From Sagittula stellata E-37 (GTDB lineage: Bacteria; Pseudomonadota; Alphaproteobacteria; Rhodobacterales; Rhodobacteraceae), in contig NZ_CP155729.1 of NCBI RefSeq assembly GCF_039724765.1, positions 1,807,501-1,871,500 of the forward strand: a stretch of DNA of 64,000 nt, written 5' to 3'. Below, one piece after another: positions 1-64,000 of this stretch. The position numbers and the translations under genes were made by a program. Under the pieces are notes generated by a model, which worked only from the letters and a program-made list of their open reading frames with translations, had not been told where the DNA came from and did not search any database. Positions within the stretch are counted from its first letter, which is position 1. Each line of letters begins with the position of its first letter.

Positions 1-114
1 CCGTGAGGGAAAGGTGAAAAGCACCCCGACGAGGGGAGTGAAACAGTACCTGAAACCGAACGCCTACAATCAGTCGGAGCTTGACTGGACTCTAATGACA
101 ATCTGGGCCATGAC

Positions 115-133
115 CTCCTTGAAGATCAGGGAG
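115..133 (+). promoter_or_regulatory. Hairpin sequestering the SD of the IVS-encoded ORF
   Basis: Bases 115-122 pair with 126-133 (eight pairs, one a G-U wobble, loop AGA at 123-125). The 3' arm contains AGGGAG (128-133), the Shine-Dalgarno sequence eight bases before the ATG at 142. The 5' arm lies in ACCTCCTT (113-120), which equals the anti-SD core of 16S rRNA. The folded RNA would hide the ribosome-binding site. A regulatory effect is inferred. Confidence 0.55.
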
Positions 134-141
134 ATACGAAC

Positions 142-663
142 ATGGCTGACGGAACCTTCGCAGTATTGATGCTGGTGCTCGGTCTGACCGACATGGGCAT
201 GAACCACTGCGGTACGGCCAACGGATGCCTCGGGACGTCGCCTGCGACGCCGCGGCTGATGATCTCGGCCGGCGAGGTTTTGGAACGACAGGCACAGCCT
301 GCGTCGGAGGTCTACCTTCGCTACGATCTGCCCCACAAACGCGGGCCGTTCGGAGAGGCCATCGGTCTCTCGGTTGGCGAAGAAGGCGAAACCTGGATCG
401 GGTTTGGCCAGACCTACACGGTGAACTTCGGAAACTCTCCGCTGTTTGCCGAACTGCACGCGATGCCTGGTCTCTACTTCGATAACGGCGGATACGACCT
501 CGGCGGACCGATAGAGTTCCGTTCCGGGATCGAGCTGGGATACGAAAACCGGAAGGGCTGGCGCTTCGGCCTCAGCTACGATCACCGCTCGAATGCGGGG
601 ATCTACGACAACAACCCCGGGATCGAGACAGTTGCGTTCCACGTGAGCATTCCAACCAGATAG
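142..663 (+). CDS. PagL-like lipid A 3-O-deacylase (acyloxyacyl hydrolase family) inside 23S rRNA
   Basis: A 173-codon ORF lies wholly within the helix-25 IVS and ends just before the 3' arm of the terminal stem. The ATG at 142 has AGGGAG eight bases upstream. The C-terminal half has the hallmark of outer-membrane PagL/acyloxyacyl hydrolases: an MPGLY strand, an EFRSGIELGY segment, then HRSNAGIYDNNPGIE. H148, S150 and E162 sit where the family's catalytic His, Ser and Glu are found. PagL removes the 3-O-linked acyl chain of lipid A in the outer membrane. The first 30 residues include a short hydrophobic run (FAVLMLVLGL) but no convincing cleaved signal peptide. Only the rRNA promoter is available for transcription. 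Translation is unproven. IVS proteins known elsewhere are small four-helix proteins, not this family. Confidence 0.75.
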   Translation: MADGTFAVLMLVLGLTDMGMNHCGTANGCLGTSPATPRLMISAGEVLERQAQPASEVYLRYDLPHKRGPFGEAIGLSVGEEGETWIGFGQTYTVNFGNSPLFAELHAMPGLYFDNGGYDLGGPIEFRSGIELGYENRKGWRFGLSYDHRSNAGIYDNNPGIETVAFHVSIPTR

Positions 664-1186
664 CGGTTGTCATCAGTGTCCAGTCTTGTGACGGCGTACC
701 TTTTGTATAATGGGTCATCGACTTGGTCTATCTAGCAAGCTTAAGCCGTTAGGTGTAGGCGCAGCGAAAGCGAGTCTTAATAGGGCGTCGAGTTAGATGG
801 ATCAGACCCGAAACCGAGTGATCTAGGCATGACCAGGATGAAGGTACGGTAACACGTACTGGAGGTCCGAACCCACACCTGTTGAAAAAGGTCGGGATGA
901 GTTGTGCCTAGGGGTGAAAGGCCAATCAAACTCGGAGATAGCTGGTTCTCCGCGAAATCTATTTAGGTAGAGCGTCATCCGAATACCCCGGGGGGTAGAG
1001 CACTGGATGGGTAATGGGGCCCCACAGGCTTACTGATCCTAACCAAACTCCGAATACCCGGGAGTACTAGATGGCAGACACACTGCGGATGCTAACGTCC
1101 GTAGTGAAGAGGGAAACAACCCTGACCTCCAGCTAAGGCCCCCAATTCGTGGCTAAGTGGGAAAGCAGGTGGGACGACCAAAACAA

Positions 1187-1217
<31 letters not shown>

Positions 1218-1339
1218 TAAAGATAGCGTAACAGCTCACTGGTCTAATCAAGTTGTCCTGCGGCGAAGATGTAACGGGGCTCAAGCCACGAGCCGAAGCT
1301 GAGGATGCGAGAGCATGGTAGCGGAGCGTAGTGTGATAT

Positions 1340-1425
1340 AGCACTTTGTCTCTTCTATCGCGTCGTTATGAACGGTGCGGGCAACCGCGCTCAAGTAGCG
1401 AAGCGGTAGCGCAGACATAAGTGCT
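1340..1425 (+). other. Second helical insertion in 23S (helix 45/46 region)
   Basis: Relative to E. coli an extra roughly 90-nt hairpin follows the conserved GGAGCGT. AGCACTT (1340-1346) pairs with AAGTGCT (1419-1425), and GTCT (1348-1351) with AGAC (1413-1416). It is non-coding. Comparable insertions in this part of 23S are known in Rhodobacter relatives, some of them excised, so this looks lineage-typical. Confidence 0.6.
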
Positions 1426-1978
1426 TTCTGTGAAGCCGGCGCGTGAGCGATCCGGTGGAGAGATCACTAGCGAGAATGATGACATGAGTAGCGACAAAGA
1501 GTGTGAGAGACACTCTCGCCGAAAGTCCAAGGGTTCCTGCTTAAAGCTAATCTGAGCAGGGTAAGCCGGCCCCTAAGGCGAGGCCGAAAGGCGTAGTCGA
1601 TGGGAACCAGGTTAATATTCCTGGGCCAGAAGGATGTGACGGATTGTGGCGGCGTGCGTCCCTTATCGGATTGGGGCGTATCCAAGACAGTTCCTGGAAA
1701 TAGCCCTTCATGAGACCGTACCCTAAACCGACACAGGTGGACTGGTAGAGAATACCAAGGCGCTTGAGAGAACGATGTTGAAGGAACTCGGCAAAATACC
1801 TCCGTAAGTTCGCGAGAAGGAGGCCCGGTACATGAGTGCCGGGGGCACAAACCAGGGGGTGGCGACTGTTTATTAAAAACACAGGGCTCTGCGAAGTCGC
1901 AAGACGACGTATAGGGTCTGACGCCTGCCCGGTGCCTGAAGGTTAAAAGGAGGGGTGCAAGCTCTGAATTGAAGCCCA

Positions 1979-2061
<83 letters not shown>

Positions 2062-2319
2062 CGACTTCCCCGCTGTCTCCAACATCGACTCAGCGAAATT
2101 GAATTGCCTGTCAAGATGCAGGCTTCCCGCGGTTAGACGGAAAGACCCCGTGCACCTTCACTACAGCTTCGCACTGGCATCAGGCACAACATGTGCAGGA
2201 TAGGTGGTAGACTTTGAAACCAGGACGCCAGTCCTGGTGGAGTCATCCTTGAGATACCACCCTTGTTCTGCTTGATGTCTAACCGCGACCCGTTATCCGG
2301 GTCCGGGACCCTGCGTGGT

Positions 2320-2351
<32 letters not shown>

Positions 2352-2494
2352 GCGTAACGGAGGCGCGCGAAGGTTGGCTCAGAGCGGTCGGAAATCGCTC
2401 GTTGAGTGCAATGGCAGAAGCCAGCCTGACTGCAAGACTGACAAGTCGAGCAGAGTCGAAAGACGGCCATAGTGATCCGGTGGTCCCAAGTGGG

Positions 2495-2543
<49 letters not shown>

Positions 2544-2613
2544 ACTGCCCAAGAGTCCATATCGACGGCAGTGTTTGGCACCTCGATGTCGGCTCATCTC
2601 ATCCTGGGGCTGG

Positions 2614-2650
<37 letters not shown>

Positions 2651-3195
2651 AGGTACGTGAGCTGGGTTTAGAACGTCGTGAGACAGTTCGGTCCCTATCT
2701 GCCGTGGGTGTAGGATACTTGAGAGGAGTTGCCCCTAGTACGAGAGGACCGGGGTGAACGATCCACTGGTGGACCAGTTGTCGTGCCAACGGCAGTGCTG
2801 GGTAGCTATGATCGGAAAGGATAACCGCTGAAGGCATCTAAGCGGGAAGCCCCCCTCAAAACAAGGTATCCCTGAGGACCGTGGAAGACCACCACGTCGA
2901 TAGGCCGGAGATGTAAGTGCAGCAATGCATTCAGTTGACCGGTACTAATGGTCCGATAGGCTTGATTTGATCCAGTAACAGCAAGGTTCGAAATCACACG
3001 GCGCAAACAGCGTCGCGGTGAAACTTCAAACCGGTTACGGAACACAAGCATACACTTCCAAAGTGTACTGACTTGGAAAACGATGTTGATTGTACCGTTG
3101 CACCCGAATTGGGGAGCGTGGAAACAGGGGATCGGCATAGCCAATACTCCAAAAGCCACCATGCCCAAAAGTGCAACGGGTTTTGGTTTTTACTC

Positions 3196-3314
3196 GGTTT
3201 GGTGGTCATAGCGTGAGCAAAACACCCGGATCCATTCCGAACCCGGCCGTTAAGTGCCACCGCGCCAATGGTACTGCGTCTCAAGACGTGGGAGAGTAGG
3301 TCACCGCCAAACCT
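3196..3314 (+). rRNA. rrf: 5S ribosomal RNA
   Basis: The ends form the standard terminal helix (GGTTTGGTGG near 3197 with CCGCCAAACC near 3304-3313). The conserved loop CCCGGATCCATTCCGAACCC follows. It lies about 225 nt downstream of the 23S end, the normal operon order. Ends are estimated to within two or three bases. No tRNA-fMet follows, although many Rhodobacteraceae rrn operons have one there. Confidence 0.95.
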
Positions 3315-3357
3315 AGCAAAAACCAAAACATCTATATAAACGATACAGAGAAATGAG

Positions 3358-3382
3358 AAAGCCGCCGAAAGGCGGCTTTTTT
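3358..3382 (+). terminator. Rho-independent terminator of the rrn operon
   Basis: A nine-pair stem, AAAGCCGCC (3358-3366) with GGCGGCTTT (3371-3379), is closed by a GAAA tetraloop and runs into a T tract to 3382. It lies 44 bases after the 5S gene. Confidence 0.92.
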
Positions 3383-3505
3383 CGTTTCTAACTGATGTGA
3401 TATCCCCGATGACTTACCTACTTCGAATTGGAACGCGCCGGTCGGTATACTGTCCAGAGCGAGGAGTGGACGCTACTGAACTCGTCGAAATTCAATAACG
3501 CCTAG

Positions 3506-4344
3506 GGTCAGGACTCGTTCTCTCTCAAAGCCAGAAGATCACGGTCGCAGCGAGTGCGATCGCTGAGAAGAAGGTCTTTGGGCATCGGTCATAACGGGTC
3601 GCCACCCGTCTCCAATCCTTGAGCCTGCCGAACATGATCTCGATCCGGTTGCGACGCTTGTACCTGCGCTTGTCGTACGGGACGGGCGTCTTCCGTTTCG
3701 TCCGGCCCGGGATGCAAGGGCGTATCTTCTTGTCTTGCAAGGCTTCTCTGAACCAGTCGGCATCGTAGCCGCGATCTCCGAGCAGCCATTTCACGTCTGG
3801 CAGCCCGCCGACCAGCGCACGCGCCCCGATGTAGTCGCTGACGGGGCCGGCAGTCAGGAACAGGTCGATGGGCCGGCCATGGCTGTCGCAGACGGCGTGC
3901 AACTTCGTGTTCATGCCTCCCTTCGTCCGGCCAATCAGCCGTCCACGCCCCCCTTTTTCACGCCCAGGCTGGACGCCGTGCGATGGGCCTTCAGATGAGT
4001 TGCGTCGATCATCACGGTCGTCTCCTCACCATGCTCGCCCGCCAGCCCGGCCATGATCCGGGCGAAGACGCCTCTATCGCTCCACCGCTTCCAGCGGTTG
4101 TAGAGTGTCTTGTGCGGGCCGTATTCCCTTGGCGCATCTCGCCACCGCAATCCATTGCGATTGATAAAGATAATACCGCTCAGAACGCGCCGGTCATCAA
4201 CCCGGGGCTTGCCGTGCGACTTGGGGAAGTAAGGCTCCAGACGCGCCATCTGCGCATCGCTCAACCAGTAGAGATCAGACATGTTCACCGCTCGTTTTCG
4301 AACGGTGAATCACGCTCGCTCAACCAAATCAATGGGTCCTGAAC
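3506..4344 (-). mobile_element. IS5-family insertion sequence (IS427-like), apparently intact
   Basis: The element is 839 bp. Imperfect terminal inverted repeats start GGTCAGGAC at the left and GTTCAGGAC (read inward) at the right. CTAG flanks both ends (3502-3505 and 4345-4348) as a 4-bp target duplication typical of the IS427 group. It encodes one transposase on the minus strand in two frames. It sits 123 bp after the rrn terminator, between the rrn operon and the signalling island. Confidence 0.9.
3525..4288 (-). CDS. IS5-family DDE transposase, made by -1 frameshift
   Basis: The first frame (4288 to 3935) encodes the N-terminal DUF4096-type domain and the first catalytic Asp in MIDATHLKAHR. 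The second frame (to 3525) carries the second Asp in LLGDRGYDADWF and the catalytic Glu in RNRIEIMFGRLKD. The frames overlap. A slippery run of five A then six G (minus strand, 3948-3958) lies where a -1 shift restores the family sequence GRGRLIGRTKGGMNTKLHAV. With the shift the DDE protein is full length for an IS427-group transposase, so the element may be active. The frameshift is inferred from sequence. Confidence 0.88.
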
Positions 4345-4435
4345 CTAGCGCCAGGTCATTATGCTGGGTCGTCGGCCCTATTGCAGGTGTCGAAAACCTA
4401 GCGTACGGCAGGTCATTATCATTCCATTATGTATC

Positions 4436-6556
4436 TCAACCAGAGACGTCGTGGAAATGCACCAGTCCGAACAGATGTGTGACACGCTCGCCCCCTTCAG
4501 CCAAGGGGAGCAGCAGGCGGTGGACGTTGACTGGATGCTGGTCCGAAAGGCTCAGGACGCGCGCACTTGAATAGAGTGCAGTACCGCGCTGACAGCGACG
4601 ATAGAGCTGTGCTATCGGGCCGATCAGGCGCTCATGCGCATCCGTCAGGCGGGCGCCGGTGGCGCCGTACCCAAGTCTTGCCTCCAGCGCGGAACCTGCC
4701 CAGACAAAACGGAACTGGTGCTGGCCGTCTTCCTCCGGACTGGGGTCGCAGGAAATGAGGCAGGCGTTACCGGGCATCTGTATCTGCAAGTCGTGAACCA
4801 GTGAGCCGTCCGGAAGGTGGCGTTCATGCTGGGCCTTCTTGTGCCATATGTCGAAAACGCGCTGGAATTCGGGGGAGGGCAGACGCTCGCGCACCAGTGC
4901 GGACTGCCTTAGCGAATGCCCGGTCAGCGACGCTCCGGGGAGCCGGTCTAGGTGGTCCAGCATCGTAGTCGACAGTGCGTACTCGGAGATCGGTTTGTTC
5001 AGGTGCACCGGCACATCCGGTGTCGACGGGAACGAGGAAATACGGATGCATTTGGAGCCGGGTATGTACTCGCAAAGGGCGTCGAGCACGGACGGCGCCA
5101 CATCTGCCACGTGATCCAGATCGACGATGAGCAGGTCGTAGATCAGTTCGTCGACCACCAGTTCGCGCGCTTCGAGAATGTCGGTGGCCAACGCTGTGTC
5201 GTAGCCCAGTCCGGTCATCAGGTCCTGCAGCCCGGGACCCAGATTTTCGGGATTGGCAAGGATGAGAACGCGGGCGTCGCCATGCAGCGTCCGGTCCGCA
5301 ATGCCACCTTCGGAACCGATCACCTCGCCCCGCAGCTCGGCGCGGGCCAGGTAGATGCGGATCTCCGTGCCCGTGTCAGGCGCGCTGTCGATGTCCAGTT
5401 TGCCACCGCAACGTCGGGCAAGGTCATAGGCCGACCGGATGCCGATGCCGGTGCCTTTACCCTTCGGTTTCGTGGTGAAGAACGGCTCACCCATGCGGCT
5501 CAGGACCTCGGGCACCATGCCCTTACCGGTGTCCCGTATCGACACGCAGACGTAATCGCGGGGGAATACACCCGTGGGGCAGTCTGCGCGGGGGACATTG
5601 CGCACCGCGACCGTCACAGTGCCGGGACGTCCGCTGTCCACGATGGCGTCGTGCGCGTTCGACACGATGTTGAAGACCACCGCGGCAAAGCGACCGGGTT
5701 CGCAGAAGATCTGCCAGCGTTCGTCCGGTAGCTCAAGCTGAAGGCCGGATCTGCCGATCAACTGCTGGATCAGGCCTTTGTCCCGGTCCAGCATTGCCGC
5801 CGGGTCCGCCAGTTCCGCATGCAGGTCGTCGGTTCGGGAAAAGTCGAGCAATTGCCGCAGCAGCGACTGGCCTCGGTCGATGGACGCGTCCACTTCGGCG
5901 AACAGGTCCGTTTCGACGCTGCCCTTCAATTTGCGGGTCACGATCCGCTGCGCTGACTTCATCACCGAAAGGACATTGTTCATGTCGTGCACCACCGAGG
6001 CGACGAAAGCCCCCATGGTCTGCAGCTTGTCGCTCTGGCTGTTGCGGTTTTCCAGGATGCGGATACGTTCGCGCTTGGTTTCCAGCCGACGCACAAGCTG
6101 GGCGTTGCTGGCATGTGCGTGCTTCAGCTCTTCTTCCAGCTCCGCGATGCGGGCCACTTTACGGGTGACGTCGACCAGCACGGCAAGGATGTGCGTGGTG
6201 CCGCCGTCGGCATGGAGAGCGCCCATCTGAACACTCCAGATGCGCCGACCGGACATGAAGTCCGGGTTCATCCGCGCCTCGAACGTGGCCTTGCCATCGT
6301 GGCGGACCTTGTCGAGGGCCTCGGCTACGCAGCGTACATCCGGTTCGGCCCACCAGGAAAGAAAGGACTCTCCGGCAGGATCGGCGTCTGCACCCATGCC
6401 AAGTTGGTCCAGCGCATCGGGTTCGACCCAACGGATCGCGCCATCGGTGTCGAGGTGGATTGCGAGCGAAACTGGGAACTCCTTGGGTCCAGTGTTCCGG
6501 GCGCGTTCGATTTCTAGCGTCAGACCGCCCATTTCACCCCCGGGAGCGATAGTCAT
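4436..6556 (-). CDS. Soluble hybrid histidine kinase (PAS-HisKA-HATPase-REC-PAS_5)
   Basis: About 706 aa from ATG 6556. The open frame extends upstream over the start of the divergent kinase gene and was not used. An alternative ATG at 6532 follows a G-rich SD. Domain order: a PAS-like sensor (about 30-130), a coiled coil (135-175), a HisKA H-box with VVHDMNN (H190), an ATPase with NAHDAI, DTGKGM and GKGTGIGI, a receiver (about 435-545) with LLIVDLDH and NKPIS, and a C-terminal PAS_5-like domain with DFxFRxAG-type spacing. No membrane segment is evident. It is divergent from the membrane kinase at 6731, with about 170 bp between them likely holding both promoters. The signal is unknown. Confidence 0.85.
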   Translation of the reverse strand: MTIAPGGEMGGLTLEIERARNTGPKEFPVSLAIHLDTDGAIRWVEPDALDQLGMGADADPAGESFLSWWAEPDVRCVAEALDKVRHDGKATFEARMNPDFMSGRRIWSVQMGALHADGGTTHILAVLVDVTRKVARIAELEEELKHAHASNAQLVRRLETKRERIRILENRNSQSDKLQTMGAFVASVVHDMNNVLSVMKSAQRIVTRKLKGSVETDLFAEVDASIDRGQSLLRQLLDFSRTDDLHAELADPAAMLDRDKGLIQQLIGRSGLQLELPDERWQIFCEPGRFAAVVFNIVSNAHDAIVDSGRPGTVTVAVRNVPRADCPTGVFPRDYVCVSIRDTGKGMVPEVLSRMGEPFFTTKPKGKGTGIGIRSAYDLARRCGGKLDIDSAPDTGTEIRIYLARAELRGEVIGSEGGIADRTLHGDARVLILANPENLGPGLQDLMTGLGYDTALATDILEARELVVDELIYDLLIVDLDHVADVAPSVLDALCEYIPGSKCIRISSFPSTPDVPVHLNKPISEYALSTTMLDHLDRLPGASLTGHSLRQSALVRERLPSPEFQRVFDIWHKKAQHERHLPDGSLVHDLQIQMPGNACLISCDPSPEEDGQHQFRFVWAGSALEARLGYGATGARLTDAHERLIGPIAQLYRRCQRGTALYSSARVLSLSDQHPVNVHRLLLPLAEGGERVTHLFGLVHFHDVSG

Positions 6557-6730
6557 ACACACTAACGTTAAATATGTACTAACAAATTCGCAAGCTTCCT
6601 GAGTACATCTTGTGGTCTCGGCCAGAATTCGCACACCGATTGGATAACCTGCCAACTCGGCTTCCGAAGCTGTTAGCAACGCGCGGCGTCGGTGGTAGGG
6701 TTGGACAAGCCGACAACCGGAGAGTGCCAA

Positions 6731-8452
6731 TTGTTGCCCTGGCGTCAAAGCTATCTGCTATCCGGCATTGCCCTCATCGCTTTGCTGGGTGTCAGCCTGT
6801 GGTCGGGGCGGGAAGCTTCGTTGATCGAGACAAGGGCGCGCGACGTCGTGAGCGCCACGTTGCGTCTTGAACGGGCGATCGGCTATGTGGGCTTTATCCA
6901 CAACTTCAAGAACTACGTACTCCGTTCGGACGAGACACGTTACTTCACCGCTGCGCAGGACGATATGCTGCGGGCCCTGGCGGCGCTCGACGAGCTGGAG
7001 ACCCTGATCGAGGAGAACGAACTCGACGCCAACCTCAGCGATCTGCACGCGACACTCGATACCTATACCGAGATGCTGGAACGCGCGCGTTCCTTGGCGG
7101 GGCAGGGCTTGTCTGCACGAGAACTGGACGACCGCATTCGTGTGCCCGACGACAAGGCGGCTAAAGACATACTTGCGTTTACAGAGCAGGTCGACCGCGA
7201 GTTCGAGGAGCAGAGGACCGCCTTTCTGCGCCTTCGCCTCCAATTGCTTGTCTCAGCCGCCATGTTTGTGATTGCGAGCTTTGCAATTGCGCAGTTGTAC
7301 AGATCACGCGAGCGCGCCGAGCAACAGAGGCTCAGCACCATGTTGGATACGATCGGGCTGCACCTTGGCATCGTCGGCCCGGACGGTCGGTTCACCTTCT
7401 TCAATTCCGCATTCGGTGACCTGTTCAGCCAATTCGGTCTGACGATTTCGAAAGGCGACACGCTGGACGACGTCACCCGACGCATCATGCCCTTCATAAC
7501 GCGAGAGGAATTGGTGACACCGACCGAAGCGATTGAGGCCGGAGAGCCGGACATTCGCGATGTGACTTTCATGGGCGGCCTTGTCGTCCGGCGCGCCCTT
7601 TACAATCTGGGCGACGGACGCCACGTGATCCTGCGCCGTGACGTGACCGAGCAGCACAGGCGCGAGGCGGAATTCAACGCGGAGCGAGACCGACTTATCG
7701 TGGACCTGAAACGGTCGAACGTCGAATTGGACAACTTCGCCGACATCGCCTCACACGATCTTCGCGAACCGTTGCGGGGAATCGCCATAAACGCAGGCTT
7801 TCTCTTGCGAAACGAACTGCCCGAAGCGGCGCGCGCCCGGGTACTGCGTATCGTCGAGATGTGCGAACGCGAGCAGATGTTGATGGATTCGCTTCTGGAA
7901 TTCGCACGGCTTGGCCGCACGTCCGAAGAGCAGGACGTCGTCACCGATCCCGTTGCCGTGGTGAAGCAGATCGAGCATGACCTCATGGCGGCAGATACGG
8001 AAAGGCGGGCGCACATCGTGCTGGAGACGGACCTGCCGCCGGTCGCCATGGATTATGGCCGCGTGCGGAGCCTCTTCATGAACCTTTTGGCAAATGGCCT
8101 GAAGTACAACGAGGCAGAACAGCCTGAGGTCCGGTTGCGCTTTCTCGGTCCTGCAGCGGACGGTCGTTATGGCAGGTTTCGCGTCGCTGACAATGGTATC
8201 GGCGTTGCGGAAAGCGACAGGGACGCCGTCTGGGTGGCCTTTCGGCGGATCCAGACTGGGCAGGATCATGGCCCCGGAACAGGAGTAGGGTTGACCTTCG
8301 TCAAGCGTATTGTCGAAGGCTACGGCGGAGAGATAGACTTTGACAGCACGGTAGGGCACGGCACCGTGTTCACGTTCACTCTGCCTCTTTGGGAGAGTTT
8401 GTCTGACGCGGACACGGTTGAACCTGCCGAGACGAATGCGAGGAGATCATGA
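6731..8452 (+). CDS. Membrane sensor histidine kinase (two TM, PAS-like, HisKA, HATPase)
   Basis: The TTG at 6731 is preferred because GGAGAG lies six bases upstream. An in-frame GTG at 6692 has no SD. Two membrane segments (about residues 7-25 and 170-190) bracket a 145-residue helical periplasmic sensor of CHASE3-like character. A PAS-like region follows, then an H-box SHDLREP (His near 342) of the phytochrome-kinase type, N-box NGLKYN, DNGIGV and GTGVGLTF. The gene overlaps the downstream receiver by ATGA, so the two are translationally coupled and probably a cognate pair. The ligand is not predictable. Confidence 0.87.
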   Translation: MLPWRQSYLLSGIALIALLGVSLWSGREASLIETRARDVVSATLRLERAIGYVGFIHNFKNYVLRSDETRYFTAAQDDMLRALAALDELETLIEENELDANLSDLHATLDTYTEMLERARSLAGQGLSARELDDRIRVPDDKAAKDILAFTEQVDREFEEQRTAFLRLRLQLLVSAAMFVIASFAIAQLYRSRERAEQQRLSTMLDTIGLHLGIVGPDGRFTFFNSAFGDLFSQFGLTISKGDTLDDVTRRIMPFITREELVTPTEAIEAGEPDIRDVTFMGGLVVRRALYNLGDGRHVILRRDVTEQHRREAEFNAERDRLIVDLKRSNVELDNFADIASHDLREPLRGIAINAGFLLRNELPEAARARVLRIVEMCEREQMLMDSLLEFARLGRTSEEQDVVTDPVAVVKQIEHDLMAADTERRAHIVLETDLPPVAMDYGRVRSLFMNLLANGLKYNEAEQPEVRLRFLGPAADGRYGRFRVADNGIGVAESDRDAVWVAFRRIQTGQDHGPGTGVGLTFVKRIVEGYGGEIDFDSTVGHGTVFTFTLPLWESLSDADTVEPAETNARRS

Positions 8453-8892
8453 AACGTACACCGAATGTTATCGTGATCGAGGACAATGACGACGACTACG
8501 AGGCGTTGACCTTCGCCTTCGAGCAAGACGGCGCTGCGGGGCTGGATATCGAACGCTGCACCACGGCACAGGAGGCGGAGAACTCACTGGTCCGACTGCG
8601 CAACAGGACCGATATCGCACGGGAGGACAGGGTTCTCATCATTCTCGACCTGCGGCTTCCCGGGTTGTCGGGTTTCGAGTTGTTGAAGACCATGCGGCAG
8701 GATCCGCATTTGCGGCGAATACCGGTCATCGTCCTGTCGAGTTCGTCGAACCAGAGCGATGTCATCGAGAGCTATGTAACCGGCGCCAACGCCTACATCC
8801 GCAAGCCCCGTAACTTCGACGGTTACCTGAAGATGGTCGCCAGTTTCCGAATGTTTTGGACAGGCTGCGCAGAGCTTCCGGTCCTGGGCTGA
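8449..8892 (+). CDS. Single-domain response regulator (Rcp1-like)
   Basis: A 147-aa CheY-like receiver with no output domain. It has the acidic pocket EDNDDD near the N-terminus, the phosphoacceptor Asp in LIILDLRLPG, the Ser switch in VIVLSSS and the Lys in YIRKPRNFDGY. The long insertion before the phosphoacceptor strand is typical of the Rcp1/phytochrome-associated group, which fits the partner kinase type. It likely relays phosphate to another protein, perhaps the CheB-CheR fusions nearby (inference). Confidence 0.9.
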   Translation: MKRTPNVIVIEDNDDDYEALTFAFEQDGAAGLDIERCTTAQEAENSLVRLRNRTDIAREDRVLIILDLRLPGLSGFELLKTMRQDPHLRRIPVIVLSSSSNQSDVIESYVTGANAYIRKPRNFDGYLKMVASFRMFWTGCAELPVLG

Positions 8893-8925
8893 TCTACGTG
8901 GCGTCCCTGGTGCCTGCGCCGAGTG

Positions 8926-11514
8926 TCAGGACGGAAGCGGGCTTGTCAGCAGTACGACGCCGTCACCCATGGTTGTCAGGTCCGAAAGAGGGCGGGCGTG
9001 GACCTTGTAACGCAGCCCGTCTCGCCCTTCGACATCGAACACGGCGGGCTTTTCATGAAGTGCCGATTGCAGCAACGCTTTGTTGAACGCCTGCCGGTCC
9101 GCCTGCGGCAAATGGTGGGTCAGCTCGTCGATTTGCCGCCCTAGGTGCTTCGCTCCCAGCGAAAGGAGTTGCCCGAAGGTTTCATTGAACTGCGTCAGAC
9201 GCAACTGGCGGGTCACGAAAGCCACGCCGAGATCGAGCTGAGTCAGGACGTCGGCGACCTCTCCGAAGAGGAAATCCGCAAAGTCGTCCGGAGCGCCGGA
9301 TCCGGACCGCACGGAGTGCAGCTCGCGGGTCAGGTTGCCGATCTCCTGTTGGGAATCCGCGAGTTCGTCCTCTGCCTGCCTCAGACGGGCCTCCATCACC
9401 TGCCGTTCGGCGTAGATATCCTGCAGGTCCTGGAACGTCGCTGCAAGCTTGTCGTGCAAAGAGGCGATCTCGGCCTTCAGGAGTGCTTGATCCGTGGCGT
9501 CGGGACCGTTGGTCTGCGTGGCGTCGTCTGTGCCGGTGCCTTGGTCTGCCGCTGCCGTATCGGCGCGCTCGTTGAGCGTCACGATGTATGTTGTCTGGTC
9601 GTCGGAAGAGCTGGTGATTTGGCACAGGCCCTCGACCTGCCGGGGCGGTACATCCTCGCCGATCTCCATGGGCGGCATCTTGGCCTTGCCCGCCGCTGCC
9701 GCCTTGCGCATCAGGAGCGCCACGTTGACCGACAACGCCTCGGGCATAAGGTCGAGCAGGTTCGAGGAAAACGTGCGGGCGCGCGGCATTTTGACGAAGC
9801 GGTCATAGTTGCCGAAGGTTCGCTGTATCTCGCCATCCTCGTTCAGGACAAAGACCGCCGCGCCGAGGTGGCGCAGGATGTCCGGCATCTCCGCGATCAC
9901 CTCCGATGCCACACTGTCCTGACGCAGATGGGACAGGCGGCGCCCCTGCTCGGCCTCGTTCCGTTCGGCACGAGGGGGCAACGCCCTTTCGGCTTCGTCT
10001 ATCCGTTCCTCACGCGTGTTTTCGAGAAAGCGGTTCGTCCCGCGCATGGGGCGAAACGCCGAACCATGCGCGGTGCTGATCTCGGGTGCGCCAAGAAACA
10101 GGGCGCCGCCCGGACGAAGCGCGCCCGAGAAGCGGTCCAGCAGAAGTTTCTGCGTCTCTTGGTTGTAGTAGATCAGCGCGTTTCGGCAGACGATCAGGTC
10201 GCATTGTGTGAACGGCTGGTCCTTGATCATGTCATGGCGCGAAAACACCACCTGCCGCTGCAGCAGCGGGTCGAACTCGAAGGTGTTGCCCTTGATGGTC
10301 AGCAGTTCGGGGCGCACGTACCGCGACGGGATCTCCGCCAGTGCCGCGTGGGGGTAGATGCCCCGCTTCGCCTCGTCCAGAGACGAGACCTTGAGGTCGG
10401 TCGCATAGATGCGGAAATCGCGTTCCAGCCCGTGGCGCATCCGGTAGTCGTGGCAGACAAGGGCGAGGCTATAGGCCTCTTCGCCCGTCGAACAGGCCGC
10501 GCACCAGATTTTCACCTGCCGTCCGCTGCCTGCATCGTCGCGGAACAGTCTTGGCAGCAGGACGTCCACCAGTGCTTCCCAAGTGTCGGGGTCTCGGAAG
10601 AAACTCGTGACACCAACGAGGAACTCGTTCTGAAGAATGCCGACCTCTTCCCAGCTGCGCGAGATGTAGGAAATATATTCCGGCAATGTCTCGCACTTGC
10701 ACAGTGCCATGCGACGCAGGATGCGCCGCTGCAGGGCAGGGCGTTTGAACCGCGTGAAGTCAATCTGGGACGTGCCCGTAACAACCTGCAGGAGCCTCTC
10801 GAACGACTCGCGGTAGGGATGCAGCAGGACGCTTGCCTCGTCGACAAAGGTGCGGCGGAGGGCCATCACTTGCGCCAGCGCGTCCAGCATCTTTTCTGGC
10901 CGGCCGATCCGGTCGACCAATCCGCTTAACATCAACGACCGGGGCGTGAATTCCTTCGATCCCGTGTCTTCCTCCAGCATCACAAAACCGTCCCGGCGCT
11001 TGATCTCGCGCAGGCCCAGGCCGCCGTCGTTTCCCAAACCGGACAGCAAGATACCGACGGCGAATTCGCCGAATGTGGCGGCGACGCTGCTCAGAAGTGT
11101 GTCGAGCGCACTGTTCGGACCCGGTGTCATCGTGTCGTTCTGGATCTCGAACCGGAAATCCGGTGGACCGTCGACACTGGAGGTATCCGTCACCACGCGT
11201 ACCGTTGCGCCGGGGGGGCATACGAAGACGCGTCCGGGCACCACCTCTGTGCCCGTCGCAACCTGCTGGACAGTCAGCTTGCAGTTGGCATCCAGCTTTT
11301 CCGTGAGAGCTACGGCATCGATGCCGTCATCGGTCGTCGCGATGATGAAGCTGGGTGTGAAACTGGCGGGTGCGGAGTCGAGAAGGCGGATCAGGGCATC
11401 CGTGTGTTGGCCAGAGGCACCAACGGCAATCAGGAAGAATGGGCCGCCCTTCCTCGGACCGGCGGGGCTGACGACCGGACAGTCTTTGTCCGGGTCTGTG
11501 CGGCCTGCCGTCAT
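8926..11514 (-). CDS. CheB-CheR fusion with PAS-like C-terminus; CheB site degenerate
   Basis: About 862 aa from ATG 11514. A longer frame to 11613 would overlap the upstream receiver and lacks an SD. The N-terminus is a CheB methylesterase-like domain with the Ser motif VGASGQH and the Asp motif GLGNDGG. The His motif (VQH in active enzymes) is replaced by ATTDDG, so the esterase triad looks incomplete. A CheR methyltransferase follows with FTRFKRPALQRRI, the SAM motif CAACSTGEEAY and CRNALIYY. Next come a PAS-like region, a coiled coil (about residues 680-750) and a terminal PAS. It is the last gene of a three-gene minus-strand operon. Confidence 0.88.
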   Translation of the reverse strand: MTAGRTDPDKDCPVVSPAGPRKGGPFFLIAVGASGQHTDALIRLLDSAPASFTPSFIIATTDDGIDAVALTEKLDANCKLTVQQVATGTEVVPGRVFVCPPGATVRVVTDTSSVDGPPDFRFEIQNDTMTPGPNSALDTLLSSVAATFGEFAVGILLSGLGNDGGLGLREIKRRDGFVMLEEDTGSKEFTPRSLMLSGLVDRIGRPEKMLDALAQVMALRRTFVDEASVLLHPYRESFERLLQVVTGTSQIDFTRFKRPALQRRILRRMALCKCETLPEYISYISRSWEEVGILQNEFLVGVTSFFRDPDTWEALVDVLLPRLFRDDAGSGRQVKIWCAACSTGEEAYSLALVCHDYRMRHGLERDFRIYATDLKVSSLDEAKRGIYPHAALAEIPSRYVRPELLTIKGNTFEFDPLLQRQVVFSRHDMIKDQPFTQCDLIVCRNALIYYNQETQKLLLDRFSGALRPGGALFLGAPEISTAHGSAFRPMRGTNRFLENTREERIDEAERALPPRAERNEAEQGRRLSHLRQDSVASEVIAEMPDILRHLGAAVFVLNEDGEIQRTFGNYDRFVKMPRARTFSSNLLDLMPEALSVNVALLMRKAAAAGKAKMPPMEIGEDVPPRQVEGLCQITSSSDDQTTYIVTLNERADTAAADQGTGTDDATQTNGPDATDQALLKAEIASLHDKLAATFQDLQDIYAERQVMEARLRQAEDELADSQQEIGNLTRELHSVRSGSGAPDDFADFLFGEVADVLTQLDLGVAFVTRQLRLTQFNETFGQLLSLGAKHLGRQIDELTHHLPQADRQAFNKALLQSALHEKPAVFDVEGRDGLRYKVHARPLSDLTTMGDGVVLLTSPLPS

Positions 11515-11576
11515 GTTCCTGTCATCTTCCAGGCGCCTATCCAGTTTGCGTGCCGCATATTGTCCGTGTGACGCCC

Positions 11577-11990
11577 TCAGGGAGACGGACGGGCTGCGAA
11601 GTGGCGTGCCCATCGCATCGCGTTGTCTATTGCGGACCGAAGGGCGCCCGCGTCCATGCCCCGTTTTGGCATATAGCGCAGTGCTCCGCCCCTGAGCGCC
11701 GCAGCGGCAACTTTTTCGTTGCCCTGTCCCGACAATACGATGATTGGCAGCCTCGGCCAGTGCTTGTGGATCTCGTCCACGAGGTCAAGGCCGTCCTCGC
11801 CATCCAGCCGGTGATCGACCATCACGCAATCGACCGTGCCCTTGCGGATCTCTTCGAGCGCGCTCTCGGATCGCTCGGCCTCAAGCACAGTCTCGATGCC
11901 GATGCTCTGCGCCAGATCGGCGATCTGTTCGCGATCCTCGGGGAAGTCATCCACGACCAAGAGGCGCACGGATGCGAATGAATTTGGCAT
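11577..11990 (-). CDS. Single-domain response regulator
   Basis: A 137-aa CheY-like receiver with VVDDFPED, the phosphoacceptor Asp in VMVDHRLDGEDG, VLSGQG and the Lys in YMPKRG. A strong SD (GGAGGAGG) precedes the ATG. It lies between the two CheB-CheR fusion genes on the same strand, 49 bp after one and 62 bp before the other, so it is probably cotranscribed. It lacks an output domain. A role as phosphate shuttle or sink is inferred. Confidence 0.9.
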   Translation of the reverse strand: MPNSFASVRLLVVDDFPEDREQIADLAQSIGIETVLEAERSESALEEIRKGTVDCVMVDHRLDGEDGLDLVDEIHKHWPRLPIIVLSGQGNEKVAAAALRGGALRYMPKRGMDAGALRSAIDNAMRWARHFAARPSP

Positions 11991-12039
11991 TGTTCAAACC
12001 TCCTCCGTCATCATGTCCCGCTCTTTGCCGGCCACCCGG

Positions 12040-15000
12040 TCAGGGTGCATGATCCGCGTTCAGTGAAATCGTGACTACCATGTCGGCCGGGTCCGGATAA
12101 CTGACCGATAGAACCCCGCCGTGTAACGCGGCGACACGCTTGCAGAACTCCAGCCCGTAGTCTGAGGCAGAGCTGTCGCTGGCAGAACCGGTGGCCAGTC
12201 CTGGCGCGCCGACACTTTCCGGCGTGACATCGGGGGCAGGACAAAGCATCTGGATCACCACGGCACCTTCGTTGGCGGTATCCTCAATTTGTGACAGCCT
12301 GATCGTCGACGGCTTGGCGGTCTTGCGGACTTCCAACGCGATGCGAAGCAGCGTCTCGAACATCTCGGTGAGCAGGGCGCGGCTGCCTTTGATGGCGGGT
12401 AGGTCCCCGATCTCGAATTTCAGCTCCGTGCCCATGATCTCTGTCCTTAGCGCGCCCGCTGCGGCATGTGCCAGTGCAGTAAGATCCTGACTTTCGATGG
12501 TCAGGTCCCCGGGCTCCACGTCCCAGAAGTCGAGCGTCGACTGCATGCGGCGTTGCATGAGGCCGGACAGGCGGTTCAGGCGCTGGAACGCCACGTCCTG
12601 CTTCGTTTCGTCCAGTGTGTCCGTGACCTGCCGCAGCGCGCCCAGAAGGGCGTTCCATTCCAGCGTCGCCACACGGACGAAGCGACGGGCGGCCTCGTCC
12701 TGCCGCTTGACGCTTTCCTCCCGCGCGCGGAGCTGCGAGATGTCCGCGATCACACCCACCACCCTTGCCGGGCGCGCACGATCCGACCACTCCATGCCAC
12801 GGCCCCTGACCTGAACGTCGGCATAGGACCCGTCCCTTCGGCGGCAGCGCAAGTCGATGTTCAGCGGCGTTTCGCGGTTGCGCGACATGAGGTGCGTTTC
12901 CAGCGCGGCGCGGGCTGCGGCAAGATCGTCCGGGTGCACCAGGTCGAGCCAGGCGTCCAGTCGGTCGGGCACTTCCGTCTCGCCATAGCCCAGCATCGCA
13001 CGGAACCGCGGACTGAGGTAGCTGGGGCCGGGCGCGCTCTGCCAGTCGAAGACACCTTCTACCTCGCTTTCCAGCATGGTCTCGATGCGCTCGCGCTGGT
13101 CGGTGACCTCAAGTTCAAGAAGCTTCAGGCTGGTGACGTCCTGCATCGAACAGACGACACCGCGCGGCGTTTCGTCGGGGCCATAGAACGGACGCGTCCG
13201 CACGCGGACCCATCCTCCGTCTTTGCGGCGCAGTTCGCGTCCGCTTTCCTCCTTGGTTTCGAGGGCGATACGTGCGTCGTCGGCCAGCAATGTCATGGAG
13301 TCCGGTGTCAGCGTGGTCGTGACATTGTCCAGCGGCCGGTCGACGTCCCGCGGGCCGAGATCCATGAACGGTGCTAGGCCGGCACTGTACCGGCGGACCC
13401 GCAGGCTGTTCGACAACACCACGATCCCCACATCCGCAGTGGCAAGAAGGTTCTCGATGTCCGCCGTCGCTGCCTCCAGATCGGAAATCCGTTCGGCATG
13501 TTCGGCGTTGACCGTGTGCAGTTCCTCGTTGATGGACTGCGTTTCCTCGTTGTTCGCCTGCAGTTCCTCGTTGGCGGCGGTCAGTTCTTCGTTGGTGGTC
13601 TGCAGTTCTTCGTTCGAGGCACCAAGATCCTCCGCCGTCGCGCTCAGCATGTCCTGAAGGGAGCGCACTTCGCTTTCGAGATGGGCGACATAGGCGTCGC
13701 GCGGCATCCCGCTGCTGTCGACACCGGCCAAGGGGTGTTTCGGCAGTTCTTCGGTCCGGATGTTGAACTGGACGGCATAGGCGACCGTGTGGGCCTGCCA
13801 AGTGATCTTGCGTGCCACGAGATTCACGGTCTGCGACTGCTGGTCGGACAACGTCATGCGCAGGTCACGCCGCTCCGAGACGCCCTCTGCCTCCGCGCGT
13901 CGGATCGCCAGCATGACCGGGCTGCGCAGCCGTTCGTCGATCAGGTCAAGCAGGTGGGCAGAGAAGCCGCCCGTCGGGAAATGCAAAACCGGAGAGACGT
14001 CGCCGAAGGTCTTTATCATCCGGGCGTTCTCGTCCACGACGCAGATTACCGCGCCGTTGCTCTCCAGCATGCCGGTCAGCAACCGCTGCAAGTCGTCCTC
14101 CGGCGTCTGGTCGCGGTAACTCAGCCGCCTCACGCGCGGCATCGGCACCGAGGTCGTCAGCGCGTAGTTCGCCTGTTCCTTGCCGCGCCGGTTCTCGGCC
14201 ACGCGTCGGTTGCGGAAGATGCGCAGCTTGCCGATCAGCGGCTGGAACATCGCCCCATGCTGACCCGGAGACTCGGCCGCGCCCAGCATGAGGATGGCGT
14301 CCTTGCGGAGCGAGAAGGAGAAATGCGTTATGACTTTCGCCTGTACATCCGGGCTCAGGTAAATCAGCAGGTTGCGGCAGATGATGAGGTCCGTCTGCGT
14401 GTAGGGGGGATCTTCCGCCACGTTGTGAACAGCGAACACCACGCGGTTTCGGATCGCTGGCACGATACGGAATACGCCTGACCGGAACTCGACGTATCCC
14501 TTCTGCAAGAGGTCGTCGGGTATTTCCTCGCTGGTCTCTTCTGGATAGACACCTTGTTTTGCCACGGCGATGGCCGCTTCGTTGACGTCTGTGGCGTAGA
14601 CGCGGAAGTCGCGCGAGATGCCGTTGGCCGCACGGTAGTCTTCCAGCATCATCGCTGCGGAATAGGCTTCTTCCCCGGTCGAACAGCCGACGGACCAGAT
14701 CCGCAGCGGCTGATCGGTGTTGCCGCTGGCGAACATATCTTCGAGGATCTTTTCCTGGAACGCTTGCCACACCGGGAGGTCGCGGAAGAAGTTGGTGACC
14801 CCGACCAGGAATTCCCGGGAAAGCACATTCACCTCCGCGGTGTCGTCCCTGAGTTCGGCCAGATAGGCTTCGGGGCTGTCGTGGCCCTTCAACGCCAGCC
14901 GCCGGGCGATGCGGCGCTTCAGGGTCGGTTCCTTGTAGCGGGTAAAGTCGATCTCCGATTGCTCGCTCACCAGCGCGACGATCTTCTTGTAGGTCGCTGT

Positions 15001-15729
15001 GTCCTTCGAGAACATCTCGCCGACGTCGATGATCCCCTTGTCGCGCATCTCGATGTAGCGCGTTATTTCCTCGATCATGTCGTCGGGCGACAGAACCATG
15101 TCTACCATCCCGGTGGCGATGGCGGTGCGGGGCATGCCGTCGAAGCCGGCGGTCTTCGGCTCCTGCACGAGCACGAAGCCGTCGTTGCTCTTGACTGCCC
15201 TGATGCCGCGGCTGCCGTCAGAACCTGTGCCCGACAGCACGATGGAGATACCGCGTCCGCCCACCGCCTCGGCCAGCGAGATGAAGAAGATGTCGATGGG
15301 CAGATTGAGTGCCGGACGGGGAGACGGCTCCACGAGCGAAAAGCGCAGCCCCTTGTTGCCCTGCATCTCCTCGACGCCGTCTTCCAGCCGGGGGCTGCTG
15401 TCGCCCCGCGTGCCCTGGATGACGATGTTCGACCTTGGTGGGATCAGGTAGATGCAGCCGCGTTCGACGGGCATGTTGTCAGTGACCTCGCACAATGGCA
15501 GGGTCGTCGAACGACCGAGGATCTCGGCCATCAGCGATTTGTAGTCCGGCGAGATGTGCTGGACGATGACGAAGCTGTGCGGAAAGTTCTCGGGGACTTG
15601 CGAAATTACTTGCTTGATGGCGTCGAGGCCACCGGCAGACGCACCTATTCCGATCAGGTAGAATGAATCGTCCACCTGTCCGAGATTGCGTGCCGGATTC
15701 TGGCCATCCTCGGTCTTTGCGTCGGTCAT
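12040..15729 (-). CDS. CheB-CheR-PAS-PAS fusion with degenerate kinase C-terminus
   Basis: About 1229 aa. ATG 15729 has GGAG seven bases upstream. The CheB domain has an intact triad: Ser in GIGASAGG, His in VIVQHISPDY, Asp in SGTGSDGS. CheR follows with FTRYKEPTLKRR, VGCSTGEEAY and CRNLLIYL. A long coiled coil of NEEL repeats (about 700-760) leads into two PAS domains. The C-terminal 220 residues resemble a histidine kinase, but the H-box His is missing (VATLEWNALLG) and no glycine boxes are visible. CheB-CheR-PAS-kinase fusions are known from non-chemotaxis signalling. No chemoreceptor is nearby. First gene of the three-gene operon. Confidence 0.9.
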   Translation of the reverse strand: MTDAKTEDGQNPARNLGQVDDSFYLIGIGASAGGLDAIKQVISQVPENFPHSFVIVQHISPDYKSLMAEILGRSTTLPLCEVTDNMPVERGCIYLIPPRSNIVIQGTRGDSSPRLEDGVEEMQGNKGLRFSLVEPSPRPALNLPIDIFFISLAEAVGGRGISIVLSGTGSDGSRGIRAVKSNDGFVLVQEPKTAGFDGMPRTAIATGMVDMVLSPDDMIEEITRYIEMRDKGIIDVGEMFSKDTATYKKIVALVSEQSEIDFTRYKEPTLKRRIARRLALKGHDSPEAYLAELRDDTAEVNVLSREFLVGVTNFFRDLPVWQAFQEKILEDMFASGNTDQPLRIWSVGCSTGEEAYSAAMMLEDYRAANGISRDFRVYATDVNEAAIAVAKQGVYPEETSEEIPDDLLQKGYVEFRSGVFRIVPAIRNRVVFAVHNVAEDPPYTQTDLIICRNLLIYLSPDVQAKVITHFSFSLRKDAILMLGAAESPGQHGAMFQPLIGKLRIFRNRRVAENRRGKEQANYALTTSVPMPRVRRLSYRDQTPEDDLQRLLTGMLESNGAVICVVDENARMIKTFGDVSPVLHFPTGGFSAHLLDLIDERLRSPVMLAIRRAEAEGVSERRDLRMTLSDQQSQTVNLVARKITWQAHTVAYAVQFNIRTEELPKHPLAGVDSSGMPRDAYVAHLESEVRSLQDMLSATAEDLGASNEELQTTNEELTAANEELQANNEETQSINEELHTVNAEHAERISDLEAATADIENLLATADVGIVVLSNSLRVRRYSAGLAPFMDLGPRDVDRPLDNVTTTLTPDSMTLLADDARIALETKEESGRELRRKDGGWVRVRTRPFYGPDETPRGVVCSMQDVTSLKLLELEVTDQRERIETMLESEVEGVFDWQSAPGPSYLSPRFRAMLGYGETEVPDRLDAWLDLVHPDDLAAARAALETHLMSRNRETPLNIDLRCRRRDGSYADVQVRGRGMEWSDRARPARVVGVIADISQLRAREESVKRQDEAARRFVRVATLEWNALLGALRQVTDTLDETKQDVAFQRLNRLSGLMQRRMQSTLDFWDVEPGDLTIESQDLTALAHAAAGALRTEIMGTELKFEIGDLPAIKGSRALLTEMFETLLRIALEVRKTAKPSTIRLSQIEDTANEGAVVIQMLCPAPDVTPESVGAPGLATGSASDSSASDYGLEFCKRVAALHGGVLSVSYPDPADMVVTISLNADHAP

Positions 15730-15816
15730 CACGGCTCCACGATCCCACGGCAAGCCCGGTCAGCATATCTGCGCCCGAGCGCTTTGCATACCGCCCAAGG
15801 TAAGGTCGTGTCGTTC

Positions 15817-16791
15817 TTAATTGCGTATGCCGTGTGCAGCATGGGCAAGCGATGCGCGTGGCGCATGACGGTTGGCCCAGAGCGTGTCAACGGTGTCGTC
15901 TTTCCCAAGTGTTCGGAGCGCCAAAGCTGCGGTTCCCAGAACCATCTGCCGCGCGAAGTCCGGCCCCTCGTCCCGCTCCCAGAGGTCCAGAAGCGCGCTT
16001 GAGGGCAGGTGCAGGTCTGCGAGACGGCGGCTGTCATGGACGAGGGCAGGCAGGTTTTCCTCCCAGCGGCTGCCGTAGCGCAGCCCGAAGCCTTCGATGA
16101 TTTTACCGGGGTGGCGTTCGAACTCACCGCCGCCGCCCTTGATGACGGTCATTTGCCGCCAGCCCATCAGTGCGGCGGCATCCTGCTGCAACAGGCGATA
16201 TGGCGGATGGAAGACGCCCTGGACGCTGGCACCGGCCCGGCCAGGGTTGAGCATCCGGCAGACCGTGTTCACGCAGGACCGCAACCCGAACACCTTGCGC
16301 AGGTCGAGCAAGGCGAAGAGCGCGGGGTGGAGGTCTTCCAGCGGCAGGTAAACGATGCCGTCCCTGTCCAGCGCAGCCGCGGCGTCCCCCGGTTTGCGCA
16401 CCACGGAGATCCCGAGAGTATCCAGTCCATCGCGCACGGCGCTGTCCGAACCGTTCCAGCCATGCAGCATCACCCGGCGGCCAGAGGACGCGATCAGCCT
16501 GGCCGAGAGCAGGAACCATGGCAATCCGCGTGTCCGGCCCGCAGCGTAGGACGGCCAGTCGAGATCGGTGCAGGGCAGGGGCGGCAGCGCTTCCTGCGCG
16601 GCGCGGGCAAAGCCTGCGATTTCCTCCGCCGTCTCGCCCTTCATCCGCATCAGCATCAGGCAGGCGCCCACGGCCTGCGGTTCCGCGCCACGCAACATGA
16701 GCGACATAGCGTCGAACGCCTCTGCCTCGGTCAGCGACCGGGACCGTCCGGGGCCGCGCCCCAATGTCCTGACATGCTCGGACAAGCTCAC
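15817..16791 (-). CDS. TrpD2/YbiB-like glycosyltransferase-family protein in the nas operon
   Basis: About 324 aa, starting at GTG 16791, which overlaps the nasA stop (GTGA). It resembles the anthranilate-phosphoribosyltransferase fold family (GT family 3, YbiB/TrpD2). A TrpD-type N-terminal helical region (LTEAEAFDAMSLMLRGAEPQ) is followed by KGETAEEIAGFARAA and a glycine-rich VIKGGGGE. E. coli YbiB binds nucleic acid and lacks TrpD activity. The function here is unknown. As the last gene of the nitrate operon it is plausibly coexpressed with nasA. The longer frame upstream lies inside nasA and was rejected. Confidence 0.75.
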   Translation of the reverse strand: MSLSEHVRTLGRGPGRSRSLTEAEAFDAMSLMLRGAEPQAVGACLMLMRMKGETAEEIAGFARAAQEALPPLPCTDLDWPSYAAGRTRGLPWFLLSARLIASSGRRVMLHGWNGSDSAVRDGLDTLGISVVRKPGDAAAALDRDGIVYLPLEDLHPALFALLDLRKVFGLRSCVNTVCRMLNPGRAGASVQGVFHPPYRLLQQDAAALMGWRQMTVIKGGGGEFERHPGKIIEGFGLRYGSRWEENLPALVHDSRRLADLHLPSSALLDLWERDEGPDFARQMVLGTAALALRTLGKDDTVDTLWANRHAPRASLAHAAHGIRN

Positions 16792-19445
16792 TCGGCGGCT
16801 TCCTTCGACCGTGCAGCCGCGAGCAGTGCGGCCAGTTCCGGACGACAGGAGCCACAGTTGGTGCCTGCCTGCAAGGCCGCGCCGATGGCATCGACGGTCA
16901 TCAGGCCCTGTTCCTCGATCCCGCGCAGGATCGTGTTCACACCGACATCGAAACAGGAGCACAGGATCGGGCCGGGGTCGGGCCGGTCCGCCGGGGCGCG
17001 ACCGCTGAGAAGGCTCAGGTCCGGAACCTCGGGCATGGTGGCCAGGTAGTCGCGCATCACGGCGACCGGCTCTGGCGAGACGAAGATCGCCGCCACCAGC
17101 CGACCAGCTTCGCGAAAAGCCAGGCGCGCGGTGCCCCGGCCCGGATCGGCCATCACGGCCACCTCGGCGTCGGGCAGGCCGAACAGACGGCGTGCCTCTG
17201 CCTCCCAGTCATCTGGCGCGGTGTAGCCCGCCAGTTCCGCACGGTGACCGGCCCGCGTGACGGAGCGCGCCCAGTAGGCCGACGTTGGGTTGAAGGGCCC
17301 TGCCGAGACGGCAAAGGCGTACCACGCGGCACCCATCCTGGTGAGTTTTACCACCGACGCCTTGCTTTCCGGCTGGCCCGAAACCGGATCCACCACCGGC
17401 GCCACCACGGCGTCGATGCGTGCGGCAGGGGCGGTCTCTCCGGTCCAATGCATCGGTGCGAAGACCTGGCCGGGTTGAACTGCGTCGGTGATCCGGGCCC
17501 GCAGTATGGCCTGGCCGTGCGGGCTTTCGGCTTCGACAAGATCCGCCGCTCCGATCCCAAGGACACGGGCGTCCTCCGGGTGGATTTCCAGAAACGGTTC
17601 GGCCAGATGCGCGGCAAGGCGTGGCGACAGCGCCGTGCGCGTCATCGTGTGCCACTGGTCCCGCACCCGCCCTGTGTTCAACCGGAAGGGATACCGGGGT
17701 TCTGTCCGTGTGGCGGGCGCGCGCCACGTGACAGGAACCAGCCGCGCCCGGCCATCGGGGTGGAAGAACTGGCCGTCCGCAAAGAAGCGCCCACCCTCGC
17801 GGGTGGCGGTGACCGGCCAGCGCACCGGGCGCATCCGGTCGTATCCTTCGGCATCCAGTTGCGAGAGCCCGGAGATGTCGAAGTCCTTGCCGAACCTGCC
17901 CGCGATCCCGGACAGCGTGGCATACTCGCGGAAAATCTCCAGCGCGCTATCGTAGTCGAAGGCCGCCTCCCAGCCCATCCGCTGCCCGACTTCCGCAACA
18001 ATGGCCCAGTCAGGGCGTGCCTCACCCGGGGCGGGCAGAACCGCCCGCTGACGAGAGATCGTGCGGTCGGAGTTGGTGACTGTGCCGTCCTTCTCTGCCC
18101 ATGCGGTGGCGGGCAGGATCACGTCCGCCAGTCGCGCGGTATCCGTCCTGTCGGTGATGTCGCTGACTACGGTGAAGGGGCAGTCGCGAATGGCGTCGCG
18201 CACGCGGTCGGCGTCTGGCATGGAGACGGCGGGGTTGGTGTGGATGATCCACAGTGCCTTGATCCGGCCGTCGCCCACGGCGCTGAACATGTCGACGGCC
18301 TTGAGCCCGGCTTTGTCCGGGGCATGTGGCGCCTCCCAGAAATTGCGCACGGCAGAGCGGTGGTCGCAGTTTTCCAGGTCCAGGTGGCAGGCCAGCATGT
18401 TGGCAAGCCCCCCAACCTCGCGGCCGCCCATAGCGTTGGGCTGACCGGTCACCGACAGCGGCCCGCAGCCGGGCTTGCCGATCCGGCCCGTGGCGAGATG
18501 GCAGTTCAGGATGGCGTTGACCTTGTCGGTGCCCGACGACGACTGGTTCACGCCCTGGCTGAAGATGGTGACGACCTTCTCGGTCCCCATCCACATGCGG
18601 CAGAACCGGTCGATGTCGCGCGGGTCCAGCCCGGTCACCGACACGTCGTCCGACGTGGCAGAGGCAAGGGTTGCGTTGAAACCCGAGGTGTTGGGAAGGT
18701 AGGCGGCGTCCAGCATCCCGTTTTCGTAAAGCGCGGCGAAGAGGTGGTTGAACAGCGCCACGTCGCTGCCCGGCTCAAGCATCAGGTGCAGGTCGGCGCC
18801 GTCGCAACTGGCCGTGCGGCGCGGATCGATGACGATCAGCCGGGTGCCCTTTGCCTTTCGCGCCGCGATCAGGCGCTGGTAAAGCACGGGATGGCACCAT
18901 GCGAGGTTTGAGCCAACCAGAACGACAAGGTCGGCCTCCTCGATATCCTCGTAGGTTTGCGGCACGGTGTCGGTGCCGAATGCGCGTTTGTGCCCGGCCA
19001 CGGTCGACGCCATGCACAACCTTGAATTCGTGTCGATGTTCGCCGAGCCGATGAAGCCTTTCATCAGCTTGTTGGCGACGTAATAGTCCTCGGACAGCAG
19101 CTGGCCGGAGACGTAGAAGGCCACGCTGTCCGGACCGTGCGCCTCGACGGTTTCGCGAAATCTGTCGGCGACGAGTTGCAGTGTCTCATCCCAATCAGTG
19201 TCGACGCCACCCACGCGTGGCTTCATCAGCCGATGGCCGAGGCCTACGGTTTCGCCAAGGGCCGATCCCTTGGAGCACAACCGACCCATGTTGGCCGGGT
19301 GGTCCGGATCGCCCTTGACGGTGACGCCGCCCGCGCCGTCCGGAGACAGCAGGACGCCGCACCCGACACCGCAGTAGGGGCAGGTGGAACGCACCGGTCC
19401 GGCGACAGCGCCTTCGGCCTGCGGGACTGGCGCGGCATGCGTCAT
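16788..19445 (-). CDS. nasA: Assimilatory nitrate reductase, large catalytic subunit
   Basis: About 885 aa, molybdopterin-guanine-dinucleotide oxidoreductase reducing nitrate to nitrite in the cytoplasm. It starts at ATG 19445, overlapping the nirD stop (ATGA). The N-terminal [4Fe-4S] site is CPYCGVGCG followed by GRLCSKG. Molybdopterin-domain motifs follow (SRLCMAS, GSNLAWCHP, QGVNQSSSGTDK). The C-terminus carries an extra BFD-type [2Fe-2S] domain with CSCFDVG and NCGSCRPEL, as in enterobacterial NasA. No separate electron-transfer subunit gene is adjacent. Confidence 0.95.
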   Translation of the reverse strand: MTHAAPVPQAEGAVAGPVRSTCPYCGVGCGVLLSPDGAGGVTVKGDPDHPANMGRLCSKGSALGETVGLGHRLMKPRVGGVDTDWDETLQLVADRFRETVEAHGPDSVAFYVSGQLLSEDYYVANKLMKGFIGSANIDTNSRLCMASTVAGHKRAFGTDTVPQTYEDIEEADLVVLVGSNLAWCHPVLYQRLIAARKAKGTRLIVIDPRRTASCDGADLHLMLEPGSDVALFNHLFAALYENGMLDAAYLPNTSGFNATLASATSDDVSVTGLDPRDIDRFCRMWMGTEKVVTIFSQGVNQSSSGTDKVNAILNCHLATGRIGKPGCGPLSVTGQPNAMGGREVGGLANMLACHLDLENCDHRSAVRNFWEAPHAPDKAGLKAVDMFSAVGDGRIKALWIIHTNPAVSMPDADRVRDAIRDCPFTVVSDITDRTDTARLADVILPATAWAEKDGTVTNSDRTISRQRAVLPAPGEARPDWAIVAEVGQRMGWEAAFDYDSALEIFREYATLSGIAGRFGKDFDISGLSQLDAEGYDRMRPVRWPVTATREGGRFFADGQFFHPDGRARLVPVTWRAPATRTEPRYPFRLNTGRVRDQWHTMTRTALSPRLAAHLAEPFLEIHPEDARVLGIGAADLVEAESPHGQAILRARITDAVQPGQVFAPMHWTGETAPAARIDAVVAPVVDPVSGQPESKASVVKLTRMGAAWYAFAVSAGPFNPTSAYWARSVTRAGHRAELAGYTAPDDWEAEARRLFGLPDAEVAVMADPGRGTARLAFREAGRLVAAIFVSPEPVAVMRDYLATMPEVPDLSLLSGRAPADRPDPGPILCSCFDVGVNTILRGIEEQGLMTVDAIGAALQAGTNCGSCRPELAALLAAARSKEAAE

Positions 19446-19774
19446 GCGGCTGTCCTCCGGGAGAGGGCGGTGGTGTCCAGCAGGATGCGGCCCTCCTCGA
19501 CACGCAACCGGTAGGTCGCCACCTGTTCGGAATCGCCTCCCTGTGCCCGCCCGGTGTTCAGGTCGAAGACCCGGTTGTGCAGCGGGCAGGTCACCTTCTG
19601 GCCGTGCACGATGCCCTCGGACAGCGGGCCGCCCTTGTGCGGGCAGGCATCCGCGGTGGCGAAGACCGTTGCCTCGTCGGTGCGGAACACCGCGACGCAA
19701 CCCTTGGCGGTCCTGACCAGCCGCGCGCCACGCACCGGCACGTCCGCGAGCGCTCCTATATCGATCCAGCTCAT
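19442..19774 (-). CDS. nirD: Nitrite reductase small subunit (Rieske-type)
   Basis: 110 aa from ATG 19774. An upstream in-frame ATG at 19810 is possible, but AAAGGGG lies suitably before the internal start. Rieske-like cluster residues are present (CPHKGG and CPLHNRVF). NirD partners NirB in NADH-dependent nitrite reduction to ammonium. It lies between nirB and nasA and overlaps nasA by 4 bp. Confidence 0.93.
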   Translation of the reverse strand: MSWIDIGALADVPVRGARLVRTAKGCVAVFRTDEATVFATADACPHKGGPLSEGIVHGQKVTCPLHNRVFDLNTGRAQGGDSEQVATYRLRVEEGRILLDTTALSRRTAA

Positions 19775-19874
19775 GTTCAGACCCCTTTCGATCACCGTGC
19801 CCTCGGGCACATCACGCCCGGCCAGGCCGGGTCATTCCAAACTGGCGCCCCGGCCCGGGACCGGAGCGCGCACG

Positions 19875-22310
19875 TCATTCCGCCGCTTTCAGCGAAAGGT
19901 CCGCCAGAGGCTGGAACATGCGGGCCGCTTCAGGGTCGGCGCGTTCCGCCCAAGGATCGGTCTGGTAGACCGATTGCGAGACATCGAAGCGTTCGACAAG
20001 TGCCTTGCGTTCGGCCTCGTCAGAGAGGACGTCCTTGACCCATTCGAGCCCGACCTTCGCCACCCACTTGTAGGGCCGGTCGAGGTACTTGGCGTTTTCC
20101 CGATAGAGCTGGACGAAGGCCACGGTCCACTCGATCGCCGCTTCTTCGGAGGTCACATCGACCAGGCGTTCGGTCTCTTTCACGTCCATGCCCGCAGCGC
20201 CCGCGACGCCGACCTGGTATCCGCTGTCCACGCAAATGATGCCCACGTCCTTGCAGGTCGCCTCGGCGCAGTTGCGGGGACAGCCGGACACCCCCAGCTT
20301 GACCTTGTGCGGTGTCCACGACCCCCAGAGCCGTTTCTCCAGCTGGATGCCCAGCCCTGTGGAATCCTGCGTGCCGAACCGGCACCAGTCCGAGCCGACA
20401 CAGGTCTTCACGGTGCGAAGGCCCTTGGTGTAGGCGTGTCCCGAAACCATGCCCGCGCCGTTCAGGTCGGCCCAGATCGCGGGCAGGTCTTCTTTCTTGA
20501 CGCCCAGCAGGTCGATCCGCTGGCCACCCGTCACCTTGACCGTCGCGTCATACTTCTTGGCGGCCTCGGCGATGGCGATCAGTTCCTCCGGCGTGGTCAT
20601 CCCGCCCCACATCCGTGGCATGACGGAATAGGTGCCGTCCTTCTGGATGTTGGCGTGGTTGCGTTCGTTGACGAAGCGCGACTGCGGATCGTCGTGGTAG
20701 TCCAGCGGCCAGTCCGCCAGCAGGTAGAAGTTCACCGCCGGACGGCAGACGTGACAGCCGTTGACCGTTTTCCAGCCGAGTTCCTGCCAGACCGCCTCCT
20801 GCGACTTGAGTTCCTGGCTCTTTATCAGTCGGCGCACGTCTTCGTGGCTGAGCTCGCAACAGGTGCAGATCGGTTGCGCGGCGGGTTTCTCGAAGGCGTC
20901 GCCCAGCGAAACCTCCAGCAGTTGCTCCACCAGGCCGGTGCATGTCCCGCAGGAGGCCGAGGCCTTCGTCACGGCGCGCAGGGCGCCCAGATCGGTTGCG
21001 CCGCCTTCGATGGCGTCGACGATGGTGCCTTTGCAAACGCCGTTGCAGCCGCAGATTTCCGCATCAAGCGGCAAGGCTGCAACGGCTGAGAGAGGGTCCG
21101 CGGAGCCGCCTCCCTGGTAGGCGGGTCCGAAGATCAGCGTGTCGCGCATGTCGGACACGTCGGTGCCGTCCTTGATCAGCCCGAAGAACCAGTTCGCATC
21201 GCCGGTGTCGCCGTACATCACCGCGCCGATCAGCCTGTCGTCCTCGATCACCAGCCGCTTGTAGATACCCCGGGCCGGGTCGCGATAAACGATGTCCTCG
21301 CGGCCGTCGCCCTCGGCGAAGTCGCCGGCGCTGAACAGGTCGCAGCCGGTCACTTTCAGCTTGGTGGACAGCTCTTTCATGACGAAGGCGGCGTCCGTGC
21401 CGGTCAGCGTGGCCGCCAGCACCTTCGCCTGATCGTAAAGCGGCGCGACCAAACCGAAGAGGTTGCCTTCGAATTCCACGCATTCGCCCAAGGCATAGAC
21501 GTCCGGGTCCGAGGTGCGCATCTGCGCATCGACCTTGATCGCCCGCCCGCAGTCCAGGCCTGAGTCCCTGGCCAGCGTCACCGCCGGGCGGATGCCCACC
21601 GCCATGACGACGATGTCGGCGTCCAGAACGGTTCCGTCGGCGAGGTTGACGCGCTCGACCTTGCCGTCGCCCACGATCTCCTCCGTGGAGGCTTCGAGGA
21701 TCACGTTGATGCCGCGCTTCTCCAGGTCTTTCTTCAGCAGGTAGCCCGCGGCGGCGTCGAGCTGCCGCTCCATCAGGTGAGAGGCGATGTGGAGGACGGT
21801 CACATCCATCCCGCGCAGGCGCAGGCCAGCCGCCGCTTCCAGACCCAGCAGTCCGCCGCCGATCACCACGGCCTTTGCGCCCGGCGTGGCCGAGACGTCG
21901 ATCATCGCGTTGGTGTCTTCGAGGTCGCGATAGGCGACCACGCCCGGCAGATCGTGCCCGGGCAGGGGAATGATGAACGGCGCCGATCCGGTTCCGAAGA
22001 TCAGCGTGTCATAGGGCACTTCGCCCTTCTCGCCGACGACGACCTTGCGGTCGCGGTCGACCTTCAGGACCTTCTCGCCGAACCGGCAGCGCACGTTGTT
22101 CGTGGCGTACCAGTCGTCGTCGTGGGTGACGATCTCTTCAAAGCTCTTCTCGCCCGACAGCACGGGCGACAGCATGATGCGGTTGTAGTTGCCACGCGGT
22201 TCTGCGTTGAACAGAGTGATCTCGAAGGCGCCGGGGGCTGTCTCCAGCAGGTGTTCCAGCGCCCGGCCCGAGGCCATGCCGGCCCCGATGACGACCAGTT
22301 TCCGTGTCAT
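19875..22310 (-). CDS. nirB: Nitrite reductase (NADH) large subunit
   Basis: About 811 aa from ATG 22310, preceded by a purine-rich SD. The N-terminal FAD/NAD(P)H domains show VVIGAGMASG and VVIGGGLLGLEAA. A BFD-like [2Fe-2S] domain follows (CGCNGVCKG, CGTCTGL). The C-terminal sirohaem/[4Fe-4S] sulfite/nitrite reductase half has GSDWCRFGTQDS and SGCPRNCAEATCKDVG. It reduces nitrite to ammonium with six electrons. The preceding gene encodes the GAF protein, 14 bp away. Confidence 0.95.
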   Translation of the reverse strand: MTRKLVVIGAGMASGRALEHLLETAPGAFEITLFNAEPRGNYNRIMLSPVLSGEKSFEEIVTHDDDWYATNNVRCRFGEKVLKVDRDRKVVVGEKGEVPYDTLIFGTGSAPFIIPLPGHDLPGVVAYRDLEDTNAMIDVSATPGAKAVVIGGGLLGLEAAAGLRLRGMDVTVLHIASHLMERQLDAAAGYLLKKDLEKRGINVILEASTEEIVGDGKVERVNLADGTVLDADIVVMAVGIRPAVTLARDSGLDCGRAIKVDAQMRTSDPDVYALGECVEFEGNLFGLVAPLYDQAKVLAATLTGTDAAFVMKELSTKLKVTGCDLFSAGDFAEGDGREDIVYRDPARGIYKRLVIEDDRLIGAVMYGDTGDANWFFGLIKDGTDVSDMRDTLIFGPAYQGGGSADPLSAVAALPLDAEICGCNGVCKGTIVDAIEGGATDLGALRAVTKASASCGTCTGLVEQLLEVSLGDAFEKPAAQPICTCCELSHEDVRRLIKSQELKSQEAVWQELGWKTVNGCHVCRPAVNFYLLADWPLDYHDDPQSRFVNERNHANIQKDGTYSVMPRMWGGMTTPEELIAIAEAAKKYDATVKVTGGQRIDLLGVKKEDLPAIWADLNGAGMVSGHAYTKGLRTVKTCVGSDWCRFGTQDSTGLGIQLEKRLWGSWTPHKVKLGVSGCPRNCAEATCKDVGIICVDSGYQVGVAGAAGMDVKETERLVDVTSEEAAIEWTVAFVQLYRENAKYLDRPYKWVAKVGLEWVKDVLSDEAERKALVERFDVSQSVYQTDPWAERADPEAARMFQPLADLSLKAAE

Positions 22311-22324
22311 CTCGCTTTCCTCTC

Positions 22325-23263
22325 TCACACGTACCAAGCGACGACGTGGCTGACCGTGCCGTCCTTGTGGATCGGCAGGGCAACCATGGTGTCGTAGCCC
22401 GCAGTCAGGGCAGGCATTCCGCTTTCGACGACCGGCACACCCGTACCCAGCGCACGTCCGATCAGCCCGTGCCACGCCTTGATCCGTTTCTCGGGCTCGG
22501 CCTCTCCGGTCCAGAGCGCGCCTTCGCGGGCACAGATGCCGTCGGCCAACACCGCCGATGGTTCGGCGCCCACACGCTCGGCGCGGGCGTCCCACATCTC
22601 GAAACGATGAGCGATGGGCGTGCCGCGGGCGGACAGCAGGGTCAGAACATAGGTGACGCCCCCGGGGACGGAGATCGGCAGCCCGAGACCTGTCGTCAGA
22701 CCGGCCTTGCCCGCGCTGTCGGCGCGGATGAACCGGTAGCCGGAGCCCAGGTCACGGAACAGCATCGGCGCCTGGGCCGACCAGACGCCGCCCGGCAGGC
22801 CCTGTCCCTTTGGAAAGTGCGTGTGCTGGGATACCCACTCGAAATGCCGGGCGGCGCCGTAGTAGCCGTCGTCCAGCATGAGCAAGCCGTCCTGTTCCGC
22901 CCAGATCTCGATGGCGCCGGTGCGGTTCTCGTCGTCGCCGCACAGCACGACCAGAACGGCCTTCAGCTCTTTTCTGGCAAAGACCGGGATCGCCACGGCG
23001 GCGGTCAGGCCCGCTTCGGCCGCGGCCTCGGTGCGCTTGAAATACGATCCGTCGAAGCCTTTCAGCACGACGGGGCGTTGCTCGGCCCATGCCTTGCCGG
23101 GGAGACCTTCTCCCTTGGCAAAACTGGTCCGGCGCGAGGCTTCCTCGAACTCGGCCAGGTCGCCGTAGCTGCCCGCCGCCAGTTCCAGAATGCCGTCCTT
23201 CGGCACCCATACTTCGGTGACCTGTATGAACGGTTTGACGTCTGCTTCCACGATGGTGTCCAT
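22325..23263 (-). CDS. Tandem GAF-domain protein in the nitrate assimilation operon
   Basis: 312 aa with a GGAG SD before ATG 23263. Two similar GAF-like repeats share the pattern of a [GS]xG[DY]xG strand, an F-KG-GLPG motif, and a following AxxAGL segment. The first covers about residues 10-115 and the second about 125-230. A shorter region follows. No enzymatic or DNA-binding domain is visible. It sits between the ABC transporter genes and nirB. GAF domains bind small molecules, so a nitrogen or redox sensory role is possible but not shown. Confidence 0.75.
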   Translation of the reverse strand: MDTIVEADVKPFIQVTEVWVPKDGILELAAGSYGDLAEFEEASRRTSFAKGEGLPGKAWAEQRPVVLKGFDGSYFKRTEAAAEAGLTAAVAIPVFARKELKAVLVVLCGDDENRTGAIEIWAEQDGLLMLDDGYYGAARHFEWVSQHTHFPKGQGLPGGVWSAQAPMLFRDLGSGYRFIRADSAGKAGLTTGLGLPISVPGGVTYVLTLLSARGTPIAHRFEMWDARAERVGAEPSAVLADGICAREGALWTGEAEPEKRIKAWHGLIGRALGTGVPVVESGMPALTAGYDTMVALPIHKDGTVSHVVAWYV

Positions 23264-23365
23264 GTGACCGGCTCCTTTCCGGTTCCGGCCCGCGCTGGGC
23301 CGTGCTGTTCTGTCGGTTCAGGATCTCCCCGGGCCGTCACGTCCGGCCCGGAAAGGGCTGCCCTT

Positions 23366-25063
23366 TCAGGCGGCCTCCCGGTTCTTTTCCGGCTTCCCCT
23401 CGGATTTCGCTTCGGTCTTGCCCTGCTTGCCGTGCTCGTATTCCTCCAGGAAATTCAGCACCTGTTCGCGGTAAAGGTAGTAATCCGGGTGCTCCAGCAG
23501 CGCCTTGCGCGTGCGCGGACGGGGAAGGTCCACGTCGACGATCTTGCCGATGGTCGCCTGTGGCCCGTTGGTCATCATGACCACGCGGTCGGCCAGCAGG
23601 ATCGCCTCGTCCACGTCGTGCGTCACGCAGACGGCGGTGACCTTCGTGCGGTCCCAGACCTCCATCAGCACTTCCTGCAATTCCCAGCGGGTGAGGCTGT
23701 CGAGCATCCCGAAGGGTTCGTCCAGCAGCAGGAGTTTGGGCGAGAGCGCAAAGGCGCGTGCGATGCCGACCCGCTGCTTCATGCCGTTCGACATGTCGGC
23801 GGTGGACCGGTCCATCGCGTCGCCAAGACCCACGCGTTCGAGGTAGTATTCCACCACGTCCTGCCGTTCGGCCTGCGACGCCTTGGGATAGACCTTGTCC
23901 ACGCCGATGGCGCAATTCTCTCGCGCGGTCAGCCAGGGGAAGAGGTTTGGCGACTGGAACACCACGGCGCGTTCGGGATCGGCGCCGCGTACCTCGTAGC
24001 CGTCGAGCTTGATGACCCCTTTCGAGATCGGGTTCAGCCCGGCCGCCATGGTCAGCACCGTCGATTTGCCACAGCCCGAATGCCCGATGAGAGAGACGAA
24101 CTCGCCCTTGTTGAGCTTCAGGTTGAAGTCCTCGACCACGGTCAGCGGACCCTTGGGCGTGGGATAGATCTTGTGAAGCTGCGAGAAGTCCAGGTAACGC
24201 TCCTCGATCCCGGAGGCCGCTGCCTCCTTGACCGCCGCCGGGACGGAGTGGATCGGCGTGACGTTCGGCAGGATGCGCGTGCCTTCGGTCTTCGCCTCGA
24301 TGCCCACGTCCATCAGGTAGTTGGTGACGGCAAGGCGCAGCGCCTTGAAACCTTCGTGGTGGTTCATCTCGCCCCGGTCGCGCGGACGCGGGATATCGAC
24401 CTTGAACTCTTCGCCCAGCGTGCCATCGGGGTTCAGCGCGATGATCCGGTCGGCCAGCAGGATCGCCTCGTCCACATCGTTGGTGATAAGCACGCAAGTC
24501 TGCTTTTCCTCCTGCCAGATCGCTTCGATCTCGTCGGCGAGGTTGGCGCGGGTCAGGGCGTCGAGCGCCGAAAGCGGCTCGTCCAGCAGCAGCACTTCCG
24601 GGTTCATCGCCAGCGCACGCGCCACGTTCACCCGTTGCCGCATCCCGCCGGACAACTCTGCCGGGCGGCGGCTGACAGCGTGGGACAGGCCGACCATCTT
24701 GATGTAGTGCGCGACCTTCTTCGCCTTCTCGGCCTTGGGCATCGACGGGAACACGCTGTCGAGCGCCAGACGCACGTTGCCCTCCACCGTGAGCCACGGC
24801 ATCAGCGAGTAACTCTGGAAGATCACGCCGCGTTCGGGGCCGGGGCCGTCGATCGGTTTTCCCTTGAAGGCGACTTCGCCCTTCGTGGGTTTCTCCAGCC
24901 CGGCCATCAGGTTGATCAGCGTGGTCTTGCCGGATCCGGAGAAGCCCAGCAGGACCAGGAATTCGCCTTCTTCCACCTTCAGGTCGATGCCGTTCAGGAC
25001 ATGCGTGGCCGTCGCGCCCTGGCCGTAGCTCTTGGAGACATTCTTGAACTCTAGGATACCCAT
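23366..25063 (-). CDS. nrtCD: Nitrate ABC transporter, fused tandem ATP-binding protein
   Basis: 565 aa from ATG 25063. A longer frame upstream lies inside the permease gene. It has two complete ABC ATPase domains. The first has GFSGSGKTT, signature LSGGMRQR and LLLDEPLSALD. The second has GHSGCGKST, signature MSNGMKQR and LLLDEPFGMLD. In cyanobacterial NrtC/NrtD the two ATPases are separate and NrtC bears a substrate-binding-like tail. Here both nucleotide sites are in one chain with no such tail. It follows the permease by 5 bp. Confidence 0.9.
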   Translation of the reverse strand: MGILEFKNVSKSYGQGATATHVLNGIDLKVEEGEFLVLLGFSGSGKTTLINLMAGLEKPTKGEVAFKGKPIDGPGPERGVIFQSYSLMPWLTVEGNVRLALDSVFPSMPKAEKAKKVAHYIKMVGLSHAVSRRPAELSGGMRQRVNVARALAMNPEVLLLDEPLSALDALTRANLADEIEAIWQEEKQTCVLITNDVDEAILLADRIIALNPDGTLGEEFKVDIPRPRDRGEMNHHEGFKALRLAVTNYLMDVGIEAKTEGTRILPNVTPIHSVPAAVKEAAASGIEERYLDFSQLHKIYPTPKGPLTVVEDFNLKLNKGEFVSLIGHSGCGKSTVLTMAAGLNPISKGVIKLDGYEVRGADPERAVVFQSPNLFPWLTARENCAIGVDKVYPKASQAERQDVVEYYLERVGLGDAMDRSTADMSNGMKQRVGIARAFALSPKLLLLDEPFGMLDSLTRWELQEVLMEVWDRTKVTAVCVTHDVDEAILLADRVVMMTNGPQATIGKIVDVDLPRPRTRKALLEHPDYYLYREQVLNFLEEYEHGKQGKTEAKSEGKPEKNREAA

Positions 25064-25068
25064 GCCGA

Positions 25069-26151
25069 TCACCGCTGGTTCGTGAAGGTAAAGAGGGACT
25101 GCAGGGCGTACATCACGCGATCCAGCAGGAAGCCGATGATCCCGATGGTGAAGACCGCGACCATGATCTTGGCGAGCGAGGAGGAAGACCCGTTCTGGAA
25201 CTCGTCCCAGACGAACTTGCCGAGGCCTGGGTTCTGCGCCAGCATCTCGGCGGCGATCAGCACCATCCAGCCCACACCGAGCGACAGGCGCAGGCCCGTG
25301 AAGATCAGCGGCAGGGCAGACGGCAGGACCAGCTTGGTGATCTTGGTCCAGGTGTTCATCTTCAGCACCTTGGAGACGTTCACCAGGTCCTTGTCGATCG
25401 ACGCGACGCCCAGCGAAGTGTTGATGAGCGTGGGCCAGAGCGAGCACAGCGTCACGGTCACGGCAGAGATGATGAACGACTTGGCGAACAGCCCGCCATC
25501 GTTCGCGGCGGCGGCAGATACGATCATCGTGACGATGGGCAGCCAGGCCAGTGGTGAGACCGGCTTGAAAATCTGCACCAGCGGGTTGATCGCGGCATTG
25601 GCGGTGGGCGACAGACCGGCAAGGATGCCCAGCGGTACGGCGACCAGCGTCGCCAGAACGAAGCCGAAGAACACCGTCTGGATGGAGGTCCAGATCTGCT
25701 GGTAATAGGACGGCGCGCCGGTATAGGCCACGTCCTTGACCTTTTCGGGTTCACCGGCGTCGATGAACTTCTGGTTGCGCTTTTCGACCATCGCCTCGAA
25801 CTTTGCCTGCTTCTCCGCCTTGGCGATGGCGTCTTCGTGCAGGTTCACGGCCTCTTCCCAGACCTGTCCCGGTCCCGGCACTGCGCCCAGCGATGTCTGT
25901 ACCTGCGGCGCCAGCACGGCCCAGAGTGCGAGGAAGGCGGCGATGGCAAGGATCGGCACGACCAGCAGCCGCCAGATCTCTTTCATCTGGGTCCGCGGGT
26001 TGTCGCCGGCGGCAGCCTTGATCACGGGGGTCACCCACGACAGGCCCAGCACTTGAAACCACTTGTCGGCCTTGTTGATGCGGGTAAACAGACGGGCGCG
26101 CCGGGCTTCCCGGGTGGCGTCATCGGTGAAGTTCGGATCGACGGTCGTCAT
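25069..26151 (-). CDS. nrtB: Nitrate ABC transporter permease
   Basis: 360 aa inner-membrane permease. A long cytoplasmic N-terminus precedes TM1 (around residues 62-85). About 90 polar residues follow, then the BPD-type permease core with several TM segments and an EAA-like loop near SVKVLKMN/PSALPLIFTG. It pairs with the tandem ATPase and with NrtA to import nitrate or nitrite. The extended region after TM1 is typical of proteobacterial NrtB/NasE forms. Confidence 0.9.
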   Translation of the reverse strand: MTTVDPNFTDDATREARRARLFTRINKADKWFQVLGLSWVTPVIKAAAGDNPRTQMKEIWRLLVVPILAIAAFLALWAVLAPQVQTSLGAVPGPGQVWEEAVNLHEDAIAKAEKQAKFEAMVEKRNQKFIDAGEPEKVKDVAYTGAPSYYQQIWTSIQTVFFGFVLATLVAVPLGILAGLSPTANAAINPLVQIFKPVSPLAWLPIVTMIVSAAAANDGGLFAKSFIISAVTVTLCSLWPTLINTSLGVASIDKDLVNVSKVLKMNTWTKITKLVLPSALPLIFTGLRLSLGVGWMVLIAAEMLAQNPGLGKFVWDEFQNGSSSSLAKIMVAVFTIGIIGFLLDRVMYALQSLFTFTNQR

Positions 26152-26349
26152 GTCTTCGGGTCCTCGTTGCGCGCAGGCAAAAGGCCGCGCGGTGCTTGGA
26201 GTGGCTGCGGAAGAGGGCAGGGACGCCGTGTCCGCGGATCATGGGAAAGGCGGCATTCAGGGGGGGCGCACCGGCGAAGCCACGGGTGGGCTCATCCGGT
26301 GCGGAACGTGGTTTGCGCCCGTACATCGACCGGGCGCAGGGGGGACAGA

Positions 26350-27714
26350 TCATCCCTTGACCTCGGTCCCGACGACGGTCTGCTCGCCCTTTAGACCGAT
26401 CGGCAGGCTTTCGAGATACGCGTTGGGCGCTTTGCCATCGTAGGCGATACCGTCGATGATATCCTCGGCCGGGGTCGGCTCTTTGTAGCCGTCGGTGTCC
26501 CAGGGGAAATCGGCTTCGTTGGCGAGGCCCTCGTCGACGAGCAGACGCGCGGCTTCGAGGTAGATCTCCGGCTTGTAGACCGACTTGGCCACCTCGTCGT
26601 ACCAGCTGTCGGGCTGCGCCTCGGCGATCTGACCCCAGCGGCGCATCTGGGTCAGATACCAGACCGCGTCCGAGTAGTAAGGGTAGGTGGCGTTGTAGCG
26701 GAAGAACACGTTGAAGTCGGGAACCTCGCGCTTGTCGCCCTTCTCGTACTCGAAGGTGCCGGTCATGGAGTTCGCGATCACCTCGGCGTCGGCACCCACG
26801 TATTCCGGCTGCGACAGGATCTCGACCGCTTCCATGCGGTTGGCGTTGTCGTTCTCGTCCAGCCACATGGCCGCGCGGATCAGTGCCTTCACCACAGCGA
26901 GCGTGGTGTTCGGGTTTTCCTCGGCGAATTCGGCGGTGATGCCAAAGACCTTCTCCGGGTTGTTCTTCCACAGCTCGTAGTCGGTGATGACCGGTACGCC
27001 GATGCCCTTGAACACGGCAGCCTGGTTCCACGGCTCGCCCACGCAGTAGCCGTAGATCGTGCCGGCTTCGAGCGTGGCAGGCATCTGCGGCGGCGGGGTC
27101 ACTGACAGCAGCACGTCCGCACCGATCTGGCCGGTGATGTTCTCGGGGGAGTAGTACCCCGGGTGCAGACCGCCTGCGGCCAGCCAGTAGCGCAGTTCGT
27201 AGTTGTGCGTGGAGACCGGGAACACCATGCCCATGTTGAAGGGCTTGCCCTCGGACTTGTACTTCTCGACCACCGGGGCCAGCGCCGAGGCCGAGATCGG
27301 GTGCTGTGGCAGTCCGTCGGCATTGGTCGGGATGTTGGGCTTCATCTCTTCCCATACGGCATTCGACACGGTGATGCCGTTGCCGTTGAGGTCCATGGAG
27401 AAGGGCGTGATGATGTGCGCCTCGGTGCCGTAGCCGATGGTCGCGGCGAGCGGCTGACCGGCCAGCATGTGTGCGCCGTCAAGTTGTCCACCGATGACGC
27501 CGTCCAGCAGGACCTTCCAGTTCGCTTGCGCTTCGAGCGTGACAAACAACCCTTCATCTAGGAAGTATCCCTGCTCGTAGGCGACGGCCAGCGGCGCCAT
27601 GTCGGTGAGCTTGATGAACCCGAAGGTCAGTTCGTCCTTCTCAAGGTCCAGTTCGGCCAATGCCGGGCTGACCAGTGCGGTCGAGGCGGCGAGCGCTGCG
27701 AGGAATGTCTTCAT
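26350..27714 (-). CDS. nrtA: Nitrate ABC transporter substrate-binding protein
   Basis: 454 aa with a Sec signal peptide ([20 protein letters not shown]). It belongs to the NrtA/CmpA family: the ligand-pocket segments [19 protein letters not shown] and [15 protein letters not shown] are recognisable and are shared with NasS downstream in the sequence. It is the first gene of the structural operon and is preceded by an antitermination leader. 198 bp without a recognisable gene separate it from nrtB. Confidence 0.93.
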
Positions 27715-27763
27715 GGTGCATCGTCCCTTTCGTGTTGGGTCATCCGCGCCGAAGCACGGGGCA

Positions 27764-27830
27764 AAAACAAAAAAACACCGCAGACACGTCCGGCCTCGGG
27801 AGGAGGAGAAGCCGAAAGTGAGCTGCGGTG
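27764..27830 (-). terminator. Regulated terminator in the nrtA leader
   Basis: On the minus strand CACCGCAG (27830-27823) pairs with CTGCGGTG (27783-27776) and is followed directly by seven T, a G and five T. The 39-nt loop can form an inner CGGC/GCCG stem. It ends about 50 bp before the nrtA start, where an attenuator is expected. Confidence 0.75.
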
Positions 27831-27892
27831 CTCGGTGGTATCCCGATCATCGGGAGATAATTTCGTGCAAGCCCGCTCCATTGCGGCCTTGC
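27764..27892 (-). promoter_or_regulatory. NasT (ANTAR) antitermination leader upstream of nrtA
   Basis: The minus-strand leader holds a hairpin at 27892-27867 with a ten-position stem (one G-G mismatch) closed by the hexaloop AATGGA. A at loop position 1 and G at position 4 match the consensus for ANTAR-protein RNA sites. Downstream come a short perfect hairpin (27855-27841) and a terminator (27830-27764). A partner hairpin upstream is less clear; a possible AAAGAC hexaloop with a 3-bp stem was seen. NasT is encoded just upstream. Regulation by nitrate through NasS/NasT is inferred. Confidence 0.65.
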
Positions 27893-28003
27893 TCTTTCAG
27901 TTGTCCGATTTGGGATTCAGCAATCAAGTCTTTTTGCTGCGATGCGGCGGTTGCGGGTCTTATTGTTCACTTCCGGCGCATGTTTTTGCCGAATTTGGCG
28001 GCG

Positions 28004-29176
28004 CTACTCGGCCAGAGGATCAAAAATGCGCCCGTCGAAGAACGTGTCCGGCAGCAGAGTGACGCGGCCCGACTGTGCCGCAACGGCCGTCTGGTGACGA
28101 ATCGATCCTTCGAGCTTTTCCGACGCGCCCGGCATATCTGCGCCGCAGTCCTTGAGCTGAGCACGGTAGATATCGCTGCGGAAGACCTTCGCCGAGGCTG
28201 CTGTGGCCGCGGCGACTTCAAGCCCGCTGCGCAGCGCGAGGCCGCGGCCGATCCACCTCGCCTGGCTCCGCCATGGGAAGGTTGCGGCGCCTTCGTGGAA
28301 CTCGACGAAATGCGGAACCTCTCGCTGTTCGCCGTGTCCCGAGATCGTCAGCCGCCCGGACAGTGCACGGTCGATCAATTCGGACGGGAGGTCCAGATAG
28401 GCCGGGCGCGACAGGATTTCCGAAGCGGACATCCGGTGTTCCGGATCCTTCAGCCACCGGCCTGCCTGCCAGACAGCCCGCATGAGACGTCCCAGCAGAT
28501 GCGGTTCGGTCTCTGCCCAGTCCGTGCGGACGGCCAGCACCTTTTCCGGCGCAAAGGCCCAGATCGCGTTGCCCGGGAGGAGCAGCGCGCCCGCGCCTTC
28601 CTCGACCGCCAGCGAGCCCCATGGCTCGCCCACGCAAAAGGCGTCCACGTCGCCATCGGCGAGGGCCTGCGCCATGAGCGGCGGCGGGACCGTGCGCACC
28701 TCGTAGTCTATGGGCGCCAGCGCCGTCGCCTCGATCCAGTAGTCGAGCAACGAGCGGTGCATCGAGAAGGGGAACGGCACGCCGAACACCAGCTTGCCAT
28801 CGACCGCACCCGCCAAGGCCTCGGCGGCGGCGGACGGATCGCGGAAATCGAAGATGTAGCCTTTCGCGCGCATTCGCTCTTCGAGCGCGCGGCTGACACC
28901 GATCACGTTGCCGTTGACCGACAGGATTGAAACCGCCGAGATGTCCTGCCGGACGCCCCCCAACCCCAGCGCCATGGCGACCGGCACCGGCGACAGAAGC
29001 TGTGCCGCATCGACCCGGCCAAAGGCCAGCATGTCCCGGACGGAGGACCACGACGGCGCGCGCACGAGGTCGAGAGCGATACCCTCCGCATCGGCAAAGC
29101 CCATCTCGTTGGCAAGGATCAGCGGTGCCGCGTCCACCAGCGGCACATAGGCGACCGGAACGTTCACGATCTTCAT
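28004..29176 (-). CDS. nasS: Nitrate sensor, NasT-binding regulator
   Basis: 390 aa, NrtA-like but without a signal peptide (starts MKIVNVPVAYVPLVDAAPL), so it is cytoplasmic. The pocket segments FGRVDAAQLLSPVPVAM and FCVGEPWGSLAVEEG align with the nitrate-binding residues of NrtA. In Paracoccus and Azotobacter NasS holds NasT until nitrate binds. It overlaps nasT by ATGA, a coupled pair. Confidence 0.92.
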   Translation of the reverse strand: MKIVNVPVAYVPLVDAAPLILANEMGFADAEGIALDLVRAPSWSSVRDMLAFGRVDAAQLLSPVPVAMALGLGGVRQDISAVSILSVNGNVIGVSRALEERMRAKGYIFDFRDPSAAAEALAGAVDGKLVFGVPFPFSMHRSLLDYWIEATALAPIDYEVRTVPPPLMAQALADGDVDAFCVGEPWGSLAVEEGAGALLLPGNAIWAFAPEKVLAVRTDWAETEPHLLGRLMRAVWQAGRWLKDPEHRMSASEILSRPAYLDLPSELIDRALSGRLTISGHGEQREVPHFVEFHEGAATFPWRSQARWIGRGLALRSGLEVAAATAASAKVFRSDIYRAQLKDCGADMPGASEKLEGSIRHQTAVAAQSGRVTLLPDTFFDGRIFDPLAE

Positions 29177-29757
29177 CCCAAGAGCCCCGCCGTCGTCACG
29201 ATGGCCTCGGCCACCTCCGCCACACGGCGCCCCTGGTCCATCGCCGCTTTCCGCAGAAGCGCGTAGGCCTCTTCCTCGCCCACGCCACGCGCCTTCATCA
29301 GCAGGCCCTTGGCGCGGTCGATGACCTTGCGTTCCTCCAACGCGCGGCGCGTCTCGACCAGTTCCCGGCGCATCCGCTGGACCATCTGGAACCGGGCTAT
29401 GGCGGCGTCGAGCACGGGTTTGAGGCGCTCTGGCTGCAACCCGTCCACCACGTAGGCGGACAGCCCCGCTTCGATCGCGGTCCGCGCCAGTCCGCCCGCG
29501 GCGCCCGAAACGAACATCGCGACGGGGCGTTCCAGTGGGCCGGACGCCAGCGTGAGTTCCTCCAGCATGTCGCGGGTCGGGTTGTCGACGTCGATCAGGA
29601 CCACGTCCGGCGCAAGTGCGGCGATGCGGCGTGCCAGAGACGCCACGTTCCCGATGACATGGACGTCGAAGTCACCCGAGCCCTGAAGCGCATCGACAAT
29701 GGCGATGGCGCGATCCCGGTCGGCCTCGACGACGACGATGGTCAGACGATCACTCAT
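29173..29757 (-). CDS. nasT: ANTAR-domain antiterminator
   Basis: 194 aa. A receiver-like N-terminal domain (VVVEADRD, VVLIDVDNPTRD) is followed by a coiled segment and a C-terminal ANTAR domain (ERKVIDRAKGLLMKARGVGEEEAYALLRKAAMD region, residues about 140-190). The RNA-binding ANTAR domain is expected to act on the leader before nrtA. AAGGAA precedes the ATG. Confidence 0.93.
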   Translation of the reverse strand: MSDRLTIVVVEADRDRAIAIVDALQGSGDFDVHVIGNVASLARRIAALAPDVVLIDVDNPTRDMLEELTLASGPLERPVAMFVSGAAGGLARTAIEAGLSAYVVDGLQPERLKPVLDAAIARFQMVQRMRRELVETRRALEERKVIDRAKGLLMKARGVGEEEAYALLRKAAMDQGRRVAEVAEAIVTTAGLLG

Positions 29758-29846
29758 GGTTCCTTTGTGCCCGATGCGCGGCGGGGCACAAGGTGGATGT
29801 CAAGACGCGCTGCCTCGTTGCGCGGCAGGTGCCTGCAAATTGGGCA

Positions 29847-30938
29847 TCAGGCCGCGCCGGATGGTCCCACGGGGACGATATGGTTGTCCCAGGCGACCTT
29901 GTGCATCTGCAGCGTCGACGCGTCGGTTCCGATGGCATGGAAGCCGCCGGTGCCTGTCGACGCGACAAAGCCGTCTCCAAGGGGGGCCAGCCCGCAGACA
30001 TCCGCCAGCGCGATCTCTGTCCGGAATGCGCCGTCCTGCGCGTCGAAAACCTGAACGCGGCCCCCTCTGGGAGAGGTGATTGCCACGGCGGTTCCGTCGC
30101 CGCTGAAGGACACGCTGCCCGCATAGCCCTGCATTACGGTATGTGATGGCTCCGGGGCCTTTGCCCAGACCGGCGCCGCGCCGCGACGGTGCAGCATCAA
30201 GAGGGCCGGCGCGGCGGACAGTTCGCCCTGCCACTGCAGGGCCAGCGCAACCTGTCGCGTTCCATGCACCGCGAGATGGCGCATGGAATTCTTGTGCTCG
30301 ACCGCAGGCGGCTCGACCGTGTCCAGAACGGTGCCGTCGAGCGTAGTGTAGGTCAGGTTCGGCGCCATGAAGGGGATGTTCAGCTTGGCGCGCCCCGCGT
30401 CCGGGTGCGTTTCGATCCCGCCATTGGCAATGACCAGTGACCGACCGTCGGGCATCAGGCGAAGCTCATGCGGTCCGGTCCCGCCGGAAGGGAACTCGCC
30501 AAGACGCCGGTAACCGCCGGACACATCCCAGATGCCGATCATGCCTGCTGCGTGTTCGAAATCGTTCTCGGTGGTAAACAGCAAAGCACCGTCCGCCGAG
30601 AACGCTCCGTGGCCATAGAAATGGCGTCCGGCTGGGGCCGTCAGTTCGGCCTTCACCTTGCCGGTGAGGCAGTCCAGCACGACGGCGTATGTGCCGGGGC
30701 GTCTTGCAAAGGCCACAGCTTCGGCCCGTTCGGGATGGGCGGCGGCAGCGTGCCCGCGTGCCGGCAAAGGCAAGTCGAACAGGCTGGCGCCTGTGGCCGA
30801 CACGCCATGCAGCGCATAGGACCCTGTGGGCGTCCGGGCCGCGGCGAGGAAGGCAGGCCCGCCCACATCGGCCCAGCCGCGCATCGGCCAGAGACCGGCG
30901 GCGGCCAGCCCTCCGATCATGCCCCTGCGTGAAAGCAT
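29847..30938 (-). CDS. DUF1513 beta-propeller-like periplasmic protein
   Basis: 363 aa with a twin-arginine-type N-terminus (LSRRGMIGGLAAAG). Repeated strands with GH..SADG, PHELRLMPDG and SVSFSGDG suggest a seven-bladed propeller, as in the DUF1513 family. It is the last gene of a minus-strand cluster with two imelysin proteins and a di-haem oxidoreductase, 3 bp after the imelysin gene. The cluster is conserved in many proteobacteria and tied to iron acquisition. The exact role is unknown. Confidence 0.85.
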   Translation of the reverse strand: MLSRRGMIGGLAAAGLWPMRGWADVGGPAFLAAARTPTGSYALHGVSATGASLFDLPLPARGHAAAAHPERAEAVAFARRPGTYAVVLDCLTGKVKAELTAPAGRHFYGHGAFSADGALLFTTENDFEHAAGMIGIWDVSGGYRRLGEFPSGGTGPHELRLMPDGRSLVIANGGIETHPDAGRAKLNIPFMAPNLTYTTLDGTVLDTVEPPAVEHKNSMRHLAVHGTRQVALALQWQGELSAAPALLMLHRRGAAPVWAKAPEPSHTVMQGYAGSVSFSGDGTAVAITSPRGGRVQVFDAQDGAFRTEIALADVCGLAPLGDGFVASTGTGGFHAIGTDASTLQMHKVAWDNHIVPVGPSGAA

Positions 30939-30941
30939 GGC

Positions 30942-31955
30942 TCAGTCTCCGTCCTGGGAATTGAAACCGGCGGAAAGACCCAGTTCCGGGCCAAGCTCCG
31001 ACGCGATAACGTTGCGGATCGTGTCGATCTTTTGCTGGAGGATCTCGACCCTGAAACGGCCCATCGGCGTGTCGACGCCCGCGAAGACCGGGCTGTCCTG
31101 TGCCTCCACTTCGGCGAAGGCCGCGTCGTAAGCGTCAGAGATTTCGGTGCGTACCTTTTCGGGCGCGTCCTGTGCCAGTGCCAGCGCCAGTTCTTCCGTC
31201 GCTTCCAGCGACAGGCGGACATGCCGCAGCGACCGCTCCGACCGATATGCCTCGGCCCGTTTGGGGCGCGGTCGCTCGAAGGTTCCGAGCGGGCGTCCCA
31301 ACCGCGTGTCGGAGGTGAACTGCAATCCGCTGGTCAAGGTGGTGTAGAGCGCCTGCAACGCCTCTTCCTCGGTGCGATAGCGCCCGTCCGGTCCGATCTC
31401 TGCCTCGGTGAAAGCGTCTGAGAAGTCTGTTCGCCAGTCGTCGAGAATGGCGTCGGAAATGTCCGAGATGTCGCGTGTTACCGCCTGAACCAGTGCGCAG
31501 CCGTAGTCGCCGGCATCCGTGAACTGCGGATCGAACAGCAGGAACTCCATCGCGTAGAAACCGCGCGCTGCGATCGACACATGCGTGAAGGCGTCCGCCG
31601 TTTCGACGGCGGCGTCCTCGTCGGCGATCAGCGTGGCCAGTGTCTTCGGGGTGAAGCCGCGGGTGTCGGGCCAGAACGCCAGCGCAAACGCCCGGTCGCC
31701 GGTTTCGGTCGGCCCAAGACGCAGGTGGCTGACCCGGACCCACGCATCGAAGGCTTCGGACCATGCGCTTCTGAGCGCCGCGCTGTCCGGTGTGCAGTCA
31801 GTCTGCGCAACGGTTTCGAGCGCGTCGGCCTTTTCGGCCAGACGTTCGAAGCCGGGAATGACCTCCGTTGCGACGATCTCCGACGGGGTGGGGTTGGCCA
31901 GCGCCGCGCCGGCGCAAAGGCAGAGCAGGGCAGACAGGGCAGGGCGACAGGGCAT
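30942..31955 (-). CDS. Imelysin-family periplasmic protein
   Basis: About 337 aa. ATG 31955 overlaps the stop of the upstream oxidoreductase gene (TGATG). There is a Sec signal peptide (LSALLCLCAGAALA). The fold-defining imelysin segments are present (SEIVATEVIPGFERL, FYAMEFLLFD), but the GxHxxE motif of the family reads GFYAME, so its His is missing. The family is iron-regulated and periplasmic. A peptidase activity was proposed for the founding member but is not supported for most. Confidence 0.87.
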   Translation of the reverse strand: MPCRPALSALLCLCAGAALANPTPSEIVATEVIPGFERLAEKADALETVAQTDCTPDSAALRSAWSEAFDAWVRVSHLRLGPTETGDRAFALAFWPDTRGFTPKTLATLIADEDAAVETADAFTHVSIAARGFYAMEFLLFDPQFTDAGDYGCALVQAVTRDISDISDAILDDWRTDFSDAFTEAEIGPDGRYRTEEEALQALYTTLTSGLQFTSDTRLGRPLGTFERPRPKRAEAYRSERSLRHVRLSLEATEELALALAQDAPEKVRTEISDAYDAAFAEVEAQDSPVFAGVDTPMGRFRVEILQQKIDTIRNVIASELGPELGLSAGFNSQDGD

Positions 31956-33487
31956 CAAAGGCTCTCCAGGTATTTCAGCAGGGCGGCACGGTCCGGCGGC
32001 GGCATGTTCACGACCGAGTCCCGCTGGGCCTGTGCCTCGCCATCATGCCAAAGCACCGCCTCAAGGACGGAGCGTGCCCGCCCGTCATGCAGGAAATAGG
32101 TATGCCCGGAAACCTGTTCGGTCAAACCGATCCCCCAAAGCGGCGCGGTGCGCCATTCCTGTCCGCTCGCGCGCGCCTCGGGCCGGTTGTCCGCCAATCC
32201 CGGTCCCATGTCGTGCAGAAGAAGGTCGGTGAACGGCCAGATCAACTGGAAGGACTGTTCGGGCCGATCTTCCAGCCGGTGTGTCACGAAGGACGGCGTG
32301 TGGCAGGCATTGCAGCCCGTCTCGAAGAACACCTGCTTGCCGCGCAACACCTCGGGGTCGCCTGCGTTGCGGCGGGCGGGCACGGCCAGGTTGCGGCTGT
32401 AGAAGGCCACGAGGTCCAGGCCTTCTGCGTCGATCTCGAACCCGCGTTCGTCGGTGTCGCCGTGGGCGGCGGCCAGGCAATCGACCTGAGCCTCAGTGCA
32501 CTCTCCGGCCCCTGCATCGAACAGAGGGTTGGAAATGCCGATGTCCCCGGCGAAGGCTGCGGCCGACTGTTGACGTATGGTGGGCGCCCCAGCCTTCAGC
32601 CCGAAGCGGCCCAGCATGGGCTGGTTGTACTCGGCCGACCAGACAATCTGCGCCCGGCCGGAAACGCCGTCGCCATCGCTGTCGTCCGGGTCGGCGTTTG
32701 CAAGTATATCCTCCGCCGGGATCGCTTCCAGCAGGCCAAGGCCGATCATCTGAGGCGCCACGCGGGGCGACAGCATCGCGCCCTCTGCCAGCGGGCCATA
32801 GCCGAGATCCGCGGCGCGATAGGTCGGCACACGCAGGGACGCGACCTCTCCGCCGGATAGCTGAACCTCCTCTTCCTCGTAGCTGATGTCGAGGCGGTAT
32901 TCGGCGGCGTGACCGGGGAGGGCGAAGTCCTGAAGTTGCAGACCATAGACCGGATCGGCCTTCGTCGGCAGGTATTCGGCGATCTCGTCGAAGACGTCGT
33001 CGGCGGTGCCGGGCACAGAGACGCGCAGGAACATCGACACGGCGGTGTCATCCGAACCTTCCGGCGGATGCCCGCGCCCGTCCTTCAGGTGGCAGCGCTG
33101 GCAGGAGCGGGCGTTGTAGAGCGGGCCAAGACCGTCGGAGGCAAGCGTGGACGACGGCGCGGAGACCCAGACCTTCTTGAACAGCCCGTTGCCAACCTTG
33201 AAGTCGAGCTCGCGTTCGAAGGAAATGTTGCCAGAGGGCTGGGAGAAGGCATCCGCAGTGGGAATGACGCGGACCGTCGCCGCACCACCCGGGTTGGCTT
33301 CGAAGCCTTGCGGCGTCTCGAACTGGTCCGGAGCTGCCGTCGCCGCTGCAATGCGCTCGCGCTCTGCGTCCGTTCGCGGCACGACATTCAGATGGACGTC
33401 CGAAAGATCCTGCGCCGCCGCGACGCCGCCCAGTGCCACGAGGGCGGCGGTGGCCACCCAAACTGATTTCGACCTGCTTGTGCTCAT
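31955..33487 (-). CDS. Di-haem oxidoreductase (DHOR/DUF1111, putative thiol oxidoreductase)
   Basis: 510 aa from ATG 33487 with a signal peptide ending near AAAQ. Two c-type haem sites are visible: CQRCH at residues 129-133 and CNACH at about 390-400. Export and haem attachment place it in the periplasm. DHOR genes regularly accompany imelysins in iron-uptake clusters, and a redox step on iron is suspected but unproven. It overlaps the downstream imelysin gene by one base. Confidence 0.9.
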   Translation of the reverse strand: MSTSRSKSVWVATAALVALGGVAAAQDLSDVHLNVVPRTDAERERIAAATAAPDQFETPQGFEANPGGAATVRVIPTADAFSQPSGNISFERELDFKVGNGLFKKVWVSAPSSTLASDGLGPLYNARSCQRCHLKDGRGHPPEGSDDTAVSMFLRVSVPGTADDVFDEIAEYLPTKADPVYGLQLQDFALPGHAAEYRLDISYEEEEVQLSGGEVASLRVPTYRAADLGYGPLAEGAMLSPRVAPQMIGLGLLEAIPAEDILANADPDDSDGDGVSGRAQIVWSAEYNQPMLGRFGLKAGAPTIRQQSAAAFAGDIGISNPLFDAGAGECTEAQVDCLAAAHGDTDERGFEIDAEGLDLVAFYSRNLAVPARRNAGDPEVLRGKQVFFETGCNACHTPSFVTHRLEDRPEQSFQLIWPFTDLLLHDMGPGLADNRPEARASGQEWRTAPLWGIGLTEQVSGHTYFLHDGRARSVLEAVLWHDGEAQAQRDSVVNMPPPDRAALLKYLESL

Positions 33488-33617
33488 GCCCGTCTTCTCC
33501 GCTGGCTGGGCCGCGAAACCGGGCCCTGGCGTTGGTTCCCGGCCCGCGACACGGGCAGGCCGGGGATATCCCGTGCCGGTCCGGCACCCATTCCGGACCG
33601 GCAAAGGCTTCGGCGTC

Positions 33618-34877
33618 TTACTGGAAGACAGCCGAAGGATTGTCGAGGCTGTCGGAGCCTTCGAAGTCGATGCTGTCCACCGAGAGGGCGGAGACCACGC
33701 GCTCGATGCTGCGGGTCTGGTCGACCAGCGCATCGACGCCGCCCATGATCAGCGCCTCGCCTTCCGCGTTGCCGCGTTCCAGCATCATGTCGTAGGAGAA
33801 CCCGTCCTCGGCCGCCGCGACGATGGCGCCCAGGTTTTCCATCGTGGTATGCAGCTTCGCCTTCATTTCCTCGTCGAGGGCGGGATCGGCCTCTGCCACC
33901 AGGTCGCTGAGCGAAGCGCCAGTCACTTCTGTGCCATCGACCCGCGTGTAGCTGCCGAGGTAGACGTTCTGCACACCCTTGCCATCATAGAAATGGGAGT
34001 TGTGCGTGTTGTCGGAGAAGCAGTCGTGCTCTTCCTCGGGATCGTTCAGCATGAGGCCCAGACGCATCCGCTCACCGGCCTGTTCGCCGTAGGAGAGCGA
34101 CCCCATGCCGGTCAGCATCGCGACGATCCCGGCATCTTCGTCTTCCATGAGCGCGTCACGGGCGGCTCCGCCCTCTTGCCACTGGGCGGCCATCCATTCG
34201 AGGTCGCTCACCAGAAGTTCGGTCGCGGCCTGGAGATACTCGGCGCGGCGGTCGCAATTGCCGTTGGTGCAGGCGTCACCCGACGCGTAGTCGGCGAAGG
34301 ACCGGTCGCCGGCTCCGGCGTCCGTGCCGTTCAGGTCCTGGCCCCAGAGCAGGAACTCGATGGCGTGATAGCCGGAGGCGACGTTCGCCTCCACGCCGTC
34401 CGCCTCGTGCAGGGTTTCCGCGATCAGCTCGGGCGTGATCTCGGAGGCGTCGATCTCTTCGCCTGACAGCGTGAAGGACGGGGTCGCGATGACGTTCAGG
34501 CCGGCGAACTGGTTCTCGTCGGACGGTCCGCCGTAGGAGGCGTCGACATAGTCGATCAGGCCTTCGTCCAGCGGCCAGGCGTTCACCTTGCCTTCCCAGT
34601 CGTCCACGATGGCATTGCCGAAGCGGAAGACCTCGGTCTGCTGATAGGGGACACGGGCGGCAAGCCACGCGTCTCGGGCGGCGGCGAGCGTGTCTTCCGA
34701 AGGGTTGGCAATCAGCGCGTCGACGGCCTTTTGCAGCGCCTTGGCAGTGGTCAGGCTGTCCTCGTAACCGGCTTGCGCAATGTCGGCGTAGGTGTCCAGC
34801 ACCTCAGCGCTGTCCGCTGCGAAGAGCGGTGCTGCACAAAGCGACATCGCGGCGGCGGTGGTCGTCAAGGTCTTCAT
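33618..34877 (-). CDS. irpA: Imelysin-family iron-regulated protein
   Basis: 419 aa from ATG 34877 with AGGGAC eight bases upstream. It has a signal peptide (MSLCAAPLFAA). The imelysin GxHxxE motif is intact in SGYHAIEFLLWG. It contains a Cys pair (DACTNGNCD) and HDCFSDNTHNSHF, typical of the long IrpA form. It is the first gene of the iron-linked cluster, with the di-haem protein 130 bp downstream. A dyad in its promoter region may be an iron-regulator site. Confidence 0.88.
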   Translation of the reverse strand: MKTLTTTAAAMSLCAAPLFAADSAEVLDTYADIAQAGYEDSLTTAKALQKAVDALIANPSEDTLAAARDAWLAARVPYQQTEVFRFGNAIVDDWEGKVNAWPLDEGLIDYVDASYGGPSDENQFAGLNVIATPSFTLSGEEIDASEITPELIAETLHEADGVEANVASGYHAIEFLLWGQDLNGTDAGAGDRSFADYASGDACTNGNCDRRAEYLQAATELLVSDLEWMAAQWQEGGAARDALMEDEDAGIVAMLTGMGSLSYGEQAGERMRLGLMLNDPEEEHDCFSDNTHNSHFYDGKGVQNVYLGSYTRVDGTEVTGASLSDLVAEADPALDEEMKAKLHTTMENLGAIVAAAEDGFSYDMMLERGNAEGEALIMGGVDALVDQTRSIERVVSALSVDSIDFEGSDSLDNPSAVFQ

Positions 34878-34932
34878 GGTGTCCCTCCATATCTCCTGTT
34901 GCCAGAGCTTCCTGAGGTTTTGAGTCGGAAAT

Positions 34933-34952
34933 GTCAATCCTGACTGATTAAC
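34933..34952. promoter_or_regulatory. Candidate operator dyad upstream of irpA
   Basis: GTCAATC (34933-34939) and GATTAAC (34946-34952) form a 7-6-7 inverted repeat with one mismatch, 56 bp before the irpA start. On the minus strand it is followed by TTGACA, a possible -35 box. The position suits an iron-responsive repressor, but no specific regulator is recognised. Confidence 0.35.
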
Positions 34953-34990
34953 TTGGAATATGTATCGGGGAGGCATGTTCATGTAACGGG

Positions 34991-35068
34991 CGGGTCGGCC
35001 CGCCCGAGGCGCGCCGACCCGCGGGGGTTCCACCCCCGCACCCCCGAGGTTTTTTCGCCAAGACGAAG
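34991..35068 (-). terminator. Paired hairpins and dispersed repeat after the two-component operon
   Basis: CGGGTCGGC (34991-34999) pairs with GCCGACCCG (35013-35021), and GCGGGGGT (35021-35028) with ACCCCCGC (35032-35039). Then comes CCCCGAGGTTTTTTC and CCAAGACGAAG (35042-35068), a copy of the intergenic repeat also found near 47461, 58641 and 62384. Probably a transcription end for the minus-strand genes above. No clean U tract was seen. Confidence 0.5.
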
Positions 35069-35085
35069 GGGCAAGCGCGTGCGGT

Positions 35086-36045
35086 TCAGTGGGTGGTCCA
35101 GGCGACACGGAAACGGGCGCCGGTCGGGGACGGGATGTAAACGATACTGCCGCGGTGCGCTGCAAGGATGTTGGCGGCGACGGCGAGGCCCATACCGGTG
35201 CCGCCGCGGTCGCGGCGTGTCGTGAAGAAGGGATCGAAGATGCGCGCGGCGTTGCCTTCGGAAATGCCGGAACCGTTGTCCTGCACGTCGAGCGTGGTTT
35301 TCCCGGCAGCCTGCGTGGCGGTGACGGTGACGCGTGTGGCGCCATGTTCCACGGCGTTGTTGAGCAGTTGGTCGAGGACCACCGCAACGCCTTCGCGGCC
35401 CATGGGCAGTGCAGTGTGGCGCCCGTCGAGGTCGAGCCTCAGGGCCGGATGGGCAGCGGTGAGATCGGGTGCCAGCCGGTCCAGAGTGGTGCTGCCGAGG
35501 TAGCGGACCTCGCGCGCCTGCGCCGCGCGGCGCAGGGCGGCGAGCCGTGTCTCTATCTGCAGGCGCGCGGTGTCGATCCTTGCGAGCAGGCGATGCTCTT
35601 CGTCCGAAAGCGCCGCAGTGTCTTGCATCAGCTCAACGGCCGCGCGGATCGCGGAGACCGGGGTCTTCATCTCGTGCGTCACGTGGTCGGTGTAGGCGCG
35701 GACCGTCGTTTCACGGTCGCGCAACGCCTCTGCCATGGCGATCACGCGTTGGGCGGTGGCGTGGGTTTCGCGAGTGCCGTAGTGCCGGGGGACCTCAGCC
35801 GTGCCTTCCGCCATGGCGTAGGTTTCCAGCGCGCGGATCGGGCGCAGCAGCAGGCGGACGAGCAGCCAGCCCACGACCGCAGTCACCGCCGCGATCAGGG
35901 AGCCGAGCAGCACTGCCGCCTCGCGGTAGCCGATCTCGGGGCCGAGGTAGCGGAAAACCACGAGGCCGCCCAGGGAGAGCGCGAGGGTCCCGGCCAGCGC
36001 GCCGCCCAGCACCAGCCCCAGGGACGGGCGCCAGCGGCGGGTCAT
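35086..36045 (-). CDS. Sensor histidine kinase, CreC/QseC-like
   Basis: 319 aa from ATG 36045, overlapping the regulator stop by ATGA. Two TM segments (about 9-31 and 42-64) with almost no periplasmic loop, then HAMP, HisKA (VTHEMKTPVSAIR), N-box (LLNNAVEHG), DNGSGI and GGTGMGLAVA. The tiny periplasmic part suggests it senses within the membrane or through a partner, possibly the DUF4173-like protein encoded upstream. Confidence 0.9.
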   Translation of the reverse strand: MTRRWRPSLGLVLGGALAGTLALSLGGLVVFRYLGPEIGYREAAVLLGSLIAAVTAVVGWLLVRLLLRPIRALETYAMAEGTAEVPRHYGTRETHATAQRVIAMAEALRDRETTVRAYTDHVTHEMKTPVSAIRAAVELMQDTAALSDEEHRLLARIDTARLQIETRLAALRRAAQAREVRYLGSTTLDRLAPDLTAAHPALRLDLDGRHTALPMGREGVAVVLDQLLNNAVEHGATRVTVTATQAAGKTTLDVQDNGSGISEGNAARIFDPFFTTRRDRGGTGMGLAVAANILAAHRGSIVYIPSPTGARFRVAWTTH

Positions 36046-36728
36046 TCCGGCTCCGCGGTGCAGGGTCCAAGGCGCATGCCCTGCGCATGCACCGTTTCGA
36101 TGGCGTCCGGGATGCCAGCATCTGCCAGCTTCCGGCGCAGGTTGCGCAGGTGGCTGTCCATGGTGCGGTCGGATTGCTGGGCGCCTGCGCCCCAGACCGC
36201 GGCGGCAAGTTCCGCGCGGGTGAAAAGGCGCCCCGGCGCGCCGATCAGCGTGTCGAGCATCTGGAATTCCGTACCGGTCAGCGCCACCGGCTGTCCGGCC
36301 GCGCGACAGAGGCGGGCCTCCCGGTCGAGCGTCAGCGCGCCATGGCCGCGGGTGTCGTCGCGCGCGGGTGTGCCGGACCGCCTGAGGATCGCGGCGACGC
36401 GGGCCACCACTTCGCGCGGGCTGAAGGGTTTGGTGACATAGTCGTCGGCGCCCATCTCCAGACCCACGATGCGGTCGACCTCGTCGTCGCGGGCGGTGAG
36501 AAACAGAACCGGCACGTCGGAGCGGGCACGCAGGCGACGGCAGACCTCGAAGCCGTCCATTTCCGGCAGACCGATATCCAGCACGATCAGGTCCGGTGTC
36601 TCGCGCATGGCGTGGGTGAGGGCCATGGCGCCGTCGGCGGCGCAGATCACGCTGTGCCCGGCGCGTTCGAGCGCAAGGCGCAGGAGGTCGCGCAGGCTGG
36701 GGTCGTCGTCGACAATCAGGATCTTCAT
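36042..36728 (-). CDS. OmpR/PhoB-family response regulator
   Basis: 228 aa. The receiver has VDDDPSLRD, the phosphoacceptor in LIVLDIGLPEMDG and the Lys in YVTKPFS. The C-terminal winged helix has the segments ALTGTEFQMLDTLI and the recognition part SDRTMDSHLRNLRRKL. It overlaps both neighbours by 4 bp, so the three genes form a coupled operon. Confidence 0.93.
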   Translation of the reverse strand: MKILIVDDDPSLRDLLRLALERAGHSVICAADGAMALTHAMRETPDLIVLDIGLPEMDGFEVCRRLRARSDVPVLFLTARDDEVDRIVGLEMGADDYVTKPFSPREVVARVAAILRRSGTPARDDTRGHGALTLDREARLCRAAGQPVALTGTEFQMLDTLIGAPGRLFTRAELAAAVWGAGAQQSDRTMDSHLRNLRRKLADAGIPDAIETVHAQGMRLGPCTAEPE

Positions 36729-38215
36729 CGGGTCTTGGGCTCCGCTTCGACGGGACCATATCCGCCGACGCGCGCCTTGCGGAACCCCCATTCCTGCCAG
36801 TGGGCAATCCGGGGTTCTTCAAGCGTGCAGCCCGACCGGGACAGGACCCCCACCCGGTACGGCCTGTCCGAAATGGCGCGGTTGTAGGCGTTCTGTGCCA
36901 TCGGGCCGAGGCCGCATATGTAGGTGTAGTCGACCTCGCTGTTGGCCGGGGCGCTCAGGTTGGTGGCGGCGATCTTCTCGGCGACGTTCACGAAGCAGGA
37001 GGCGTAGAGCGTGGCAAGTCCCAGCAATGCACCGCGCACCAGGAGCCAGCGGTTGCCGTGGCCACGCATGACCTGCCAGAGGGCGAGGGTCAGCGTCATG
37101 GCGACAAGCGCCATCCAGACCATCGCATGCACGCGCAGGTAGGTCAGCCCGTACACCTCGACATAGAGGTCCAGCCGCAGCATGGCTGCTCCGCAGAGCA
37201 CCACATTCTGCAGCAGCCACAGCAGAAGGAGTGGGCGGACTGCGCGGTGTTCATGGAGGAAGGGGCGCGCGGCGAGACCGAAGGCCCCGGCGAGCAGCGC
37301 CGTCGCCAGAAGCGGGTAGGCGCCGCGATGCGCGTATTCGGCGTAGGTCATCCCCTCTGGCAGCGCTGCGCCCCCCAGCAGGATCGCCGCATCCATCACC
37401 GTCTGCACGGCGATCAGCGCGTTGAAGATCACAAGTGCCCGCAAAACCGCTGTGCGGGTCAGGCCGAGACGCGCACCGGACATGGCAAGTGGTTGCGGCA
37501 GGGTCATTGGGACCGCCAGGCTCCGGTCGAGCAGGGGCCAGACCATCAGGGCAACACCGGCCCAGAAAAGGGCGCGTTGCAGCAGCGGGAAGAGGTCGGG
37601 GCGGGTATCGAGGGCCAGACCCAGCACCGGGTTCGCCCCGACGAGCAGTCCGGCGAAGACCAGCGCGCCCCCCAGCGGAAACGCCCAGTCGGCGGCGAGG
37701 CGCCGCAACACGCCGGTCTCCGGCGCGCGGCGAAGCGTCCGGAAGGCGTGGCTCCAGCGGTCCGGGTTGAAGGGGGCGGTCCATGCGCCGGGCAGCCGCG
37801 CAAACCAGGCGAGGCCGGTGGCCAGCCACGGGTCCTCTGGCCGGACGCGCGCCCAGACGAGACTTGCGGCGAGGCTGGCGATCAGGAAGCCCACGGACAG
37901 GACCTGCACGTATTCGACCACCGGCAGGGTGCCCAGGGCCAGCAGGAGGGCAGGCCGCACCAATCGCGCCGTCGGCATCCTGTCCCAGGTGGCAACGGCA
38001 AAGATCGCCGCGGCAAACAGCGCCAGCGAAATGCCTGGGGTGCGGTGCCAAAACAGCAGGTCCGCCAGCAGCACCAGGAACGCCAGGCCACCGAACCGTA
38101 TCGCGACCCTGCGCGTGCCCGGGGGGCTATCGGTGCGATCGCTTCCGTCGCCGTCCAGCCACCATCCGTCCATCGCCAATACCTGCGGCACGTCGCGTGC
38201 GATCTCCTGTCCCAT
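36725..38215 (-). CDS. DUF4173/DUF4153-like multi-pass membrane protein
   Basis: 496 aa, with GAAGGAG before ATG 38215. About twelve hydrophobic segments span residues 40-420. A soluble tail (LSAPANSEVDYTYICGLG onward) contains CTLEEPRIAHWQEWGF, typical of DUF4173. It is the first gene of an operon with the two-component system, so its product may be the stress sensor partner or target. The function is unknown. Confidence 0.82.
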   Translation of the reverse strand: MGQEIARDVPQVLAMDGWWLDGDGSDRTDSPPGTRRVAIRFGGLAFLVLLADLLFWHRTPGISLALFAAAIFAVATWDRMPTARLVRPALLLALGTLPVVEYVQVLSVGFLIASLAASLVWARVRPEDPWLATGLAWFARLPGAWTAPFNPDRWSHAFRTLRRAPETGVLRRLAADWAFPLGGALVFAGLLVGANPVLGLALDTRPDLFPLLQRALFWAGVALMVWPLLDRSLAVPMTLPQPLAMSGARLGLTRTAVLRALVIFNALIAVQTVMDAAILLGGAALPEGMTYAEYAHRGAYPLLATALLAGAFGLAARPFLHEHRAVRPLLLLWLLQNVVLCGAAMLRLDLYVEVYGLTYLRVHAMVWMALVAMTLTLALWQVMRGHGNRWLLVRGALLGLATLYASCFVNVAEKIAATNLSAPANSEVDYTYICGLGPMAQNAYNRAISDRPYRVGVLSRSGCTLEEPRIAHWQEWGFRKARVGGYGPVEAEPKTR

Positions 38216-38307
38216 CGGGGGTCTCCTTCTTTGAGCCTTTGGCGCAGACTGGCATGTCGCGCGTGCAAGGGCGTGTCAGGAGATGTGCAGGGGTCGTGCA
38301 GGCGGGG

Positions 38308-39861
38308 CTAACGGAACCAGTGGTCCCAGCCGCCCAGGTAATAATCGACCAACCGGTGGGTCTGTAGGGTGTTCGGCTCCACCTCCACCCGGTCGGTGTC
38401 GGCGGCGAAGACCTGCGCGCCCTGCCAGACCTCGGGCGTAAGGAATTTGAGGCCGTCGGGCAGGTCGAGAGGGCGATCCCGCCGCGCGAGCGGTTCGACC
38501 ATGACGAAGCCCCATTCGCCGAAGCTGGGCACATAGGCGTGGTAGGGCAGGATGGTCAGGTCGGTGTCCGGGGCGGCGGGGTTACGGACCTCTTCCCAGG
38601 TCCTGACCACGGACCAGAAGGCCTCTCTCGCGTAGACGGGCGATCCGGCCTGAGTGACCAGCACGCCGGTGGTCGAGACGCGCTCCATCAGGAGGCTGTA
38701 GAACTCCCGGCTGTAGAGCTTTGACAGCGCGATGTTCTTCGGGTCCGGCAGGTCGAGCACCACGACGTCGAAAACCGCGTCCGTGTCTTCGGCAAAGCGC
38801 CATGCGTCGGCGTTGACCACATGCACGCGCGGGTCACGCAGGGCGCCGCCGTTCAGCGCGGCCAGTTCGTCGGTGTCGCGAAACAGTTCGGTCATGCGCG
38901 GGTCGAGATCCACGAGCGTGACGCTTTCGACGCCGTCGTGGCGCAGAACCTCGCGCGTTGCCATGCCATCGCCGCCGCCAAGGATCAGAACGTTGTTGAC
39001 CCGCTCGGCCCGGGCCATGGCGGGATGGATCAGGCTTTCGTGGTAGCGGTACTCGTCGAGGCTGTCGAACTGGATGGAGTGGTCGAGGTACAGCCGCACC
39101 CGGTCGCGGAACCGCGTGACCGAGATCTGCTGGTAAGGCGTCGTCTCGGATATGATGACGTCATCCTCGAACAGCGCGGCATCGGCGACGGACACCAGCC
39201 GCTCCGACTGGATCAGCGCGACGACCGACGCCAGAAGCGCCACGCCGCAGCCGATCCATTGTGCGCGGCTGGCGAGATCCCGGAAGATCACCAGCGACAG
39301 TGCAGCTACGGCCAAGTTCAGCGTGCCGAAGGCGAGAGAGGCCGACATCAGCCCGAGGTTGGGGATCACGAAGAGCGGAAAGGCGAGGGAGGCCGCCAGT
39401 GCGCCCACGTAATCGGCGGAAAGCACGTTCTCGAACCGGAAGGAGGTCGCGCCGATCGATTCCAGTACGCGGGCGATCAACGGGATTTCCATGCCGGACA
39501 GAACGCCGATGGCGATCAGGGCACCGTAAAGCGCCAGCCCCACCTCGCCGGTGGCGGCGTAGGTGAAGAACAGCAGCGGCGCGAGGAAACCACCGATCAC
39601 CCCGAGTGCGATCTGCGCCCAGATGAATCCGTGCGCGGCCTCTCCGACAAAACGGGATACCCAGGCGCCCAGTCCCATGGCGCTGAGGAAGACGCCGATG
39701 ACAAAGCTGAACTGGCGGATCGAGTCGCCCAGAAGGTAACTCGACACCGTGCCCGCGATCAGTTCGTAGATCAGGCCCGCGACCGCGACGAGGAATGTGG
39801 CCAGAAGCAGCCAGACCTCTTTCAGCCGCCGGTCGTCCGGGGCGGCGACGGGCGCGTTCAA
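38308..39861 (-). CDS. Membrane-bound polyamine aminopropyltransferase (spermidine-synthase-like)
   Basis: About 517 aa. The TTG start at 39861 overlaps the DUF350 stop (TTGA); no ATG fits. The N-terminal half has about seven TM segments (residues 20-220). The C-terminal half is a spermidine-synthase domain with YQQISVTRF, LILGGGDGMATREVL, VTLVDLDPRM and the catalytic-site stretch VVLDLPDP. The usual DxxDP-type motif thus reads DLPDP, as in membrane SpeE variants. The reaction is probably decarboxylated-SAM-dependent aminopropyl transfer, with the acceptor unknown. No SpeD gene is adjacent. Confidence 0.85.
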   Translation of the reverse strand: MNAPVAAPDDRRLKEVWLLLATFLVAVAGLIYELIAGTVSSYLLGDSIRQFSFVIGVFLSAMGLGAWVSRFVGEAAHGFIWAQIALGVIGGFLAPLLFFTYAATGEVGLALYGALIAIGVLSGMEIPLIARVLESIGATSFRFENVLSADYVGALAASLAFPLFVIPNLGLMSASLAFGTLNLAVAALSLVIFRDLASRAQWIGCGVALLASVVALIQSERLVSVADAALFEDDVIISETTPYQQISVTRFRDRVRLYLDHSIQFDSLDEYRYHESLIHPAMARAERVNNVLILGGGDGMATREVLRHDGVESVTLVDLDPRMTELFRDTDELAALNGGALRDPRVHVVNADAWRFAEDTDAVFDVVVLDLPDPKNIALSKLYSREFYSLLMERVSTTGVLVTQAGSPVYAREAFWSVVRTWEEVRNPAAPDTDLTILPYHAYVPSFGEWGFVMVEPLARRDRPLDLPDGLKFLTPEVWQGAQVFAADTDRVEVEPNTLQTHRLVDYYLGGWDHWFR

Positions 39862-40082
39862 GACAGGATGACTGCCGAGATGATGATCGACAACGCAAGG
39901 AAGACCGATCCGATCAGCACCGCCAGCGCGGTGTTCTGGTCTTCCTCGATCTCCTTGATGACGGAGAAATGGGTGAAGCGGTTGATCGCCCACCAGCAGG
40001 CCCCCATCAGCGCCACGCCGAGAAAGGTGTAGAATATGGTGCTGATGACTTCCGACAGCTGAATGGTGATGACCGGTTCCAT
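39858..40082 (-). CDS. DUF350 (YjfL-like) membrane protein
   Basis: 74 aa from ATG 40082, with GAGGGAG seven bases upstream. Two TM segments (about 14-33 and 48-72) are separated by a short acidic linker (EIEEDQNT). DUF350 proteins accompany spermidine-synthase-like and PspA-type envelope-stress genes in many bacteria. It overlaps the SpeE-like gene by 4 bp. Confidence 0.88.
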   Translation of the reverse strand: MEPVITIQLSEVISTIFYTFLGVALMGACWWAINRFTHFSVIKEIEEDQNTALAVLIGSVFLALSIIISAVILS

Positions 40083-40112
40083 GTGAGACTCCCTCAAATC
40101 CTGTTCTGCGCG

Positions 40113-40274
40113 CTATTTCACCCGGCCGGCAAGGCCGCCGGGCCCGGCAGAGCCCTGCCGGATCGATTTCGAAACATCCGAGCTTGCCCTGCCGTATCCG
40201 TACCACGACACGTAGGTCGTACCCGCGACCGCCGCGAGCGAGACAATGAGAAAGACGATGCGAAAAAGGTTCAT
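40113..40274 (-). CDS. Small membrane protein, 53 aa, in the SpeE/DUF350 operon
   Basis: ATG 40274 lies one base after the stop of the DUF4178 gene, and the stop is at 40113. The N-terminal TM helix (residues about 4-22, FRIVFLIVSLAAVAG) is followed by YVSWYGYGRASSDVSKS and a Gly-rich tail ending GRVK. The gene fills an otherwise empty 180-bp gap between operon members, and its spacing supports translation. I do not recognise the family. It is not an SpeD. It could anchor or regulate the complex. Confidence 0.6.
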   Translation of the reverse strand: MNLFRIVFLIVSLAAVAGTTYVSWYGYGRASSDVSKSIRQGSAGPGGLAGRVK

Positions 40275-40275
40275 G

Positions 40276-41556
40276 TCAATCCTCGTCCGTCCAGTCGGAG
40301 CCCGAGAATCGGACAGAGCGGTGCAGGAACCGGCGGCCCAGCGGGATCACCGCGACAATGCCGAAAAGGATGCCCAACAAGCCCAGCCATCCGGCGGACC
40401 GCACGCCTTCGCGGGCGGAAACGGTAAAGCTCCTGGGTTCCGACCCGGCGATCCAAAGCTCCGTTTCCTTCTCGTTGAAGATGATCTGGTAGGTGCCGGC
40501 CTGGGGCGGGCGGAAGCGCAGGTCTGCGGTACGGTTGCCTTCCGTCCACGTGCCGTCCGCGTCCCGGCCCGAATAGAATTCCATCGCCCGGCCGGATTCG
40601 AAGAGTGTCTCGCCCTCCGGGTCCAGCACCTCCATGCCGACCCAGAGCCAGGCGTTGGAGGGATGGGAGCCGAGGTCGATCTGCACCAGCCGGTCGGTCT
40701 GCGTCACCGGGAATTCGAGGGTCTGGGGCAGGGCGGCAAGCGACACGGCCGTCTCGGCCAGAACCTCGCGGGTGTTCGCGGTCGCGGCGACAAAGACCGA
40801 CAGCACGATGCACACGACCGCAAAAAAGGCGGCGGCTAGCGTCATGAACCGGTCGTTGGCGCCGCCCTTGAAGGGCTTGAGCGGGTGACGCGACAGCGCC
40901 GGCCCGGGCGGGTCCGTCAGTTTGAAGGCGCCCGCCAGCTCTGCCGGGTCCAGCCAGATCGTGCGGTACATTTCCCGCTCCACCCCGCTCTGCGAGAAGT
41001 CCAGCATCGCCTCTTCGGACAGAGCCGTGATCGTCTGCGTCGTGTCGCCGATCTGCGGCGCCCAGGTGAATTCGCCTTCGAGGAAGGTGATGCGGGCGTC
41101 GGATGTCTCGTAATAGCGGAAGCGTTCGCCGTTCAACAGGACCTGAGGACGGTTATCGGCGGATTCGACCCACCGGCTGTCCATCCACGCGGGGTGACTG
41201 ACCTTCCGGACGCGGCGTGAGAAGGTGAAGTTGCCCTCTTCGACGTTCAGCCAGGCATAACCATGTGTTGGCGAGTAAAGCTGGTGCTCGACCCATTTCC
41301 ACGGGCCATCCCGCATGCCGATGGTGCCGACGACGATCCAGTCGACCCCGAACAGGGTGCCTTCCATGCCCAGTCGGAACGGCGTGTCGGGGCGCTGCAG
41401 GTCGTCGAACTTGCGCAGGACCTTGTAGTCTTCCTGCGCGTCCAGCTCTGCCCCGCAGTAGGAGCAGACATGCACCACGACGCGCCCGCCACCCAGCACG
41501 TTGAGCCCTGCACCGCAGGAGGTGCAGTTGATGGAGGTAAGGCCCGCGCGCGTCAC
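40276..41556 (-). CDS. DUF4178 protein with zinc ribbon and TM segments
   Basis: 426 aa. GTG start 41556 overlaps the stop of the preceding gene (GTGA). An N-terminal zinc ribbon (CTSCGAGL, CSYCGAEL) precedes a DUF4178 domain (about 60-200, RLGMEGTLFGVDWIVVG, WVEHQLYSPTHGYAWLNVEEG). A TM helix lies near residue 245, an extracytoplasmic beta-rich domain follows, and a second TM is near the C-terminus. DUF4178 is associated with SpeE/SpeD/DUF350 modules. The function is unknown. Confidence 0.85.
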   Translation of the reverse strand: MTRAGLTSINCTSCGAGLNVLGGGRVVVHVCSYCGAELDAQEDYKVLRKFDDLQRPDTPFRLGMEGTLFGVDWIVVGTIGMRDGPWKWVEHQLYSPTHGYAWLNVEEGNFTFSRRVRKVSHPAWMDSRWVESADNRPQVLLNGERFRYYETSDARITFLEGEFTWAPQIGDTTQTITALSEEAMLDFSQSGVEREMYRTIWLDPAELAGAFKLTDPPGPALSRHPLKPFKGGANDRFMTLAAAFFAVVCIVLSVFVAATANTREVLAETAVSLAALPQTLEFPVTQTDRLVQIDLGSHPSNAWLWVGMEVLDPEGETLFESGRAMEFYSGRDADGTWTEGNRTADLRFRPPQAGTYQIIFNEKETELWIAGSEPRSFTVSAREGVRSAGWLGLLGILFGIVAVIPLGRRFLHRSVRFSGSDWTDED

Positions 41557-42173
41557 GACACCACCTTCAGCGTGCCGGACACTTCGAAGGGATCATGCCA
41601 TTCGCCGGTGAACCACGCGGTGCCGGTGCCGTCGGTTTCGGCAGAGAGCAGCGTGCCCTCGTCGCCCTGCGCGTTGGCATAGCTGAATGTGTCGCCCACC
41701 ACGAGCCGTTCACCGAAAACGCCGCGGATCGCCTCGCATTCCCCGCTGCCCGTTTCCACGACGCGAAAGTGCTCCCGGCGCCACTCGAACGGCATGCCGA
41801 TGCGGCTGTTGGTGCGCAGGGCCGGGCGTTCGTCGTTCTCGTCCACTGGCACCTGAACGACTATGTCGCCCTCGTCGACGGAAATCCAGACGCCGTTGCC
41901 CTTCGGATCTTCGCACCAGTATTCGTCCCACCAGCCGCGTCCGTAGGAAAAACGCGCGTGGCCAAGCACTTCCCAGGCCTTGCGGCCAAGCTTCACGATG
42001 TCGCCGATGGAAAACAGTTGCGGCCCGTCGTGCATTTCGCCGGAGGTTCCGGCGTTCAGCAACTTGTCGGATTGCACGTACAACGTGGTGTCGCAGGACG
42101 GGCAGGTCAGCATGACCGCCGTCTTCACCTTGTCCGGAATCGGATGTCCACAATTCGGGCAATTGAAATCCAT
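41553..42173 (-). CDS. DUF4178 protein with zinc ribbon, soluble
   Basis: 206 aa from ATG 42173. CPNCGHPI and CPSCDTTL form a zinc ribbon. The DUF4178 core has FSIGDIVKLGRKAWEVLGHARFSYGRG and WVSVDEGD-like strands. No membrane helix. It is the first gene of the module and is coupled to the larger paralogue by a 4-bp overlap. Frames extending further upstream have no SD. Confidence 0.85.
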   Translation of the reverse strand: MDFNCPNCGHPIPDKVKTAVMLTCPSCDTTLYVQSDKLLNAGTSGEMHDGPQLFSIGDIVKLGRKAWEVLGHARFSYGRGWWDEYWCEDPKGNGVWISVDEGDIVVQVPVDENDERPALRTNSRIGMPFEWRREHFRVVETGSGECEAIRGVFGERLVVGDTFSYANAQGDEGTLLSAETDGTGTAWFTGEWHDPFEVSGTLKVVS

Positions 42174-42635
42174 GCGCGTGTCTAACCAGACCCGGGCTTT
42201 CAGATCAACGCCCAAGACGCCGTTGCAAGCGGGTAGGGACGCGACCGGGTCGACCCGGCCGGACGACGCGAGACACGGGATTTCCCGCATCGGGGCAAGA
42301 CGAGTACCCGGTCCGGTCGCCGTGCGCGGCATGCGTGATGGTTTAACGTCATCCCGGGCCGCCTTGCATGATGCGATATGAGGCGAAGCTGGAGGGATGG
42401 CTTGCATTGGTTCTCATCGCGGTGGAGAGCTTGGCCGCAGGAGGAGCGACATCCGGACAGGACCGCCGTTGCTTGGACGTCTCGCGTGAAAAGGGGCGCC
42501 GATTTGCGCGCCGGTCACACGAAGGGACGCCAAGGCTGTCCATCGTCCCTGCCGGTACCGGGCGCCTTTCCTGACCGCATGGCCGCGCCCGCCTCGGCCA
42601 TCCCCTGACACAGTTCCTTGCAAGGAGCCTCTCGA
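42174..42635. other. Divergent intergenic region (DUF4178 / iolG)
   Basis: 462 bp between two divergent genes, presumably holding both promoters. I see no conserved gene, repeat or clear operator. AAGGAG at its right end is the iolG ribosome-binding site. Confidence 0.6.
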
Positions 42636-43628
42636 ATGACCCTTCGCTTTGCCATTCTGGGTGCCGGCCGCATCGGGCAGGCCCATGCCCGCGCGATCTC
42701 GGCCACACCCGGCGCCGCCTTTGTCGCATTGTACGAACCGCTGGAAGAGGCGGCGGCCTCCATGGCGCAGCGGTACGGTTGCGACCTGCGCAGCACCGAA
42801 GAGATCGCCGCGTCCGACGACATCGACGCCGTCGCGATCTGCACCCCCACGGACACGCATGCCGACCTGATCGAAACATTCGCCAAGGCGGGCAAGGCGA
42901 TCTTCTGCGAAAAGCCCGTCGATTTGTCGGCAACCCGTGTTCGCGAGGCGCTGAAAACGGTCGAAGAGACCAACGCCACCCTCATGGTCGGTTTCAACCG
43001 CCGCTTCGATCCGGATTTCATGGCGGTGAAAGCGGCAATCGACGCGGGCACCGTAGGTGACGTCGAGATGGTCAACATCATTTCCCGCGATCCGGGGGCG
43101 CCGCCGGTCTCCTATATCAAGGTCTCGGGCGGCATCTTCCGCGACATGACCATCCATGACTTCGACATGGCCCGCTGGCTGCTGGGGGAAGAGCCGGTGA
43201 CCGTCATGGCCCAGGGCTCCAACCTTGTCGATCCGGAGATCGGGGCGGCGGGCGACTGGGACAGCGTCAACGTCATCCTCAAGACCGCAAGCGGCAGGCA
43301 GGCCGTCATCAGCAACTCGCGCCGTGCAACCTACGGTTACGACCAGCGGATCGAGGTGCATGGTTCCAAAGGTATGGCTTCTGCCGCAAACCGCCACGAA
43401 TCCACCGTGGAGGTCGCGGGCGCGGGCGGCTATGCTCGGCCGCCCTTGCTGAACTTCTTCATGGACCGTTACGCCGTGGCCTATGCAAACGAGATCGCCG
43501 CCTTCGTGAAGGCCGTGGTCGAGGGGGCGCCGACCCCGACGACCGGGCAGGATGGCCTGAAGGCACTGGAACTGGCCGACGCGGCCTACGAATCCGCCAA
43601 GACCGGAAAGGCCGTCACCCTCGCCTGA
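42636..43628 (+). CDS. iolG: Inositol 2-dehydrogenase-like oxidoreductase (Gfo/Idh/MocA)
   Basis: 330 aa from ATG 42636, with AAGGAG nine bases upstream. The N-terminal Rossmann motif is ILGAGRIGQAHA. The conserved EKP motif reads CEKPVDLS, followed by GFNRRFDPDF and the catalytic-region segment GGIFRDMTIHDFDMARWLLG, matching myo-inositol dehydrogenases that oxidise inositol to 2-keto-inositol with NAD. It is monocistronic here, with a terminator 60 bp downstream and no other iol genes in the window. Confidence 0.88.
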   Translation: MTLRFAILGAGRIGQAHARAISATPGAAFVALYEPLEEAAASMAQRYGCDLRSTEEIAASDDIDAVAICTPTDTHADLIETFAKAGKAIFCEKPVDLSATRVREALKTVEETNATLMVGFNRRFDPDFMAVKAAIDAGTVGDVEMVNIISRDPGAPPVSYIKVSGGIFRDMTIHDFDMARWLLGEEPVTVMAQGSNLVDPEIGAAGDWDSVNVILKTASGRQAVISNSRRATYGYDQRIEVHGSKGMASAANRHESTVEVAGAGGYARPPLLNFFMDRYAVAYANEIAAFVKAVVEGAPTPTTGQDGLKALELADAAYESAKTGKAVTLA

Positions 43629-43687
43629 ACCGTCGCCTTGCGCGCGCGGCGGTCGTTGACCTTGCGCGCATCGCGTCCAAAGCGTAG

Positions 43688-43719
43688 CCGCTGCGTGGAT
43701 CGTCACGCGGCGGTTTTTT
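43688..43719 (+). terminator. Rho-independent terminator of iolG
   Basis: CCGCTGCGTG (43688-43697) pairs over ten positions with CACGCGGCGG (43704-43713), one T-G wobble, loop GATCGT, followed by six T. Confidence 0.9.
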
Positions 43720-44225
43720 GTTTGATGGATCAACGCACTTGACGCTCCGTGTCACAGTGGTGTCTCGTCGGTTCACGCCTGTGGCCCGGGATCAAAATTT
43801 TGTTTCCTAGTGGAAGATACTGGACAAACGACATCGACTCTGGTCCCATGCAGGAGACGCTTCTGTGTTGCAAGATAGTGCGAGGTCTGCAAGATTTTGC
43901 ACATTGGTCGGGATGTAGGGGAGGACATCATGGCAGTCTCATGTTCATCGCCGGTGCAGGGTAGGGCGGCGCGTTGCAAAACGTTCCGTGCTGTCCTTGT
44001 GCGTGGCGCCGGACGGCACCCTTACGGGGAATGGGACACCGTGCGAAATGGCTGCGGCGCCGGCAACGCATCGCGTGCCGCCGCCGGGGCGCTGACCCGC
44101 AACAACATGCACACACCGACCGATGCCTTGCCGCGGAAGACAGGCGCTGCCTTCGTCCGCCGGCCGGGCGCTCGGAAATAAACGCAGCCCGGAAAAGGGC
44201 TACCGGTCATTCAGGGAGGAACACG
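43720..44225. other. Intergenic region upstream of the TRAP operon
   Basis: About 500 bp with no credible gene. Short ORFs here have no SD or recognisable product. It contains the tandem operator-like pair at 43869-43901. The SD AGGGAGG lies just before dctP. Confidence 0.6.
43869..43901. promoter_or_regulatory. Tandem BoxR-like operator candidates upstream of the TRAP operon
   Basis: TGCAAGATAGTGCG (43869-43882) and TGCAAGATTTTGCA (43888-43901) lie 19 bp apart. Read on the other strand the first is CGCACTATCTTGCA, matching the sites before bclA (TGCACTATATTGCC) and boxC (CGCACTATATTACC). This suggests control of the transporter by BoxR. No binding evidence. Confidence 0.45.
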
Positions 44226-45281
44226 ATGACCACTCGGAGAACTTTCATTGGCGCAGCCGCGGCCTTGACCACGGCACTCTTGACCACGACCTCGGCCATG
44301 GCGCAGGAGGTCACGCTGACCCTGCACCAGTTCCTGCCGGCGCAAGCGAACGTGCCGAAAGACGTTCTGGATGTCTGGGCGGACAACGTCGAGGAGGCCT
44401 CCGATGGCCGCATCGAGATCGAGCGCTATCCCTCCATGCAGCTTGGCGGGACCCCGCCGGAACTGATGGACCAGGCCATTGACGGCATCGCGGACATCGT
44501 CTGGACCGTGGTCGGCTACACGCCGGGCCGCTATCCGTCGACCGAGGTTTTCGAACTGCCGTTCATGGTGTCCGACGCCCGCGCGGCTTCCTATGCATAC
44601 TGGAAGATGTTCGAAGAGCACATGAAGGACGGCGAGTTCGCCGATGTGAAGATCCTCGGCACCTGGGTGCATGGCCCGGGCATGTTCCACACCAACAAGC
44701 CGGTCGCGGTGCCGTCCGATCTGGAAGGCATGAAGATCCGCGGCGGTTCACGCCTGGTGAACGATCTCCTGACCCGCGTCGGCGCAGAGCCCATCGGGAT
44801 GCCGGTTCCGGCGATTTCCGAGGCCCTGTCGAAGGGCGTGATCGACGGCACGACCATCCCCTGGGAAGTCACCAGTGCGCTGAAGGTGCCGGAGCTGGTC
44901 GGGAACCACACCGAATTCGACGGTCCCGCACTCTATAACCTGACCTTCGTGCTGGCGATGAACAAGGACGCCTACGAGAGCCTGCCAGAGGATCTGCAGG
45001 AGGTGATCGATAGCCAGTCGGGCCTCGCGTTCTCGATCTTCGCCGGCGGTACGCAGGCGGATGCGGACGGTCCGGCGCGCCAGATCGCCGTCGACCGGGG
45101 CAACAATATCGTCACCGTGTCCCAGGAAGATGCCAAGGCGTGGGATGCCCTCGTCAACCCGATCTACGAGACGTGGGTTGCGGAGATGAACGACAAGGGC
45201 ATCGACGGCCAGGCGCTGATCGACGAGGCCAAGAGCCTGATGGAGGAATACGACCCCTCCATGGACACCTACGGCAAGTGA
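44226..45281 (+). CDS. dctP: TRAP transporter substrate-binding protein (DctP family)
   Basis: 351 aa from ATG 44226 with AGGGAGGA upstream. The N-terminal signal has a twin-Arg-like start (TTRRTFIGAAAALTT) and ends near SAMA. DctP-family features include QLGGTPPELMDQAIDGIADIVW, GMKIRGGSRLVNDLLTRVGA (with the conserved substrate-carboxylate Arg) and ISEALSKGVIDGT. It delivers an organic acid to the DctQM permease. The operator motif and neighbouring CoA ligases suggest an aromatic acid (inference). Confidence 0.93.
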   Translation: MTTRRTFIGAAAALTTALLTTTSAMAQEVTLTLHQFLPAQANVPKDVLDVWADNVEEASDGRIEIERYPSMQLGGTPPELMDQAIDGIADIVWTVVGYTPGRYPSTEVFELPFMVSDARAASYAYWKMFEEHMKDGEFADVKILGTWVHGPGMFHTNKPVAVPSDLEGMKIRGGSRLVNDLLTRVGAEPIGMPVPAISEALSKGVIDGTTIPWEVTSALKVPELVGNHTEFDGPALYNLTFVLAMNKDAYESLPEDLQEVIDSQSGLAFSIFAGGTQADADGPARQIAVDRGNNIVTVSQEDAKAWDALVNPIYETWVAEMNDKGIDGQALIDEAKSLMEEYDPSMDTYGK

Positions 45282-45357
45282 GCCGGGTCCGGGGCCGCGC
45301 GGATCGGCGCGGCCCCGGTTTCACCCTTATTAATCCGAGAGTTGGGGGAAAGCTGCG

Positions 45358-45951
45358 ATGGCCGGTCTGCACCGCATCGTCCTTGGCCTTGCACGCCTGA
45401 TGGCGCTTCTTGGCGGGGCCGTGCTGACGTTCCTGATCCTGATCACCTGCCTGTCGATCATTGGACGGGCCGGGAATTCCCTGCTGCACGGGATGGTCGG
45501 CGCGGGGTTCCTGCCTGGGCTGGCGCAAGGGCTGATCGACTGGGGCATCGGCGCGATCCCCGGCGACTTCGAACTTGTCGAGGCGGGCATGGCGTTCTGC
45601 ATCTTCGCCTTCCTCCCGTTCTGCACCGTCACCGGGGGGCACGCCGCCGTGGACGTCTTTACCAACTTCCTGCCGCGTATGGCCAACCGGGTTCTTGAGG
45701 TTGCGATTTCAATTCTGTTCGCTGTGGTGCTGGTCGTGATCGCCTTGCAGCTCGAAGAGGGCATGGCGCGCAAGGTCTCGTCCGGGCAGACCACGCTGTT
45801 GCTGCAGTTCCCGGTGTGGTGGGCCTATGCCCTCAGCCTTACCGGGGCGGCGGTGGCTGCCGTCGTCGGCGTCTACATGGCGATCGTGCGGATCTACGAA
45901 CTTATGACCGGGCGCGTGATCGCCCCGAACGCTGTGGGGGCAGACCATTGA
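45358..45951 (+). CDS. dctQ: TRAP transporter small permease (DctQ)
   Basis: 197 aa with four predicted TM helices, including LMALLGGAVLTFLILITCL and VLEVAISILFAVVLVVIAL. It has the family size and position between DctP and DctM. Its stop overlaps the dctM start. Confidence 0.92.
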   Translation: MAGLHRIVLGLARLMALLGGAVLTFLILITCLSIIGRAGNSLLHGMVGAGFLPGLAQGLIDWGIGAIPGDFELVEAGMAFCIFAFLPFCTVTGGHAAVDVFTNFLPRMANRVLEVAISILFAVVLVVIALQLEEGMARKVSSGQTTLLLQFPVWWAYALSLTGAAVAAVVGVYMAIVRIYELMTGRVIAPNAVGADH

Positions 45952-47264
45952 GCAATCTCGAGATCGGCATCTGGTCCTTCCCGGCGCTGCTGCTTCTGAT
46001 TTTCCTGCGCGTGCCCATCGGGCTTGCCATGTTCTCGGCGGGTTTCACGGGCATGTGGCTGGTGATGGGCAACACCCGGCTGCCGATGGCGCAGCTCAAG
46101 GACCTGGCCTATTCGACCTTCTCCAACTACTCGCTGTCCATCGTGCCGATGTTCCTGCTGATGGGCTACTTCGCGACGCTCGGCGGGATGAGCCAGGCGC
46201 TGTTCAAGGCGGCGGAATCGTGGCTGGGGCACAGGCGCGGCGGGGTGGCCATGGCGGCCATCGGGGCCTGCGCGGGCTTTGGCGCGATCTGCGGATCGTC
46301 GCTGGCCACCGCCGCCACCATGAGCCGCGTCGCCCTGCCGGAGCTTAAGCGCTACGGCTACGACGGCGGGTTCTCGACGGCGACGCTGGCGGCGGGGGGC
46401 ACCCTGGGCATCCTGATCCCGCCCTCGGTCGTGCTGGTGATCTATGCCATTCTGACCGAGCAGAACATCGCCAAGCTGTTTCTTGCCGCTTTCGTGCCAG
46501 GTGTCCTGGCCGCCATCGGCTACATGATCGCCGTGTCGATCTACGTGCGGGTGAACCCCAAGAGCGCCGGTGTCCGTGAACCGCAGCCCATGTCCGACCG
46601 CATTCGGGCGATGATCGACGTCTGGCCGGTGCTGTTGGTCTTCGTCGCGGTGGTCGGCGGGATCTATGGCGGCATCTTCACCCCGACCGAAGGTGCGGCT
46701 GTCGGTGCGCTTGGGACAGGTATCATCGCGCTGGTTAACAGGGGCCTGACGTGGCGCACGCTGCTGGAGAGCTTCACCGACACAGCGCGGTCCTCGGCGA
46801 TGATCTTCTTCATCGTTCTGGGGGCGGCCTTCTACAACGCGTTTCTCGCCCGGACACGCCTGCCGCAAGAGTTGTCGTCCTGGGTCGTGGACCTGGGCCT
46901 GTCGCCCGTCGCGGTTCTGGCGGTGATCCTGATCGTCTACCTGATCCTTGGTTGTTTCATGGACAGCCTCTCGATGATCCTGTTGACCATCCCGATCTTC
47001 TTCCCGGTGATCTCGGCGCTGGATTTCGGCCTGTCGCCGGAGAACACGGCGATCTGGTTCGGTATCCTGGTCCTGATCGTCGTGGAGGTCGGGCTGATCA
47101 CCCCGCCGGTGGGGATGAATCTGTTCGTCATCAATGCGATGGACCCGGAAACGCCCATGGTGAAGACCTATTCGGCGGTGCTGTACTACGTGATCTCGGA
47201 CCTGTTGCGGGTGGTGCTGCTGGTGGCCTTCCCGGCGATCACGCTGTTCCTGCTGCCAGGCTGA
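45948..47264 (+). CDS. dctM: TRAP transporter large permease (DctM)
   Basis: 438 aa. The TTG at 45948 overlaps the dctQ stop (TTGA). About twelve TM helices. Signature segments are GACAGFGAICGSSLATAATM, GGTLGILIPPSVVLVIYA and LGCFMDSLSMILLTIPIFFP. It is the ion-coupled transport subunit (sodium or proton gradient). Confidence 0.93.
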   Translation: MSNLEIGIWSFPALLLLIFLRVPIGLAMFSAGFTGMWLVMGNTRLPMAQLKDLAYSTFSNYSLSIVPMFLLMGYFATLGGMSQALFKAAESWLGHRRGGVAMAAIGACAGFGAICGSSLATAATMSRVALPELKRYGYDGGFSTATLAAGGTLGILIPPSVVLVIYAILTEQNIAKLFLAAFVPGVLAAIGYMIAVSIYVRVNPKSAGVREPQPMSDRIRAMIDVWPVLLVFVAVVGGIYGGIFTPTEGAAVGALGTGIIALVNRGLTWRTLLESFTDTARSSAMIFFIVLGAAFYNAFLARTRLPQELSSWVVDLGLSPVAVLAVILIVYLILGCFMDSLSMILLTIPIFFPVISALDFGLSPENTAIWFGILVLIVVEVGLITPPVGMNLFVINAMDPETPMVKTYSAVLYYVISDLLRVVLLVAFPAITLFLLPG

Positions 47265-47276
47265 CCGGGTGGGGGC

Positions 47277-47300
47277 GGGCGGAGTGAAACTCCGCCCTAC
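47277..47300. repeat. Intergenic hairpin repeat, copy 1
   Basis: GGGCGGAG (47277-47284) pairs with CTCCGCCC (47290-47297) around TGAAA and is followed by TAC. A second copy with the same TGAAA loop lies at 50366-50390. It follows dctM and may act in termination. Confidence 0.6.
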
Positions 47301-47460
47301 GGACTGTCGTTCCGCGTGGCTGGCCGGGAGATACGACAGGACGGTTTCGGGTGCGTCGGGCCTGCCGGGCGCGCCGATGGTCATCGGGGAAGGGGCTCTG
47401 CCCCGCTCGGCCCTTGAAGCGCCCTTCGGACGCTTCACCGCTGCGCGGGCGGCCCTCGCC

Positions 47461-47486
47461 CCCCGAGGTATTTGGACAAGGTGAAG
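47461..47486. repeat. Dispersed intergenic repeat (CCCCGAGGTATTT type)
   Basis: CCCCGAGGTATTTGG followed by ACAAGGTGAAG. Related copies are at 35042, 58641 and 62384. It ends 25 bp before the SDR gene. Confidence 0.55.
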
Positions 47487-47511
47487 CAGCGGGGCTGCGG
47501 GAGAGGATGTT

Positions 47512-48273
47512 ATGAAGATTGCAGGACAGGTGGCGATCGTCACGGGGGGCGCGAGCGGATTGGGCGCTGCCACGGCGCGGCGGCTGGCGGCGGAAGGTGC
47601 CAAGGTCGGGATCCTGGATTTCGACGGCGACGGCGCCGCGGCCATGGCACGCGAGATCGGCGGCATGGCGGTGAAGACCGACGTGGGGCTTGAAGCTTCG
47701 GTCGCGGATGCCGTGGCGGAGGTCAAACAGCGGCTGGGCGCGCCGCGGATCGCGGTGTCCTGCGCCGGGATCGGATTGGCGGGCCGGGTCGTGGGGCGCG
47801 ACGGGGCATTGTCGACGGACCTGTTCGAGAAGACCATCCGGGTGAACCTGATGGGCACCTACTACGTGATGAGCCACGCGGCGCGCGAGATGATGGCGCT
47901 GGAACCTCTGGAGAGCGGCGAGCGTGGCGTGGTGGTGAACACCGCATCGGTCGCCTACGAGGACGGGCAGATCGGGCAAGTGGCCTATTCGGCATCGAAG
48001 GGGGCCATCGCGTCGATGTGCCTGCCGGCGGCGCGCGAGATGGCGAAGCAGGGCGTGCGGGTCATGGCCATCGCGCCGGGCCTGTTCAACACACCGATGA
48101 TGGAAGGGCTGCCGCAGGAGACGGTGGACGGGATCGTGGCCAACGTCCCGTTCCCGCATCGGCTGGGCGATCCGGCGGAATATGCGCAGCTTGTCTGCCA
48201 GATCCTCGACAGCCCTTACCTGAACGGCTCCGTCATCCGTCTGGATGGGGCGGTGCGGTTGCCCCAGCGGTAA
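47512..48273 (+). CDS. Short-chain dehydrogenase (3-hydroxyacyl-CoA dehydrogenase type)
   Basis: 253 aa. NAD-binding motif TGGASGLGAATA with an acidic residue (LDFDGD) that favours NAD. The active-site Ser is in NTASVAYEDG, and the catalytic YxxxK is YSASKGA. The pattern after the active site (APGLFNTPMMEGLPQ) resembles type-2 3-hydroxyacyl-CoA dehydrogenases (HSD17B10). It lies between the TRAP genes and an acyl-CoA ligase, so oxidation of an aromatic side-chain CoA intermediate is plausible. Confidence 0.85.
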   Translation: MKIAGQVAIVTGGASGLGAATARRLAAEGAKVGILDFDGDGAAAMAREIGGMAVKTDVGLEASVADAVAEVKQRLGAPRIAVSCAGIGLAGRVVGRDGALSTDLFEKTIRVNLMGTYYVMSHAAREMMALEPLESGERGVVVNTASVAYEDGQIGQVAYSASKGAIASMCLPAAREMAKQGVRVMAIAPGLFNTPMMEGLPQETVDGIVANVPFPHRLGDPAEYAQLVCQILDSPYLNGSVIRLDGAVRLPQR

Positions 48274-48293
48274 TCTTTCCAGGGGGATAAGCC

Positions 48294-50081
48294 ATGAGCT
48301 TGAAGTATCGCGCGCACAGCGTTGCAAGGCAGGACCGGGCCGACGGGGCGATCCTGCTGACCTCGGGTTACGAGATGAGCTCGGTTGCGGACAGGACCGG
48401 CGACTGGGTCGACCGGTGGGCCCGCGAGGCGCCGGAGCGGGTGTTCATCGCCGAGCGGTCCGGCGCGGGCTGGCGAGAGGTCAGCTATGCCGAAACGCGG
48501 GAGACGGTGCGTGCCCTGGCGGCGGCGCTGCTGGCGCGGGGCATGGGGCCGGACACGCCGATCGTGGTGATCTCGGGGAACGGTGTCGACCATGGGTTGC
48601 TGACGCTTGCGGCGCAGTACGTCGGCGTGCCCACCGTGCCTTTGGCCGAGCAGTATGCGCTGATCCCGGAGGCCCGGGGGCATCTGCGCCACTGTGTCGA
48701 AGTCGTCCGCCCGACGATGGTGTTCGCCGACGACGGAGAGCGTTTCGGCGATGCGCTGGCGCTGGAGATTTTCGAGGGAACAGAGAAGGTTGTGTCGCGC
48801 AATGCGCGCGCCGGCATGACCGCGCTGGAGACGATGACGGGCGGCTCGGACGTCGGCGTGGACGCGGCGGCGCAGGCGGTCGGTCCGGACAGCGTGGCAA
48901 AGTTCCTGATGACCTCGGGCTCGACCTCGCACCCCAAGGCGGTGGTGACGACCCAGCGGATGATGTGTGCCAACCAGGCGCAGCTTCTGGATGCCCTGCC
49001 GTTTCTGGGAGAGCGGCCGCCGCGGATCGTCGACTGGCTGCCGTGGAACCATGTCTTCGGCGGGTCGCACAACTTCAACATGATGCTGGCGAATGGCGGT
49101 TCGCTTTACATCGACGGCGGCAAACCGACCCCCGCGCTGATCGGAAAAAGCATTGAAAACAACCGTTTGATCGGCGGAACGCTGGCCTTCAACGTGCCGG
49201 TGGGCTTTGCGCAGATGTGCGAGGCGATGAAGGCGGACGCGGTGCTTCGGCAGAGGTACTTCGAGCAGCTCGACATGGTGTTTTATGCAGGCGCGTCGCT
49301 GCCTCAGGACGTGTGGGACGATCTGGAGACCATGGCGCGCGAGGTTCGGGGCGAAATGCCGCTGATGCTGTCTTCGTGGGGTCTGACGGAGACTGGACCG
49401 GCCTGCCTGATACAGCATGAACCGACCGAACGGTCCGGGATCGTGGGCGTGCCGATGACCGGGGTTGAGGTAAAGCTTCTGCCCGACGAAGACATGCGCT
49501 GCGAAATCCGTGTGCGCGGGCCGAATATCATGCCCGGTTATCTCAACGACCCGAAGAAGACGGCGGAGGCGTTTGACGAAGAAGGTTTTTTCCTGACAGG
49601 CGACGCTATGAAGTTCGTCGATCCGAACGACTTGAACAAGGGGATGAAGTTCGACGGGCGGATTTCGGAGGATTTCAAGCTGTTGACCGGGACCTGGGTC
49701 AGGGCGGCGAACCTGCGTCTGGAATTGTTGAAGGATCTCAGTCCTCTGGTTCAGGATCTTGTGGTCTGCGGTGCGGACCGCAACGAGATCGGTGTGCTGA
49801 TCTTCCCTTCGGGAGCGGCGATGGAGCTGGGCGTGCGCGAAGGGCCGCTGGTCTGGTCGGAGCGGCTGGAGGCGGCGCTGGTGGAAAAGCTGCGGGCGCG
49901 GGGAGAGCACGGATCGGCCACGCGGGTGACGCGCGCGCTGGTGATGAGCGATCCGCCGTCGATGGGCGACGGTGAGATTACGGCCAAGGGGAATCTCAAC
50001 TTCCGCAAGGTGCAGACCCGGAGGGAGGCTTTGGTTTCAAGGCTTTACGACAACGCCGACCGGCACGTGGTGCGTCTCTGA
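48294..50081 (+). CDS. AMP-forming acyl-CoA ligase, feruloyl-CoA-synthetase-like
   Basis: 595 aa with the ATG at 48294. Adenylation motifs are present: P-loop MTSGSTSHPKAV, SSWGLTETGP, LTGDAMKFVD and a C-terminal GEITAKGNLNFRKV containing the catalytic Lys. The short C-terminal domain and the segment DWLPWNHVFGGSHNFN are characteristic of feruloyl-CoA synthetases acting on phenolic or cinnamic acids. Adjacent TRAP and SDR genes suggest an uptake and side-chain degradation unit. The true substrate is unknown. Confidence 0.85.
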   Translation: MSLKYRAHSVARQDRADGAILLTSGYEMSSVADRTGDWVDRWAREAPERVFIAERSGAGWREVSYAETRETVRALAAALLARGMGPDTPIVVISGNGVDHGLLTLAAQYVGVPTVPLAEQYALIPEARGHLRHCVEVVRPTMVFADDGERFGDALALEIFEGTEKVVSRNARAGMTALETMTGGSDVGVDAAAQAVGPDSVAKFLMTSGSTSHPKAVVTTQRMMCANQAQLLDALPFLGERPPRIVDWLPWNHVFGGSHNFNMMLANGGSLYIDGGKPTPALIGKSIENNRLIGGTLAFNVPVGFAQMCEAMKADAVLRQRYFEQLDMVFYAGASLPQDVWDDLETMAREVRGEMPLMLSSWGLTETGPACLIQHEPTERSGIVGVPMTGVEVKLLPDEDMRCEIRVRGPNIMPGYLNDPKKTAEAFDEEGFFLTGDAMKFVDPNDLNKGMKFDGRISEDFKLLTGTWVRAANLRLELLKDLSPLVQDLVVCGADRNEIGVLIFPSGAAMELGVREGPLVWSERLEAALVEKLRARGEHGSATRVTRALVMSDPPSMGDGEITAKGNLNFRKVQTRREALVSRLYDNADRHVVRL

Positions 50082-50118
50082 GGCGTTAACCCATATTGAC
50101 GAAACCTGTCTGGTTCAC

Positions 50119-50153
50119 GGCGCGCGCGGAGGGGTTAATCCGTCGCGCGCGCC
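50119..50153. repeat. GC-rich inverted repeat after the CoA-ligase gene
   Basis: GGCGCGCGCGGA (50119-50130) can pair with TCCGTCGCGCGCGCC (50139-50153) with a small bulge, loop GGGGTTAA. It is 38 bp after the stop and has no T tract. Confidence 0.45.
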
Positions 50154-50240
50154 TGTGCCTGCCGGATGTTGTGGGGTGACGCGGTCGCAGCCACAAAGGA
50201 TGAATCATTGTTAACCTCTTTCCCCGGCGCGTTATGGGAC

Positions 50241-50275
50241 GAACCGGCCGGTTCAGGGGGTCGAACCGGCCGGTT
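50241..50275. promoter_or_regulatory. Tandem perfect palindromes, candidate operator
   Basis: GAACCGGCCGGTTC (50241-50254), a perfect 14-bp palindrome, recurs as GAACCGGCCGGTT (50263-50275), 22 bp apart, about two helical turns on the same face. It lies in the 525-bp gap before bclA. It could bind a dimeric regulator cooperatively. No regulator is identified. Confidence 0.5.
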
Positions 50276-50365
50276 GGTAACCTTTGCCGCGCCCAGGGGC
50301 GTTTCCGGCGTTGCGCGGGACGGACTTTTCTTAACCTTCGGCGGTGGACGGGCGTCGCGGGGCGG

Positions 50366-50390
50366 GGGCGGCGTGAAACCCCGCCCTACG
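50366..50390. repeat. Intergenic hairpin repeat, copy 2
   Basis: GGGCGGCG pairs with CCCCGCCC around TGAAA (one mismatch) and is followed by TACG. It matches the copy at 47277-47300. Confidence 0.55.
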
Positions 50391-50450
50391 CGCTGGTGCG
50401 CAATTCCGAGCCGGGCCGCGAGGATCAAACCCGGTTTGGCTGTCAATTAT

Positions 50451-50526
50451 TGCACTATATTGCCAAAAGATGCGCGCGATACCTATATCTGTTTGCCTGT
50501 CGGTCAATCATTGGCATTATAGCGCA
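50451..50526. promoter_or_regulatory. BoxR operator candidates upstream of bclA
   Basis: TGCACTATATTGCC (50451-50464) and its inverted relative GGCATTATAGCGCA (50513-50526, reverse TGCGCTATAATGCC) bracket a likely promoter 80-160 bp before bclA. The same motif is found before boxC and boxR. BoxR/BzdR proteins are known to bind TGCA-containing operators and to release with benzoyl-CoA. Confidence 0.6.
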
Positions 50527-50606
50527 CAAGCGACTCTGGGAGGAGGACCCCGGAGGCCATCTGAGGAGAGGACCCGGGGGCGACCCCGGGCGCTGGGAGG
50601 GAAAAC

Positions 50607-52175
50607 ATGACAGAAAACCAGAACGCGGCGCTGCATTTCGTGGACCGCCACCTGAGCGAAGGCCGTGCCGACAAGGTCGCCTTTCGCGAGGCAGCCGGGA
50701 AAACACGCAGCCTGACCTACGGACAGCTTTCGGCGCGGTCCGACCTTGTGGCCGGGGCGCTGGGCGCGGCGGGCATCCAGCCGGAACAGCGGGTGGCCTG
50801 CCTCGTGCTGGACCAGATCGAATACCCGGAAATCTTCTGGGGCGCGCTCAAGGCGCATGTGATCCCCATCGCGCTGAACACGCTGCTGACGCCGGAGACC
50901 TATGACTTCATCCTGCGCGACAGCCGGGCGGTGTGCCTGTTCGTGTCCCGCGAACTTTATGACACGGTGAAGCCGGTTCTGGCGGAAAACCCCTTCCTGC
51001 GGCACGTCGTGGTGATCGGCGACGACACGCCCGAGGGCTGCCTGAACTACGAGCGCTGCCTGGAGGGGGCGGAGGCTGTGCCGGTGGCGCAGGTGAGCGA
51101 GGACGAATGCGCCTTCTGGCTCTATTCCTCGGGCTCCACCGGGCAGCCGAAGGGCGTGCGCCATGTGCATGGCGCCTTGCGGGCCACGGCGGACACCTAC
51201 GGCGCGCAGGTGCTGGGCATCGAGGAGGACGACGTGGTTTTTTCCGTCGCGAAGATCTTCTTTGCCTACGGGCTGGGCAACGCGATGACCTTTCCGATGT
51301 CGGTGGGGGCCACGACGATCCTGTTCAACGGGCGGCCCGTGCCGGAGGTGGCGGCGCAGATCATCCGGGACGAGCGGCCGACGATCTTCTGCGGGGTGCC
51401 GACGCTTTATGCCGCCACGGTGCACTGGCTGGAGAAGAACGGTGTGCCGGAGCATCGGCTGCGCGCCTGCATCTCGGCGGGTGAGGCGCTGCCGACCGAG
51501 GTGGGCACGGCGTGGCTGAGGCTGTGGGGCGTGGATATCCTCGACGGTGTGGGATCGACCGAGATGCTGCACATCTTCCTGTCGAACCGTCCCGGCGACG
51601 TGGTCTACGGCACGTCCGGCATGGCCGTCCCCGGTTACGAGCTGCGCTGCGTCGACGAGGAGGGCAACCAGATCGCCCCGGGCGGGGTGGGCGAGCTGCT
51701 GGTGCGGGGCGCCTCTGCGGCGGAAGGGTACTGGAACAAGCGTTCCAAGAGCCGCGCGACTTTCGAGGGGGAGTGGACGCGCACCGGCGACAAGTACGAG
51801 ATCACCGAAGAGGGGCGTTTCGTCTACTGCGGGCGGACCGACGACATGTTCAAGGTGTCGGGCATCTGGGTGTCGCCCTTCGAGGTGGAGCAGGCGCTGG
51901 TGGCGCATCCCGGCGTGCTGGAGGCGGCGGTCGTGCCATGGCGCGACGACGACGATCTTGAGAAACCGAAGGCCTTCGTGGTGCTGAAGGAGGGCGCGGA
52001 TGCGGGCGAGGTCATCGGCGCGCTGAAAGAGTTCGTGAAGGCCCGGGTCGGCGCGTGGAAATACCCGCGCTGGGTGCAGGTGGTGGAGGATCTGCCGAAG
52101 ACCGCCACCGGCAAGATCCAGCGGTTCAAGCTGAGGGCGCAGGCGGCGCCGGAGAAGATGGAGGGCGTGGCATGA
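50607..52175 (+). CDS. bclA: Benzoate-CoA ligase
   Basis: 522 aa from ATG 50607 with GGGAGGG upstream. AMP-forming ligase: P-loop YSSGSTGQPKGV, the aromatic-acid pocket and hinge region FFAYGLGNAMTFPM, DGVGSTEMLHIF (typical of benzoate-CoA ligases), TGDKYE and the catalytic Lys in PKTATGKIQRFKL. It makes benzoyl-CoA, the first step of the box pathway. It overlaps the hydrolase gene by 4 bp. Confidence 0.93.
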   Translation: MTENQNAALHFVDRHLSEGRADKVAFREAAGKTRSLTYGQLSARSDLVAGALGAAGIQPEQRVACLVLDQIEYPEIFWGALKAHVIPIALNTLLTPETYDFILRDSRAVCLFVSRELYDTVKPVLAENPFLRHVVVIGDDTPEGCLNYERCLEGAEAVPVAQVSEDECAFWLYSSGSTGQPKGVRHVHGALRATADTYGAQVLGIEEDDVVFSVAKIFFAYGLGNAMTFPMSVGATTILFNGRPVPEVAAQIIRDERPTIFCGVPTLYAATVHWLEKNGVPEHRLRACISAGEALPTEVGTAWLRLWGVDILDGVGSTEMLHIFLSNRPGDVVYGTSGMAVPGYELRCVDEEGNQIAPGGVGELLVRGASAAEGYWNKRSKSRATFEGEWTRTGDKYEITEEGRFVYCGRTDDMFKVSGIWVSPFEVEQALVAHPGVLEAAVVPWRDDDDLEKPKAFVVLKEGADAGEVIGALKEFVKARVGAWKYPRWVQVVEDLPKTATGKIQRFKLRAQAAPEKMEGVA

Positions 52176-52978
52176 CGTGGCCGACAGAGATCAGGGCGGG
52201 CGGCAAACGCCTGGAATGCGCGGGCTTCGGGCCCGCGCCCGACAAGGCGCCGACGCTGGTGCTGCTGCATGAAGGGCTGGGGTCGCTGGCGCTGTGGCGG
52301 GATTTCCCTCAGCGGCTGGCGGACGCCACGGGCTGGGGCGTCTTCGTCTGGTCGCGGGCGGGCTATGGCCGATCCGAGGCGGCGGAACTGCCGCGCCCGC
52401 TGGACTACATGACGCGCGAGGCCGTGGACGTGCTGCCGGAGGTGCTGGACGCTATCGGGTTCCGGCGCGGCGTGTTGATGGGGCATTCCGACGGCGCGAC
52501 GATCGCGGCGGAATACGCGGGCTCGGTCGAGGATTTCCGGGTGCGCGGGCTGGTACTGATGGCGCCGCATTTCTTCACCGAAGCCGGAGGGCTGGCCTCC
52601 ATCGCAGAGGCGAAGGCGGCGTTTGCCTCGGGCGGTCTGCGAGAGAAGATGGCGAAGTATCACGATGACCCCGAAGCGACGTTTCGCGGCTGGAACGATG
52701 CATGGCTGGCACCGGGGTTCCGCGACTGGCACGTGGGCGAGGTGATCGACTACTGGCGGGTGCCCTGCCTCGCGATCCAGGGGGCGGACGACCAGTACGG
52801 CTCGCTCGACCAGATCCGCGAGATCGAGAGCCGGTCCTATGCGCCGGTGGACACGGTCATCCTGCCGGGCGTGAAGCACGCGCCGCAGTCGGAGGCGCCG
52901 GAGGCGGTGCTGGAGGCGGTTGCGGAGTTCTGCGCCAGGCTTGCGCGGATCGAGGCGGCGGAGCCCGAGCTGGCGTGA
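52172..52978 (+). CDS. Alpha/beta hydrolase in the box operon
   Basis: 268 aa from ATG 52172 (ATGA overlap with bclA). The nucleophile elbow is MGHSDGATIAA. The oxyanion region is LHEGLGSLALW, the acid lies in IQGADDQYGS and the catalytic His in GVKHAPQSEAPEA. Hydrolases of this type accompany box genes in several bacteria. The substrate is unknown, possibly a CoA ester or lactone by-product. Coupled to the DUF309 gene by GTGA. Confidence 0.85.
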   Translation: MTWPTEIRAGGKRLECAGFGPAPDKAPTLVLLHEGLGSLALWRDFPQRLADATGWGVFVWSRAGYGRSEAAELPRPLDYMTREAVDVLPEVLDAIGFRRGVLMGHSDGATIAAEYAGSVEDFRVRGLVLMAPHFFTEAGGLASIAEAKAAFASGGLREKMAKYHDDPEATFRGWNDAWLAPGFRDWHVGEVIDYWRVPCLAIQGADDQYGSLDQIREIESRSYAPVDTVILPGVKHAPQSEAPEAVLEAVAEFCARLARIEAAEPELA

Positions 52979-53358
52979 GTTTCGTGCCCTATGTGCCGGG
53001 CCGGACGCCCCGGCCGCCGGACGGCGCCTACGATGCGCTCAAGGAGGTCTCGGTCCCGTTGCAGGCGTGCGGGGCCTGGCACGCGGGACTGCGGTTCTAC
53101 CGCGACGGGGCCTTCTGGGAGGCGCACGAGGTCTGGGAGGCAGTCTGGATGGCCGCGCCCGAGAAATCGGCGGAGAAGCTGATGGTGCAGGGTGTGATCC
53201 AGTTGGCCAACGCCCGGCTGAAGCGGCGGATGGGGCGGGATGCGGCGGCGGACCGGCTGGAGGAGATCGCCGCTGATCTGATGCGGGAAGCCTGGGCGCG
53301 TGGTGGTGAGGCCGTGATGGGCGTGATGCCGTCGGACAGTAGTATTTGTGAATTATAA
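52975..53358 (+). CDS. DUF309 protein
   Basis: 127 aa. GTG 52975 overlaps the hydrolase stop. The DUF309 signature is present: FYRDGAFWEAHEVWEAVW and LMVQGVIQLANARLK. It is an all-helical small family of unknown function. Its last codons overlap the first BoxR-like operator of the boxC promoter. Confidence 0.85.
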   Translation: MSFVPYVPGRTPRPPDGAYDALKEVSVPLQACGAWHAGLRFYRDGAFWEAHEVWEAVWMAAPEKSAEKLMVQGVIQLANARLKRRMGRDAAADRLEEIAADLMREAWARGGEAVMGVMPSDSSICEL

Positions 53359-53445
53359 TGCATGTATGGTGCGCTGTGCCGCTGCATATTTGGTAATATA
53401 GTGCGAAATTTGCATTGAGAGCTCAGTTTTTTGCGGTATAGTGCC
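53348..53445. promoter_or_regulatory. Three BoxR operator candidates upstream of boxC
   Basis: GTGAATTATAATGCA (53348-53362), GGTAATATAGTGCG (53392-53405) and TGCGGTATAGTGCC (53432-53445) are the same motif in one orientation, spaced 44 and 40 bp, about four helical turns. All lie within 125 bp of the boxC start. The first reversed is TGCATTATAATTCAC, nearly identical to the boxR site. Confidence 0.6.
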
Positions 53446-53471
53446 GTCAAGCGCGGGAGGAGAATGCGGCG

Positions 53472-55133
53472 ATGACGAAGCGAATCGATTTCCAGGTCGA
53501 TCCCACGGCCTACAGGCACTGGAAGGTGCATTACGACGGACCGGTGGCGAACCTGCACATGGATGTCGACGAGAACGGCGGCCTGTTCGACGGCTACCAG
53601 CTGAAGATGAACTCCTACGATCTGGGTGTCGACATCGAGCTGGCGGACATCGTCCAGCGGATGCGGTTCGAGCATCCGGAGGTCAAGGTCGTGGTGATGA
53701 AGTCCGACAAGGACCGGATCTTCTGCGCGGGCGCCAACATCCGGATGCTGGGCGGGGCCAAACATTCGCACAAGGTGAACTTCTGCAAGTTCACCAACGA
53801 GACGCGCAACACCTTCGAGGCGGCGGAAGAGGACAGCGGCCAGATGTACATCGCGGCGGTCAAGGGCGCCTGCGCGGGCGGCGGTTACGAGCTGGCGCTG
53901 GCCTGCAATCACATCATGCTGACCGACGATTCGTCGTCCTCCGTGTCGCTGCCGGAGGTGCCTCTGCTGGCGGTGCTGCCGGGGACGGGCGGGCTGACCC
54001 GGGTGACCGACAAGCGCAAGGTGCGCCGCGACCGGGCGGACGTGTTCTGCTCGACCGAGGAAGGCGTGCGCGGCAAGCGGGCGCAGGAGTGGAAACTGGT
54101 CGACGAGGTGATCCCCAACTCGAAGTTCGACGCCACGGTGGACGAACGGGCGCGCGAATTCGCTGCGGCGTCGAAGAAGGCCGACGTCGAGAAGGGCATC
54201 GCGCTGACGCCGCTGGACCGGACGTTCCACGACGACGGTTCCGTCACCTATTCGACGGTGGAGGTGCAGGCCGACCGCGCCGGCCGGACGGTGACGATCC
54301 TCGTCAAGGGGCCGGAGGGCGAGGCGCCCGCCGACATGGCGGCCTTCGAGGCCGAGGGCGACCGGTCCTGGATGCTGCGAGCGGCGCGCGAACTCGACGA
54401 CGCGATCCTGCACCTGCGGCTGAACGAGCCGGAGCTGGGTCTGATGGTCTTCAAGACCCAGGGCGACCCGGAGAAGCTGCTGGCACACGAGGCGCTCCTG
54501 ATGGCCAACAGGGCGCATTGGCTGGCCAACGAGGTGCTGGAGTACTGGAAGCGTGTGCTGAAGCGGGTCGACGTGACTTCGCGCTCGATGGTGGCGCTGG
54601 TGGAGCACGGGTCGTGCTTTGCCGGTGTGCTGGCCGAGCTGCTCTGGGCGGTGGACCGGTCCTACATGATGGAAGACGAGTTCGAGGGCGACAACCGGCC
54701 CATCGCGACCGTCACCCTGTCGGATGCCAATTTCGGCCCGATGCCCATGGCGAACGGGCTGACCCGGCTGCAGACCCGGTTCCTGGACGACGATGCCGCG
54801 CTGGGCGCCTGCGCGGAGGTGAAGGGCGAGGCGCTGGAGGCCGAGGCGGCGGAAGAGGCCGGCCTTGTCACCATGATCCTCGACGACATCGACTGGGAGG
54901 ACGAGATCCGCATCTTCCTAGAGGAGCGGGCCTCCTTCAGTCCGGACGCGATGACGGGGATGGAGGCGAACCTGCGCTTTGCCGGGCCGGAAACCATGGA
55001 GACGCGGATCTTCGGCCGACTGACCGCCTGGCAGAACTGGATCTTCATCCGTCCGAATGCCGTGGGCGAGAACGGGGCGCTGCAGCGCTACGGCACCGGC
55101 GTCCGGGGCGATTACAACATGGAGCGCGTGTAA
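53472..55133 (+). CDS. boxC: 2,3-epoxybenzoyl-CoA dihydrolase (ring-cleaving)
   Basis: 553 aa, crotonase superfamily. It contains two crotonase-like halves; the first shows SDKDRIFCAGANIRMLGG and VKGACAGGGYELALAC, the oxyanion-hole segments. Length and the VSLPEVPLLAVLPGTGGLTRVTDKR region match BoxC. It opens the epoxidised ring hydrolytically, releasing formate and 3,4-dehydroadipyl-CoA semialdehyde. GGGAGGAG precedes the ATG. Two hairpins separate it from boxB. Confidence 0.95.
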   Translation: MTKRIDFQVDPTAYRHWKVHYDGPVANLHMDVDENGGLFDGYQLKMNSYDLGVDIELADIVQRMRFEHPEVKVVVMKSDKDRIFCAGANIRMLGGAKHSHKVNFCKFTNETRNTFEAAEEDSGQMYIAAVKGACAGGGYELALACNHIMLTDDSSSSVSLPEVPLLAVLPGTGGLTRVTDKRKVRRDRADVFCSTEEGVRGKRAQEWKLVDEVIPNSKFDATVDERAREFAAASKKADVEKGIALTPLDRTFHDDGSVTYSTVEVQADRAGRTVTILVKGPEGEAPADMAAFEAEGDRSWMLRAARELDDAILHLRLNEPELGLMVFKTQGDPEKLLAHEALLMANRAHWLANEVLEYWKRVLKRVDVTSRSMVALVEHGSCFAGVLAELLWAVDRSYMMEDEFEGDNRPIATVTLSDANFGPMPMANGLTRLQTRFLDDDAALGACAEVKGEALEAEAAEEAGLVTMILDDIDWEDEIRIFLEERASFSPDAMTGMEANLRFAGPETMETRIFGRLTAWQNWIFIRPNAVGENGALQRYGTGVRGDYNMERV

Positions 55134-55146
55134 CGGCGCGAGGCAG

Positions 55147-55200
55147 AAGACTTTTCGTCCGAAAAGTCTTTGAGGGGCAGAGTTTTCGTCAAAAACTCTG
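55147..55200 (+). repeat. Twin hairpins between boxC and boxB
   Basis: AAGACTTTTCG (55147-55157) pairs with CGAAAAGTCTT (55160-55170), and CAGAGTTTT (55178-55186) with AAAACTCTG (55192-55200). Both are A/T-rich stems with similar sequence. They could stabilise or process the polycistronic mRNA and so set relative boxC and boxB levels, or act as a weak terminator. Confidence 0.6.
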
Positions 55201-55221
55201 GATCACCGAGGAGGAAACGGA

Positions 55222-56673
55222 ATGCTTGACCTGATCAACGTGAGCTACGACACCCAGATTCCGAACAATGTCGGGCTCTCGGGTGACAAGAAGGTGCTCA
55301 AGGCGCTTGAGCGCTGGCACCCGGGTTACATCAACTGGTGGAACGACCTGATCCCGCAGAATTTCCAGGAGTCGATGGTCTACCTGCGGACCGCCGTTTC
55401 CGTCGATCCGAAAGGCTGGGCGAAGTTCGATTACGTGAAGATGCCGGAATACCGCTGGGGCGTCCTGCTGGCCCCTCAGGTCGAAGACCGGCGCATCCCC
55501 TGCGGCGAGCATGCGGGGCAGCCTGCGTGGCAGGAGGTTCCGGGCGAGTATCGCAACATGCTCAAGCGCCTGATCGTGATCCAGGGGGACACGGAGCCGG
55601 GCTCGGTCGAGCAGCAGCGGTTCCTGGGTCTCACCGCGCCGTCGCTTTACGACATGCGCAACCTCTTCCAGGTGAACGTGGAAGAGGGGCGTCACCTCTG
55701 GGCGATGGTCTACCTGCTGTTCAAGTATTTCGGCAAGGATGGCCGCGAGGAGGCGGACGACCTCTTGCGCCGGTCGTCCGGGTCGGACGAAGCGCCGCGC
55801 ATGCTGGGGGCCTTCAACGAGGAGACGCCGGACTGGCTGTCGTTCTTCATGTTCACCTACTTCACCGACCGCGACGGCAAGATGCAGCTCGAATCGCTGG
55901 CCCAGTCGGGCTTCGATCCCCTCAGCCGGACCTGCCGTTTCATGCTGACCGAGGAAGCGCACCACATGTTCGTGGGCGAGACGGGCGTCGGCCGCACCAT
56001 CCAGGCCACCTGCGAGGCGATGAACAAGGCAGGGATCACCGATCCCTACGATATCAACAAGATCCGTGAGCTGGGTGTGATCGACCTGCCGACGATCCAG
56101 AAGAAGCTGAACCTGCACTACACGCTGTCTCTGGACCTGTTCGGGCAGGAGGTGTCGACCAACGCCGCCAATGCCTTCAACGCGGGCATCAAGGGCCGCT
56201 ACATGGAGACGCGGATCGACGACGACCACCAGTTGAAGGGCGACACCTACGTTGTACGCTCGATCAGGGACGGTCTGATCGTGGCCGAGGACGTGCCGGC
56301 GCTGACCGCGATCAACATGCGCCTGCGCGACGATTACGTGCGCGATGCCGCCGGCGGCGTGGGCCGCTGGAACAAGACCATCGAGAAGGCGGGGATCGAC
56401 TTCCAGCTCAGGCTGCCGCACGAGGCGTTCCACCGCCAGATCGGCATCTTCTCGGCGATCAAGGCGGACCCGGAGGGCAACATCCTGTCCGAGGACGACT
56501 GGGCGAAGCGCCGCGACGAGTGGCTGCCGTCGCAGGCCGACGGCGATTTCATCCAGTCGCTGATGAAGCCGTGCTTCGAGCCGGGCAAGTTCGCGTCCTG
56601 GATCGCGCCGCCGAAGGTCGGGATCGACAACAAGCCGGGCGACTTCGAGTACGTCAAGCTGCACATGGCCTGA
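55222..56673 (+). CDS. boxB: Benzoyl-CoA 2,3-epoxidase, oxygenase subunit
   Basis: 483 aa, class I di-iron enzyme. Putative iron-ligand motifs are NVEEGRHLWAM and TEEAHHMFVGETG. The overall sequence (LINVSYDTQIPNNVGLS start, ERWHPGYINWWNDLIP) matches BoxB. With BoxA it inserts one oxygen atom into benzoyl-CoA. The start is ATG 55222 after GAGGAAAC. Confidence 0.95.
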   Translation: MLDLINVSYDTQIPNNVGLSGDKKVLKALERWHPGYINWWNDLIPQNFQESMVYLRTAVSVDPKGWAKFDYVKMPEYRWGVLLAPQVEDRRIPCGEHAGQPAWQEVPGEYRNMLKRLIVIQGDTEPGSVEQQRFLGLTAPSLYDMRNLFQVNVEEGRHLWAMVYLLFKYFGKDGREEADDLLRRSSGSDEAPRMLGAFNEETPDWLSFFMFTYFTDRDGKMQLESLAQSGFDPLSRTCRFMLTEEAHHMFVGETGVGRTIQATCEAMNKAGITDPYDINKIRELGVIDLPTIQKKLNLHYTLSLDLFGQEVSTNAANAFNAGIKGRYMETRIDDDHQLKGDTYVVRSIRDGLIVAEDVPALTAINMRLRDDYVRDAAGGVGRWNKTIEKAGIDFQLRLPHEAFHRQIGIFSAIKADPEGNILSEDDWAKRRDEWLPSQADGDFIQSLMKPCFEPGKFASWIAPPKVGIDNKPGDFEYVKLHMA

Positions 56674-56742
56674 AGGCCCGTGCGGGAGCCGGGGCTGTGC
56701 GTGCGGCGCGGCCCCGGACCACCCGGAAAGGAGCGTGCTGCG

Positions 56743-57123
56743 ATGAGCGATCCGGCGACCAACACGGCCAATGCCAGGGCCTTCTACGACATGATGTTCA
56801 ACCAGTGTCGTCCGAGGGAGGCAGTGGCGGCCTATGTCGGGGACGACTACATCCAGCACAACCCGCATGTCGCCTCGGGCAAGGAGGGGTTCATCGCCTA
56901 CTTCGAGCGGATGGCGCGGGAGTACCCCGGCAAGCGGGTGGAATTCGTTCGGACCGTGGCCGAGGGCGACCTTGTCGTCCTGCACTGTCACCAGATCTGG
57001 CCCGACGAGGACTACGCGGGCATCGACATCTTCCGTTTCGACGCGGAGGGCCGGATCGTGGAGCACTGGGACGTCCTGCAGCTGCTGCCGGAGACCGCGG
57101 CGCACGGCAACGGGATGTTCTGA
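56743..57123 (+). CDS. SnoaL/NTF2-like protein in the box operon
   Basis: 126 aa from ATG 56743, with AAAGGAG upstream. NTF2-fold polyketide-cyclase-like family: [62 protein letters not shown]. Such proteins bind or isomerise small molecules. Its job between boxB and boxA is unknown. A longer frame upstream lacks an SD. Confidence 0.85.
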
Positions 57124-57156
57124 TAGACGTTCGAAAGGGTCGGGGAGGACCTTGTC

Positions 57157-57330
57157 ATGCAGATGGAACGCAAGATCGGCCACGCACCGCGCGTGGCGGC
57201 ACTGGGCGAGGACTTCCTCGCCGGACAGGCCGGATGCCCCGGCTGCATCGGCTGCACGGGCTGCCGGGGGCTGTGTGAGCAGCTGATCGAGATGCTCTCG
57301 GTCCCGGAGGCGGTGCTGCGCCGAGACTGA
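57157..57330 (+). CDS. Small cysteine-rich protein, 57 aa, between boxB and boxA
   Basis: ATG 57157 with GGGGAGGA eight bases upstream; stop 57328-57330. Five Cys in the pattern CPGCIGCTGCRGLC (residues 27, 30, 33, 36, 40), CxxCxxCxxCxxxC, embedded in a basic N-terminus and an acidic C-terminal helix. The arrangement could bind a [4Fe-4S] cluster or zinc. Its place just before the ferredoxin-reductase gene boxA suggests an electron-transfer or assembly role (inference). I recognise no family. Confidence 0.6.
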   Translation: MQMERKIGHAPRVAALGEDFLAGQAGCPGCIGCTGCRGLCEQLIEMLSVPEAVLRRD

Positions 57331-57419
57331 CCGCGCGCCAGGGCCCTGCCAGACCCATGCCGGGTCCTTGCCAAACCGTCACAGACGTGTCCCCGTCGTG
57401 GGACCCCGTGGGAGGATTG

Positions 57420-58604
57420 ATGAACAAGCCGTTGAAACAGCACCTGATCGACCCGGAAATCTGCATCCGCTGCTACACATGCGAGATGACCTGTCCGATC
57501 GAGGCGATCACCCACAACGACGACAACGTGGTGGTGGACCCGGACAAGTGCAACTTCTGCATGGATTGCATCCCGGTCTGTCCCACTGGCTCGATCGACG
57601 AGTGGCGCGTGGTCAGGGAGCCCTATTCGCTGGATGCGCAGTTCGGCTGGGTGGAGTTGCCGGAGCAGGAGGACCTGGGCGCCGACGAGGCGGACACCGG
57701 TCTCGAAGCGCTGGACGAAGCGATGGCCGCGCTTCTGGCGGAGGCGCACGCGGGGGCGGGCGGCAAGGCCAAGGCACCGGCCTCGGCGGCCAAGGCGACG
57801 GTGAACCTGTATACGCTGGGCAAGCCCGCGACCGCGAAGGTCACGGGGATCGTGCCGCTGACGAAGGACCCGGGACACGACGTGCGCCATATCATCCTCG
57901 ACTTCGCGGGCCAGCCGATGCCGGTGCTCGAAGGTCAGTCCATCGGGATCATCCCGCCGGGGGCGGACGCGGAGGGCAAGCCCCATCTGCCGCGGCTTTA
58001 TTCCGTGTCGAGCCCGCGCGACGGCGAGCGGCCGAACTACAACAACGTGTCGCTGACGGTGAAGCGGGAGACGGGGGGGCTTTGCTCGAACTACCTGTGC
58101 GACCTGAAGGTCGGCGACGAGGTGCGGGTGACCGGTCCCTTCGGCGCGACCTTCCTGATGCCCGACGACCCGGAGGCGCGGCTTCTGATGATCTGCACCG
58201 GCACGGGATCGGCGCCGATGCGGGCCTTCACCATGCGGCGTCAGCGCACGGTGGGCGGAAAATCCGGGGGCATGGTGATGTTCTTCGGCGCGCGCACGCC
58301 GGATGCGCTGCCCTATTTCGGCCCGCTGAAGAAGGTGCCGGAGGCGTTGCTGGAGCAGCATCTGGTCTATTCGCGGCAGGGCGATGCGAAGGAATACGTG
58401 CAGGACCGGATGCGCGCCGAGGAGGAGCGGGTGGCGGAGCTGCTGCAGGACTTGAAGACCCATGTCTACATCTGCGGTCTGCGCGGCATGGAGGAAGGCG
58501 TCGAGAAGGCGCTGACCAATATCGCCGAGAGCATCGGCCAGCAATGGACCGCGCTGCGGGACGCGATGCGCGACGAGGGCCGCTATCACGTGGAGACGTA
58601 CTGA
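57420..58604 (+). CDS. boxA: Benzoyl-CoA 2,3-epoxidase, reductase subunit
   Basis: 394 aa from ATG 57420 with GGGAGGAT upstream. The N-terminal 2[4Fe-4S] ferredoxin domain has CIRCYTCEMTCP and CNFCMDCIPVCP. A linker of about 70 residues follows, then an FNR-type FAD/NADPH domain: RLYSVSSPRDGE, GGLCSNYLCDL, ICTGTGSAPMRAF. It passes NADPH electrons to BoxB. Confidence 0.95.
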   Translation: MNKPLKQHLIDPEICIRCYTCEMTCPIEAITHNDDNVVVDPDKCNFCMDCIPVCPTGSIDEWRVVREPYSLDAQFGWVELPEQEDLGADEADTGLEALDEAMAALLAEAHAGAGGKAKAPASAAKATVNLYTLGKPATAKVTGIVPLTKDPGHDVRHIILDFAGQPMPVLEGQSIGIIPPGADAEGKPHLPRLYSVSSPRDGERPNYNNVSLTVKRETGGLCSNYLCDLKVGDEVRVTGPFGATFLMPDDPEARLLMICTGTGSAPMRAFTMRRQRTVGGKSGGMVMFFGARTPDALPYFGPLKKVPEALLEQHLVYSRQGDAKEYVQDRMRAEEERVAELLQDLKTHVYICGLRGMEEGVEKALTNIAESIGQQWTALRDAMRDEGRYHVETY

Positions 58605-58620
58605 GCGGGCGGGACCCTGC

Positions 58621-58668
58621 GTGGGGGCCAGCCCCCACACCCCCGGAGTATTTCGGAAGCAAAGAAGC
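58621..58668. repeat. Hairpin plus dispersed intergenic repeat
   Basis: GTGGGGGC (58621-58628) pairs with GCCCCCAC (58631-58638), followed by CCCCGGAGTATTTCGG and a GCAAAGAAGC tail (58641-58668). Same family as 35042, 47461 and 62384. It lies 16 bp after boxA. Confidence 0.55.
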
Positions 58669-58704
58669 AGGGGCGGGGCGCGTCGCTTTGGCCGGCAGCG
58701 GGCA

Positions 58705-59136
58705 ATGTCGCAGGAGGAAGCCGTGGGGCAGCCGTTCGAGCATGAGATCCGGGTGACCTGGGGGGACTGCGATCCCGCGCGGATCGCCTATACGGCGCGC
58801 ATCCCCTGGTTCGCGCTGGATGCGATCAACGCCTGGTGGGAGGAGAAGCTGGGCGGCGGCTGGTTCCAGATGGAGCTGGACCGCGGTGTCGGCACGCCGT
58901 TCGTCAACATGACCATCGATTTCCGCAGTCCGGTCACGCCGCGCCACCGGCTGCTCTGCGCCGTGCGCCCGGTGCGGCTGGGCGAGACCTCGGTCAGTTT
59001 CGAAGTGCTGGGACGGCAGGACGGTGTGCTGTGTTTCGAGGGGCGGTTCACCTGCGTGTTCATCGCCGTGCCGCGTTTTCGCAAGGCGCCGCCGCCGGAG
59101 GATATCCGGGCGGTGGTGGAGGCGCATCTGAACTAG
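58705..59136 (+). CDS. Hot-dog acyl-CoA thioesterase (4-hydroxybenzoyl-CoA thioesterase type)
   Basis: 143 aa from ATG 58705; upstream codons overlap the intergenic repeat. It has the 4HBT motif with the catalytic Asp in VTWGDCDPARIAYTARIPWF, and VNMTIDFRSPVTPRH. It probably hydrolyses benzoyl-CoA or a dead-end aromatic CoA ester, sparing the CoA pool. Conserved near box genes in many bacteria. Confidence 0.88.
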   Translation: MSQEEAVGQPFEHEIRVTWGDCDPARIAYTARIPWFALDAINAWWEEKLGGGWFQMELDRGVGTPFVNMTIDFRSPVTPRHRLLCAVRPVRLGETSVSFEVLGRQDGVLCFEGRFTCVFIAVPRFRKAPPPEDIRAVVEAHLN

Positions 59137-59224
59137 GGGCGGCCGGTGCAGCGTCGCGGTGTGTCGGACGGGGGCGGGACCGCACCCGTTTGCCGTTGCC
59201 ACGGGTGGTGAAGCGGCTAGTGTG

Positions 59225-59239
59225 TGCACTATAATTCAC
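59225..59239. promoter_or_regulatory. BoxR operator candidate upstream of boxR
   Basis: TGCACTATAATTCAC lies 15 bp before the boxR ATG. It is the forward form of the motif at 53348-53362. The position fits autoregulation, and the very short leader may indicate a leaderless or short-leader mRNA. Confidence 0.55.
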
Positions 59240-59254
59240 AACGGTACGAATGGT

Positions 59255-60166
59255 ATGCGCAAGGCTGGGCCTTTGACGGTGGACTTGGGGAAACGCGGGG
59301 CGGAGGCGGATCATGCGGTGGAGGCCTTGCTGGCCCGTGTCGGCGACCGTGTCCGCCGCGCCCGCGAGGCCCGTCACATCCCGCGCCGCGTGTTGTCGGA
59401 GATGTCGGGGGTTTCGCCGCGCTACCTGGCGCAGCTTGAAACCGGCGAGGGCAATATCTCGATCGGGTTGCTGACCAAGGTGGCCTGCGCGCTCGACCTT
59501 TCGGTGGAGCGGCTGGTGGGGGCGGACGATCCGTGGTCGTCCGAGGTGCTGCGCGTGTCGGAGCTGTTCCGCCGGGCCGACCGCGGCATGCAGGCGCGGG
59601 TGCTGGCGCTGCTGGAGGCGCAGGCGCCGGAAGGCGCGCGGGCGCAGCGGGTGTGTCTTGTCGGGCTGCGCGGCGCGGGCAAGTCGACGCTGGGACGGCT
59701 GGCCGGCGAGGCGCTGGGGGTGCCTTTCCTCGAACTCAACGCGGAGATTGCGCGGATCGGCGGGATGCCGGTGGCGGAGATCATGGCGCTGTATGGCGCG
59801 GAAGGCTATCGCGAGCTGGAGGCGGAGGCGCTGGAAGGCGTGATCTCGGCCCATGAGCGGATCGTCCTGGCCGTCGGCGGCGGGCTGGTGGCGGAAAGCG
59901 CCACCTACGAGCGTGTGCTGGAGCGGTTCCACACCGTGTGGGTCAAGGCGGCGCCGGAGGAGCACATGGCGCGGGTGCGCGCGCAGGGCGACCTGCGGCC
60001 CATGGCGGGACAGCCGGAGGCGATGCAGCAGTTGCGCACCATCCTGCGTGCCCGCGAGGTGCTGTACGAGCGGGCGCACGCGCAGCTCGACACCAGCGGG
60101 GCCACGCTGGACGAGAGCCTGGCGGCGATGAAGGCGCTTCTGGCGGACGAGGGTTTTCTGGATTGA
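59255..60166 (+). CDS. boxR: BoxR, benzoyl-CoA-responsive regulator (XRE-shikimate kinase fusion)
   Basis: 303 aa from ATG 59255; no SD is visible. The N-terminal XRE helix-turn-helix (about 20-85) has RRAREARHIPRRVLSEMSGVS and YLAQLETGEGNISIGLL. The C-terminal shikimate-kinase-like domain has the Walker A GLRGAGKSTLG and FLELNAEIARIGGM. In the BoxR/BzdR family this second domain binds benzoyl-CoA and relieves repression. Likely targets are the repeated motifs found before bclA, boxC, boxR and perhaps the TRAP genes. Confidence 0.95.
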   Translation: MRKAGPLTVDLGKRGAEADHAVEALLARVGDRVRRAREARHIPRRVLSEMSGVSPRYLAQLETGEGNISIGLLTKVACALDLSVERLVGADDPWSSEVLRVSELFRRADRGMQARVLALLEAQAPEGARAQRVCLVGLRGAGKSTLGRLAGEALGVPFLELNAEIARIGGMPVAEIMALYGAEGYRELEAEALEGVISAHERIVLAVGGGLVAESATYERVLERFHTVWVKAAPEEHMARVRAQGDLRPMAGQPEAMQQLRTILRAREVLYERAHAQLDTSGATLDESLAAMKALLADEGFLD

Positions 60167-60201
60167 CCGGCGGCCGCGGGCTGCCACGGAAGGAGTGACG
60201 G

Positions 60202-62268
60202 ATGGCTGTGAGCTGCCGCAGAGAGGGCACGGCCCTGATCGTGACATTGGACAACCCGCCGGTGAACGCCATCGTTCTCGCGGTGCGGGAGGGGCTGGTG
60301 GCGGCTTTGGCGCGGGCCGGGACGGAAGAGGGGCTGAGCCGCGTGGTGCTGACGGGTGCGGGCCGGGCCTTTGCCGCGGGCGGCGATGCCCGGGAGTTCG
60401 ACGCGCCCGCCGTGGCACCGCACCTGAACGACGTCGTGGCGGGCATCGAGGCCTGCGAGGTGCCATGGGTGGCGGCGATCAACGGCGTGGCGCTGGGGGG
60501 CGGCTGCGAGCTGGCCTTGGCGTGCCGCTACCGGATCGCGGCGCCGGGGGTACAGATCGGCCTGCCGGAGGTCACGCTCGGCGTGGTGCCGGGGGCGGGC
60601 GGGACGCAACGCCTGCCGCGGCTGATCGGCATGGCGGCGGCGCTGGAGTTGATCCCCACCGGCAAGCCGGTCAACGCCGAAAGGGCGGAGGCGCTGGGGC
60701 TGGTCGACGGGGTGGCGGTGGATCCGCTGGCGGTCGCGCTGGGGTTGGACGTGGGGACGCTGGCGCTGGCCGCGCCGGTCTGCGACCTGCCCGTGCCGGA
60801 GATGGACGCGGAGGCGGTTGAGGCGGCGCAGGCTCTGGCAGCGAAGAAGATGCCGCAACAGGTGGCGCCACTGACAGCCATCGCGCTGATCGCCTCGACC
60901 CCGGCGGTGACACTGGCCGAGGGGCTGGCGGAGGAGCGCAGGGCCTTCCTGACGCTTCGGACGGACAGCCAGGCGCGGGCGCTGCGGCATGTCTTCTTTG
61001 CCGAACGCGGGGCGAAGGCGCCCCGCTGGCTGGAAGACGCGCCGGGCGACACGGGCCACGTCGCGGTGGTTGGCGGCGGTACGATGGGCGCGGGGATCGC
61101 CTATGCCTGCCTGAACGCCGGGTTGCGGGTGACGCTGCTGGAAACAGGTGCCGATGGGGTGACGCGCGCAGAGGAGAACGTCGGCCGGATCGTAGATGCC
61201 TCGTTGAAACGCGGCCTGATCTCTGAAGCCGGTGCAAAGGAACGCCGGGCGCGGCTGGCGGTGGCGTCGGACTATGCGGCGGCGGAAGGTGCGGGGCTGG
61301 CGATCGAGGCGGCCTTCGAGTCGATGGACGTCAAGCGCGAGATCTTCGGGCGGTTGCAGGCGGCACTGTCGCCGGACGCGGTGCTTGCGACGAACACATC
61401 CTACCTCGACATCGACGAGATCGCGCGGTCGGTGGACGACCCTGCGCGCGTGGTGGGGCTGCATTTCTTCGCGCCCGCGCACATCATGAAACTTCTGGAG
61501 ATCGTGAAGGGAGAGGCGACCTCGGACCGGGCGCTGGCCTCCGGCTTTGCGCTGGCGAAGACGCTGAGGAAAGTGCCGGTGCTCGCCGGGGTCTGCGACG
61601 GGTTCATCGGGAACCGTATCCTTGCGCGTTACCGCGAGGCGGCGGACACGGTGCTGATGGACGGCTCCACCCCGTGGGAGATCGACGAGGCGATGGTGGC
61701 TTTCGGTTACGCCATGGGACCTTACGAGGCACAGGACCTGTCGGGTCTGGACATCGCCCATGCCAACCGCCGGCGGCAGGACGCGACGCGCGATCCCGCG
61801 CGGCGCTATATCCCCATTGCCGACCGAATGGTCGAACTGGGCAAGCTGGGGCGCAAGACCGGGGCGGGCTGGTATCGCTACCCGGGCGGCGGCGGCAAGG
61901 TGGAGGATCCCATCGTAGCGGACCTCGCGCTGGAAGAGGCGCATTTCGCCGGGATTGTGCGCGTCGACTATGCCCCCGATGAGATCCGGGAGCGGCTGCT
62001 CCTGGCGATGATCAACGAGGCAGCGGACATCCTCGGAGAAGGGATCGCGGCGCGGGCCCTGGACATCGACCTGGTGACCCTCTTCGGCTACGGCTTCCCG
62101 CGCTGGCGCGGCGGTCTGATGTGGTACGCGGATGAATGGGGCGTGCCGGAAATCGTGGCGAAGCTGAAGGTGCTGGCCGAGGAAGACCCGGTTGCCTGGA
62201 AGCTGTCTCCGGTGCTGCGGGACTGTGCGGCGTCGGGAACGCCGCTGGCGGAGTGGCGGCGCAACTGA
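60202..62268 (+). CDS. Fused enoyl-CoA hydratase / 3-hydroxyacyl-CoA dehydrogenase
   Basis: 688 aa with GAAGGAG before the ATG. The N-terminal crotonase domain (GAGRAFAAGGDAREF, ALGGGCELALACRY, LPEVTLGVVPGAGGTQRLPR) precedes an NAD-binding domain (VVGGGTMGAGIA) and a 3HCDH C-terminus (GNRILARYREA). It is FadB/FadJ-like without an isomerase region. In the box pathway such a protein can hydrate and oxidise dehydroadipyl-CoA towards beta-ketoadipyl-CoA. It follows boxR by 35 bp. Confidence 0.9.
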   Translation: MAVSCRREGTALIVTLDNPPVNAIVLAVREGLVAALARAGTEEGLSRVVLTGAGRAFAAGGDAREFDAPAVAPHLNDVVAGIEACEVPWVAAINGVALGGGCELALACRYRIAAPGVQIGLPEVTLGVVPGAGGTQRLPRLIGMAAALELIPTGKPVNAERAEALGLVDGVAVDPLAVALGLDVGTLALAAPVCDLPVPEMDAEAVEAAQALAAKKMPQQVAPLTAIALIASTPAVTLAEGLAEERRAFLTLRTDSQARALRHVFFAERGAKAPRWLEDAPGDTGHVAVVGGGTMGAGIAYACLNAGLRVTLLETGADGVTRAEENVGRIVDASLKRGLISEAGAKERRARLAVASDYAAAEGAGLAIEAAFESMDVKREIFGRLQAALSPDAVLATNTSYLDIDEIARSVDDPARVVGLHFFAPAHIMKLLEIVKGEATSDRALASGFALAKTLRKVPVLAGVCDGFIGNRILARYREAADTVLMDGSTPWEIDEAMVAFGYAMGPYEAQDLSGLDIAHANRRRQDATRDPARRYIPIADRMVELGKLGRKTGAGWYRYPGGGGKVEDPIVADLALEEAHFAGIVRVDYAPDEIRERLLLAMINEAADILGEGIAARALDIDLVTLFGYGFPRWRGGLMWYADEWGVPEIVAKLKVLAEEDPVAWKLSPVLRDCAASGTPLAEWRRN

Positions 62269-62383
62269 GGGTTTCGCCTCGCTGGGGCGAGGCGACCCGC
62301 GCGCCCTTCGGGCGCGCTGCCTGGTTCCAATCCGAAGGCGATCGCCAAAAGGGATACGTGCGCCGGCGGTCATGTCCGGTTTT

Positions 62384-62448
62384 CAGGTATTTATGACCAA
62401 GATGAAGGGCGCGCGCGTCTTGCCCTTCATCTTGGCAAAAAATACCTG
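62384..62448. terminator. Long inverted repeat between convergent genes
   Basis: CAGGTATTT (62384-62392) pairs with AAATACCTG (62440-62448), and CCAAGATGAAGGGC (62397-62410) with GCCCTTCATCTTGG (62422-62435), perfect over 14 bp. It lies between the convergent genes ending at 62268 and 62508. A bidirectional terminator is likely. Each arm has the core of the dispersed repeat, as if two copies had joined head to head. Confidence 0.7.
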
Positions 62449-62507
62449 CCTGCGCGTCGGTTTGCAGCTTTGCCTGCGTGATGGCAGGCGCGGTGCGCGT
62501 TGATCGT

Positions 62508-63914
62508 TCAGTTGAGGTCCTCGATCAGGCGGCCGTGTCGCTTGGTTTCCGCCAGTACGTCTTCCAGTGTTGTCATGCCACGGGCTTCGAGCATGGGAAG
62601 CATGCGGCCGAAGACCTCCGCTGTGGCCTGCGCGTCGCCGAGCGCGGTATGGCGCAGGTTCGGCGGGATGGTCACGGCGAGGCGGTCGCAGAGTGCGTCG
62701 AGTGTGTGGGTCTGCGACGCGCCGAAGAGGACCGCCGAGAGAAGCACCGTGTCGAGGATCGGGTGGGTCCATTCCACGCCCATACGGGTCTTGTGGCGGT
62801 GCAGGAAGGCCATGTCGAAGGGCGCATTGTGCGCCACGATCACGCTGTCGCGCGCGAAGGTGTGGAAGCGTCGCCCGGCCTCGGCGATGCCGGGTGCGCC
62901 GGCCACCATGGCATCGGTCACGCCGTGTACCTTCGAAGAGGCGGGCGGGATCGGGCGGCCTGGGTTGACGAGCTGGTCCATGCGCTCGCCCGGCACGATG
63001 CGTCCGTTGACGATGCGCACTGCGCCGATCTGCACGATCTCGTCCTTGTGGGGCAGGAGGCCCGTCGTCTCGGTGTCGAGCACCGTGTAGGTCAGCCGCC
63101 CGAGCGGCATGGCGTCGAGTGCGCCGGGGGCCTGGTCGAGCAGCGCGAAGTCATAGGTCAGGGGGCGGGCGGCGTCGGGCGGCAGGTCGAGATGCGCGGC
63201 ATCCACCAGGATGATGTAGCCTCCGCCGTCCATCGGGCGCAGCCGGGCGTCGTAGCTTTGGGCGCGGTCGTGGCCGGGCAGCGTCGCGGCGACCTCGCGC
63301 CCGGTCCGGTTCATCTGCTTGCGCAGCCCCTTGAGCGCGGCACCGTCGAAATAGTCGGTGACGGGTGCATTCAGACGGGGAATGCCCTGCGAGGCCAGCA
63401 CTTCGGCGGCCTGCCCGTCGTAGAGCACGATCTGGTCGGCGCTGCCCACGAGGATGGTGGCGACGGGAATTTCGGTCAGGAGCGCGGTCAGGCGGGCCTT
63501 CTCGGATTCGAGCCGCGCGGTTTCCGCGGCGATGCGGTCGGCGCTGGCCAGCGTGCTGGCGGAGAGCTGCGAGCTGAGCGCCGAGGCGGCGGGGCCGAGG
63601 TCGCCGAGGTAGCGCGCGGCATCGGTGTCGACGCGGGTGCCGATCCCGGCATGCGCATGGGCGCGGAGGTCGGCCGACAGTCGTTCGATGGGCTTGGCCA
63701 CGTTTTCGTCGAACAGCAGCCAGACCCCGGCGCAGAGGGCGGTGAACCCGAAGGCGATCAGGATCGCGGCGAGGGTGAAGCCGTTGACGTCGTCCGTCGC
63801 CTCCGCCCGCGTGTAGCCGAACCAGAGCGCCGTGCCCGCCAGTGCCGTGCCGCCGAGCGCAATGAGGCAGAAGAACAGGAAGATCCGCAGTCGGAGGCTG
63901 AGGCCGGAGAGCAT
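62508..63914 (-). CDS. Membrane-anchored DnaQ-like 3'-5' exonuclease with HAMP/PAS-like sensor
   Basis: 468 aa. Two N-terminal TM segments (about 8-32 and 45-68), a HAMP-like region (PIERLSADLRAHAHAG), a coiled coil, a PAS-like domain (about 145-260), then a DEDDh exonuclease: VLDTETTGL (DxE), AHNAPFDMAFL and HTALGDAQATAEV. The architecture joins a kinase-style sensory front end to a DNA polymerase III epsilon-type nuclease in place of a kinase. It overlaps no neighbour but lies one base from the preceding gene's stop. Confidence 0.85.
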   Translation of the reverse strand: MLSGLSLRLRIFLFFCLIALGGTALAGTALWFGYTRAEATDDVNGFTLAAILIAFGFTALCAGVWLLFDENVAKPIERLSADLRAHAHAGIGTRVDTDAARYLGDLGPAASALSSQLSASTLASADRIAAETARLESEKARLTALLTEIPVATILVGSADQIVLYDGQAAEVLASQGIPRLNAPVTDYFDGAALKGLRKQMNRTGREVAATLPGHDRAQSYDARLRPMDGGGYIILVDAAHLDLPPDAARPLTYDFALLDQAPGALDAMPLGRLTYTVLDTETTGLLPHKDEIVQIGAVRIVNGRIVPGERMDQLVNPGRPIPPASSKVHGVTDAMVAGAPGIAEAGRRFHTFARDSVIVAHNAPFDMAFLHRHKTRMGVEWTHPILDTVLLSAVLFGASQTHTLDALCDRLAVTIPPNLRHTALGDAQATAEVFGRMLPMLEARGMTTLEDVLAETKRHGRLIEDLN

Positions 63915-63915
63915 G

Positions 63916-64000
63916 TCACGCGGCCTCGCACACGGTCTTCACGATCGGGTCGTCGGCGCCCACCTCGCGCCAGACCGGGGGCGAGTCGTCGCCGAGTGCC
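63916..64000 (-). CDS. C-terminal end of a gene running out of the window
   Basis: The minus-strand frame encodes 27 residues ending DDPIVKTVCEAA before TGA at 63916. One base separates it from the exonuclease start, so the two are cotranscribed. In related genomes such exonucleases often follow a DUF294/CBS-domain nucleotidyltransferase gene, but too little is visible to name it. Confidence 0.5.
   Translation of the reverse strand, partial: ALGDDSPPVWREVGADDPIVKTVCEAA

Follow-up and report, generated by a model that had tools for sequence, protein, structure and literature searches.

Introduction

Intervening sequences in 23S rRNA genes replace the loop of helix 9, 25 or 45. Those of the S23 or 23S_rRNA_IVP type, known from Coxiella, Leptospira and Brucella, are hairpin-loop inserts with complementary flanks and an inner ORF (PMC4990558; PMC11270868), and RNase III excises such 23S inserts in other bacteria (PMC4990558; PMC8708148). 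The Coxiella protein S23p is reported to be expendable, degenerating and not made in vivo (PMC4990558). In CPR bacteria, the ORFs of rRNA inserts encode endonucleases and the 23S IVP, and 274 of the 278 ORFs with known domains in CPR 23S insertions were endonucleases (PMC11270868). A regulatory arrangement of a different kind has been described for T4 gene e and the intron-borne I-TevI gene, whose long transcripts are silent because pairing hides the Shine-Dalgarno (SD) sequence or the start codon, and translatable RNA is made from a promoter located within that helix, in its 5′ strand (PMC3014915).

Here, we describe a 23S rRNA insert that shares the hairpin-loop position, the complementary flanks and the inner ORF with the S23/IVP inserts, but differs from them in that its cargo is a predicted outer-membrane enzyme instead of a four-helix IVP, and in that this ORF, which has free-standing homologues, evolves under purifying selection. 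The enzyme family is that of PagL, the lipid A 3-O-deacylase of Pseudomonas (2ERV). A PagL gene in 23S rRNA was reported in none of the literature matches listed, in a search outside of which most subscription journals lay.

Results

A PagL-family gene in a helix-25 insert

The window, as we call the whole stretch of DNA that was analysed, comprises 64,000 nt of the Sagittula stellata E-37 genome (contig NZ_CP155729.1, positions 1,807,501 to 1,871,500 of the forward strand). It opens within an rRNA operon with the following features:

1–2969, + strand: 23S rRNA gene interrupted by the insert, its 5′ part lying before the window (RF02541, 2201 bits)
83–102, + strand: 5′ arm of the terminal stem of the insert, GACTGGACTCTAATGACAAT, pairing with the 3′ arm
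128–133, + strand: Shine-Dalgarno sequence AGGGAG, read from the sequence
142–663, + strand: pagL-family ORF of 173 aa with a predicted N-terminal helix (residues 5–22) followed by an eight-stranded barrel (PF09411, AlphaFold2, fold match to 2erv)
666–685, + strand: 3′ arm of the terminal stem, pairing with the 5′ arm
3198–3312, + strand: 5S rRNA gene (RF00001, 86.3 bits)

The single RF02541 match extends to either side of the ORF and is interrupted once, between model positions 583 and 584, by an insertion of about 595 nt, placed by E. coli numbering in the loop of helix 25; the insert replaces a helix loop as other 23S intervening sequences do, at a site different from helix 45, which holds the Coxiella element. 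The 681 bases containing the insert are present in two copies, at 100% identity, in a genome with two 23S genes. In the second operon, the order is 16S, tRNA-Ala, tRNA-Ile, 23S, 5S, tRNA-Met, and the 23S gene gave a full-length match of 2582 bits.

Other identities of the insert were considered and rejected. At the gathering threshold, Rfam found LSU and 5S rRNA only and no group I or II intron RNA in the window, which speaks against a self-splicing intron; the ORF has no endonuclease domain in Pfam, which speaks against a homing endonuclease; and PF09411 was its sole Pfam match at E values up to 10, so that an S23/23S_rRNA_IVP four-helix protein was discarded as well. A search of NCBIfam with the protein returned no family. 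The insert thus resembles the CPR insertions with homing endonuclease genes in that a protein gene lies in an rRNA gene and only some hosts carry it, and differs from them in that no intron family or endonuclease domain was matched.

The ORF is complete, with 173 codons, an ATG start and AGGGAG 8 nt upstream. An antisense open frame of 190 aa at 642–70, without Pfam match, makes ORF length alone unconvincing as evidence of a gene. The match to the PagL family (PF09411) has an E value of 3.2e-16 and 60.1 bits against a curated cut-off of 23, and the same family was matched in all 19 relatives scanned (at E 0.001). In a gapless alignment (profile E 8.7e-5), H148, S150 and E162 fall on residues 126, 128 and 140 of the solved PagL structure 2erv, the active-site His, Ser and Glu of PagL; together with N158 they were invariant in all 103 distinct proteins compared (34/34 embedded in 23S rRNA and 69/69 free-standing, as defined below). 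The AlphaFold2 model (pLDDT 93, pTM 0.87) is an eight-stranded outer-membrane barrel, as in PagL, and its fold match is 2erv, at 20% identity. The likeness to Pseudomonas PagL thus lies in the predicted barrel, the aligned His/Ser/Glu and the family match, and the differences are the low identity over the fold match, the location in 23S rRNA, and a conserved N-terminal helix without basic residues and with two nearly invariant cysteines. We predict that the protein would insert into the outer membrane and remove the 3-O-acyl chain from lipid A. The initial annotation, made from the letters of the window alone, had proposed a PagL-like ORF with its own SD and with H148, S150 and E162 as PagL residues, placed in a helix-25 insert with complementary flanks and rRNA on both sides; all of these points hold, including the family match by which it was to be checked.

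The N-terminus of the family, M(A)DGTFAVL..GLTDMG.NHCG..GCL (window 142–230 and relatives), is free of basic residues ahead of its hydrophobic helix, and the two cysteines occur in 34/34 embedded and 67/69 free-standing proteins; more distant PagLs, by contrast, have ordinary-looking signal peptides. Some further observations concern the surrounding operon. After the 5S gene of the window, at 3525–4288, two frames matching DDE_Tnp_1 and DUF4096 make up a transposase of the IS4/5 type, and the tRNA-Met that follows directly after the 5S of the other operon was not found there. The sequence CTCAAGTAGCGAAGCGGTAG at 1390–1409 is apparently part of an extra hairpin in the 23S gene of the window. 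Besides both 23S genes, the genome has it at two other sites, one of them with 2 mismatches; in another genome (G250), it lies within the leader of the helix-25 insert and in three further places. It is present in 5 of the 9 genomes searched and is a small, dispersed hairpin repeat that enters rRNA inserts too.

The insert and its gene occur together in many genera

With one genome scanned per species, 136 relatives were obtained, of which 80 were taken; with 32 further loci the set comprised 112 loci, 46 of them with 23S sequence within 400 nt on both sides (embedded) and 66 without (free-standing; duplicates included in both counts). After the later addition of 20 stretches with weaker relatives, with identical proteins counted once and seven distant PagL-like proteins (L146–L152) excluded from both the protein tree and the counts, 34 distinct embedded and 69 distinct free-standing proteins remained after filtering. 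The arrangement of the window, which the initial annotation had suggested seeking in related rRNA genes, recurs in other assemblies with 33 further distinct proteins. Embedded copies were found in Maliponia, Thalassococcus, Puniceibacterium, Cognatishimia, Phaeobacter sp. J2-8, Aquicoccus, Roseivivax, Marinovum, Primorskyibacter, Salipiger abyssi, Rhodosalinus, Poseidonocella, Thalassovita taeanensis, Roseovarius, Pelagivirga and Pseudooceanicola batsensis. A locus labelled Enemella evansiae (Actinomycetota; L036) has a roseobacter-like 23S with the insert and likely stems from a mislabelled or contaminated assembly. Some PagL-like match was present in 77 of the 295 genomes of the family.

The two arms of the terminal stem pair at 16–19 of 20 positions in each of the 34 distinct embedded loci, and the insert thus has the complementary ends of 23S intervening sequences. 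Two positions show compensatory changes: the first is A-T in 18 loci, T-A in 5 and unpaired in 11, the second C-G in 27, T-A in 2 (both Phaeobacter J2-8), A-T in 1 and unpaired in 4; one further position is mismatched in all 34. When the partners of the arms were permuted, ignoring relatedness, the observed pairing was reached in 0 of 2000 trials. RNase III would be expected to cut this stem, remove the insert and leave the 23S rRNA in two pieces. A free-standing pagL of Pelagimonas (L041, 4001–5216) is convergent with a gene for RNase III (assigned by Pfam), the enzyme expected to cut the stem of the embedded form, and two other Pelagimonas loci (L045, L058) have the same neighbour, judged from the appearance of its translation.

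A scan with the arm patterns, independent of the protein, found 15 sites of the 5′ arm in 13 of the 295 genomes and 0 in a reversed control, and all 15 sit directly before a full-length pagL-family gene. The 3′ arm pattern gave 18 sites in 16 genomes, namely the same 15, two sites preceded by the end of pagL (G025, G272) and one with an unreadable, masked insert (G070). An insert with these arms and without the gene was found at none of the 15 5′-arm and 17 readable 3′-arm sites. The 5′ arms equalled the 23S genes in number in all seven genomes counted (2/2 in G000 and G261, 1/1 in G141, G278, G009, G173 and G250), a comparison limited to genomes with readable 5′ arms, in whose draft assemblies further copies may be hidden; two more genomes (G272, G070) have one 3′ arm and one 23S gene each. 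The 12 genomes without an embedded copy and with readable 23S (eight with a free-standing copy and four without a family match) had the short ordinary helix-25 hairpin at all 18 readable loci; this probing covered 30 genomes, 18 of which gave no 23S match, the gene probably missing from their draft assemblies. Draft assemblies often break at or collapse rRNA genes, and an assembly artefact or a dead rRNA operon might be suspected. The probability of this is negligible in view of the match between inserts and 23S genes in seven genomes, including one that consists of one contig with a single 23S (G141), of the many independent assemblies, and of the full-length 23S of the second Sagittula operon; an assembly error, which the initial annotation had named as a possible objection, is also at odds with the double occurrence of the insert in a genome with two 23S genes.

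Selection acts on the embedded gene

Embedded pairs had a median dN/dS of 0.255 (92 of 561 pairs, those with dS 0.05–1.5) and free-standing pairs of 0.357 (696 pairs), as estimated by a simple counting method with dS near saturation and with pairs that are not independent. Values near 1, which would have told against the conservation of the frame assumed at the outset, are thus not what relatives show. In the pair with the lowest dN/dS shown (0.026), the embedded copies L100 and L107, dS was 0.92 and dN 0.024, and 66 of the 78 differences lie at third codon positions. Embedded frames ran for 167–178 codons to the first stop in 48/48 loci (duplicates included); since loci found via the protein could hardly show decay, the 15/15 5′-arm sites weigh more. 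These substitution patterns indicate that selection acts on the PagL-family protein while its gene resides in rRNA. It is therefore very improbable that the insert is a neutral or selfish passenger with an ORF that is silent when embedded, as might be expected from the decay of other IVS ORFs and from S23p of Coxiella, reported as absent in vivo and expendable (PMC4990558): not only the low embedded dN/dS and the invariant catalytic residues argue against it, but also the arms, none of which was found without the gene or its end (15/15 5′-arm sites; 17/18 3′-arm sites, one being unreadable).

Repeated movement between rRNA and other sites

Embedded and free-standing rows interleave in the protein tree, with 17 changes of location compared with a shuffled mean of about 29, and at least 4 changes are forced by strongly supported branches. 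A single clade of embedded proteins was rejected (p-AU 1.3e-6, in a test that omitted 15 long-branched free-standing rows). The 23S tree, too, has embedded and empty alleles interspersed (9 changes, 4 forced; the short empty allele L117 and the repeat copies L127–L132 left out). Furthermore, 10 of the 49 named free-standing proteins are encoded within about 2 kb of the 3′ end of an rrn operon, marked by 5S in nine cases and by tRNA-Met alone in one (L037); four of the ten are from Marivita, and eight lie downstream on the strand of the operon. From the interleaved trees and the proximity of these copies to rrn 3′ ends, it follows, as far as sequence comparison can tell, that the gene moved repeatedly, staying beside an operon in several lineages. 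In Roseovarius albus (L099), a free-standing copy is placed within a supported clade with 11 embedded ones and still has TTGACTGGACTC upstream. The near-identical arms favour one capture with many exits, and this is what the data suggest, although re-entry may have occurred as well. A plasmid-borne source was rejected, all six plasmid records being under 60% identity. Salipiger mucosus has two slightly different free-standing copies on different scaffolds (L083, L085).

A promoter-like motif and a predicted mask over the start site

Three further elements lie between the 5′ arm and the start codon or overlap them:

86–111, + strand: promoter-like motif TGGAC-N17-CCAT (boxes at 86–90 and 108–111), shared with a part of the free-standing copies and of presumed promoter function
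106–112, + strand: anti-start arm GGCCATG, predicted to pair with CATGGCT at 141–147, which holds the start codon (fold of 103–170)
115–133, + strand: inner hairpin containing the SD, 115–122 pairing with 126–133 (leader folds)

TGGAC occurs within 120 nt upstream of the gene in 34/34 embedded copies, where it is part of the stem, and in 35/69 free-standing copies, the other 34 being without it. The exact CCAT at spacing 17 is present in 11/34 embedded rows and in 17 of the 35 free-standing rows having TGGAC, and at other spacings of 8–29 nt in 3 embedded (all at 18) and 3 free-standing rows, leaving 20/34 embedded rows without exact CCAT at spacings 8–29. The −10-like box departs widely from the usual consensus; genome-wide, CTGGAC-N17-CCAT gave 20 matches versus 8 in a reversed control, with no clear promoter class. 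Because free-standing copies have no stem to preserve the motif, a promoter is the simplest reading of its sequence.

In the window, the AUG has a predicted unpaired probability of 0.00, and of 0.003 in the insert RNA 84–690; the fold of the leader at 103–170 is modest (z −1.56, 14 of 200 shuffles being as good). Leaders of embedded copies, taken from the 5′ arm to the start, had a median fold z of −2.71, with 22/34 below −2 and 12/34 not, compared with a median of −0.15 and 0/34 below −2 for free-standing leaders at the same offset (p 1.2e-11); this comparison and that of accessibility used 34 of the 69 free-standing rows, those without a suitably placed TGGAC having been left out. With dinucleotide shuffles of the leader alone, which kept all 69 free-standing rows (45-nt leader where TGGAC was unsuitable), z fell below −2 in 17/34 embedded versus 2/69 free-standing rows (p 6e-14). 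These p values ignore relatedness; strongly supported branches gave 4 independent pairs, in which the hairpin went with embedding in 2.1–2.4 and against it in 0.0 on average, not significant, as four pairs are too few. Coding control windows differed between the groups in one of four cases (p 0.49, 0.015, 0.61, 0.61).

The predicted start accessibility was 0.10 or less in 16/34 embedded and 3/34 free-standing copies (L035, L080, L081). In Roseovarius-type embedded copies it is mainly the SD that is paired, and no mask over SD or start is predicted for L100 and L107. The anti-start arm tracks changes around the start codon, with GGCCATG..CATGGCT in the window locus (L001), GGCCATC..GATGGCT in L033, GGCCATT..AATGGCC in L084 and CCGTTCATCT..AGATGGACGG in L031. 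An SD-like 4-mer is present in 26/34 embedded leaders, versus 1–5/34 in controls 25–45 nt further upstream; controls at 50 and 55 nt gave 19 and 26/34, where the searched interval reaches the 23S word GGAG. An RNA starting 17 nt further in, roughly the start expected from the putative promoter, showed, in the predictions for embedded copies, a rise of the median accessibility from 0.10 to 0.54 for the AUG and from 0.24 to 0.42 for the SD, and starts at 0.10 or less fell from 16 to 3 of 34; the same shift changed the free-standing values from 0.42 to 0.58 (AUG), from 0.50 to 0.50 (SD) and from 3 to 2 of 34 masked starts. According to these fold models, many embedded and few free-standing copies have a mask over SD or start, which is neither confined to the embedded state nor universal in it.

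The hairpin might instead serve rRNA folding or removal of the insert, with no part in translation control. It accompanies rRNA embedding, adjoins the terminal stem and does not mask SD or start in every copy, as this explanation would allow; we nevertheless hold it to be rather unlikely, considering that the hairpin mostly covers SD and start, that the anti-start arm varies yet still pairs in the four loci given above, and that three of the four coding windows showed no group difference.

The initial annotation had the enzyme gene driven by the rRNA promoter, linking envelope remodelling to growth rate. On such a growth-coupled scheme, the excised insert would be the mRNA, with one pagL message per 23S made. 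ORF and SD fill the insert, 12/34 embedded loci have their TGA stop codon fused to the 3′ arm, so that the excised RNA would hold a complete message, and L100 and L107 have no predicted mask. Against this stand the predicted pairing of the start codon in the insert RNA of the window, the prevalence of masks in embedded and their rarity in free-standing copies, and the excised IVS RNA of Coxiella, which is rapidly degraded (PMC4990558). The claim of the initial annotation is not supported, in view of the masking of SD or start predicted for most embedded copies and of the promoter-like motif that these share with many free-standing ones. Growth coupling is thus improbable as a general account and possible above all in copies without a mask.

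Discussion

As SD or start is predicted to be masked in the rRNA-initiated transcript of most embedded copies, the protein is likely made from a promoter of its own, buried in the insert. We therefore favour, with some confidence, the reading that the helix-25 insert of many roseobacters holds an intact pagL-family gene with a hairpin that silences the rRNA-initiated transcript and with an internal promoter, a view that draws on sequence conservation and fold models. In most copies, the leader hairpin would keep the pre-rRNA from being translated, and the enzyme would be translated mainly from a shorter RNA starting at the internal TGGAC-N17-CCAT promoter; that RNA would begin past the anti-start arm and so could not form the mask. 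By analogy with T4 gene e and I-TevI, which are protected from read-through, the gene would be insulated from heavy rrn transcription. The likeness consists in a long transcript that masks SD or start and in a promoter within the masking helix, in its 5′ strand (both predicted here; PMC3014915), and a start masked in the long RNA and open in the short one is predicted for the window and for most embedded copies, not for all; the difference is that the long transcript would here be the pre-rRNA. More tentatively, and with rather less confidence, we consider that the 23S gene may double as a regulated enzyme locus, in which the 5′ strand of the rRNA-processing stem also forms part of the promoter, the mask silences read-through and leaves the enzyme under its own promoter, and the gene shuttles between rRNA and ordinary chromosomal sites, gaining or losing the mask.

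A 23S insert with an ORF is of a known kind; a selected enzyme as cargo, its shuttling and a mask of the embedded state are apparently new, at least to us. The known ORFs of rRNA inserts mostly encode endonucleases or a small protein of obscure role that is perhaps never made. Here, the rRNA genes of many genera hold the gene of a conserved envelope enzyme, which in the genomes counted is present in all 23S copies; from the predicted folds, most embedded copies seem to be insulated against rRNA transcription. Such genes could be missed by annotation that drops ORFs overlapping rRNA. The arrangement makes it testable how a protein gene can reside within an rRNA gene without flooding the cell with its message, why bacteria put up with an interruption of their 23S rRNA, and how genes get into rRNA and out of it again.
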